A stretch of DNA of 36,676 nt. Source: Candidatus Thorarchaeota archaeon. GTDB taxonomy: Archaea > Asgardarchaeota > Thorarchaeia > Thorarchaeales > Thorarchaeaceae. Each line of letters begins with the position of its first letter. The first letter of the stretch is position 1. A program made the translations under genes and the position numbers. The stretch lies in the NCBI GenBank assembly GCA_030669595.1, contig DAOVDG010000006.1, positions 1-36,676 on the forward strand, read 5' to 3'. Under the pieces are notes generated by a model. That model did not search any database. It was not told where the DNA came from and saw only the letters and a list, made by a program, of their open reading frames with translations. Of this stretch, positions 1-36,676 are shown piece after piece.

Positions 1-3
1 TGA

Positions 4-195
4 CAGACTTCAAAGACTGCTCGTCATCGTCCCACAGCGAATCTCAACAGGATTGGGGTTCATCCTCCGCATGGTTACTGGTGCCACTATTGCCATGTGG
101 TTTCAGCCGCGGCAAACGGCCCACCCTGCCCGCTGCAGTTCAAGGAATCTATTGGTATGCCTAAAAAAGTTACCAATTGGGCTCAAACAAACTAG
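4..195 (+). other. Open frame with a Cys motif, possible 3' end of an unrecognised gene
   Basis: Frame 1 is open from just after a TGA at bases 1-3 to a TAG at 193-195, about 63 codons. It reads like protein in its second half, with a CHYC motif, a further Cys after PP, and a KKVTNW stretch near the end. Its stop overlaps the infB stop in a shared CTAG, the arrangement also seen for the real convergent pair at 20746-20749. Against it, the frame has no ATG or TTG and only a late GTG, and the upstream TGA is in frame. It could be a gene tail with a frameshift or readthrough upstream of the window, or a chance frame. I recognise no family. The remaining non-coding interpretation of bases 1-191 shows nothing else I can name. 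Confidence 0.22.
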
Positions 196-1973
196 ATGAA
201 GGCTCCAGCCGCCCTCTTTATTGTAACAATCTCTTCCAACACATCCAGCTCTGGCTGTGTTAAATCCTCAGAAAACTTCTTTCTGATTGCGAGAATATGC
301 TTGTCAGGCACGTCAATGTAGAGTACTTCATTGTCCTTTACCTGCCTGCCAATGCTCGGCCCTCGGATAGACACTGCAACTTCCATTCCATCAGTTGCCT
401 CATCTATCGTGACACTTCTATCCTGAATCTGCAGAATGGTTCCCACACGCTTTCCTTGCCCATTGATGAGGGCTGTTCTTGGCTTCACAATGCCGCTTAC
501 TTTGACACCCACAACTGCTGGATTCTTCTGCCTGAATACATAGTCAGGTATGAGCATAATTTTTCCAGGCCTAACAATTGAGCCAAGCGACTCAGCCTTT
601 GCCTGCTCTCGTTTCACTATGAGCCAAGCATTGAAATCATCAAAGAGGCGATAGATCACCTCATTCATGAATACCTCGACTCCATATTCTGCAGCCAGAT
701 CTTCAATATCAGGCGCAAACTTGACGTTGAATCCCAATACGACCGCGTTGAGAGGGTCTGTATCCCCTGCAGCTTGGGCCTCAACTATGTCCCTTTTAAC
801 AATCTGACCAACATCAGCAATCCGTACTGGAATCTTGCGGTCCTGCAAGAACTGACTGACTGCCTCCAAAGAACCAAGAGTATCAGTCTTCAGAACAACA
901 CCGGATGAATCCTTCTGAATGCGTATTGAGCTGATTTCATCACGTACTTTGGATTTAATAGCTTCAAGTTCATTTAAATCACTGACAGCATAGACTGGTG
1001 CACCAGCCAGCGCTCCCTTGATGTCGGGAGACACAATCTTAACACCCGCCGCAGCATGTACCTCGTCAACGTGCGTAAACTTCTCTTTTGGATCTCTAAT
1101 CTCATCAAGCGCCTTTGGAAGCAGTAATGCTCTAATTTTAGCAACTATGACATCATCAAGACCGCCGACCACTACAGTATCAGACTTCTTCAAAATCCCC
1201 TCATAGATTATTGTATCAAGCGTTGTGCCTAGGCCGGTTTCCTCTCTGACTTCCAGTATCGCTCCCTTAGCTGGACCCGTGGAGATACTGAGCCTATCCT
1301 TAAGGTACTGCTGAGTCAGTCCTGAGAGGACCATCAACAGTTCAGGAATGCCATCCCCGGTCTTCGCACTAGTGGGCACAATGGCTACAGTCTGCGTGAA
1401 ATCCTCTACACGATCATATCTTTCTGAAGCGATTCCGTTTGCAGACAGCGCTCCAACAATCTCGTATAGACGTCGGTCCAGCTCGTTCTGTATTGTCTTG
1501 TTCTGCGACTTTATGGCATGGAACAGGTCGACATCCGGAACGCTCCTCCATCCTGGGACCTTGTCGAGCTTGTTAGCGGCTATGAGAAACGGTGTTTTCC
1601 CTGATTTCAGTATCTTCAATGATTCATAGGACTGAGTCAGTGGCCCCTCATTGATGTCAACTACTAGTATCGCTATGTCAGCTATCGCTCCACCGCGTCT
1701 TCTGAGGTTTAGGTATGCCTCATGACCTGGCGTGTCAATGAACAGCAGACCATCGATTGTTAATTGGGTGTTGACGCTCTCCAAAAGATTTCCACAAATG
1801 GAGAGGATTGTTTCAGTTGGGAAAAAAGAAGCGCCAATATGTTGAGTGATACCTGCCGCTTCTCGATCCTGCACTGCTGTACCTCGCATCTTGTCCAGTA
1901 GTGAGGTCTTGCCATGGTCTATGTGTCCGAGTACCGTGACAATGGGGGAACGCAGTTTGGCTTCCTGAGTCAT
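192..1973 (-). CDS. infB: Translation initiation factor aIF5B (IF2-like GTPase)
   Basis: GTPase that promotes ribosomal subunit joining and initiator tRNA placement. The GTP-binding motifs are visible: G1 GHIDHGKT near residue 16, G3 DTPGHE near 80, G4 ANKLD near 133, and an SAKTGDG G5 stretch, followed by the beta-barrel and C-terminal domains expected of the family. About 593 residues is normal for archaeal aIF5B. The ORF track starts 12 codons earlier, but the ATG giving MTQEAK has GAGGTGG at Shine-Dalgarno distance, so I use it. A TATA-like TTTCATAAG lies near 2018-2027. It is the last member of the archaeal L7Ae-S28e-L24e-ndk-IF2 neighbourhood, but here it is separated from the ribosomal genes by an oppositely oriented ndk, so it must have its own promoter. 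Confidence 0.97.
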   Translation of the reverse strand: MTQEAKLRSPIVTVLGHIDHGKTSLLDKMRGTAVQDREAAGITQHIGASFFPTETILSICGNLLESVNTQLTIDGLLFIDTPGHEAYLNLRRRGGAIADIAILVVDINEGPLTQSYESLKILKSGKTPFLIAANKLDKVPGWRSVPDVDLFHAIKSQNKTIQNELDRRLYEIVGALSANGIASERYDRVEDFTQTVAIVPTSAKTGDGIPELLMVLSGLTQQYLKDRLSISTGPAKGAILEVREETGLGTTLDTIIYEGILKKSDTVVVGGLDDVIVAKIRALLLPKALDEIRDPKEKFTHVDEVHAAAGVKIVSPDIKGALAGAPVYAVSDLNELEAIKSKVRDEISSIRIQKDSSGVVLKTDTLGSLEAVSQFLQDRKIPVRIADVGQIVKRDIVEAQAAGDTDPLNAVVLGFNVKFAPDIEDLAAEYGVEVFMNEVIYRLFDDFNAWLIVKREQAKAESLGSIVRPGKIMLIPDYVFRQKNPAVVGVKVSGIVKPRTALINGQGKRVGTILQIQDRSVTIDEATDGMEVAVSIRGPSIGRQVKDNEVLYIDVPDKHILAIRKKFSEDLTQPELDVLEEIVTIKRAAGAFI

Positions 1974-2107
1974 CAATGGCCACCTCACAAGAAGATTGAT
2001 GCGAAGCAATTTTCCCTAGCTTATGAAACTGTCGTTTGCGATAGTCGACCCAAAACCCTGAAATATCAAAGAATTGTGTTCGGCGTCAGCAAGATAGACA
2101 TAGTTCG

Positions 2108-2779
2108 GTGAAGCAGTTGGAACGTTCTTTTGTAATAATCAAACCCGATGGAACCGCTAGAAGAAGAGTGAGTGCCTTGGTAATCAAGGCTCTACTGGAT
2201 AGAGGATACAGTGTCCGTGCCTTCAAGGAAATGAAGGTATCCAAGTCGTTGGCTGAAATGCACTACGCGATTCATAAGGAGAAACCATTCTTCCCCTGGC
2301 TTGTAGACTTCATAACTTCCGCCAATGTCCTAACAATGATTCTTGAGGCTGATAACGTAATCGAGGACGTTCGCGAAGCGCTTGGTGCAACATTCGTTCA
2401 GAAGGCTTCGCCCGATTCACTAAGAGGACGTTATGGAATATGGGCTGGTATTAACATCGCTCACGCATCTGATGGACCAGATACTGCAAGAACTGAGATA
2501 TCTCTCTGGAAGACTGAAGGCGGCGTAGAGGAGTCTGATGACGCAGAGGCCTCCGCTTGGGCCTATATCAACAAGTACAATTCTGGAAGCGCAGATTATA
2601 CCATGGATATTCGCAATATTGTCATAGAATCCATTGAAAATAGAAACACATCACCTGCTGTTCTGAGCTCGCTGGAAGATCTGCTAGGTAGAGATGCAGA
2701 CGGAATCGAGAAGAAATCAATCACCGCTCTGGCAAACGCGATTTTTGATTACATTAAGGAAGAAGCCGAGAAAAAGTAG
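2108..2779 (+). CDS. ndk: Nucleoside diphosphate kinase with C-terminal extension
   Basis: Transfers gamma-phosphate between nucleoside triphosphates and diphosphates through a phosphohistidine. The N-terminal ERSFVIIKPDG signature and the active-site segment NIAHASD (family NxxHGSD; the His is present) identify it, followed by the EISLW end of the classic fold near residue 133. The protein is 223 residues against roughly 140-155 for most family members. The extra 70 or so residues at the C terminus are acidic and helical-looking with no motif I recognise. The start is GTG at 2108; a GAAATATC TATA-like box lies about 45 nt upstream. It is transcribed opposite to infB and to the ribosomal genes beside it, unlike the usual collinear archaeal arrangement. 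Confidence 0.95.
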   Translation: MKQLERSFVIIKPDGTARRRVSALVIKALLDRGYSVRAFKEMKVSKSLAEMHYAIHKEKPFFPWLVDFITSANVLTMILEADNVIEDVREALGATFVQKASPDSLRGRYGIWAGINIAHASDGPDTARTEISLWKTEGGVEESDDAEASAWAYINKYNSGSADYTMDIRNIVIESIENRNTSPAVLSSLEDLLGRDADGIEKKSITALANAIFDYIKEEAEKK

Positions 2780-2836
2780 CATCGGGTGGCAAAAAGTACC
2801 ACCTATGCTTTTTACATGCAGATTCGAATAGGTGCT

Positions 2837-3037
2837 TCAGCGCTTTGCTTTGCCACCTTTCTCATAGCCTGCAGTCCACTTGGTATCTCTGGGCTTCATC
2901 TTCCGTTTTATCCTGTTGACCTTGCACTTATTCGAACAGAACCACAGTACAGCCCCATCCTTTGTCTGTACGTAGGCCATGCCCGTGCCAGGCTCGATGT
3001 CCTTGCCACAGAAGACGCATTTCTGTGTTCCAACCAT
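2837..3037 (-). CDS. rpl24e: Ribosomal protein eL24
   Basis: Small zinc-ribbon protein of the large ribosomal subunit. The sequence has the family start with a CxxC (CVFCGKDI) and a second pair in FCSNKC, followed by a basic tail with KRKMKPRDTKW. Its 66 residues match the usual archaeal length. It follows rps28e with only two bases between stop and start, so the two are co-transcribed from the promoter upstream of rpl7ae. It ends 57 bases from the convergent end of ndk. Confidence 0.97.
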   Translation of the reverse strand: MVGTQKCVFCGKDIEPGTGMAYVQTKDGAVLWFCSNKCKVNRIKRKMKPRDTKWTAGYEKGGKAKR

Positions 3038-3039
3038 AC

Positions 3040-3273
3040 CTAACGCCTCCTCATCTTCCGAGCTTCACGTTCAGTTTCTCGGAGAGAGAGAATGTCGCCC
3101 TCTCTGACAGGGCCTTTCACGTTGCGAGTGAGCACCCGACCTCTGTCTCGTCCGTCCAATATCTTGACTCGAACTTGGGTGATCTCCCCGGTTACTCCAG
3201 TTCTTCCCAGAAGCTGGATAACCTCCGCCGGGATTGCGGGAGTCCTATCTGAGTCATCACTTGTTTTACTCAT
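3040..3273 (-). CDS. rps28e: Ribosomal protein eS28
   Basis: Small-subunit protein with an OB fold. The family core [20 protein letters not shown] and the C-terminal [14 protein letters not shown] are plain, and 77 residues fits archaeal eS28 with a short N-terminal extension. An AGGTGATG sequence upstream of the ATG can act as the ribosome-binding site. It sits between rpl7ae (24 bases upstream) and rpl24e (2 bases downstream) in the conserved archaeal order L7Ae-S28e-L24e. Confidence 0.97.
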
Positions 3274-3297
3274 CTAAAGCCATCACCTAGAAGAACA

Positions 3298-3669
3298 CTA
3301 CTTGCGCAGTCCAGCTATCTTCTCAACCAAGTCATCAACAAGGTCCTTTGCCTTGCCATCAATGACGATGGCGACCGCCGCTGTGGGGCGTTCTATGCCG
3401 CAAGCATTACCAAGGTCCTTCTTGCTATCCACGAAGATGTATGGTGCTTTCTTGTCATCACAGAGACCTGGCAAGTACATGATGATCTCTGGAGGTTCTA
3501 CGTCCCCTGCAACCAATACAAGACGTGCGATTCCACGCTCTATGGACTTAGTTGCCTCATTTATTCCTTTCTTGATTCGCCCTGTATCTTTGGCAATCTC
3601 AAGAGCCTCGAGAGCCTTCTTCTGGAGCTCTTCAGGGTATTCAACGTCAACAAAACTCGGTTTCGGCAT
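3298..3669 (-). CDS. rpl7ae: Ribosomal protein eL8 (L7Ae)
   Basis: Kink-turn RNA-binding protein. In archaea it is a large-subunit protein and also a core protein of box C/D and H/ACA guide RNPs and of RNase P. The family signature is clear: KGINEATKSIERG near residue 35, LVLVAGDVEPPEI, a YIFVDSK segment, and the ACGIERPTAAVAI C-terminal part. The 123-residue length is standard. It is the first gene of the rpl7ae-rps28e-rpl24e operon, with a TTTTAAAA box about 100 bases upstream. Confidence 0.98.
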   Translation of the reverse strand: MPKPSFVDVEYPEELQKKALEALEIAKDTGRIKKGINEATKSIERGIARLVLVAGDVEPPEIIMYLPGLCDDKKAPYIFVDSKKDLGNACGIERPTAAVAIVIDGKAKDLVDDLVEKIAGLRK

Positions 3670-3762
3670 TGTTATCTACCTCTGTTTTCACATCATTGGT
3701 ATGAGTGTCTACTAACACACCCCTTGTAAAGGGCGCGTTCTCGCCGCTGTCATGCCTACTTC

Positions 3763-3770
3763 TTTTAAAA
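3763..3770 (-). promoter_or_regulatory. TATA box of the rpl7ae operon
   Basis: TTTTAAAA lies upstream of rpl7ae on the minus strand, in the gap between egsA and rpl7ae. Archaeal TATA boxes centre about 25-27 bases before the start site, which predicts transcription from about 3740 and a leader of roughly 70 bases. Confidence 0.55.
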
Positions 3771-3810
3771 CTGTCGAACTAGTCAGACTCAACAACTAGG
3801 GAAGACATGT

Positions 3811-4794
3811 CTAATAGCCTAGTTCCCTGATTGCCCTTACTAGGTCATCATCACTTGCTTTGCAATGAACAAGAACCGAGTATCTTCCTCGTTTCTTCAT
3901 AATCTTCTGTGCGTGGTGTATGTCATCAAGAAATGTAGCTTTAGTCAAATCCAGTTCCTTGAGTTCTACTGGCATATTCCTCTCCAGTAGAAAGTCCCTG
4001 ATATCTGATGGTCGATGCTTGGCATAGCCGGCCTCGTCAAGAAAATGGAGGCTTAGGGGAGTAGCGAATGCCACTTGAAGGCCATGCAGACTCTGCATCC
4101 TTCGATCCATCGCGTGGGATATCGCATGTTCTGTTCCGGAGCAGGGTCTAGAACTCCCAAAGTCAGTCATGGCATTGCCTGTGTCTATCACAGATTTGAC
4201 GAGGGTTTCGAGATTATCGTCCTTTAGCACGGTTTCGAGTGCAAACTCTACTGTTGTGTAAACGTCTTCATCCAGTGGCTCACCTACAAGCTCGTTGGCG
4301 AGTCGCCATTCCGCTAAACTTGATGCCTTGCTGAGTATATCTCCTATCCCAGACAGAGTCAATATTCGAGGAGCGGTGGACATCACACTCAAATCTGCAA
4401 GTATGAAACTTGGCTTCTTGCATTTCTCTGAATAGCGATAACCGTCGTGCATTACAGAGGCAACGTCACTCGCAATGCCGTCATGTGATGCCGCAGTGGG
4501 GATAGAAATCCAATCGAGTCCTGACTCGAGTGCGAAGAGCTTGGCCATATCGATGCTCCTTCCACCGCCAAAGCCTATGATCACATCGATGCCATGATAC
4601 CGCGAAACCAGTCCCTTCCGATAATCAGGTGATATGGACCACATCACGTCAGCATCAATAATACTCTCCATCATTTGCCCATACTTATCGTAGATGACCA
4701 CATCCGACACGATTAGAGGTTTCTTGTATCCTTCAAGGATGTCATTGAGCTTCTTTAGGGCACCCTCTGCAATAATTACATTGCTTGAGGTCAT
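3811..4794 (-). CDS. egsA: sn-Glycerol-1-phosphate dehydrogenase
   Basis: Reduces dihydroxyacetone phosphate to sn-glycerol-1-phosphate, the stereospecific backbone of archaeal membrane lipids. The Rossmann-like nucleotide loop IGFGGGRSIDMAKL, the IPTAASHDGIASDVAS segment, and the metal-site motifs GTEHAISHAMD and HGLQVAFATPLSLH are all present; the family's zinc ligands (Asp in SHDG, two His later) are intact. Length is about 327 residues. A GTG three codons upstream (4803) is the alternative start; I prefer the ATG giving MTSSNVI. The product feeds the same lipid pathway as CarS (27.3-27.8 kb) and the mevalonate genes in this window, though they are not linked in one operon. Confidence 0.95.
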   Translation of the reverse strand: MTSSNVIIAEGALKKLNDILEGYKKPLIVSDVVIYDKYGQMMESIIDADVMWSISPDYRKGLVSRYHGIDVIIGFGGGRSIDMAKLFALESGLDWISIPTAASHDGIASDVASVMHDGYRYSEKCKKPSFILADLSVMSTAPRILTLSGIGDILSKASSLAEWRLANELVGEPLDEDVYTTVEFALETVLKDDNLETLVKSVIDTGNAMTDFGSSRPCSGTEHAISHAMDRRMQSLHGLQVAFATPLSLHFLDEAGYAKHRPSDIRDFLLERNMPVELKELDLTKATFLDDIHHAQKIMKKRGRYSVLVHCKASDDDLVRAIRELGY

Positions 4795-4803
4795 GTCTTC
4801 CAC

Positions 4804-5336
4804 TTCTCATGGGCTGGCTCAAGTACCACAATTAAGGGTATGCAACAGCTGCCAGGAACTTGTAAAATCTTGAGCATTTCGTAGGTGGTTATAACATATG
4901 CTCAGGATTGAGTGGTGTGGATGTTCGATGCTGATTGCTAGGGCCTTCAAATATGAACTGGACCCAAACAACCAGCAGAGGACCAGGCTTTCACAACATG
5001 CCGGGTCCGAACGCTGCATGTAATCTTGTCGCCGCCAGTTGGACGGAGACAGAAAACGCCTTTGGAGAGGACGTGAGACTAGTCGCAGATTCAATAGGAT
5101 CTGCAGAGCAGACCTCAATGAATCAGGAACCGAACATCAGTCAAGGACATTGATGTCCAGGATTGTACAAGTTTCGGGCAACGGCTTCTATCTCGCGCCA
5201 ACTGGGCCAGCTTCCAGTGGCCCCTACATTAGTCTTAAGTAGCGTGAATTACGGACCGGGAACTTGCGAATGTAATACTACAGCTGATATGGTGAAAGTA
5301 CACGATTCATTCAGTGAGCACTTGGAGTCCCATCTC
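4804..5336. other. Long non-coding stretch with several hairpins
   Basis: No convincing protein is encoded here; the three ORFs in the track have no motif or coherent composition. Three inverted repeats stand out: GGACCAGGC at 4980-4988 with GCCGGGTCC at 5000-5008 (one A-G mismatch, 11-nt loop), GGACAT/ATGTCC at 5145-5158, and GGGCCA at 5204-5209 with TGGCCC at 5218-5223 (8-nt loop). GGACCC at 4960-4965 could also pair with GGGTCC at 5003-5008, giving an alternative fold. This could be an unannotated structured RNA. I could not match it to RNase P RNA, SRP RNA or a box C/D RNA. A CTTAAG near 5234-5239 may be the promoter of the GTPase gene. Confidence 0.4.
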
Positions 5337-5834
5337 ATGACCCGCTACGTCAAGGTTGCACTAATGGGGTCAGGGTATGCCGGCAAGTCCACCCTGATCA
5401 AACTTCTCACAGACAACGCGTCCGATTTAGATGCCAAATACAAGCCGACCTGTGGGATGGATTGCGGGACAATTACACTCGACAAGTTAACCAAGATTTC
5501 ATTGGTTGAGATGGGTGGTCAGACACACTTCGAGTTCATGTGGGCTGATTTGCTAAGGGGGAGCAAGATGGTGGTCGTTGTCACTGAGAGCACCCCCAAG
5601 GCAGTACTGAAGACGCGTCAAATACTGCAGAAATACAGGAGGGAGCTCGAAGGCGTTCAGATCATCGCAATTGCAAATAAACAGGACCTTCCTGGCTCTA
5701 TGAAGCCCCGCTCAGTTGAGGATTTGCTTGGAGTTCCAACCTATGGCATGGTAGCTATTGATCCGAAGCAACAGCTACACGGCTACAAGCTGATAGTAAA
5801 TGGATTACGGGACATGGCTCAAGTAGCAGCATAA
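5337..5834 (+). CDS. Arf/SRPRB-like small GTPase
   Basis: Small Ras-superfamily GTPase of about 165 residues. G1 is GSGYAGKST close to the N terminus, a switch I threonine lies in KPTCGMD, and G4 is the Arf-type NKQD. The G3 motif reads EMGGQ, where Arf proteins have DxGGQ: the Gly-Gly-Gln is present but the metal-associated Asp is a Glu. There is no N-terminal Gly for myristoylation and no CAAX-like tail. The track starts at 5163, but that extension is unlike protein; TTGGAG precedes the ATG at 5337, and an ATG at 5289 is the alternative. Arf-like GTPases are abundant in Asgard archaea. It stands alone between a structured spacer and the rpoD operon, so context does not reveal its membrane or trafficking role. 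Confidence 0.85.
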   Translation: MTRYVKVALMGSGYAGKSTLIKLLTDNASDLDAKYKPTCGMDCGTITLDKLTKISLVEMGGQTHFEFMWADLLRGSKMVVVVTESTPKAVLKTRQILQKYRRELEGVQIIAIANKQDLPGSMKPRSVEDLLGVPTYGMVAIDPKQQLHGYKLIVNGLRDMAQVAA

Positions 5835-5897
5835 CCGCAGTTTCCTTGTTTTTTGGGCGGATTTTCAAGGCTTAATGACAACGTTCTAGGACAATGC

Positions 5898-5906
5898 TTT
5901 TATACA
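5898..5906 (+). promoter_or_regulatory. TATA box of the rpoD-rps2 operon
   Basis: TTTTATACA in the spacer before rpoD fits an archaeal TATA element. It predicts initiation at about 5925-5930, giving a leader of about 100 nt that begins at the hairpin described separately. Confidence 0.6.
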
Positions 5907-5928
5907 TACATAAGTGTGGCACTCGTAC

Positions 5929-5963
5929 CCAGAGCATGGGCGAGTGAGCTGGCAGCCCTCTGG
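5929..5963 (+). promoter_or_regulatory. Leader hairpin at the 5' end of the rpoD operon transcript
   Basis: CCAGA pairs with TCTGG and, after a 4-nt bulge, GGGC pairs with GCCC around a 13-nt loop. It lies exactly where the transcript is predicted to begin and about 70 nt before the rpoD start. An RNA-level control or stability element of a ribosomal protein operon is possible; no known ligand is implied. Confidence 0.35.
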
Positions 5964-6030
5964 CAGGGTATTTCAGCGAGTCTGTCCGGGATCAGTGTCT
6001 TTTGGGTGCACTCCAAGGTCAGGTGTGATA

Positions 6031-6834
6031 ATGGAAATTACAATCATTAACAAACAGGATGATTCAATCCATTTCCTGGTTGAGGATGTAGATGTCGCAT
6101 TCGCTAACGCAATCCGCAGGGTAATGCTAACAAAGCTACCTGCTATGGCGATAGATGAAGTACTCATACTGGAAAACACCAGTGTTATGTACGATGAAAT
6201 GATTGCTCAGCGTCTTGGTCTCATTCCTATAGTAACAGACCTAGACTCCTACAATCTTCCCCAAGACTGCGAATGTGAAGGAAAAGGATGCAGCCTCTGC
6301 CAATGTACGCTTACACTAGAGGTGGAACCCGAAGATGAAGAGGTCGTTGTATACTCACGTAGCCTGACCTCACAAGATCCGAAGATAGTTCCTGCCTCTG
6401 GAAACATCCCAATTACCAAACTAGCACCCCATCAAAGACTGATTATCGAGGCCTACGCTCGACTTGGAACAGGCGCCGAGAATGCCAAATTCCAACCCGT
6501 CGCAACGGTTGCATACAAGTATGTTCCAGTCATTAGCGTGGATAAATCGAAATGCAATCTTTGTGAAGAATGCGTAAAGATCTGTCCGAAGAATATCATG
6601 AAAGTTGACGGAAGCACTTTGTCGACTCAGAACACATTGGACTGCAGCTTGTGCGAGGCCTGTGTTGATGTCTGCGAACCTGGTGCCATAACAATCGATT
6701 CCAAGAAAAACGCCTTTCTCTTCAAAGTGGAGTCCACCGGCTCTCTAAGCCCTGAAACCATTGTTTCGAAGACAGCAGAAATTCTGAAGACTAAAATCCA
6801 AGCTGCTCTTGATTATGCGAACTCTCTGAGGTGA
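6031..6834 (+). CDS. rpoD: RNA polymerase subunit Rpo3 (RpoD) with ferredoxin-like domain
   Basis: Platform subunit of archaeal RNA polymerase, homologous to RPB3 and bacterial alpha. The N-terminal dimerisation part has the family sequence FANAIRRVMLTKLPAMAIDEV, and a Cys-rich loop (CECEGKGCSLCQC) follows near residue 75. Residues about 170-215 carry two complete CxxCxxCxxxC motifs, CNLCEECVKIC and CSLCEACVDVC, so two 4Fe-4S clusters are predicted, as in several archaeal Rpo3 proteins. The track extends 39 codons upstream; the ATG at 6031 gives the family start MEITI and has AGGTGTG before it. 267 residues. It leads an operon with rpl18e seven bases downstream, and the expected upstream genes rps13, rps4 and rps11 are absent here. 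Confidence 0.97.
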   Translation: MEITIINKQDDSIHFLVEDVDVAFANAIRRVMLTKLPAMAIDEVLILENTSVMYDEMIAQRLGLIPIVTDLDSYNLPQDCECEGKGCSLCQCTLTLEVEPEDEEVVVYSRSLTSQDPKIVPASGNIPITKLAPHQRLIIEAYARLGTGAENAKFQPVATVAYKYVPVISVDKSKCNLCEECVKICPKNIMKVDGSTLSTQNTLDCSLCEACVDVCEPGAITIDSKKNAFLFKVESTGSLSPETIVSKTAEILKTKIQAALDYANSLR

Positions 6835-6841
6835 GCCCGAG

Positions 6842-7201
6842 ATGGTAAGAAGACCAACCGACCCCAATACACGCGCTCTAATCAATTCGTTAAAGAAGAC
6901 ATCTACAAAATATGATGTTGGAATATGGAGAAGAGTGGCCGAGCTTGTAGCGCGCCCGGCTAGAAAACGTGCTACTGTGAATGTTGGTAAAATTGGCCGG
7001 CATACACGAGCTGGCGACATAGTCGTTGTGCCAGGCAAGATTCTGGGATCAGGTATCATTCCACACAAAGTCACAGTCGCAGCAATGAATGCATCAACAA
7101 CTGCTAGGTCCGCCATAGTGAATGCAGGTGGATCACTGATTACGATCCCAGAGCTGCTAAACCAATCCCCAAAGGGGACAGGAATTACGATTATCATATG
7201 A
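6842..7201 (+). CDS. rpl18e: Ribosomal protein eL18
   Basis: Large-subunit protein. Family features include TDPNTRALINSLKKTS near the N terminus, a basic RPARKRATVNVGKI stretch, and the VVVPGKILGSG motif near residue 63, followed by a C-terminal domain ending GTGITII. The 119 residues match archaeal homologues. A GAGGTGAG Shine-Dalgarno overlaps the rpoD stop codon, so translation is likely coupled. Confidence 0.97.
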   Translation: MVRRPTDPNTRALINSLKKTSTKYDVGIWRRVAELVARPARKRATVNVGKIGRHTRAGDIVVVPGKILGSGIIPHKVTVAAMNASTTARSAIVNAGGSLITIPELLNQSPKGTGITIII

Positions 7202-7211
7202 GGTGGTTTCA

Positions 7212-7664
7212 ATGACCGAACAGGCAGTGAAAGTCTACGATGCAGATAACATGGTGGTCGGCAGAATGGCATCAAAGGTTGCGAAGGCTGCCTTGCTAGG
7301 TGACCGAGTGGTCATACTGAACGCCGAGAAGGCCATCATAACAGGTGCCCGACGAACAATCATTGAAGCTTACAAGGAGAAATTCAATATCAGGACCTCC
7401 TACAGCCCGAGAAGGGGGCCATTCCATCATCGGCGTCCCGATAAGATGATACGACGGATTATACGTGGCATGCTTCCTTGGCCTACTCCCCGTGGAAAGG
7501 CGGCTTACAAACGAGTCCACGTTTACATAGGTGTGCCCGAACAGTACGCCGAAACTGAGAAGATAGTCCTCGAAGGATCACGCTACAACAGCTTGGTCCG
7601 GAGATACATCACGGTTGGGGACCTTAGTCATGAACTTGGCTGGAGAAATCCAGAGGTGCGATGA
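7212..7664 (+). CDS. rpl13: Ribosomal protein uL13
   Basis: Large-subunit protein recognised by VVGRMASKVAKAAL near residue 15, VVILNAEKAIITG, RRPDKMIRRIIRGMLPW and the C-terminal ELGWRN. The track uses a GTG at 7203, but the ATG at 7212 has AGGTGG at the right distance and gives MTEQAVKVYDA, 150 residues, normal for archaea. It follows rpl18e closely and its stop codon lies one base before the rps9 start. Confidence 0.97.
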   Translation: MTEQAVKVYDADNMVVGRMASKVAKAALLGDRVVILNAEKAIITGARRTIIEAYKEKFNIRTSYSPRRGPFHHRRPDKMIRRIIRGMLPWPTPRGKAAYKRVHVYIGVPEQYAETEKIVLEGSRYNSLVRRYITVGDLSHELGWRNPEVR

Positions 7665-7665
7665 G

Positions 7666-8064
7666 ATGCGCGTAGTTGTTACCACCGGCAAAAGAAAAAC
7701 GAGCCTAGCAAAGGCCACAATCAAGGACGGGCGTGGTAGAATCAGAATCAATGGACGGCCGCTAGAAATTCACCAGCCAGAGATTGCCCGGATGCGAATC
7801 ACAGAACCGTTGATACTCTTTGGCGATGGATGGAAGAGGTACGACATCAAGGTAAGGGTTCGAGGCGGTGGTTTCATGAGTCAGGCTGATGCCATCAGAA
7901 TGGCCGTCGCCAATGGACTAATTCGCATGAGCCAGAATTTCGAGGCACGCTCAAAGATGCAAGAACACGATAGGACAATGCTGGTCGGTGATCCTCGACG
8001 TACTGAACCGAAGAAGTTTGGCGGCCCCTCAGCACGATCTAGATATCAGAAATCCTACAGGTAG
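7666..8064 (+). CDS. rps9: Ribosomal protein uS9
   Basis: Small-subunit protein with a C-terminal tail reaching the P-site tRNA. The family start TTGKRKTSLAKATIKDG is present, as are VRGGGFMSQADAIRMAVANGL and the basic C terminus RSRYQKSYR ending in Arg. The track begins 17 codons earlier inside rpl13; the ATG at 7666 with GAGGTG upstream is the better start and gives 132 residues. It begins one base after the rpl13 stop. Confidence 0.97.
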   Translation: MRVVVTTGKRKTSLAKATIKDGRGRIRINGRPLEIHQPEIARMRITEPLILFGDGWKRYDIKVRVRGGGFMSQADAIRMAVANGLIRMSQNFEARSKMQEHDRTMLVGDPRRTEPKKFGGPSARSRYQKSYR

Positions 8065-8076
8065 GGAGATGTAACG

Positions 8077-8292
8077 ATGATAATTCCTGTGCGATGTTTC
8101 ACATGCGGCAAAGTAGTTGCCGACAAGTACGAGCAATTCAAGCGTGAGGTTCAACAGGGTGAGGACCCTGCGGCTGTGTTAGACCGCCTTGGACTCCAGA
8201 GATACTGCTGTCGAAGAATGCTTCTGTCACACATTGACATAATTGATAGCTTTATGGCTTTCGCCACATCTGATGTTGTGGAGGGTGTCTGA
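8077..8292 (+). CDS. rpoN: RNA polymerase subunit Rpo10 (RpoN)
   Basis: Zinc-bundle subunit of RNA polymerase, homologous to RPB10. The diagnostic start [14 protein letters not shown] and the CCRRM motif near residue 44 provide the four zinc ligands; a LDRLG helix lies between. 71 residues is normal. It sits between rps9 and rps2 with 12 and 2 bases of spacing. The small subunit gene rpoK, which often follows rpoN in archaeal genomes, is not present here. Confidence 0.98.
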
Positions 8293-8294
8293 TT

Positions 8295-8930
8295 ATGAGT
8301 GAAACAGAAATCTCAGAGATTGACCTACTGACTCCCATGGATCAGTACCTTGCAGCAGGTTGTCATATAGGAACGCAAGTAAAAACTCACGACATGGAGC
8401 CGTTTGTCTACCGGCAGAGGCCCATCGGCCTCTACGTGTTGGATGTTCGTAAGACCGACGAACGAATCAGAGTTGCTGGCAAATACATTGCCAGAGTCAA
8501 TGCCGCCAGGATTGCAGTGGTTTCTGGTCGAGTCTATGGAAAGCGACCAGTAGAAGCATTTGCCCACTACATTACTGCCAATGCTTTCACAGAGCGGTTC
8601 ATCCCCGGTACTTTCACAAATCCGAACATTTCCGGTCCTCGAACATATGTCGAGCCAGAGCTGGTGATTCTAACCGATCCCCGAACGGACCAACAAGCCT
8701 TGTCAGAGGCAGCTAGAATAGGCGTGCCCGTTATCGCACTCTGCGATACTGACAATGTGACAACTAATGTGGACTTGGTGGTGCCTACCAACAATCGTGG
8801 TCGCAAGTCACTGGCGCTTATCTACTACCTACTGACTCGTCAGGTGCTTCGCGAGAAGGGTGACATACCTGAAGATGGCGAAACCGCCTTCACCCCCGCA
8901 GATTTCGAGCCCCAAATCCAGCGGTACTAG
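8295..8930 (+). CDS. rps2: Ribosomal protein uS2
   Basis: Small-subunit protein. The archaeal/eukaryotic signature AAGCHIGTQ is near residue 20, followed by YVLDVRKTDERI, FIPGTFTNP, a PRTDQQA segment and the nucleotide-like IPVIALCDTDN stretch. The 211 residues agree with archaeal uS2. It starts two bases after rpoN stops and ends the operon; the mevalonate operon faces it with eight bases between the ends. Confidence 0.97.
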   Translation: MSETEISEIDLLTPMDQYLAAGCHIGTQVKTHDMEPFVYRQRPIGLYVLDVRKTDERIRVAGKYIARVNAARIAVVSGRVYGKRPVEAFAHYITANAFTERFIPGTFTNPNISGPRTYVEPELVILTDPRTDQQALSEAARIGVPVIALCDTDNVTTNVDLVVPTNNRGRKSLALIYYLLTRQVLREKGDIPEDGETAFTPADFEPQIQRY

Positions 8931-8938
8931 TGTTTTGT

Positions 8939-9334
8939 CTATTCCACGATAGAAACGACGCCGAGACCAGCATCTACCACGAGTTTCTGTCCAGTCTTAA
9001 TTTTGCTGACATCAATGTGATCAATCGTTGGTATTTCAGAGATGATACTTCCAACAGCAACCACCGGGTCAGTTTCCTTGTTGACTATCGCTAGGGGTGC
9101 TAGGCCAGCCTTCTTCAGGGCGAAGAGCACATATGAACCAACAGTCGACCCCTTGCCAGACGGAAACACAAGTATTTTTCCTGCAACGGATTTGCCTTCA
9201 AGTTCATGTCCTTTCTCGACGATGACCCCAGTATCAGGCTCGCACCCACCGTAGAAACTGATGTCTTCTGACGTTACTAGGGCTTCGCCCTCAGCTCTGC
9301 CCTTGTAGATTTTTCTACCTTCGAACTTGCTCAT
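8939..9334 (-). CDS. Phosphomevalonate dehydratase small subunit (aconitase X swivel domain)
   Basis: Small subunit of archaeal aconitase X, which dehydrates (R)-5-phosphomevalonate to trans-anhydromevalonate 5-phosphate. The DUF126 swivel-domain motif PSGKGSTVGSYVL is present near residue 57, with the conserved Ser, and an N-terminal GEALVTSEDISFYGG. The track starts seven codons early; the ATG at 9334 overlaps the large-subunit stop as ATGA and is preceded by a strong AAGGAGG, so it is the start. 131 residues. The split into two subunits is typical of archaea. Function follows from the paired large subunit and the UbiD-like and mevalonate kinase genes upstream. Confidence 0.92.
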   Translation of the reverse strand: MSKFEGRKIYKGRAEGEALVTSEDISFYGGCEPDTGVIVEKGHELEGKSVAGKILVFPSGKGSTVGSYVLFALKKAGLAPLAIVNKETDPVVAVGSIISEIPTIDHIDVSKIKTGQKLVVDAGLGVVSIVE

Positions 9335-10524
9335 GCAATCGCCTCCTTGATGCATTCTTCGATTGTTCTTATTTTTGTCTTGAAGCTATTCTTTCCGCGC
9401 GCATAGAAACAAGCCTTGGCAGAGTCCGTCAGCAGACCCTTGAATCGTCCTTTCAGCGGTGCTACTGCACAACAAGCGTCACTGACTAGGAACGCGCCAG
9501 CCTTCTCTATAGTGTCATAGTATCCCATCTTGACTGCAAGATCTTTGGTGGGTTTTGCAGTCGTAATCCAGACAGTCTTCTCCTTTGCCACCTTCTTGCC
9601 CTCTAGCATTTTCGCAATCTCTCCTATCTCCTTTATGCTGGCATGCGGACAGCCCACACTGATGAAGTCAATCTCAGCATCTGTATCGTCAAGCTCACTT
9701 CGAGCCGCATCCAACTCATCCTGAGTGATGACTTCAGTCTTGTCAGGTACCAGTGTCCTGTTTGGCGTCAAACCCTCCATGTGGAAGAGCGCAACCCCTC
9801 CGTAGGTTGCAACCGATGCGCAAAACGACTTCAGCTGCTCAGTTGTAGCATTTGCCACCCCTGTGATATAGGGTATCGCCTTCTTTGTGCGTGTCCCAAT
9901 TACTTGCCCGAGAAGGCCAAAATCATCAGTGTTCTCCATCCTTGCCTCGACATCGTATCTAACCTGTGCTACGCGATTCTCTTGCAGGTGAAACCCATAC
10001 TCTGCAGTTCTCCCGGTGAGTGCAGAAGCGAGCGCACTCGGGCCACCTTCTCTATTAGTCATTGCACCAATCACCGAGTTAGCGAAGCATACCGCTGAAG
10101 ACTCCGCCCATGCGATATGTTCCCCGTAGTGCGGCAGATTACCGATTAGGTACGGTGTGCATGTGCACGTAGCAATCACACCCATTTTCAAGAAGGCTTC
10201 CACTACTCTCCCCTGATTCTTCGCAAATCTCTCACTGATGCCATGCTTCTTCCATTCAGTCAGGTCCATTCCGGCAGGATTCAAAGTGGTGAGGACTCTG
10301 GTCTGACCATCTTCTGCCATATCGGAGAGATATTCAAGACCTGCTTCTCCAAGATTATGGTACGAAACCCCCGCGATTTGGACACTTGAAACTGAAATGA
10401 GCCTCTTGGCCCCGTATATTTCCCCAAGCGCTGTTATAATCTCCATGGCCTTTTTGGCTGATTTTCCGTACTTGCCATCCAGCATATCTCTGTCATCTTT
10501 GGTAAGTTCCAGCCCCAATCTCAA
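9331..10524 (-). CDS. Phosphomevalonate dehydratase large subunit (aconitase X)
   Basis: Catalytic subunit of the aconitase X dehydratase, expected to carry an iron-sulfur cluster. Family features: SVQIAGVSYHNLGEAG near residue 48, the CTCTPYL motif with Cys at about 120 and 122, NSVIGAMTNREGGP, VGCPHAS, and SDACCAVAPLKGR near the C terminus. The gene starts with TTG, preceded by CAGGAG, and that start overlaps the stop of the decarboxylase gene as TTGA. 397 residues. It is translationally coupled to both neighbours, which fits stoichiometric production of pathway enzymes. Confidence 0.94.
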   Translation of the reverse strand: MRLGLELTKDDRDMLDGKYGKSAKKAMEIITALGEIYGAKRLISVSSVQIAGVSYHNLGEAGLEYLSDMAEDGQTRVLTTLNPAGMDLTEWKKHGISERFAKNQGRVVEAFLKMGVIATCTCTPYLIGNLPHYGEHIAWAESSAVCFANSVIGAMTNREGGPSALASALTGRTAEYGFHLQENRVAQVRYDVEARMENTDDFGLLGQVIGTRTKKAIPYITGVANATTEQLKSFCASVATYGGVALFHMEGLTPNRTLVPDKTEVITQDELDAARSELDDTDAEIDFISVGCPHASIKEIGEIAKMLEGKKVAKEKTVWITTAKPTKDLAVKMGYYDTIEKAGAFLVSDACCAVAPLKGRFKGLLTDSAKACFYARGKNSFKTKIRTIEECIKEAIA

Positions 10525-11828
10525 TCACTCCTGAATTTGCTTGGATCCATCTTTGGAAATTCCGCCCGGTCAAAGCTCTTTCCTTTCGCAACCAATGGCT
10601 TTGTGACATCGAAGCCAATCTTTGTAGTCAACTTGGTGCCTGGCTCAGCACTCGGGTCGAGAGAGCTACCCGGTTCCCGGTCCTTGATGAGCATATCTTC
10701 ATCACCCTGGAATCGCGTCGCCAATGCCCACTCTCTGTCCTGCTCGTTGTAGATGTCTATGTCATCGTCATAAACCCAGACATGTTTTGCGCTCCGGTGT
10801 CCTCCAAATGCGCCCTCTAGAGCTTTGATACCATCATCCTCATTCTTTTTCCTGATCTTGATGGCTATATGAAGCCAACTTGCCCCTCCAGGCGTGATGT
10901 TAACATCAAGCACATCAACTCCCTTCTCAGCCACCTTGCGAAAGACAGTAGGTTCCCTAGGCATCCCCATCAAGACCTTGTGCTCGGATCGTCCTGGCAG
11001 AAGTCCCTGCCAAATTGCAGTCTTTCTGTGAGTAATCTTCTTGACTTCAAAGATGGGTTCCTGACGAACCACATCTACTGTTTCTGTCAGGTCAATGAAT
11101 GGACCTTCATCAGCTTTCTCTTCCAAGAACACTCTCCCTTCCAGCACAAACTCTGAATCTGCTGGTATCATCAGGTCAACGGTCTTTGCTTTGGTCACCC
11201 TGATTGGTCCGAGTGCGTTGGCTATCTCAAGTTCGTCTACACCCGTTTCTACGGAAGTCGCGGCAGCTATCAAAATCTCCGGTGTATTACCTATACAGTA
11301 TACAACGTCCACCTCGCCATTCCGCTCCAAGAACTTATGAAAGTCACGTCCTCTGACAACTCTGGTGACCATTCGGTCCTTGCCAATCTGCATGGCTCGA
11401 TGGAAGTCAAGATTCTGTCCAAACTCGGGGTCACTAGCAACAACAACCCCCGATGATATGTAGGGCCCTCCATCCACCTCATTATGAACTAGTATCGGGA
11501 TGTCATCTAAGTTCACACTATCCCTAATGACCTCTTGGCAAGGTGCGTCTTTCATTGCTTCAGGAGGGCTTCTGTTCTCAATAGCATTGGTAAGAGTTGG
11601 AATAATGTCCTCCGTCTTGATTCCGAAATAGCCTGCAATCTGCTCCTTTGTGCAGAAGAGGTTTCCTGCCACTCGAAATTCAGACTCCTTCACTTTTTCG
11701 AATATAGCTGGTGTTGGTTCCAACGCTTTGAGTACGCCTGCAATCTCAAGACTTCTTGAGATTTTCTTATCGAATCTTTCTATCTTGTTCTCCTTGCTCA
11801 GTTTCTTGATGTAGTTCTCGAGTATCAT
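10521..11828 (-). CDS. UbiD-family anhydromevalonate phosphate decarboxylase
   Basis: UbiD-type decarboxylase using prenylated FMN. In the archaeal mevalonate pathway this family converts trans-anhydromevalonate 5-phosphate to isopentenyl phosphate. Recognisable segments are SGVVVASDPEFGQNLDFHR, EILIAAATSVETGVDE, PADSEFVLEGRV followed by DEGPFIDLTE, and FGGHRSAKHVWVYDDDIDI. The track starts 13 codons earlier; the ATG giving MILENYIKKLS avoids overlap with the kinase gene and has GAGAGG upstream. 435 residues. Without its neighbours it would be only a UbiD homologue; the flanking mevalonate kinase and aconitase X genes make the specific assignment strong. The cofactor-making prenyltransferase UbiX is not in the window. 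Confidence 0.92.
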   Translation of the reverse strand: MILENYIKKLSKENKIERFDKKISRSLEIAGVLKALEPTPAIFEKVKESEFRVAGNLFCTKEQIAGYFGIKTEDIIPTLTNAIENRSPPEAMKDAPCQEVIRDSVNLDDIPILVHNEVDGGPYISSGVVVASDPEFGQNLDFHRAMQIGKDRMVTRVVRGRDFHKFLERNGEVDVVYCIGNTPEILIAAATSVETGVDELEIANALGPIRVTKAKTVDLMIPADSEFVLEGRVFLEEKADEGPFIDLTETVDVVRQEPIFEVKKITHRKTAIWQGLLPGRSEHKVLMGMPREPTVFRKVAEKGVDVLDVNITPGGASWLHIAIKIRKKNEDDGIKALEGAFGGHRSAKHVWVYDDDIDIYNEQDREWALATRFQGDEDMLIKDREPGSSLDPSAEPGTKLTTKIGFDVTKPLVAKGKSFDRAEFPKMDPSKFRSD

Positions 11829-11842
11829 TACGCACGCCTCTC

Positions 11843-12784
11843 TTACAGTCCAAAGGATGTTGTCCATACCCCGGCCGCGCCTGCTTGTTCCAAGATCTTT
11901 GCAATCCTATCTCTGGTGGCCTCATCTGGGGCTAGCGATATGATGTTGCCTCCTCGTCCCGTCCCAGTCATCTTAGAGCCTAGCGCTCCATTCTCTCTAG
12001 CAACTTTCGTTAGGGCATCCAGTTCCTTGCATGACACAGTGAGTTCCTGCAGCAGTTCGTGGTTCTTATTCATGAGCTTGCCCACTTTCGAGAAATCCAG
12101 TTGAAGCAATGCATCACGACCAGAATAGACTAGGTTCTCATACTCTCCGGCAATTTTGTCGAACCATTCAGGGTTTTCATCTTTCTTGGCTCTTACATCC
12201 TCAACTACCTCTATCGTACTCGCAGTGAGACCGGTGGATGCAATCACTAGATGCGCCAGTTTCTTCAGTTTGAGTTTCTCAAATGTAGGCGGTCCTCCCT
12301 CGAGATTTCTGATATACCACACAAGTCCTCCAAAGGTCGATGCAGTATTATCAATCCCAGATGGTGTCCCGTGATAGCCCTTTTCCCCCTCGAGTGCAGC
12401 CTCATTGATTTGGTCATTGTTCAGTTCAAGCGAGAATTCATCATTCAGAGCTCGAGCTAGAGCGACGCAGCTCGCTGCACTGGCCCCTATGCCAGACGCG
12501 CAGACCAAGTCACCTCCCAATTGAATGTGAATACCCGTTTCTGACAAGTCCATGTTGCAATATCGAAGGACATTGTCAATCGAAACCTTTTGCTCATCGA
12601 GCTTCTTGGCCTTATATCCAGGCATGGCTGGCCTCTCATCATCAAGGGTCCATCCCACTTGGTCTATCTTGCTAACCTTCGCCGTAGTTTCGGCAGCTAT
12701 ACCTGCAGCAAGTGCGGGTAATCCATATACCACAAAATGCTCACCGAAGAGGATAGTCTTGCCTTTTCCGCTTCCTTGGCCCAT
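11843..12784 (-). CDS. mvk: Mevalonate kinase
   Basis: GHMP-family kinase making 5-phosphomevalonate from mevalonate. Motif 1 GKTILFGEHFVVYGLPA is near residue 10, the ATP loop appears as ASGIGASAASCVALARAL (a variant of PxGxGLGSSAA), GTPSGIDNTAS carries the catalytic Asp, and the C-terminal motif is KMTGTGRGGNIISL. 313 residues from the ATG at 12784; a GTG two codons upstream is the alternative. It is the first gene of a four-gene operon that continues with the decarboxylase and both dehydratase subunits. A mevalonate kinase near rps2 is a known archaeal neighbourhood, but here it faces rps2 rather than following it. Confidence 0.95.
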   Translation of the reverse strand: MGQGSGKGKTILFGEHFVVYGLPALAAGIAAETTAKVSKIDQVGWTLDDERPAMPGYKAKKLDEQKVSIDNVLRYCNMDLSETGIHIQLGGDLVCASGIGASAASCVALARALNDEFSLELNNDQINEAALEGEKGYHGTPSGIDNTASTFGGLVWYIRNLEGGPPTFEKLKLKKLAHLVIASTGLTASTIEVVEDVRAKKDENPEWFDKIAGEYENLVYSGRDALLQLDFSKVGKLMNKNHELLQELTVSCKELDALTKVARENGALGSKMTGTGRGGNIISLAPDEATRDRIAKILEQAGAAGVWTTSFGL

Positions 12785-12859
12785 TCTCACTCACTCAAGT
12801 CCAAGTTTGTGAAGTGGCTGTAGTTAATCGTTGCGTTTGAGCTCTTCCTTCGACATTAG

Positions 12860-12865
12860 CTTAAG
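12860..12865. promoter_or_regulatory. CTTAAG element between mvk and the DNA methyltransferase
   Basis: CTTAAG is about 78 bases before the mvk start and 84 before the methyltransferase start in the divergent spacer. It resembles the TATA-like elements of other genes in this window and, being palindromic, could serve either direction. Confidence 0.3.
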
Positions 12866-12946
12866 TTACCAAGATTCCGCCCGCTGCGTAAGATTCTTGT
12901 CCATTTCGCATGATGAACAACGTATCAACGTGTTAACTGCGGGATA

Positions 12947-13915
12947 ATGATGAAAATCCTTGATCTCTTTGCTGGCGCAGGTGGTTTCTCAGCCGGATTC
13001 GGTCCGCCATCTACTCACTCGCACCTAGCAGTAGACAATGATACTTTTCCTCTTGGGACATATGCGCTCAATAATCCCCATGCCAAAACCTTGCAGCGCG
13101 ATATCAGCAAGCTTCACTCATTGCAGATAGAGAGGGCTTTTGGAGGGGCCCCAGACATAATCATTGCATCACCACCTTGTGAAGAATTCAGTCTAGCAAA
13201 TCCAAAGAGCATTGGTCTCGCAGCAGAGCGAATCTATGGTACAGGAACTGCACGGTTGTTGTTGGATACAATCCGACTAATTGGAGACCTCGCTCCAGAC
13301 GTTTTTATTATAGAGAACGTGGCCGCGCTGCTTCGGGCAGGAGGCAGAGAAATAGCGATTCGAGAGTTCGAGCGTATCGGAATCTATGATATCTACTTCA
13401 ATCTAGTCCGAGCACATCAACACGGAAACCCCTCGAAACGCCTCAGACTCTTCATGAGCAATGTGAAGTTGAAGCTCCCAAGAAGTCATTCCCCCACCGT
13501 GATGGACGCGATTGGTAATCTCCCTCCCCTTGGACTCAATGCTTTTCTCAGCCCTTCCAATGAGGTCCCTAACCACGTTTATCGTCCCGCCACCGAACGC
13601 AATCAGAAACTGATCAAGAAAGCACGGTGGGGTTTCGGTGCGAAGCAGTTCAGAGGTCCAAAAGGCAGAACCATGCCCAACTGGGTCAGACTACATCCGA
13701 ATGAATCTGCATCATCCATAATTGGCCTATCTCGCTATATTCACCCATACGAAGACCGACTGCTCACTGTGCGCGAGCACGCGCGATTGATGTCATATCC
13801 AGATGGCTTTGTCTTCACGGGCCCGATCGAGAGCCAATACAATCAAGTGGGGGAGAGTGTTCCACCCCTCATATCTAAGCTCATAGCCAAGGAGGTTCAA
13901 ACACATCTTGAATGA
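12947..13915 (+). CDS. Cytosine-C5 DNA methyltransferase
   Basis: Transfers a methyl group from S-adenosylmethionine to C5 of cytosine. Motif I is DLFAGAGGFSAGF near residue 6, motif IV SPPCEEFS carries the catalytic Cys, motif VI is ENVAALL, motif VIII is SKRLRLF, and motif X is YNQVGESVPP near the C terminus. 322 residues, compact, with a short target-recognition region. Two adjacent ATG codons are possible starts. No restriction enzyme or other defence gene lies beside it, so it looks like an orphan methyltransferase. Its last codons overlap the next gene, which suggests co-expression with the SPOUT-like protein. The DNA target cannot be read from sequence. Confidence 0.93.
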   Translation: MMKILDLFAGAGGFSAGFGPPSTHSHLAVDNDTFPLGTYALNNPHAKTLQRDISKLHSLQIERAFGGAPDIIIASPPCEEFSLANPKSIGLAAERIYGTGTARLLLDTIRLIGDLAPDVFIIENVAALLRAGGREIAIREFERIGIYDIYFNLVRAHQHGNPSKRLRLFMSNVKLKLPRSHSPTVMDAIGNLPPLGLNAFLSPSNEVPNHVYRPATERNQKLIKKARWGFGAKQFRGPKGRTMPNWVRLHPNESASSIIGLSRYIHPYEDRLLTVREHARLMSYPDGFVFTGPIESQYNQVGESVPPLISKLIAKEVQTHLE

Positions 13916-14378
13916 TACTACAAAGAACGTGTATGTAGTACTACATAACGTACATTCAGTTAGCAAGGTTGCCGAAACCGCTCAGGTCGTCTACGGTCTC
14001 GGTTTTTCCAACTTCATTGTTTCAAAGGCTGAGGGCTCAGCCGCTCAGACAGGGGTTCCGGACGCAAATCGGTTTGCCGTCAAAATGAAGAGCAGCTTCA
14101 TGGTGATGCCAGATTTACGGGATGTGCTTGAAGTTCTCGGAGTTGAAACCCCCCTGTTAGTCACATCCCCCGTTCTCACAAAAGAGAGAGTAAACTTTGA
14201 CACGCTTGCCAAGAGAGTGAGGTCAGGAGAGCGGACAGTGATAGTCCTATCTGGCAGCAACAGTTCATTCTCGCGAAAAGAAATGGACACGGGTGAGTGC
14301 GTAAGCCTTGAAGCCCGTGTCGACATCGGACCTGCAGGAACTGCAGCAGTAATCCTTCATAGAATCCTTAGCTCATGA
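13908..14378 (+). CDS. SPOUT-fold methyltransferase-like protein
   Basis: A 156-residue archaeal protein of uncertain function. It begins with a strand-rich VYVVLHNVHSVSKV and a Tyr-Gly-Leu-Gly-Phe loop, and ends with a glycine-containing VDIGPAGTAAVIL segment that could be the trefoil-knot end of a SPOUT RNA methylase, possibly the AF2226-like family. That assignment is inference from overall pattern, not a decisive motif. The likely start is TTG at 13908, overlapping the methyltransferase stop; a GGAGG lies 12 bases upstream. A GTG at 13929 is the alternative. Confidence 0.55.
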   Translation: MNDTTKNVYVVLHNVHSVSKVAETAQVVYGLGFSNFIVSKAEGSAAQTGVPDANRFAVKMKSSFMVMPDLRDVLEVLGVETPLLVTSPVLTKERVNFDTLAKRVRSGERTVIVLSGSNSSFSRKEMDTGECVSLEARVDIGPAGTAAVILHRILSS

Positions 14379-14410
14379 AAGCGATGAGGTACTAAGAGGA
14401 TTGGCTCGGT

Positions 14411-15700
14411 CTAGAAGAGATCAGGAATCAATGCCTTTGAGCCATGCAGTTTCGCCTGAATCAATGCTTTGATGGCAGTTGTCTTTGAAGGAGTGAGATC
14501 AAGAACACCCACTCCCATGAGTTTGCAGAGTGCAGACAATGTCGCTGCTAGCCTGTTACAGGTAGGACTGGTGAACACATTTCTTCTCCCCAATCGTGCT
14601 TCGAGTGTGTTTCTGGTTTCTTCAATTGCACAATCACCTGCGATGAATACCCTGCCAGTTATGGAGTCGACATCCTCCCTATCGAAGCCCTTTCCCATGA
14701 GGATTGTGAACCCCCCCTTTCCTCCGTAGTCATAATGGAGCATCTGTAGAACCATCAGCACATTCAGTTCGCACCCCTCCGGACAGAGCATTTCCTTACC
14801 ACGGAGTATCCTAACATCCTCTGGCATTTTATCGAGAATGTTACATGGATACTTCTTCTGGAATCGAGATAGATTCCCTATCACATTAATCTTGCTCAGG
14901 TCGCTGATGCCGTTACCATCATCACGGACAAGTGCGAGGTGTTTGACTTCACTAATATCATAACCAAGAATCTTGGCGCCCACTGTGTCTGTGGCGAGCG
15001 TATCTGCGCCACCGACTAGGATGTCCAATCGGTCCAACGACTTGCTTTGGAATGGCTCAGTGCTCAGTGGATAGTGTCCGTTAAAGACGGCATTGGTTCC
15101 ATCAACGAGCGTATAATCCGGTCGAACCAGCGCGAAGAAATCGGCCAGTCTGCGGTGGAGATTGTAATTGTGATGATACCCTCTATCTTTCTGGCTTGGA
15201 AATGCCATCTGATTCTTGACACCCAGAGTGACTGTACTCATAGAGTGAGTCTTCAGTTTGGGTAGAGAAACGTAAGTGTATGCTTCCTGTTCATTCATGA
15301 ACTTCTGAACAATGAGCCTTGGAAACTCTATTGGCTCATCGAAATGCGGTAGTTTGACGCTTTCAGTGGGCCTCTCATCCAAATAGATGGGCTTTCCCCC
15401 AGTTCTCTTACACACCTCGCGATACCCTGTGAACTCGAACACAATTCGCGTCATGTTTCCCTGTGTCGAATTCTCCATAACAAAGACCTTGGATGCATCC
15501 AACTCGTAGAAGTAGTTAATCACAGCTTCCAAGACACTGGGATCTGTGTAAGCATAAGGTTTGAAGTCAATCGCATTCGGTTTGAGATACACCTCACCGG
15601 ATGATTTGATCAGACTCCCTTCTGGCACAGTGAGTCTGAAGACTTCTCTCACCGCGCTCAACATATCATTCTTAATGTCTACCACAGCAACATTAGTCAT
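14411..15700 (-). CDS. DUF362 family protein
   Basis: 429 residues of the DUF362 type, a family of unknown role often fused to or found beside iron-sulfur proteins. Typical segments are VYLKPNAIDFKPYAYTDP near residue 37, YTYVSLPKLKTHSMSTVTLGVKN in the middle (the family's conserved KxKTH region), and the DADTLATDTVGAKILG-like GGADTLATDTVGAKILG. The C-terminal third has scattered Cys (CPEGCEL, GDCAIE, SPTCNRL) but no ferredoxin motif. It begins 40 bases downstream of tRNA-Pro on the same strand, so it may be transcribed with or just after it. I cannot assign a substrate. Confidence 0.8.
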   Translation of the reverse strand: MTNVAVVDIKNDMLSAVREVFRLTVPEGSLIKSSGEVYLKPNAIDFKPYAYTDPSVLEAVINYFYELDASKVFVMENSTQGNMTRIVFEFTGYREVCKRTGGKPIYLDERPTESVKLPHFDEPIEFPRLIVQKFMNEQEAYTYVSLPKLKTHSMSTVTLGVKNQMAFPSQKDRGYHHNYNLHRRLADFFALVRPDYTLVDGTNAVFNGHYPLSTEPFQSKSLDRLDILVGGADTLATDTVGAKILGYDISEVKHLALVRDDGNGISDLSKINVIGNLSRFQKKYPCNILDKMPEDVRILRGKEMLCPEGCELNVLMVLQMLHYDYGGKGGFTILMGKGFDREDVDSITGRVFIAGDCAIEETRNTLEARLGRRNVFTSPTCNRLAATLSALCKLMGVGVLDLTPSKTTAIKALIQAKLHGSKALIPDLF

Positions 15701-15740
15701 ATTAGGTCAGTCATGGAATAACAGCGGCAAGAGAAAAGTA

Positions 15741-15848
15741 TGGTGGGCCGGAGGCGATTTGAACGCCCGATCCCTTGGATCCGAACCAAGAATCAATTTG
15801 GCAGGGCACTATTGACGGCACCTTGTTACCAAGCTAGACCACCGACCC
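15741..15848 (-). tRNA. tRNA-Pro (anticodon CGG) with a D-loop intron
   Basis: The minus strand gives acceptor GGGTCGG pairing with CCGGCCC (one U-G), discriminator A and an encoded CCA. The anticodon arm is CTTGG-TTCGGAT-CCAAG with CGG at 34-36, the variable loop GGATC, and the T arm GGGCG-TTCAAAT-CGCCT. The gene is 108 nt, 31 nt too long. Removing bases 15796-15826 restores a normal D arm reading TCTAGCTTGGTATGAT, like other archaeal tRNA-Pro. A TATA-like TTAAAT element lies near 15882-15890. It reads CCG proline codons. Confidence 0.93.
15796..15826 (-). other. 31-nt intron in tRNA-Pro at the D-loop/D-stem junction
   Basis: The intron begins ACAAGG and ends CCAAAT. A bulge-helix-bulge motif forms: exon TTGG pairs with intron CCAA as the 4-bp central helix, flanked by the 3-nt bulges TAA and ATT. 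Cutting between the second and third base of each bulge joins GGTA to TGATT. The intron body itself forms an imperfect hairpin (CAAGGTGC with GTGCCCTG). This is a non-canonical position, between nucleotides 21 and 22. Confidence 0.85.
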
Positions 15849-15932
15849 ATGTGCGAACTCAATCCTAGGCGGATGTCATTTAATCATTTCGTCGAGTATC
15901 AGCTGGAATACAGTCAACCGTACAACATAATA

Positions 15933-15968
15933 CGTGGCTGAGAAACATGTCGTGGCTGAGAAATATGT
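15933..15968 (+). repeat. 18-bp tandem duplication at the SWIM gene start
   Basis: CGTGGCTGAGAAACATGT is followed immediately by CGTGGCTGAGAAATATGT, identical except for one base. Each copy holds an in-frame ATG, so the duplication adds six codons to the possible N terminus. Confidence 0.9.
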
Positions 15969-16351
15969 CACTACCTCTTAGCGAAGTCAAAATGCTTTCT
16001 CGCAAGGACTTGACACAAAAGGATATTGAGTACTTCCGGGTCAAGTACGGCAAGAGGTTCGTGAGAGCATTACGTGCTGTTGAGGAGGGAAAAGTCAAAA
16101 AATACCACTTCCGCCCAAGTGGCACCACTAAGTGGGTTGTGCAGGGTGATACTCGGGCGTACTTGGTAAGTCCTGAAGTTTTCTGTACGTGTCGATCATT
16201 CTATCAATCGGCAGTCATTGCACGCGAAATTGACATGTGTTATCACATGCTGGCCCAGAGAATCGCGGCAATTCGCAGTCAGTACATGGCTATTGAGTCT
16301 AGTGACGCAGAGCGTAGGCGACTATATGCACAGTGGCGAAAAGTAGGCTGA
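15965..16351 (+). CDS. SWIM zinc-finger protein
   Basis: Small protein of about 128 residues with a SWIM zinc finger: FCTC, then a spacer, then MCYH gives the CxCx(n)CxH pattern near residue 78-100. The N-terminal half is basic and helical. SWIM proteins of this size include the Sws1/Shu2 family that partners Rad51 paralogues, and archaeal members are known; a role in recombination is only inference here, although radB is elsewhere in the window. The ATG at 15965 is chosen because a TATA-like ACATAATA near 15924-15931 predicts initiation at about 15955, after the track's start at 15947. ATG 15992 is another option. Confidence 0.75.
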   Translation: MSLPLSEVKMLSRKDLTQKDIEYFRVKYGKRFVRALRAVEEGKVKKYHFRPSGTTKWVVQGDTRAYLVSPEVFCTCRSFYQSAVIAREIDMCYHMLAQRIAAIRSQYMAIESSDAERRRLYAQWRKVG

Positions 16352-16385
16352 TTCATCAGTCGTGCATTCTTTGATTTGAGGATAA

Positions 16386-16393
16386 CTTTAAAA
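16386..16393 (+). promoter_or_regulatory. TATA box of the membrane-anchored exoprotein gene
   Basis: CTTTAAAA lies about 50 bases upstream of the start at 16443, predicting a leader of roughly 30 nt. Confidence 0.5.
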
Positions 16394-16442
16394 CTTAGAC
16401 CAAGTGTGGCACGCTAACTGAGCTAGAAGGTCGGAAGTGCGA

Positions 16443-17546
16443 ATGCCACGCTTCAATAACACCTCACGGATTATCGTGACAGTAATAGCCCTGATGATAC
16501 TTCTGTCATCCTTTCAGCTCAACGTAAGAGCTCAAGCGCAGCTTGACCCAATTGTTGTTCTTTATGATGCAAACCATCATCAACAGATTGACCCGTTCGA
16601 TGAGGAGGGGTTGAAGTTGATGTTTGACATGGTGAATGAGTCATCACGATACATCGTAAGAATAAACGAAGACAATCCTCTGAATGCATCGGTTCTGAAT
16701 GATGTGGACATACTGATAATGTCTGACCCAGATGCATCCTCTGAGTTCACGCAAGAGGAATCTTCTGCCATCGCAGAGATGCTGGCTAATGGCAGCTCGC
16801 TTTTGGCACTGGGGAATCCCACAATCTCTCAAAATTCAACCTATTGGGGTTCTCAACCGTTTCAGGATCTAGGTGAGAACATCGCCCTGAATGCACTCTT
16901 TGACCAAATCAACATGAGCGGAGTGAGGTTCAGTGTAAACTACACCACAGACGATCGGATTTGGGGCGATACGTTATTCGACTATGAACATTCCCTACAT
17001 GGCAACAGCTCGTGGGTACTACAGCTAGATTCCAGCACTTGGGACACAACGCATCCTATCTTCAAGGACATCAACGAGCTATTCACAATGACTGCCACGC
17101 TCAGGCCCATTGATGCTGCAAGCGCTGTTGCCAGAGGATACGACTCCTCTTTTGCTCAGTTTAGAAGAGGTCCTTACAGCTGGGGCAATGTATCGTTTCC
17201 GAACATGAGTCTGACAGAGTTTGAGAAGGCACCGCTTTCGTATTCAGCCATCAATGGTACCCTCCCCCCATGGCTTGCAGCCTTTGAGTATAATGGGAGC
17301 AGGGTAATCGTTGCCGGGTCAACGATGATGTTCACCGGTTACAACCTTGACCTGCCAGATGGGGACCCCAAGTCGGACTCGCAGTGGTTCTATCAGGGTG
17401 ATAACGCAAGGCTCTTCATGAATATGCTCGATTGGCTTTCAGCGGGTTCTGCTGAGCCTCCCAGTGCAATAGTGCCTATGTTGACTATTTCTGCTGTGAT
17501 ACTGCTTGTTGGCATTGTTTACTACCTCATCAAGAAAATGCGGTGA
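16443..17546 (+). CDS. Membrane-anchored extracytoplasmic protein, GATase1/GldG-like domain
   Basis: About 367 residues. The N terminus has basic residues followed by a hydrophobic signal segment (IIVTVIALMILLSS) ending near RAQAQ, and the C terminus has one membrane helix (MLTISAVILLVGIVYYLI) followed by KKMR, so the bulk lies outside the cell. The exposed domain begins PIVVLYDANHHQQ, and DVDILIMSDPD followed by a helix and GSSLLALGNPT resembles the class I glutamine amidotransferase-like fold of GldG/DUF4350 proteins; NARLFMNMLDWLS is the usual end of such domains. Many N-x-S/T sites are present, consistent with glycosylation. No catalytic triad is evident. Its partner is unknown; its end lies four bases from the convergent EngB gene. 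Confidence 0.65.
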   Translation: MPRFNNTSRIIVTVIALMILLSSFQLNVRAQAQLDPIVVLYDANHHQQIDPFDEEGLKLMFDMVNESSRYIVRINEDNPLNASVLNDVDILIMSDPDASSEFTQEESSAIAEMLANGSSLLALGNPTISQNSTYWGSQPFQDLGENIALNALFDQINMSGVRFSVNYTTDDRIWGDTLFDYEHSLHGNSSWVLQLDSSTWDTTHPIFKDINELFTMTATLRPIDAASAVARGYDSSFAQFRRGPYSWGNVSFPNMSLTEFEKAPLSYSAINGTLPPWLAAFEYNGSRVIVAGSTMMFTGYNLDLPDGDPKSDSQWFYQGDNARLFMNMLDWLSAGSAEPPSAIVPMLTISAVILLVGIVYYLIKKMR

Positions 17547-17550
17547 AACA

Positions 17551-18171
17551 TCACCATTCAGGCTTCTCCACGCCCCGCTTGGTCAGATTTGCTTCGATGG
17601 TTTCCTTAAGATGTGAAACATTAACCCGCTTAGATGCAGATATCGGCACAATCTGAGGCTCTATGTTTGGCACAACCTCTCTAAGCTTCATCTCTAAATA
17701 GTCGAGCTCGTAAGAAATCCTGCTTTTCTTTACTTTATCGATTTTATTTGCAGCCACAACTACACCTGAGGAAATCTCCGATAGGAACCCGTAAAACTCG
17801 ATATCTACGGGAATCTCACCACGCTTATCCCATCTCTCGACAAACACCCTAAACAGGGACACATCTACGATCAGGATTGCCACAGCTATTCTCTTTCCCC
17901 ATTCCTCAAGCCTGTGAATGACCGTAGTCTTCGTTTCTTCTATTGTTGCCTTGCTTTGACCTGCCATGTGACCAAAGCCTGCCATGTCAGCCAGAATGAC
18001 TGGACCAAGGTCTATGAGAAACTCCCAGCGCGTGCTTCCGGGGCGTTTACCAACCCGAACTCGTCTACCAGTCAGCGCCCGTATGGTGCTGCTTTTTCCA
18101 ACATTGCTTCTGCCAGCAAATACTATCAGCGGCTTTCCACCCTTGATCTTGGTACGGATTCGTTCTTGCAT
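17551..18171 (-). CDS. engB: EngB-type (YihA family) GTPase
   Basis: GTPase of the TrmE-Era-EngA-EngB group; in bacteria EngB acts in large-subunit assembly, and archaeal homologues are widespread. G1 is GRSNVGKSS near residue 20, the following VGKRPGSTRWEF holds the G2 Thr, G3 is DMAGFG, and G4 is NKID with ISASK as G5. 206 residues, normal. The ATG at 18171 follows an in-frame TAG by seven codons. The stretch just upstream contains a protein-like frame one base out of register (see findings), so an N-terminal extension disrupted by indels cannot be ruled out. It is the last gene of a minus-strand cluster of very small proteins. Confidence 0.92.
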   Translation of the reverse strand: MQERIRTKIKGGKPLIVFAGRSNVGKSSTIRALTGRRVRVGKRPGSTRWEFLIDLGPVILADMAGFGHMAGQSKATIEETKTTVIHRLEEWGKRIAVAILIVDVSLFRVFVERWDKRGEIPVDIEFYGFLSEISSGVVVAANKIDKVKKSRISYELDYLEMKLREVVPNIEPQIVPISASKRVNVSHLKETIEANLTKRGVEKPEW

Positions 18172-18215
18172 TCCCTTTCTCCGCCTTTGCTATTTCTCTC
18201 AAGAGTGCGTGTCGT

Positions 18216-18362
18216 TCATGTCGTAGAGCAATCGATGCAGTCAGCGGTCCAACTCCTACGTCCGAGAACTATGGGGACGGTCTTCTCCTGAATTTCAGTA
18301 AAAGGTGTGATTTGCTGGGATGAAATACAATTGTGTATCTCTTCTTTGAGGGACGCAACCAT
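18216..18362 (-). CDS. Hypothetical 48-residue ORF upstream of engB
   Basis: Not in the ORF track. The ATG is two bases after the stop of the 83-residue gene (TGAGCATG), which suggests coupled translation. The product has a plausible start (MVASLKEEIHNC) and a FTEIQEKTVPIVL segment, then ends SWTADCIDCSTT. I recognise no family. The last third looks less protein-like, while a neighbouring frame over the same bases does look like protein, so the gene may be frameshifted. Confidence 0.35.
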   Translation of the reverse strand: MVASLKEEIHNCISSQQITPFTEIQEKTVPIVLGRRSWTADCIDCSTT

Positions 18363-18364
18363 GC

Positions 18365-18616
18365 TCATCTAGAGAACTTCCTCTCCCTCAGATGCCGAAT
18401 CTCGTTTATCAAGATGCGCATGTCAGTTCTAAGTGTAATCTCCACTTCATCCATTCTGGACTCAAGATCACGCACAACGCCGTCGATTGAGATACATTCA
18501 GTCACGAACTCATCAACTGCCATCTGTAATGCTGCTAGGTTAGAGATATGCGCTGCAACATTATCAAAAGCAGAACGAATTGTTTCGTGACAGTCACTGG
18601 GAGGAGGTTCTCCCAT
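18365..18616 (-). CDS. Small coiled-coil protein
   Basis: 83 residues, unrecognised. After a short Pro-rich start the sequence is almost entirely helical with heptad-like spacing (AALQMAVDEFV, VVRDLESRMDEVEITLRTDMRILINEIRHL), so a coiled coil or helical bundle is likely, with a basic C terminus RERKFSR. GAGGAG precedes the ATG at good distance; that Shine-Dalgarno lies in the last codons of the 37-residue membrane gene, whose stop is three bases upstream. Its partner may be that membrane protein. Confidence 0.6.
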   Translation of the reverse strand: MGEPPPSDCHETIRSAFDNVAAHISNLAALQMAVDEFVTECISIDGVVRDLESRMDEVEITLRTDMRILINEIRHLRERKFSR

Positions 18617-18619
18617 TGC

Positions 18620-18733
18620 CTACTCCTCTTCTTGAGTTTCACCATAGACTGTGTAGCCGAGAATCATAATTAGCACTACAATGCCGAGTATCTTTAGGGC
18701 GACATCAACTATTGGAATTAAATCGGCTTGCAT
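18620..18733 (-). CDS. 37-residue single-pass membrane protein
   Basis: Too short for the ORF track. It reads MQADLIPIVDVALKIL and then continues as a single hydrophobic segment (GIVVLIMILGYTVYG), ending in the acidic tail ETQEEE. AGGA precedes the ATG, and a TATA-like ATTATTATAAG sits about 25 bases before the predicted start, so this is probably the first gene of the cluster leading to engB. It stops three bases before the coiled-coil gene. No family recognised. Confidence 0.6.
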   Translation of the reverse strand: MQADLIPIVDVALKILGIVVLIMILGYTVYGETQEEE

Positions 18734-18762
18734 GGCAATCCTGTGTCCTCGGAATAGGTCGG

Positions 18763-18773
18763 CTTATAATAAT
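18763..18773 (-). promoter_or_regulatory. TATA box of the small-protein/engB cluster
   Basis: ATTATTATAAG on the minus strand, about 30-40 bases before the ATG at 18733, predicts initiation near 18742 and a very short leader. Confidence 0.5.
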
Positions 18774-18813
18774 TGCTGATAGGCAACTTCCGAACTACAG
18801 GGCAATGCTTTGT

Positions 18814-19068
18814 CTATGCAGCTTCTGCTTTGCGCTTTTCATAGAATTTGTCTATGAAAGACCCATAGACGTCTACAGGCTCAGTCAGTTCATTGACTTC
18901 ATCTATTGCCATCTCCAACCCGCAGAATCCGCACTTGACTGTAGCCACACTGTTGGCACGATATAGCTCTATCTTGATGGAAGTGTTACCGCACTCCGGA
19001 CACGGGTAGACGTCTGGAATACGCTTCTGAGGTCGTCGACGCACTTTCTGCCTTCGTCTTCTGCCCAT
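18814..19068 (-). CDS. Elf1-like transcription elongation factor
   Basis: 84 residues of the archaeal/eukaryotic Elf1 family, a zinc protein associated with elongating RNA polymerase. The basic N terminus MGRRRRQKVRRRPQ is followed by CPECG and CGFCG, a four-Cys zinc ribbon, with a TVKC strand between, and then EPVDVYGSFIDKFYEKR, the conserved C-terminal helix. The length fits. A CTTAAAT box near 19151-19157 could be its promoter, leaving a leader of about 60 nt. It ends 80 bases before the membrane microprotein gene and may be transcribed separately. Confidence 0.93.
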   Translation of the reverse strand: MGRRRRQKVRRRPQKRIPDVYPCPECGNTSIKIELYRANSVATVKCGFCGLEMAIDEVNELTEPVDVYGSFIDKFYEKRKAEAA

Positions 19069-19098
19069 ATTGAATCACCATTTGCCTATTTCACACAG

Positions 19099-19140
19099 GT
19101 CGCGAATGGGCCCCGAAAGAAACAGAGCGGGCTCTGCGAC
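19099..19140. repeat. Inverted repeat upstream of elf1
   Basis: GTCGC at 19099-19103 pairs with GCGAC at 19136-19140, and inside it GGGCCC pairs with GGGCTC (one G-U). The whole forms a strong two-part stem. It spans the predicted elf1 start site, so it may act on DNA or in the leader. Confidence 0.35.
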
Positions 19141-19273
19141 GCCAGTTTTCATTTAAGCATTATGTTGGGTCAACCATCACTAACTAAAATCAATGACATA
19201 AATGCTAAACGTTTTGAACTAAACAAGTCTTGCACACAGAAGCTTTCTTATCTCAGCATTTCGCTGTGAAACT

Positions 19274-19510
19274 ATGCCAGATCTCTCAAGGAACGCTCAG
19301 TGTGTATTGCGCATCCTGGAGTCGTCAGAGTCAATGCTAACTTCAGAGATTCTGGAAACCGCACAACAGCCCGAGTATGTGGATTTCTGCGCAGACTGCG
19401 CTGGAGGCGACGCATTCATTGCAGCTGCGAATCAGCTAGCAAGTCAAGGTCTAATTGCCAAGAAGTTTGGGAAGGGCGGCTACCGCTGGCATCTTGTGGG
19501 GGCGAAGTAG
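19274..19510 (+). CDS. Small winged-helix protein with Cys pair
   Basis: 78 residues. An N-terminal helix (NAQCVLRILES), a turn and a second helix, then AANQLASQGLIAKKFGKGGYRWHLV look like a winged-helix domain with its hairpin wing. Between them is DFCADCAGGD, with two Cys three residues apart plus an earlier Cys, unusual for a plain winged helix and able to bind metal or sense redox. It ends directly before the cysteine desulfurase gene, so a role in regulating or assisting sulfur or Fe-S metabolism is plausible but unproven. TTTCTTAT at 19244-19251 is about 26 bases before the ATG, suggesting a leaderless transcript. Confidence 0.65.
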   Translation: MPDLSRNAQCVLRILESSESMLTSEILETAQQPEYVDFCADCAGGDAFIAAANQLASQGLIAKKFGKGGYRWHLVGAK

Positions 19511-20749
19511 TTGGACGTGGCAAGAATACGCGAAGATTTTCCTGTCTTGAAACGCATAATCAATGGTCATCCACTCGTTTACCTTGATAGTGCATGCATG
19601 TCACTGAAGCCTTTACAGGTAATTGATGCTATGCGTGAGTACTATGAACAGTATCCAGCTTGTGCTGGTCGAAGTATCCACAAGCTTGGTGAGGAAGCAT
19701 CAAATGCATACTCTGCAGCACGAGCCAAGTTTGCCGACTTCATCAATACTGCTGAGCCTGGAGAGTGTATCTGGACGAGAAATGCAACTGAGTCGTTGAA
19801 CATGGTGGCCAGTTCGGTGAAGCTTCCGAAGGGCTCGAAGATAGTTACTACTACCCTAGAGCACCATAGCGGATCATTGCCATTTGTGGAGCGCGCACGC
19901 AGAGATAGTCTAAAGATTGAGATAGTTGAAGCCAAAGATGATGGCACATTCAACATTGAGGACTGGAAAAGAGTCATAGATACTAACACTAGTTTGATTT
20001 CAGTAGTCCATTCATCCAATGTGACCGGCACTGTTGCCCCGATGAAGGAGATTGTCGAGATAGCTCATGACCGGGGGGCGTTAGTCATGTCTGATGATGC
20101 CCAATATGCCCCACACCACCCTCTGGATGTGCAGGATTTGGATGCTGATTTCTCAGCTATTTCAGTTCACAAGATGTGTGGACCCACCGGTGTAGGGGTT
20201 CTCTATGGAAAAATGGACCTTCTGAAGTCAATGGACATGTTTCTGGTTGGAGGTGACACCGTGGCTGATGTCAGGTACGTTGATGGCAAGATCGTTCCGG
20301 AGTACTTACCTCCGCCAGAGAAATTTGAGGCCGGGCTGCAGAACTATGCTGGGGCCATTGGTGCAGGAGCAGCTGCTGATTATCTTCAATCAATTGGGAT
20401 GCACAACATCGAGCTTCATGAGAGGAATCTTTTGAGTTTCATGTTGAAGTTTCTAAAAGAGATGGATAAAGTCACAATCTTTGGAACGGATGACATCCAC
20501 ATCAAGACTGGACTTGTCGCTTTCATGGTCAGTACAGTGAACACTGCGCATGATGTGGCCGGCTATCTCAGTGATTCATACGGGGTAATGCTAAGGTCTG
20601 GTGCACACTGCACTCATCCTTACCACTACCAGATGGGAATTCCTCCTTCGAAAGGGACCAACAGGGCTTCAGTCTACCTCTACAATAACAGAAAGGACGT
20701 AGAAACATTCATAGAGGGGTTGCATGCGCTGATTGAAGCAAGTTCCTAG
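19511..20749 (+). CDS. sufS: Cysteine desulfurase (SufS-like)
   Basis: PLP enzyme that removes sulfur from cysteine for Fe-S clusters or tRNA thiolation. SVHKMCGPTGVG holds the PLP-binding Lys at about residue 221, EHHSG is the stacking-His region, SDDAQ the PLP-nitrogen Asp region, and RSGAHC carries the catalytic Cys at about 367. 412 residues is typical of group II enzymes. The TTG at 19511 follows the preceding stop directly; a GTG two codons later is equally possible. No SufU, SufE, SufB or SufC lies beside it. Its TAG stop overlaps that of the convergent RPA gene in CTAG. Confidence 0.92.
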   Translation: MDVARIREDFPVLKRIINGHPLVYLDSACMSLKPLQVIDAMREYYEQYPACAGRSIHKLGEEASNAYSAARAKFADFINTAEPGECIWTRNATESLNMVASSVKLPKGSKIVTTTLEHHSGSLPFVERARRDSLKIEIVEAKDDGTFNIEDWKRVIDTNTSLISVVHSSNVTGTVAPMKEIVEIAHDRGALVMSDDAQYAPHHPLDVQDLDADFSAISVHKMCGPTGVGVLYGKMDLLKSMDMFLVGGDTVADVRYVDGKIVPEYLPPPEKFEAGLQNYAGAIGAGAAADYLQSIGMHNIELHERNLLSFMLKFLKEMDKVTIFGTDDIHIKTGLVAFMVSTVNTAHDVAGYLSDSYGVMLRSGAHCTHPYHYQMGIPPSKGTNRASVYLYNNRKDVETFIEGLHALIEASS

Positions 20750-22548
20750 TCCAGCATATCTGCGACATTCTGCTTCATTCGTTTAATCTCTTCAACGGGA
20801 TCTGCGAAATCAAGGCCGCTCGCGGCTATGTCCACAGAGTCCTTGTATTTAGTCACACGTCCTTGAATCGCAATGTATCGTCCAAGTATCTTGTCAGTGT
20901 TTTGCTCTATTGGTGCTTGGTTGTTTCCGGATTTCGAAATGAGATCGAATGCCTCTTGGGCTGTCATCTGCAGGAGTTCTTCACCTGTTTCGCCAAAGAG
21001 AGTCACTCGAATAGAACCGGAACCATCGTCTAGAGTGACCTTGTACAGCATTCTGGGCTCTGGTTTCTTAACCTCGCCGCAGACGCTGCAGATGTACTTA
21101 CCATCTCTATCCTCGACCTTCTTCCTACAACTCGGGCAGGCTTGGTACACAGGACTTACCTGACCAACCCCTACAACTATGCCACAAACCTCTACAGTTT
21201 GTCCTTCGCTCTCAGCATCTATGTCGCCAATCATGACTCTTCCTGCGCGAGTTATCGTTTCCAAAGACACTCCCGAGAGGTCAAGCTTTGTCAATTTCGA
21301 ACCCTTGGGGTTGATTTTGATTTTGGCAAGGCGGCCCACATGAAATTCTATACCCCCCCTGAACCCCTCCTTCACGTAGCCGTGTTTGATTCTGATGACA
21401 TTGTCCTCCTGCAAATCCTCTATCTTGTCGACGTCATCATTCCAGAATGTGACCCGTGTGGTCCCTGACTCATCGGCAACAATAAGATTCTGAACTTTGC
21501 CCTCTTTTCCGTCCCTCTCAAAGGTCTTGGACGGGAAGATCCTGGCCACTTTGCCTTCAATGTCGACGTCACGCATATCTACTGTCAGTTCCGAGATGTT
21601 CTTCCTGCCAAGTGGCTCTGAGGCAGGCGCTCCTACACTCACTTCCACTGCATCTATCTTCTCCTTTAGATTTCTCTCAACTCTCGAAGCTCTGGTGGTA
21701 TGAAACTCAACATCTCCGTAGCGACCAGCCTTGGTGCGGCCGCCAGTGACTCTGATGACCTCACCTTCCTTAGCATCCTGCATCTCTTCCGCATGCTGGT
21801 CCCAAAATACAAGTCTGGCACTGCCAGTTTCATCAGCACCAATGATGCTCAACACCTTGCCCTCACTACCATCGCTTTTGCGGGTGAATGTGGATAGATT
21901 GAAAATCCTGCCGATTTTCACCAACAGATTCACATCAAACACCCCATCCTGTAGGTCATTCATTTTGGCAGTCTGCGACTCAGGCACATCAAACTCTAGA
22001 CCTTCCATCTCATGGTCATCAATGATTCTAATATTCCCCATGCGACCAAGGTTGAGTTCAAGGGCGTCGCGCATTCCTTTCTTCACATAGGCGCCTCTTA
22101 TCTGAACTACGTCGCCAACATTGATTGCCCCTTCAGACACTGCCACTGTCTGGTCGTCCCACATAGCGATTCTGATTCTTCCAGTTTCATCTGCAACCAC
22201 TATGCTGGCAACCTTTCCTTCTCCGCCGCCGGATCGGGAAAAGGTTCTGACTGTACCAACATTGACAACCTTTGCAGTTAGGGCCACGTTCCTAATATCC
22301 TCGGATATGTCTTTGATTGTCAGCCGTGCTTTGGGAGATACCTGATGAAGATCGATACCAAGTTCACGTGCAACAATCATTGCTGCAGATTCGTCGTTGA
22401 CAACCTCAGGACCCAACTCCTGGCGTTTCTCCTTGATGAACTTCAAGATATCCTTGCGTTCATACTCGGATTTGTATTTCAAAATAAGTTGAATTGTTTC
22501 TTCAAGCGTGAGCACTTCTATTACCATCCAGTTGCTGGGTAGTGGCAT
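20746..22548 (-). CDS. rpa: Replication protein A (RPA), single-strand DNA-binding protein
   Basis: Archaeal single-stranded DNA-binding protein of 600 residues. After an N-terminal helical region, three consecutive OB folds share the pattern EGKV...VADETG...W (about residues 90-190, 200-300 and 325-430), followed by a fourth OB-like region whose zinc finger CPSC...CSVC lies near residues 470-490. Such multi-OB plus zinc architecture is typical of euryarchaeal-type RPA. A TTTATAGG box about 30 bases before the ATG suggests an almost leaderless transcript, supporting the start at 22548; an ATG at 22527 is possible. It is divergent from the PolD large subunit, putting two replication genes on one control region. 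Confidence 0.95.
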   Translation of the reverse strand: MPLPSNWMVIEVLTLEETIQLILKYKSEYERKDILKFIKEKRQELGPEVVNDESAAMIVARELGIDLHQVSPKARLTIKDISEDIRNVALTAKVVNVGTVRTFSRSGGGEGKVASIVVADETGRIRIAMWDDQTVAVSEGAINVGDVVQIRGAYVKKGMRDALELNLGRMGNIRIIDDHEMEGLEFDVPESQTAKMNDLQDGVFDVNLLVKIGRIFNLSTFTRKSDGSEGKVLSIIGADETGSARLVFWDQHAEEMQDAKEGEVIRVTGGRTKAGRYGDVEFHTTRASRVERNLKEKIDAVEVSVGAPASEPLGRKNISELTVDMRDVDIEGKVARIFPSKTFERDGKEGKVQNLIVADESGTTRVTFWNDDVDKIEDLQEDNVIRIKHGYVKEGFRGGIEFHVGRLAKIKINPKGSKLTKLDLSGVSLETITRAGRVMIGDIDAESEGQTVEVCGIVVGVGQVSPVYQACPSCRKKVEDRDGKYICSVCGEVKKPEPRMLYKVTLDDGSGSIRVTLFGETGEELLQMTAQEAFDLISKSGNNQAPIEQNTDKILGRYIAIQGRVTKYKDSVDIAASGLDFADPVEEIKRMKQNVADMLD

Positions 22549-22575
22549 CCACTCGATACAACGTTTTAGCTTGTA

Positions 22576-22585
22576 TCCTATAAAG
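22576..22585 (-). promoter_or_regulatory. TATA box of the RPA gene
   Basis: CTTTATAGGA on the minus strand centres about 32 bases before the RPA start codon. Initiation at about 22553 would leave a leader of only about five bases. Confidence 0.5.
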
Positions 22586-22608
22586 TAGTATGCTCAATCT
22601 TACCGAGC

Positions 22609-22624
22609 TGGATCAACTAATCCA
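22609..22624. repeat. Inverted repeat between RPA and PolD
   Basis: TGGAT and ATCCA separated by CAACTA lie between the two divergent replication genes. The arms are short, so it may be an operator or may be chance. Confidence 0.2.
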
Positions 22625-22641
22625 CCGTTGACAGGCCGAAA

Positions 22642-22651
22642 CATAAAAGAC
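22642..22651 (+). promoter_or_regulatory. TATA box of the PolD large-subunit gene
   Basis: CATAAAAGAC centres about 35 bases before the GTG start, predicting initiation near 22672 and a leader just long enough for the GAGAGATG ribosome-binding site. Confidence 0.5.
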
Positions 22652-22680
22652 CACTAACGACAACAGAGAGATGACAACTT

Positions 22681-25600
22681 GTGACTGAGTCTGAGCCTAG
22701 CCTACCAAAGCATAGCATCCACTATGCCCGCTACTTCGCTGCATTGAATAAAGAGGTCAAAAGAATCTATGCAGTCGCAGAGAGTGCAAGGGCGAAGGGC
22801 GTTGACCCCACAACAGTTGTTGAGATTCCACCAGCGTACGATGTAGCTGCTCGTGTTGAGGCTACACTTGATGGCCCTGTTGGCGTAGCAAAGCGGATTC
22901 GAGAGCTGCAGAAAGACAAGACGCGCTCAAGAGAAGAGGTGGCCTTTGCTGTCGCCAAGGAGATTGCCACAGGGGATCTAGGTGGCATCACAGACCAAGA
23001 GAAGGGCGCAGACAAAGCCGTACGAGTGGCTCTGGCGATACTTACCGAGAGCATTACTGCTGCTCCAATTGAAGGAATCTCAAAAGTTCGAATTAGGGGC
23101 GCGGGTTCAGATCAATACCTTGCCATCTATCTCGCGGGGCCCATACGGGCTGCTGGTGGTACAGAAGCCGCCATGACGGTTCTAGTTGCAGACTATGTAA
23201 GGCAGGTCCTAAATCTTCCGGCATTCAAGGCTACTGAGGAGGAAGTTGAGAGATCTCTGGAAGAGGTTGAGCTCTATGCAAGAGCAGTGCATCTTCAGTA
23301 TCCGGTGCAGCTTGACCTATTACGGCTAGCAGCCTCAAAACTACCAATAATGCTGACGGGAGAGCCAACGGAGGAATTCGAGGTATCGGGCAGTCGCGAT
23401 TTGGAGCGAATAGAAACTAACCGTGTTAGAGGTGGGGCAGTTCTGGTACTCAATGACGGCGTCGTCGGGAGAGCTGCTAAACTCGCCAAAATTGTGAACG
23501 GATTAGAGATGCCTGGGTGGGAGTGGCTCAATGAACTAGCTAAGAAGACTAGCAAGGCTGAGTCATCAGAGGATGAATCAACGGAGAAGAAACTGGCTCC
23601 GAAATCCGAGTATCTAGTAGATGTGATTGGCGGCCGCCCGGTGTTTTCACATCCATCACGAATTGGTGGTTTCAGATTGAGATATGGCCGGTCTCGCAAC
23701 ACAGGATTGGCAGGGGTGGGCGTACATCCTGCTACGATGTTCTTGGCTGACGAATTTTTGGCTCCTGGGACTCACATCCGAACGGAGCGTCCCGGTAAAG
23801 GCTCCATAGTTTCCCCCGTAGACACCATCGAAGGCCCTACGGTCCTTCTTCGAGATGGAACTGTTAAGCAGGTATTTACTACTGAAGAGGCTTGCATGCT
23901 TCAAGATAAGACCGAACGCATAATCTTTCTTGGCGATATATTGGTTGCACTTGGCGAATTTCTTGAGAACAACCACCCACTCGTTCCATCGGGGTATTGC
24001 GAAGAATGGTGGTCACATGATCTCGACAAAGCACGTATGAAACTCAAACAATCTGAGGTTGAACAACGCCTTTCAGACTCCGACATCACCGCCAGTGACC
24101 TATCCGAATTCATTAACAATCCTCTCTCAAATATCCCCTCCTCAGAACAAGCACTTCATCTGGCAATGTCATTTGGAGTGCCACTTCACCCTAGGTATCT
24201 CTATCGTTGGCTTGCATTGAGTGCTGAGGAAACATCGGATCTTAGGACATGGCTGTTAAAGAATAGGGGGATAGAGAGAGCCTCCAAAAGCAGCCGCATA
24301 GTCATTCCAAATGATGCACGATACAAAGAGCTACTCACAAGAGCAGGTATCCCTCATTCTCTGAATGAAGACCGTAGTCTGATTTGCCTCACAGATAGCC
24401 CCGCGACAGTTCTAGCGCAGTTGGGTGACAAACGCAAATCCCCCAAGGGGAATAGTGCTCTTGAGGTTCTCAATTCTTGCACGAAAATAGAGCTTCGAGA
24501 CAAGATGGGATTCTCGATAGGGGCAAGAATGGGTCGGCCTGAGAAGGCTGAAGAACGCAAAATGAAGCCTCCTGTTCATGTGCTGTTCCCGGTAGGACGA
24601 GCTCTCTCAAGCGAACGACGAGTGGAACGCATTGCCAAGAGCAACGAGCACACATCAACACAATGCACCTTCGATGCTGATGGCACGGTAATGAAACCTG
24701 CTCTGGGGGGTTCAGGTGTACGGCTTGAAATGGTATCTAGAATCTGCACAGGATGTGGGCTTGAAACCTTCGAGTCTAAATGTCGCGAGTGTGGGTCGCA
24801 TACTAAAGTCCAATCGTGGTGTTCGCATGAAGAGTGTGGCAGGGCAGTAGATACCACCACTGGAGTCTGCCCCTATGGACACGACCCGAATCTTGTCCGT
24901 ACCACGAAGACTATTTCTGTGGACTTCCAAGCGCTTTTGGAAGACATAAAGAAAGATCTTGGTGAGTCACAGACCTACAATCTTCGAGGAGTCCTAGGGC
25001 TGACCAGCAATCATAAGGTGCCAGAGTATCTTGGAAAGGGGGTCTTGCGCGCCAAACATGATGTGTACACCTATCGCGATGGCACAGCACGATTCGACGC
25101 CACTGATGCACCGCTGACTCACTTCAAACCCAGAGAGATTGGGGTTTCTGTGGGGCGTTTACATGAACTCGGATATAGAGCTGATTATCAAGGCGAGCCT
25201 CTGGTTTCAGATGAGCAGGTCATTGAGCTTATGGTTCAAGATTTGGTAGTCCCCGAAAATTGTGCGGATTACTTGGTTAATGTAGGCAATTTTGTAGATG
25301 ATTGCCTTCAGCAAATCTATGGCTTGGACAGATACTACGGGTTCCGTAGTCGTGAGGCCATAATCGGGCAGTTGGTGATTGGGCTTGCACCTCACACATC
25401 TGCGGGGATAATTGGCAGAATAATCGGGTTTACAAATGCAAGCGTGTGCTATGCACATCCTTACTGGCATGCTGCAAAACGAAGAAACTGTGATGGTGAC
25501 GAAGACGCCCTGATTCTAGTCCTTGATGCACTCATCAACTTCTCTAAAGCCTATCTTCCAAGGGGCAGAGGTGGATTCATGGACGCTCCCCTTGTTCTGT

Positions 25601-26244
25601 CTGTAATTCTAGACCCGACCGAGATTGATGATGAAGCCCACAACATCGAAGTCTGCAATCGATATCCTGCTCAGTTCTACAGTATGGTTGCTGAGGCGCA
25701 GCACCCTCGAGTAGTCGAGAGTCTTGTAGATATCGTGGCATCGCGACTAGACAAAGAGGCACAGTACGAGGGACTCGGCTTCACACATGGCACATCATCA
25801 ATTGACGCTGGTCCACGCAACTCGAGATACAAGACGCTAGGCAGTATGGTTGAGAAGCTTGAAGCACAGCTCGAACTTGCGAAACTCATTGATGCAGTGG
25901 ATTCGCAGGATGTTGCAGAACGTGTGCTTTCACATCACTTCATTCGTGATATCAGGGGGAATCTTCGGGCATACTCGACGCAGAAAATACAATGCCTGAA
26001 GTGTCACAGAGTATACAGAAGAGTTCCACTCTCCGGCTCTTGTGTCTGTGGCGCGAAGCTTTCACTCACTGTAAGACAGAAGAACATCTCAAAGTATCTG
26101 ACCATAGCTGAGCGATTGATTCGTGAACATGGACTCGGACAGTACCTACAACAACGCCTCAATCTGATTAACTCATCTTTGGACTCGATGTTCGTATCCG
26201 AACAGACATCTCTGTCTGAACAAGCTTCTCATGCCGAATTCTAA
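22681..26244 (+). CDS. polC: DNA polymerase D large subunit (DP2)
   Basis: Catalytic subunit of the replicative polymerase PolD, specific to archaea. 1187 residues, the usual size. The N-terminal region holds IYLAGPIRAAGGTEAA, a conserved early motif, and TVEGPTVLLRDG-type GPTVLLRDG. Two zinc sites are visible at about 690-735 (CTGCG...CRECG, then CSHEEC...CPYGH). The active-site motif NCDGDEDA is near residue 936, and a C-terminal CLKCHRV...CVCG zinc site lies near 1105-1125, before the subunit-contact tail. No intein interrupts the active-site region, where many archaea carry one. The start is GTG. The small subunit DP1 is not in the window. Confidence 0.98.
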   Translation: MTESEPSLPKHSIHYARYFAALNKEVKRIYAVAESARAKGVDPTTVVEIPPAYDVAARVEATLDGPVGVAKRIRELQKDKTRSREEVAFAVAKEIATGDLGGITDQEKGADKAVRVALAILTESITAAPIEGISKVRIRGAGSDQYLAIYLAGPIRAAGGTEAAMTVLVADYVRQVLNLPAFKATEEEVERSLEEVELYARAVHLQYPVQLDLLRLAASKLPIMLTGEPTEEFEVSGSRDLERIETNRVRGGAVLVLNDGVVGRAAKLAKIVNGLEMPGWEWLNELAKKTSKAESSEDESTEKKLAPKSEYLVDVIGGRPVFSHPSRIGGFRLRYGRSRNTGLAGVGVHPATMFLADEFLAPGTHIRTERPGKGSIVSPVDTIEGPTVLLRDGTVKQVFTTEEACMLQDKTERIIFLGDILVALGEFLENNHPLVPSGYCEEWWSHDLDKARMKLKQSEVEQRLSDSDITASDLSEFINNPLSNIPSSEQALHLAMSFGVPLHPRYLYRWLALSAEETSDLRTWLLKNRGIERASKSSRIVIPNDARYKELLTRAGIPHSLNEDRSLICLTDSPATVLAQLGDKRKSPKGNSALEVLNSCTKIELRDKMGFSIGARMGRPEKAEERKMKPPVHVLFPVGRALSSERRVERIAKSNEHTSTQCTFDADGTVMKPALGGSGVRLEMVSRICTGCGLETFESKCRECGSHTKVQSWCSHEECGRAVDTTTGVCPYGHDPNLVRTTKTISVDFQALLEDIKKDLGESQTYNLRGVLGLTSNHKVPEYLGKGVLRAKHDVYTYRDGTARFDATDAPLTHFKPREIGVSVGRLHELGYRADYQGEPLVSDEQVIELMVQDLVVPENCADYLVNVGNFVDDCLQQIYGLDRYYGFRSREAIIGQLVIGLAPHTSAGIIGRIIGFTNASVCYAHPYWHAAKRRNCDGDEDALILVLDALINFSKAYLPRGRGGFMDAPLVLSVILDPTEIDDEAHNIEVCNRYPAQFYSMVAEAQHPRVVESLVDIVASRLDKEAQYEGLGFTHGTSSIDAGPRNSRYKTLGSMVEKLEAQLELAKLIDAVDSQDVAERVLSHHFIRDIRGNLRAYSTQKIQCLKCHRVYRRVPLSGSCVCGAKLSLTVRQKNISKYLTIAERLIREHGLGQYLQQRLNLINSSLDSMFVSEQTSLSEQASHAEF

Positions 26245-26249
26245 TGTCC

Positions 26250-27101
26250 CTATTCGGCCTCGGCTGCTAGTCCCAACAAATCGCGATCATCAATTATGCC
26301 AATAAGATTGCCTGCGGCTGAAAGCACCGGTGCTTGGTCAATGTCATTTTTCCTTAGTATTCGTACACATTCAGGAATGGTTGTGACTTCAGTTACACTG
26401 ATTATGTTCTTGGTCATGACCTGTTCCACAGGAACATTGGGCAATTTCAAGAGTCTCTTGGTGACAATCAAAAAGTCCTTGGAGGTCCAGCCCCATTCCA
26501 CAGCTTGATCCGTCCCGCTGTAGGTCTTGGATACATTGTCCTCGACTGTGATTTCAGACAGTCGTATGTAGTCGCTGACTGATATCACACCTGCGACTCC
26601 TCCGGCTTCGTTGACTACCACAAGCGCGTGCTTCCCGGCCATCTCCATAATCATGTATGATAGGGGAAGAGGAGTCTGATCCCACACTGCAATGACTTGA
26701 TGGCTAACAAAATTTCCGATGCTCTTGTCGTCATATTCTCCGCTCTCTTCTAGTATTGCACCTAGAATGTCAGATATGGACACAAGCCCCACGAGCTCGT
26801 TCTTATCCACCACAGGTAATCTCCTGTGCTTCTTGTCCCGCATGAGCTTGGCTGCCGTCTTCACATTAGTTCTAGGTGTGACAGTATCTGGGTTTCTTAC
26901 CATGAGCATAGCAAGCTGATTCTCGTCTGCTTTCCGCAAGAGGTCTGTTCTTGTGACTATTCCCACAAGGGTTTTGGTCCCTTTCTTTACGATAGGGAGT
27001 CCGTTGATTTGTTTCTCTGCCATGAGTAGCAGGACATCTTCTCTGGTGCCTGGTACTGATACGAAGACCACGTCTTTCTGCATGCAGTCTGCGACTTTCA
27101 T
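26250..27101 (-). CDS. Four-CBS-domain protein
   Basis: 283 residues made of two tandem CBS pairs, at about 1-55, 62-115, 125-185 and 220-280. Each repeat shows the pattern MVRNPDTVTP..., LPVV, GLVSISDIL. CBS pairs bind adenosine nucleotides such as AMP, ATP or S-adenosylmethionine and usually regulate a partner. With no other domain, this is likely a free-standing ligand sensor. Its start is at the position a TATA-like TCTATATC (27123-27130) would predict for a leaderless transcript. An inverted repeat lies further upstream. The convergent PolD gene ends five bases away. Confidence 0.93.
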   Translation of the reverse strand: MKVADCMQKDVVFVSVPGTREDVLLLMAEKQINGLPIVKKGTKTLVGIVTRTDLLRKADENQLAMLMVRNPDTVTPRTNVKTAAKLMRDKKHRRLPVVDKNELVGLVSISDILGAILEESGEYDDKSIGNFVSHQVIAVWDQTPLPLSYMIMEMAGKHALVVVNEAGGVAGVISVSDYIRLSEITVEDNVSKTYSGTDQAVEWGWTSKDFLIVTKRLLKLPNVPVEQVMTKNIISVTEVTTIPECVRILRKNDIDQAPVLSAAGNLIGIIDDRDLLGLAAEAE

Positions 27102-27157
27102 TGTCGGAATTACTCCAATACAAGATATAGAGTGTCGTTGAACCTGCTAATTCTTGT

Positions 27158-27176
27158 TGGACAATTGAGATGTCCA
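27158..27176. repeat. Inverted repeat upstream of the CBS gene
   Basis: TGGACA-ATTGAGA-TGTCCA is a perfect 6-bp inverted repeat about 35 bases upstream of the predicted TATA box. It could be an operator. Confidence 0.35.
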
Positions 27177-27258
27177 GCCTCAACGACAGAACAAGAATGG
27201 GCTCTTTCCTGACCTTTTATGTCTATCTTTCATTTTAAAGTGTTCATCTTTGGACGCA

Positions 27259-27819
27259 TTACCAAGGGTTCTTCTTTAGCCCAAGCAAATAGCTGCATGC
27301 ATTGCTCACCCAGTGAATGACGAGGGTCACGAGAATAAGAATTGCGGGATATACAGGATTTGGCTGTAGGAATGGAGCAGCAAGAATCAACGCCATTAGT
27401 ACAAATCCGAGCTGATCAAGCATAGGCGATGGCGCACCACTACGGAGATTGACTCGCCTTTTTAGAAACGAACCAACCAAATCACCCAGCAGAGCGCCAA
27501 TCGACAGTATCAGGGCGATTGAAACGCCTGAGAAGAGAATGGCTTCCATGCCTTGTGACACCGTAAGATACTGCACCATATGCAATCTAACATGTGGGGC
27601 AGCGATTGACTGTGCAACTCCGGTAGAAAAACCAAAAACAATCCCTGAAATGAACCCTCTGATAGTCTTGCCATCCCCGAGAATCCTGTTGCCATCCCTG
27701 AGCAGTAGCCCAGCGTCCATTGGCCTTCCTCCACCAAAGATAACTGGAGTGGCATTGGAAACCCACGCTGGCAAGCCCAACCATAGGGCGAGTCCAACTA
27801 GGGCTAGTTCCTCGTACAT
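27259..27819 (-). CDS. carS: CDP-archaeol synthase
   Basis: Integral membrane enzyme that activates 2,3-di-O-geranylgeranylglyceryl phosphate with CTP, giving CDP-archaeol, the branch-point precursor of polar lipids. Family motifs: NATPVIFGGGRPMD, DGKTIRGF, GDLVGSFLKRR and SPMLDQLGF, with about five hydrophobic segments over 186 residues. The start overlaps the radB stop as ATGA, so the two are translationally coupled though functionally unrelated. It acts downstream of egsA and the isoprenoid genes of this window. Confidence 0.95.
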   Translation of the reverse strand: MYEELALVGLALWLGLPAWVSNATPVIFGGGRPMDAGLLLRDGNRILGDGKTIRGFISGIVFGFSTGVAQSIAAPHVRLHMVQYLTVSQGMEAILFSGVSIALILSIGALLGDLVGSFLKRRVNLRSGAPSPMLDQLGFVLMALILAAPFLQPNPVYPAILILVTLVIHWVSNACSYLLGLKKNPW

Positions 27820-28565
27820 CAGTGTTGCTCCTGTGTCAGATTCTCTTCTGGCTCCATTTCACTGTTTTCTTCTGTGCTGCATTCTGTGGTGAATCCTTTC
27901 ATAGCAAGATACATCACGCTCCTCGAGGGTTCACCTTCAGGTACCAGCCTCTCCACGATTCTTTCTGCTCTGCCATGCCCAACTCGCAATCGTATGGAAT
28001 AGTCCTCATAAAACTCCATGATGTTTCGGGCGACGGGTTCGAATCCTTGTGATTCATCCATTCGTCCCCTCACTTGATTCAATACCATCACGGCCATGTT
28101 TCGTTCTTTGGCAAGTCCCTTCAGGATTCCCATCTGTGTATTCAGTTCTCGATGTGCGGCGTAGTTAATCTTCTTGTCTTCAAGGGCGGCTCTGTACAAT
28201 CTTGTGAGAGTATCGACAACAACTAGTCTTGTTCCCTCTCGCGAATAGAGATCGAGGTCATCAATGACTGTCCCCTGTTCGCTGAAGCTCTTAGGCGAGA
28301 GAATGGTCACTAGGCTCTCTATCTCGTCAAGTTTCCTATTTGTAATCTGCTCAAGCCTTTCGATTGGTGATGCCCCGTCAGAAACCACGTAGACTGTTCC
28401 AACATCCAAACGACAAGCAGCGCTAACAAAATGGAGTGCCAAGGTTGTCTTACCAGATGCCGCTTCACCAAAGGCATGAGTCAAGTATCCAGTGTGTAAA
28501 CCTCCATTAAGGATGAGGTCCAATGAGGAAACCCCTGTTGGAATGATCAAGGCGGATTTCACCAT
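27819..28565 (-). CDS. radB: RadB recombinase paralogue
   Basis: RecA-fold paralogue that assists RadA in archaeal homologous recombination. Walker A GEAASGKT is near residue 33, the Walker B segment RLVVVDTLTRLY near 113, and LNQVRGRMDESQGFEPVA follows. The N-terminal DNA-binding domain of RadA is missing, as expected. The track extends 27 codons upstream; the ATG at 28565 (MVKSALIIPTGVSSLD) is right because it sits 25 bases from a CTTAAG TATA-like element. About 248 residues with an acidic, Glu-rich tail. It is divergent from a RuvC-like gene. Confidence 0.93.
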   Translation of the reverse strand: MVKSALIIPTGVSSLDLILNGGLHTGYLTHAFGEAASGKTTLALHFVSAACRLDVGTVYVVSDGASPIERLEQITNRKLDEIESLVTILSPKSFSEQGTVIDDLDLYSREGTRLVVVDTLTRLYRAALEDKKINYAAHRELNTQMGILKGLAKERNMAVMVLNQVRGRMDESQGFEPVARNIMEFYEDYSIRLRVGHGRAERIVERLVPEGEPSRSVMYLAMKGFTTECSTEENSEMEPEENLTQEQH

Positions 28566-28587
28566 CCGTACAATCCATCTAAGGAGT

Positions 28588-28593
28588 CTTAAG
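28588..28593. promoter_or_regulatory. Palindromic CTTAAG promoter element shared by radB and the RuvC-like gene
   Basis: CTTAAG is centred at 28590.5, exactly halfway between the A of the radB ATG (28565) and the A of the opposite ATG (28616), 25.5 bases from each. This is the archaeal TATA-to-start distance, so both genes would be leaderless and could share one TATA element. Confidence 0.55.
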
Positions 28594-28615
28594 GATACCC
28601 CAGTACGCACATGTA

Positions 28616-29377
28616 ATGCCTCGCAGTGAAGTCGCAGTAGCAACAAGAAACCCCAAAACGCTCTATCTCGTTATGGAGGTTCTCAAGGGCCTAAATTTGG
28701 ATTTCGTGGTCTGTGAGCCTAGTGGTGCAGAGTGTCAGATTGCTAAGGTCATCATAACCACAAGTGACGAGGCAAAAAATCTAGACCCTGAACGAGTAGT
28801 CATTGTAGAAGATGATCTTAATGAAGACTCCATGGTGATTGCTCTGATGCTTCACCTTCTAGACATAAGAAAACCTACAAGCATTGTTGTTGGGGTTGAT
28901 CCCGGACTGCGATTCGGGTTGGCACTGGTCATAGATGGCAACGTGGTTCGGACCAAGATGTCCTCCTCACCAGCCAAGGCTGCCCGTTTCACCTTGCACT
29001 GGCTGGCAGCATTCAACGACAGTTTCTCTCAGGAGCCCGTGATACGAGTTGGTACTGGATCTAGCATGTTTGCAGCGTTCTTTCTCCGAGAAATCACTCC
29101 GCATGTAGACCGCACTTCACTGGAGCTGGTTAATGAAGAGAATACCACAAAGGTTGGCGAATCGGACAAGTCATCTGCCATTCTGATTGCAATGCGTAGA
29201 GGCCGGCCGTTGAAAGAATCGGATGACATCTTTGAAATCCGGGAAAGCCATGTGCAATCTCTGAAACATTTGGTTCTTGATATCACCAATGGCACCAAAC
29301 ATATTTCCACAGCTGAGGCACAAGCGGTGCTGCTGGGCGACAAATCATTTGAATGGTTACTGGACACCACTGGCTAA
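28616..29377 (+). CDS. RuvC/RNase H-fold protein, putative nuclease
   Basis: 253 residues. The C-terminal two thirds open with VGVDPGLRFGLALVIDG, where Asp95 is in the position of the first catalytic Asp of RuvC-like nucleases, followed by a predicted strand IRVGTGSS, an acidic ELVNEENT strand (Glu170-175) and ESDKSSAIL (Asp184). That order of acidic residues fits an RNase H fold. The N-terminal 85 residues (YLVMEVLKGLNLDFVVCEP, IITTSDEAK) form a separate alpha/beta domain. The family is archaeal and uncharacterised as far as I know. Divergent position beside radB supports a recombination or repair role. Its TAA overlaps the XPD stop. Confidence 0.7.
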   Translation: MPRSEVAVATRNPKTLYLVMEVLKGLNLDFVVCEPSGAECQIAKVIITTSDEAKNLDPERVVIVEDDLNEDSMVIALMLHLLDIRKPTSIVVGVDPGLRFGLALVIDGNVVRTKMSSSPAKAARFTLHWLAAFNDSFSQEPVIRVGTGSSMFAAFFLREITPHVDRTSLELVNEENTTKVGESDKSSAILIAMRRGRPLKESDDIFEIRESHVQSLKHLVLDITNGTKHISTAEAQAVLLGDKSFEWLLDTTG

Positions 29378-31302
29378 TCGCTGAAGAAGGCTTCCACCTG
29401 TTGAGCCACCATGTCTGGGCTGTCAGGCATCACTTGTGTGACCTCATCTAACCATTTGGGCATAAATCGTCTGAGGTAACTTGCTGCAAATCGTTGATCC
29501 AAAAGAATAATGACTCCGCGATCTTCGAGTCGCCGAACTGGTCGGCCGGCCGCCTGAACCGCTCGAGTCATTGATGGCAAAACGTAGGCATAGTCCCTTC
29601 CTCTGCGATTAAAGCGCTTATCGAAGTATTGAATCAGTGCATCCGTTCGAGGGGTTGGTCTGGCATAAGGCACCCCCACAACGATGACACTCTCCATTGT
29701 GGAACTCGGGAAGTCACCTCCCTCGGAGTTACGCCCTCCTTGCACTCCCAATAGGACGGCACCTCCCATATCCCCTCTTGCTTTGAATTCCTCTATCATG
29801 GTGTCGTTGTCACTGGTCTTCATTCCCTGCTTCTCTAAGTAGAGATTCTTTCTCAATCTCTTCTCCAAGCCTGCTCTGAGCAAGGCGCCCCCCACAGCAT
29901 AGCTTGTGGTGAAAATACCAGTGTTACTTGGCGTAGCGTGAGCAACAGCAACACAGTGGTCAACCATGCGACTGAATAGCGCATCAGACCGTGTCTTGTA
30001 GGAAGTACCCACACCCTCAACAATCATCGCCAACCTGTTTCGTTTAGCGAACGGGTTATGGAATGTCAATTTAGCAGTTTCAGGACCAAACCCTATCATC
30101 TCAGAAAAGGCATCGAGGGGGGAGAGAGTCCCGGAGATGGCAACTGAACTGCGCACCATTCCGAGTATTGGATTCGTAATTACGGTTGGGTCAAGTGCCA
30201 CAAGATCAAGCGAAACTCTCCTACTCTCTCTAATAGTCCGAACCGACGCAATCATGAACGTGTAGTCTTCTCGTTTGGAATATCCAACCCACTTCAGCAT
30301 GAAGTCAGCAACTCTGTGAATTGTGGACCTAGGGAATTTGCCAGCCTTCAGAAGACCACGTCGTATACTTGCTCCTATGTCTTTCATGTGCGACAAAATT
30401 TCGTCTTCCGGTTCCATTCCGGCCTCCATAATCGCAATCTCAAAGATGACTTCCGGATCCACCATCTTCTCATCATCTTCTTTCATCTCTGTTGAATGCT
30501 CTAGGATGACTTTTGCAAGCTCTCTGCAGAAGTCCTTGGAAATAGTATCGTGGTAAGTTGTCGCCTCACGAATGGCCTGTCTTATCGTTCCCACGGGTAG
30601 CGAGTCGCTAGCGGAATCTAGGGCTGTAGACGGTATATTGTGCGCTTCATCTTGAATCAAAACGACCTTTCCAAGAGGTATTTCAAGTTCGGGCACGAAC
30701 GCTTCCATAACAAAAGGATCAAACACGTAGAGGTAGGAGAGAGCTATAACATCAACGACTTTGGCGAGCTTCTTGGCCAGTTCATATGGACAGAAAGTAC
30801 GCTTCTTGGCGATTCTGACTATGTCCGGCGCCGTGAGTACTCCTGAGGGCATGATGTCAAGAACACTCGCAGAATCCACTGCTTTCTTTGTTCTCTCGTA
30901 GTATGCGCACTTTCCTGTTGCCTTCAACTGTCCACATACCTCACTGATGGGCGCAAAAAAGCCAGCATTCTCAAGAACGAAAGGATTGAGACACATATGG
31001 CGTCTTCCTCTGAAAGAAACTCCAGTTACACATTGTTTCTTTGATATCGCGTCAAGCTCTTCCATGACACGATCTAGCTGTCTATGCGTCCGTGCGCAAT
31101 AGAGCACTTTGCCATTGTTTTCCAAAACCCATGGTAGAACTCCACATAATGTCACGCAAGTCTTTCCAAATCCATTTGGCGCCTCACACACAATATCATG
31201 TCCGCTTCTGACCTTGTCGCTAATCTGATTCATCATTTCCTCTTGGCCGTTACGAGGCTCATCATATGGAAAGAAATCCATTGGAGCGGGTTGTTCAGTC
31301 AT
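29374..31302 (-). CDS. xpd: XPD/Rad3-family DNA helicase with Fe-S cluster
   Basis: 5'-3' superfamily 2 helicase of repair, homologous to the TFIIH subunit XPD. Walker A APNGFGKT is at 41-48, four Cys that can hold a 4Fe-4S cluster are at 104, 123, 132 and 171, and the DEAH box is QDEAH at 218-221. C-terminal helicase motifs include GTLSPLDAF, FTTSY, LLGVQGGRNSEGGDF and AVQAAGRPVRR. 642 residues. A TATA-like TTATCAATAG precedes the ATG by about 30-40 bases. It overlaps the end of the RuvC-like gene by a few bases and lies divergent from the PAC3-like gene. Confidence 0.96.
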   Translation of the reverse strand: MTEQPAPMDFFPYDEPRNGQEEMMNQISDKVRSGHDIVCEAPNGFGKTCVTLCGVLPWVLENNGKVLYCARTHRQLDRVMEELDAISKKQCVTGVSFRGRRHMCLNPFVLENAGFFAPISEVCGQLKATGKCAYYERTKKAVDSASVLDIMPSGVLTAPDIVRIAKKRTFCPYELAKKLAKVVDVIALSYLYVFDPFVMEAFVPELEIPLGKVVLIQDEAHNIPSTALDSASDSLPVGTIRQAIREATTYHDTISKDFCRELAKVILEHSTEMKEDDEKMVDPEVIFEIAIMEAGMEPEDEILSHMKDIGASIRRGLLKAGKFPRSTIHRVADFMLKWVGYSKREDYTFMIASVRTIRESRRVSLDLVALDPTVITNPILGMVRSSVAISGTLSPLDAFSEMIGFGPETAKLTFHNPFAKRNRLAMIVEGVGTSYKTRSDALFSRMVDHCVAVAHATPSNTGIFTTSYAVGGALLRAGLEKRLRKNLYLEKQGMKTSDNDTMIEEFKARGDMGGAVLLGVQGGRNSEGGDFPSSTMESVIVVGVPYARPTPRTDALIQYFDKRFNRRGRDYAYVLPSMTRAVQAAGRPVRRLEDRGVIILLDQRFAASYLRRFMPKWLDEVTQVMPDSPDMVAQQVEAFFSD

Positions 31303-31417
31303 GAAGATTCCACCGAAATCAACAGTGCTACTATTGATAACGATGTTGCTTGGCTTGCATGAATTCGCCGCCCATCGTACCTGTTTATTACTTCATTGAG
31401 CGTTACAGCATCCGGCG

Positions 31418-31768
31418 ATGGAAATGAGTCTGGATGACATCAGGGAATTCGAATCCGAATTTTCACAGGGCAAGCTCAGGGGTAGAGTGATTGACCTTGA
31501 GAATGGCATACTGCTTCTCTTGTCTGACTCAGAAAGGTTCCGAATCTCTCTCTCAGCTGTGGCAATTCCGCCGTCTCATGGACGTAGAGAACCCGTTTCC
31601 ACTGGCTTTCTCTCGACGGGTCTAGATGCAACGCTTGTACGCACTATAGCTGAAAGAGTTGCAGCATGGACTAATCGGACCTGCATGCTAGTCATCGCGG
31701 TGAATGGTCTGAATAGGGAACTGATGATGGAAATCATTGCAGTTTTGAAGAACTACCTTGTGGCATAA
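31418..31768 (+). CDS. Proteasome assembly chaperone 3-like protein
   Basis: 116 residues. From about residue 27 it follows the layout of eukaryotic PSMG3/PAC3: a strand ILLLLSDSERFRISL, a loop ending EPVSTGFLSTG (PAC3 has a VLTTKVLLG in this place), a helix DATLVRTIAERVAAWTN, a strand MLVIAV and a final helix RELMMEIIAVLKNYL. This comparison is from memory and sequence identity is modest. If right, the protein would dimerise and assist assembly of proteasome alpha rings. No proteasome gene is in the window. GTTTATTACTT near 31382-31392 suggests a short or absent leader. Its end overlaps the zinc-ribbon gene by 35 bases. Confidence 0.5.
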   Translation: MEMSLDDIREFESEFSQGKLRGRVIDLENGILLLLSDSERFRISLSAVAIPPSHGRREPVSTGFLSTGLDATLVRTIAERVAAWTNRTCMLVIAVNGLNRELMMEIIAVLKNYLVA

Positions 31769-31967
31769 GATGTTCAGCAATCTCGCGTACCCACATACCC
31801 GTTTCATCTAGTTCGTGCACGCGATTCAGGTACTCTTGCCAGTCTATCTCAAGTGCGCGCTTCCAATCACCGAACGTAACCCGCAGGTTATCAAGCGCGT
31901 GTCTGTGGTAAATACAGAACTCTGAATCCTCTGCAACTTCACGACCGCATACCGAACACACATTCAC
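31734..31967 (-). CDS. Small zinc-ribbon protein
   Basis: 77 residues. CSVCG followed by EFCIYHRH gives a CxxC-x(n)-CxxH metal site in the first 23 residues, then a conserved helical part with FGDWKRALEIDWQEYL and a C-terminal region WVREIAEHLM. Such small zinc proteins are common in archaea and uncharacterised. The GTG start overlaps the topoisomerase stop as GTGA and is preceded by GGGAGGAA, so it is coupled to topA. Confidence 0.75.
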   Translation of the reverse strand: MNVCSVCGREVAEDSEFCIYHRHALDNLRVTFGDWKRALEIDWQEYLNRVHELDETGMWVREIAEHLMPQGSSSKLQ

Positions 31968-34081
31968 TTGCTCTTTCCTCCCATTTTGCGCTTAACGTGG
32001 CTCTTTCTACGTTTCTCAAGCTCCTCAAGGTCATCCCGGCGGCCAGGACACTCCGCCCAGTTGATGCAGGTTTCCCACGCCTTTCTTCTAGAAGTGATTT
32101 TGATCATCTGATATCCGCAATGAGGACACATCTTGTCTAGTGGAGATATCTCACCGCTTTGGGGCAGTGGGTACGTCTGTTCACATCTCCCCTCCTTATA
32201 GTTCGAGCAGCCTAGAAACCGCTTTCCCGTCTTTGATGAAGATATTATGTTCAGCGTTCCCACATTACAAGTTGGGCATGGTCCAATCTCTTGTTTTTCC
32301 GTCCAGTATCTTTGAAGCCCTCTAACCAAGGTGTTCCCTATTGCCGCTTCCATCACCCTGAACCTCTCCAAAATTCCGAGAAGTTCTGTCTTGGCATCCA
32401 CCAATACTTGCTCTCTATCAGTATTCCCATCTTGGATACCTTCCATCTGTTTCTCAAGATGTCGAGTCAACTCAGCAGACAACACCTCGGGTACATACCG
32501 TTCCAAGGTTTCGAACAGCGCATAGCCCAAAGTCGATAGTTCGAATCTGTCATTCAAGACATATCCTCTTGACCTGACAGAATCAGCAATTCTTGAACGA
32601 GTTGCCTTTGTACCCAAGTTTTCTCTCTCAAGGGCTTTGAGCAGGCTGGAGGGGTTGTAACGCGGAACCGGGGAGGTCTGTTTGTCAGTTACATGTACTG
32701 AGGTGAGTTTTATCGAATCTCCTCTCTCTATCGGTGGAAATTCCTTCTCATTTGTAGTTGCATATGGCTGGTAGAACGCCATCCAACCCTGCTTCAGCAC
32801 TCTGAGCCCTCGAACATGGAATAGATGGTTGTTGCACCTGACGTCAGCCCTGCGGCTCTCCTTGACAGATGGCTCTCCAAAGAGCGCAATGAATCGCCGA
32901 ACGATTAGGTCGAAAACTTTCCTCTCGCTGGGAGTGAGTCGACGAGGGGGTTTAACTCCTGTAGGATGTATCGCTGGATGTGCTGGGTCATTCTTCTTAC
33001 CTTGAACAGGTGTGAGCATTCCGCCATCAAGCACACGTTTGGCTAGAGACCCATATCGCTTGAGTCCGCTGAGTCCATGGAGTATATCCTTCACATCAAT
33101 ACTCACTGGTATCTTCTGACTACTGGTTCTTGGGTACGAAATTAAAGCATCCAAGTAGAGCTTCTGTGCAAGAACAAGCGTTCTACTAGGCTTGAACCCG
33201 AAGTGTCTGTACGACTCTGCTTGGAGACCGCTTAGATTGAACGGAACAGGCGGTCTCTGCGTGCTCTTCTTCTTCCCGATTGAATTGACCTGTGCTTGTT
33301 TCCCCTGAAGTTCACTACCAATTGCATCTGCCTCTTTTTTTATGTCGATTCGTTTCCTAGAGTACTCCAGTTCGATTTTGACTCCGTCGTGGTCACCCAT
33401 GGCCTTTATGGCCCAGAATGGGATCGGCACGAAGAGGTTGATATCCTGCTCTCTTTTCGCCACAAATGCAAGTGCGGGACCCTGAACTCTACCAGTTGAT
33501 ACTATCTTGAACCAGCCTGCAGTGCTCTTGATTGCAAGAGTCAGGGCACGTGTGAGGTTTATTCCATAGAGCCAATCGATCTCATGCCGCACCTGACCCG
33601 CCTCTATTATGGGGAACTCCAACGTTGGTGACATGTTCTCATAGGCATTTTCAAGGTCCTTGGCTGTCAGCGACGAGAAGATCATTCTCTTTGCATTTGC
33701 AGGGTCTGTTCCACACGCATACTTCACAGTCAGATAGCCAATCAAGCTCCCCTCAATGTCGTAATCAGTAGCTACCACAAATTCATCTGCTTCTTTCGCA
33801 AGCCTTTTGATCAGTCGGATGATTGGCTTGATTACAGTCGCTTTCTTGACGATCTCATATTTCGGAACCCACTCTGTTTCGAGTCTAGGATATGTCCACC
33901 CTTTCTCTGTTTGACGGAGATCATACAGGTGCCCTAACGCGTAGGCTACAACGAGGGTGTCCTTACCTCTCTTGAACTCGTAGTATGAAACTCGCCCCTT
34001 CTTGACTTCACTCAAAGGTTCCTGTTGACTCAACGCTTCAGCGATTCGTTTCGCGGCGGTGGGTTTTTCAGAGATAATCAA
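31964..34081 (-). CDS. topA: DNA topoisomerase IA (topoisomerase I/III type)
   Basis: Type IA topoisomerase relaxing negative supercoils through a 5'-phosphotyrosine intermediate. The Toprim domain begins IISEKPTAAKRIA and has the metal motif TDYDIEG; the active-site Tyr is in LISYPRTSS near residue 317. Two C-terminal zinc fingers are visible, CPTC...CSNYKEGRC and CPHC...CINWAECPG. 705 residues. The ORF starts at TTG, immediately upstream of which the frame reads LSRV, so a short extension from a rarer start codon is possible. It is followed by the coupled zinc-ribbon gene. Confidence 0.95.
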   Translation of the reverse strand: MIISEKPTAAKRIAEALSQQEPLSEVKKGRVSYYEFKRGKDTLVVAYALGHLYDLRQTEKGWTYPRLETEWVPKYEIVKKATVIKPIIRLIKRLAKEADEFVVATDYDIEGSLIGYLTVKYACGTDPANAKRMIFSSLTAKDLENAYENMSPTLEFPIIEAGQVRHEIDWLYGINLTRALTLAIKSTAGWFKIVSTGRVQGPALAFVAKREQDINLFVPIPFWAIKAMGDHDGVKIELEYSRKRIDIKKEADAIGSELQGKQAQVNSIGKKKSTQRPPVPFNLSGLQAESYRHFGFKPSRTLVLAQKLYLDALISYPRTSSQKIPVSIDVKDILHGLSGLKRYGSLAKRVLDGGMLTPVQGKKNDPAHPAIHPTGVKPPRRLTPSERKVFDLIVRRFIALFGEPSVKESRRADVRCNNHLFHVRGLRVLKQGWMAFYQPYATTNEKEFPPIERGDSIKLTSVHVTDKQTSPVPRYNPSSLLKALERENLGTKATRSRIADSVRSRGYVLNDRFELSTLGYALFETLERYVPEVLSAELTRHLEKQMEGIQDGNTDREQVLVDAKTELLGILERFRVMEAAIGNTLVRGLQRYWTEKQEIGPCPTCNVGTLNIISSSKTGKRFLGCSNYKEGRCEQTYPLPQSGEISPLDKMCPHCGYQMIKITSRRKAWETCINWAECPGRRDDLEELEKRRKSHVKRKMGGKSK

Positions 34082-34177
34082 GACTCTTGACAGTTTGGCT
34101 CGCCTCTCTCAGATCTGGTGGAATAAACCAGTCCAATCTAGTGATGCCTAGGCTAGTACAAATGTGCATTTCACGAT

Positions 34178-34187
34178 AGTCTTAAAA
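34178..34187 (+). promoter_or_regulatory. TATA box of the OSTC-like gene
   Basis: GTCTTAAAAG centres about 40 bases before the ATG at 34224, predicting initiation near 34210 and a leader just long enough for the GAGGTC ribosome-binding site. Confidence 0.45.
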
Positions 34188-34223
34188 GCAGACCGCCAAA
34201 CGGCACCGTTCGAGGTCGAACAG

Positions 34224-34688
34224 ATGAAACCATGGTGGCCGCGATTCATTGTCAAACCCCGCGTGCGACTTGTTAGGCCGCGTTTCGGAATGCCCGCACG
34301 GCCTCCGGATATTCTCGTATTTGGTGTGTTTTTCTTTGCTATACTGTTCGTTCTCGGCGGAAACATCTACACACTGGTGAAATCCCCCCCTGCCATAGCA
34401 ACTGGGCCAAACAATGAACCCATCATAGTCTACCCCGCCCTCGACGTCCAGCTGGGGCTGGAGGGCATGGTAGCTTCAGTCATCATAATGATTGGCGTCA
34501 TTGGTCTGGGGCTAATCTATTACAGTTCTAGATACGTTTTTCAACCGGGTTACGCAATGCGGCTCATGGCTCTTGGGATGATTATGGCTGGAGGAGCTTT
34601 CCTTATGGTTACCTATCTTATGATGCTGAAATCTCCACCTAGGCAAAGGATCATTCCGATGCTCGAGATGGTCCAAGCTTTAACTTAG
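34224..34688 (+). CDS. OSTC/OST3-like oligosaccharyltransferase membrane subunit
   Basis: 154 residues with a basic N terminus and three membrane helices at about residues 32-50, 78-100 and 112-133. The order of features matches eukaryotic OSTC/DC2: a basic, Pro-containing start, first helix ending GGNIY followed by a SPP loop (GGIIY and EPP in OSTC), a short exposed loop, then GLEGMVASVI (EGLASS in OSTC), a second helix with G-rich centre, a third helix and a closing LKSPP. The thioredoxin domain of OST3/OST6 is absent. OST3-like proteins have been reported in Asgard archaea. It would associate with an AglB/STT3 catalytic subunit not seen here. The ATG with GAGGTC upstream is preferred over the track's GTG. 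Confidence 0.65.
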   Translation: MKPWWPRFIVKPRVRLVRPRFGMPARPPDILVFGVFFFAILFVLGGNIYTLVKSPPAIATGPNNEPIIVYPALDVQLGLEGMVASVIIMIGVIGLGLIYYSSRYVFQPGYAMRLMALGMIMAGGAFLMVTYLMMLKSPPRQRIIPMLEMVQALT

Positions 34689-35393
34689 CACGTGGTATTC
34701 TATCCTGCTGCTCGACATCAGATGCGTCAAGAGCTCTTCTGCAATTTGAAGCTTAATCCTTTTCCGCCTGCTGGCAGGGAAATTCCTTTCGTGATTGGGT
34801 TTTGACCACTTGCCCACAGTTGTCCCGAAATCCATTCCTGCAAGCACTACGCGTCTTGGTGCATTCTGGGCAATGATATGACAGGCTCTATCTCCGTCAG
34901 TGAAGCCACCCCAGAGGAATACATTATCTGTGGGTTCGACCTGGGTGCTTCCCAGTATTTTCCCCAAACTGGGAACGGACTCTCTCACTGTTTCCATGTT
35001 GTCACCATGAGCATGAACAATGGCTAGGGTGCCATGCTCCACTGCTTCCCTAATATGTTCCATTCGCCCATCAAGGTCAGTTACAATAATGTCACAGTTT
35101 AATCCGAAATTCACAAACGCTGATATCGCTCCATCCGCAGCAACGTACACGGCATTGTCAAATTCCTTTGTTTCAGTCACAATTTCAAGATGACGCTCTA
35201 GAGATGGGCCAGCTCCGCATGCTATTATTGTGCATCCAGCAATAATCTCCTTCAGGTCACGAAGTAGTGGTTCAGGATCTATATCCTCAAGCAAGTCTGC
35301 AAGCAGGGCTGTAGCCATGCAGTCTGCTTGAACATCGAGCCCAAGTCTATCAACGATATCCAGATAGAACGGCTTCCACTCTTCCCATCGCAT
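34680..35393 (-). CDS. mptE: 6-hydroxymethyl-7,8-dihydropterin diphosphokinase, MptE-type
   Basis: Archaeal replacement for FolK (DUF115 family), adding diphosphate to 6-hydroxymethyl-dihydropterin for methanopterin or folate synthesis. Motifs: IIACGAGPSLERHL near residue 57, VAADGAISAFVNFG, the metal-binding DIIVTDLDG, AIVHAHGDN and FTDGDRA. 237 residues. It follows folP by six bases on the same strand, which places consecutive pathway steps in one operon. It overlaps the convergent OSTC-like gene by nine bases. Confidence 0.92.
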   Translation of the reverse strand: MRWEEWKPFYLDIVDRLGLDVQADCMATALLADLLEDIDPEPLLRDLKEIIAGCTIIACGAGPSLERHLEIVTETKEFDNAVYVAADGAISAFVNFGLNCDIIVTDLDGRMEHIREAVEHGTLAIVHAHGDNMETVRESVPSLGKILGSTQVEPTDNVFLWGGFTDGDRACHIIAQNAPRRVVLAGMDFGTTVGKWSKPNHERNFPASRRKRIKLQIAEELLTHLMSSSRIEYHVLS

Positions 35394-35399
35394 GTGAAA

Positions 35400-36269
35400 C
35401 TACTCCGCGCTCTCCCGACTCTCGCTTTTTGCAGACAATCTCCTCAGTGCCTTTCCTACTTTCCCAGCAATCTTGCCCTCTTCCACATCGTGTGTACGAA
35501 TCAAATCGGCGCCATTCGCCACAGCTATAGATGTGGCTGCGATGGTTCCCGTGAGTCTCATACTAGGATCTGGCTGATTGAGTAGATCTCCAATGAAAGC
35601 CTTCCTCGAAAGACCAACAAGCACAGGGTGCCCCAGACTGCAGAATCTATCTAGCTCTCTGATGATTTCAAAATCCACCTCTGATGGCTTGCCAAATCCA
35701 ATGCCCGGGTCAATAATGATTCTTTCTTGCGGTATGCCAACAGATAGAGCGGTCTTGATACTCCTCTTAACTGATCGAAAGGACGCCTTTAAAGTCTGAC
35801 AGGAGTTTCCGCAGTCAGCCATCAGCACAATGGGCACGTCACGGTCGGCAACAAGCTTTGCCATTCTCTTGTTTCTGGTAAGTCCCGAAACATCATTCAC
35901 CAATGAAACCCCAATGTCGATAGCAGCTTCCGCGACTTCTGACCGGACTGTGTCTATTGAAACCGGAAGTTTCGTGTTCCGGACAATGCACTCCAGATTG
36001 CTAGTCACTCTCTCAAGCTCAGCTTCAACACTCACCTCGGGAGTACCATAAACTCCTCTTGGTGCAGTTGATGCGCCCCCGACATCAATGATGTCAGCAC
36101 CATCTTGTTCCATGCCATTGATGACCTTGACCAGTTGTTCACTGTTGTCCACGATTGAGTCGCGATAGAATGACTCTGGGGAGAGGTTGATGACACTCAT
36201 GATGCGCAGCGGAAAGCCAGCTCCAACCTTGAGCCCACCTATGTCCACGGTGTGATGCTTCACGACCAA
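35400..36269 (-). CDS. folP: Dihydropteroate synthase family protein
   Basis: Pterin-binding TIM-barrel enzyme, joining a pterin diphosphate to an aminobenzoate unit. Family motifs are MSVINLSPESFYRDS near residue 24, ADIIDVGGASTAPRG, PVSIDTVRSEVAE, LVNDVSGL, IIIDPGIGFGKP and GLSRKAFIGDLL. 289 residues from a TTG; a GTG at 36263 with GAGAGG ten bases upstream is an alternative. It is first in an operon with mptE. Whether the product is folate or a methanopterin-like C1 carrier cannot be told from this gene; the neighbouring gcvT uses such a carrier. Confidence 0.92.
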   Translation of the reverse strand: MVVKHHTVDIGGLKVGAGFPLRIMSVINLSPESFYRDSIVDNSEQLVKVINGMEQDGADIIDVGGASTAPRGVYGTPEVSVEAELERVTSNLECIVRNTKLPVSIDTVRSEVAEAAIDIGVSLVNDVSGLTRNKRMAKLVADRDVPIVLMADCGNSCQTLKASFRSVKRSIKTALSVGIPQERIIIDPGIGFGKPSEVDFEIIRELDRFCSLGHPVLVGLSRKAFIGDLLNQPDPSMRLTGTIAATSIAVANGADLIRTHDVEEGKIAGKVGKALRRLSAKSESRESAE

Positions 36270-36300
36270 GAAACCTCTCGTGCTGAGCGATACAGAAGAA

Positions 36301-36310
36301 GATAAAACCT
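36301..36310. promoter_or_regulatory. TATA-like element in the folP/gcvT divergent spacer
   Basis: GATAAAACCT reads AGGTTTTATC on the other strand. It lies about 40 bases from the folP start and 45 from the gcvT start and is the only A+T-rich element of this kind in the 77-base spacer. Confidence 0.35.
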
Positions 36311-36346
36311 AGCTCATTTCGAGTGAGCTTGAATGACTTGGAGTTA

Positions 36347-36676
36347 ATGACCTTGAATGACAAGCTCCGCCGACCTCAGCTATTCGAATGGCACAAAGCG
36401 CATGGAGATGTAGTTCCGTTTGCGGGCTGGGAGATGCCCGTTCGATTCACGGACATACGAGAGGAGCATTTTGCCGTAAGAGAAAATGTGGGGATTTTCG
36501 ACATCACAAACATGTACAGATTCTTCATTAGAGGTCCTCAGGCAGCACAATTTCTGCAGACAGTCACCACAAATAACGTGAATAAACTGAAGGTGAACGG
36601 AGGGCACTACACGACCTGTCTGAACGAACAGGGTGGGACACATGATGATCTCATGCTCTATCGAATTGGAGAACAT
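36347..36676 (+). CDS. gcvT: Glycine cleavage T-protein (aminomethyltransferase), 5' part
   Basis: Partial: 110 codons, cut by the window end and therefore missing from the ORF track. It starts MTLNDKLRRPQLFEWH after a TTGGAG ribosome-binding site. The N-terminal family features are present: FAGWEMPVRFTDIREEH near residue 28, VRENVGIFDITNMYR and RGPQAAQFLQTVTTN, then CLNEQGGTHDDLMLYR. In the intact family the protein transfers the aminomethyl group of the H-protein to tetrahydrofolate or a related pterin. Its divergent position from the pterin genes folP-mptE gives a shared C1-carrier theme. Confidence 0.93.
   Translation, partial: MTLNDKLRRPQLFEWHKAHGDVVPFAGWEMPVRFTDIREEHFAVRENVGIFDITNMYRFFIRGPQAAQFLQTVTTNNVNKLKVNGGHYTTCLNEQGGTHDDLMLYRIGEH

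Follow-up and report, generated by a model that had tools for sequence, protein, structure and literature searches.

A PAC4-like protein family of Asgard archaea and its linkage to ubiX in several lineages

In eukaryotes, the alpha ring of the 20S proteasome is put together with the help of PAC3-PAC4. Archaea also have homologues of eukaryotic proteasome assembly chaperones in PbaA/PbaB (PAC2 family, PF09754), which belong to the unrelated PAC1/PAC2 type, are longer than the protein described here and in some cases carry a C-terminal HbYX motif, and the archaeal 20S particle is reported to assemble chaperone-free (PMC13022661, PMC6992696; likewise a 2026 review). In PAC4, the residues modelled to touch alpha subunits are Arg48, Asp70 and Arg85 (PMC6539346). 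The Pba3/Pba4 fold is found again in LpdD of Lactobacillus plantarum (PF21758, PAC_bac; PDB 8p4w), a homodimer that binds Mn2+ through His35, His61 and Asp63, binds reduced prenylated FMN (prFMN) and aids the activation of UbiD decarboxylases (PMC10865409). Homologues outside eukaryotes are therefore already known, and the premise of an earlier sequence-only reading of the DNA studied here, that PAC3 and PAC4 are eukaryotic factors, is not supported. Our literature search, which included the Heimdallarchaeia ancestry paper, turned up no paper describing PAC3/PAC4 homologues from archaea, Asgards included. A further point of reference is the archaeal mevalonate pathway, which runs through phosphomevalonate dehydratase and anhydromevalonate phosphate decarboxylase (PMC9385802).

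Here we describe a small protein encoded in a Thorarchaeal contig of 36,676 nucleotides, referred to below as the window, meaning the whole stretch of DNA that was analysed. Its open reading frame (116 codons plus stop; Table 1) has the position given by the sequence-only reading, and the VSTGFLSTG loop that had drawn attention is indeed present, reading PVSTGFLSTG at residues 59-68. Almost every sampled genome of this Thorarchaeota family has a relative, with identities of 34-97%, and the locus is conserved too: an XPD-like helicase gene points away on one side, and on the other a 77-aa putative zinc-ribbon protein and a TopA gene follow. When seven members of the genus are compared pairwise, dN/dS falls between 0.02 and 0.11 and third codon positions hold most of the differences. 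Together with the conserved locus, these ratios show that the open reading frame is a real gene under purifying selection. Translation probably starts at the second ATG, giving 114 aa: every genus member has that codon, whereas two of them, L035 and L036, lack the first. AlphaFold2 gave a mean pLDDT of 46 from a shallow alignment (the window sequence plus six near-identical loci), so that the fold predicted for the protein is one assigned by homology.

Table 1. Features of the window discussed in the text.
Feature	Position	Strand	Basis
Gene for the PAC4-like family A protein (PAC3/PAC4-LpdD superfamily), 116 aa; translation likely from 31424	31418..31768	+	
Arg42, position of LpdD metal ligand His35	31541..31543	+	alignment
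P59-V60-S61-T62 loop, common to PAC4 (IPVSTS)	31592..31603	+	alignment
G68-L69-D70, place of LpdD His61-x-Asp63; histidine gone, Asp retained here	31619..31627	+	alignment
Putative zinc-ribbon protein, 77 aa, convergent; overlaps 3' end of family A gene	31734..31967	-	
Divergently transcribed XPD/Rad3-like helicase next door; kept throughout the family and in two further Asgard families	29374..31302	-	
Membrane protein, putative CDP-archaeol synthase; within block common to ubiX-linked loci	27259..27819	-	inspection
GHMP kinase, probably mevalonate kinase	11843..12790	-	
UbiD-family decarboxylase, anhydromevalonate phosphate decarboxylase	10521..11867	-	context
Aconitase X, phosphomevalonate dehydratase large subunit	9331..10524	-	
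Aconitase X swivel (small) subunit	8939..9355	-	

Taken alone, the window protein matches the Pfam family PAC4 (PF16093) at 17.0 bits (E=0.0059), below the curated cut-off of 31 bits; two Thorarchaeal orthologues (L025, 37.1 bits; L026, 31.0 bits) reach this cut-off and most do not. A profile of 26 relatives (A1), compared with the PDB by hmmsearch, found human PAC4 as its best match (E=3.5e-6) and listed neither LpdD nor PAC3; an independent profile of 28 Asgard sequences with no Thorarchaeal member (A6) again placed human PAC4 on top (E=6.2e-5). Every A1 sequence (26 in all) has a PF16093 match, and 20 have a PF21758 match as well. For the window protein itself no PF21758 match was reported (Pfam cut-off 27 bits); that cut-off is passed by the Thorarchaeal orthologue L014 (30.4), which passes it rather than the PAC4 cut-off, and by L042 (30.8) from the family-level Asgard lineage f3 (such lineages carry f-codes throughout). 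Using human sequences identical letter for letter to those in the PDB, hhalign aligned the family, hereafter family A, with PAC4 at 91.9% and with PAC3 at 9.6%. A Pfam scan of the window protein gave no PAC3 (PF10178) match, and 3 of the 28 non-Thorarchaeal members matched PF10178 at E of about 0.02-0.1. On these comparisons, the window protein is a member of the PAC3/PAC4 superfamily and a distant relative of eukaryotic PAC4, the homology is real and Asgard-wide, and human PAC4 is the family's sole convincing solved relative. The sequence-only reading, which had called the protein PAC3-like, was thus right about the superfamily and wrong about PAC3 specifically; given the hhalign values and the profile matches, the label should read PAC4, or PAC3/PAC4 superfamily.

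The likeness to PAC4 (PSMG4; human, PDB 5wtq, 8qyj) spans residues 6-112 and includes the PVST loop, in which Ser61 is invariant among 26 aligned sequences, an [IL]A[EQ]R[VL]A..TN[RK] helix and a length of about 115-123 aa. Differences from PAC4 lie in the sub-threshold Pfam score, in the modelled alpha-contact residues, none of which is conserved in the window protein (nor are they in yeast), and in the linkage of family A to ubiX in some Asgards. PAC3 (PSMG3; PDB 2z5e) has a similar loop-helix-strand order, but the sequence support for it is marginal.

Our homologue survey, which among archaea covered Asgard genomes, found matches to profile A2 in 127 of 214 genomes. A few of these matches belong to a second Asgard family, B, which bears the motif GG-D-x-x-HIG ... 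GHKD ... GIH. Family B matches PF21758 at E of about 1e-33 and its profile matches LpdD in the PDB at 5e-15, which places LpdD in PF21758; families A and B align by hhalign at 97.9% (E=4e-13) and are, on this alignment, homologous. The two differ at the metal site. Of 11 family B sequences, 10 have the HHD triad of LpdD, whereas not one of 61 family A sequences does: all Thorarchaeal family A members have R or K at the position equivalent to His35 (K in PAC3, H in PAC4) and lack His61. A phylogenetic tree separates family B and LpdD from family A, PAC4 and PAC3 with support of 99/97, a well-supported split in which family A falls on the PAC3/PAC4 side and family B is LpdD-like. Nesting of PAC4 inside family A received support of 92/28, in a tree where human PAC3 and PAC4, both on long branches, were the only eukaryotic sequences; as a topology grouping PAC4 with B and LpdD was not rejected, such nesting cannot be read from the tree.

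Of 44 sampled genomes from the Thorarchaeota family that are at least 70% complete, 41 have both families. Many Asgard lineages have only one of the two, and a search of the window's genome, about 85% complete, gave no family B. The Thorarchaeal family B gene (L070:4932-5393; loci L066-L072) is not near ubiX; by inspection it has two glycine dehydrogenase-subunit open reading frames on one side and a MoaD/ThiS-like and then a MiaB-like gene on the other.

Among the gene neighbourhoods of family A, those in other Asgards give the strongest pointer, towards ubiX and ubiD. In all nine sampled family-A genomes of f3, f6, f10, f12 and f13 (G038, G047, G041, G045, G049, G056, G059, G057 and G206), ubiX is the next gene downstream of family A and has the same orientation; in the loci that were read, the two overlap or are only a few bases apart. 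In f3, f6 and f12, ubiD and then acnX (aconitase X) follow downstream, the family assignments being Pfam-confirmed on examples. In f18, ubiD lies 2-3 kb from family A, and in two f2 genomes it is family B, not A, that adjoins ubiX. The f18 genomes G061-G064 and G083 (L077, L098), with a UbiD gene near family A, gave no UbiX at E<=1e-20; PF02441 matches there fall only in long open reading frames of about 410-440 aa, CoaBC-like by length, and none was found in G063. An operon of this kind might suggest that family A is simply LpdD, a reading rejected on the triad count, the comparison of family A profiles with the PDB, in which LpdD was not matched, and the tree.

In the sampled Thorarchaeal genomes family A is not adjacent to ubiX, which in the window's genome is on another contig, and ubiD is typically 20-24 kb away. 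Two ubiX-linked loci (L079 and L080) have the gene block c4-c7 in common with the window locus, which makes orthology between the Thorarchaeal and the ubiX-linked gene probable. Within the window, the UbiD gene, the only one found in this genome, forms a cluster with the aconitase X and kinase genes 20 kb from the family A gene. By inspection, the window also encodes a small GTPase-like protein with a GSGYAGKST P-loop (5163-5834) and RNA polymerase subunit D (Rpb3-like) with an apparent ferredoxin-like cysteine-rich insert (5914-6834).

Because orthologous genes lie within the ubiX-ubiD-acnX operon of other Asgards, we tentatively suggest the UbiX/UbiD system, in the archaeal mevalonate pathway, as the client of the window protein, a reading slightly favoured over one in which it serves the proteasome alpha ring. 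The protein would be a small PAC3/PAC4-LpdD superfamily chaperone of Asgard branch A, a beta-sandwich dimer as judged from its homologues, in which one conserved loop face (Arg42 to Pro51, PxST 59-62 and Asp70) would hold the client during maturation, so that prFMN would be delivered to anhydromevalonate phosphate decarboxylase. Support comes from the adjacency to ubiX, the c4-c7 block and the Thorarchaeal ubiD 20-24 kb away, and from LpdD, the only characterised prokaryotic member we found, being a prFMNH2 chaperone (PMC10865409). Several observations argue against it. The Thorarchaeal gene is not beside ubiX, and LpdD's metal site as such could not be used by family A, having been lost. Nearly all Thorarchaeal genomes carry the triad-intact family B, a better candidate for a prFMN chaperone, and the five operon cases may all go back to a single ancestral gene order. 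Moreover, no UbiD was found in 12 genomes with family A, namely all those sampled from f26 (seven), f22 (four) and f24 (one), where flavoprotein matches also fall short of the UbiX threshold used.

The same persistence without UbiD speaks for a role in 20S assembly, which we consider possible but slightly less probable. Here a PAC4-like dimer would sit inside the alpha ring, on its inner face, and guide the order of the alpha subunits until beta subunits displace it. The closest solved relative is PAC4 and not LpdD, the prFMN triad is lost, and proteasome genes, like PAC2-family genes, were found in 25 of 25 Asgard genomes searched. The window's genome has two distinct alpha genes (L107:1853-2617 and L108:1697-2434) and two beta genes (L106, L109), so that mixed rings are possible; it also has two PAC2 genes, one ending in -MYA, which is HbYX-like. 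In f13 a beta-subunit gene (L045:3597-4295) lies two genes upstream of family A, and in f2 a PAC2-family gene ending in -SLYI, likewise HbYX-like, is 4-6 kb away (L073:639-1457, L102, L076); a few such coincidences are to be expected in 25 genomes, and we gave them little weight. The f2 PAC2 gene belongs to a conserved cluster, with a roadblock-like protein and TFB, both by inspection, between it and family A. Against a proteasomal role stand the absence of any recurrent operon of family A with proteasome genes in the sampled Asgard loci, the reported chaperone independence of the archaeal 20S (PMC13022661, PMC6992696) and the lack of conservation of the PAC4 alpha-contact residues, which yeast does not conserve either. 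We therefore do not accept family A as a settled proteasome chaperone, the recurrent linkage being to ubiX and not to proteasome genes.

It is somewhat less probable still that family A binds or chaperones some other client. Its neighbours elsewhere (XPD, TopA, release factor 1, SHMT/FolD, HD hydrolase) indeed point to no single pathway, but this would leave both the repeated ubiX adjacency and the relationship to PAC4 to be explained. More doubtful is a Thorarchaeal heterodimer of A and B in the manner of Pba3-Pba4, with B supplying the metal/prFMN site. The joint presence of A and B in most Thorarchaeal genomes and the inclusion of an obligate heterodimer in the superfamily would fit this, but many Asgard lineages have A or B alone, LpdD is homodimeric (PMC10865409), and the two genes are unlinked in Thorarchaeal genomes, with B not found in the window's incomplete one. 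That the gene encodes a small protein of some other kind, such as roadblock or longin, or that the open reading frame is spurious, is very improbable and refuted at the level of sequence, given the purifying selection, the PAC4 profile matches and the lack of any Roadblock/LC7 family among the Pfam matches of the window protein, its orthologues or the non-Thorarchaeal members; we found nothing in favour of either.

To conclude, Asgard archaea have relatives of PAC3/PAC4 that can be detected by sequence, one branch PAC4-like and the other LpdD-like, which offers a testable route for the origin of the eukaryotic pair. Judging by the ubiX-ubiD-acnX operon, the ancestral client may have been a flavin-dependent enzyme that helps to make membrane lipids, and not the proteasome. 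An unlikely scenario is that family A is the archaeal precursor of PAC3/PAC4, having served first in prFMN/UbiD maturation for isoprenoid synthesis, with the proteasome already its client in some Asgards, those that lost UbiD, and a later split in eukaryotes giving the PAC3-PAC4 heterodimer. Family A, then, may be a pointer to the origin of the eukaryotic helper and not itself a finished proteasome chaperone.
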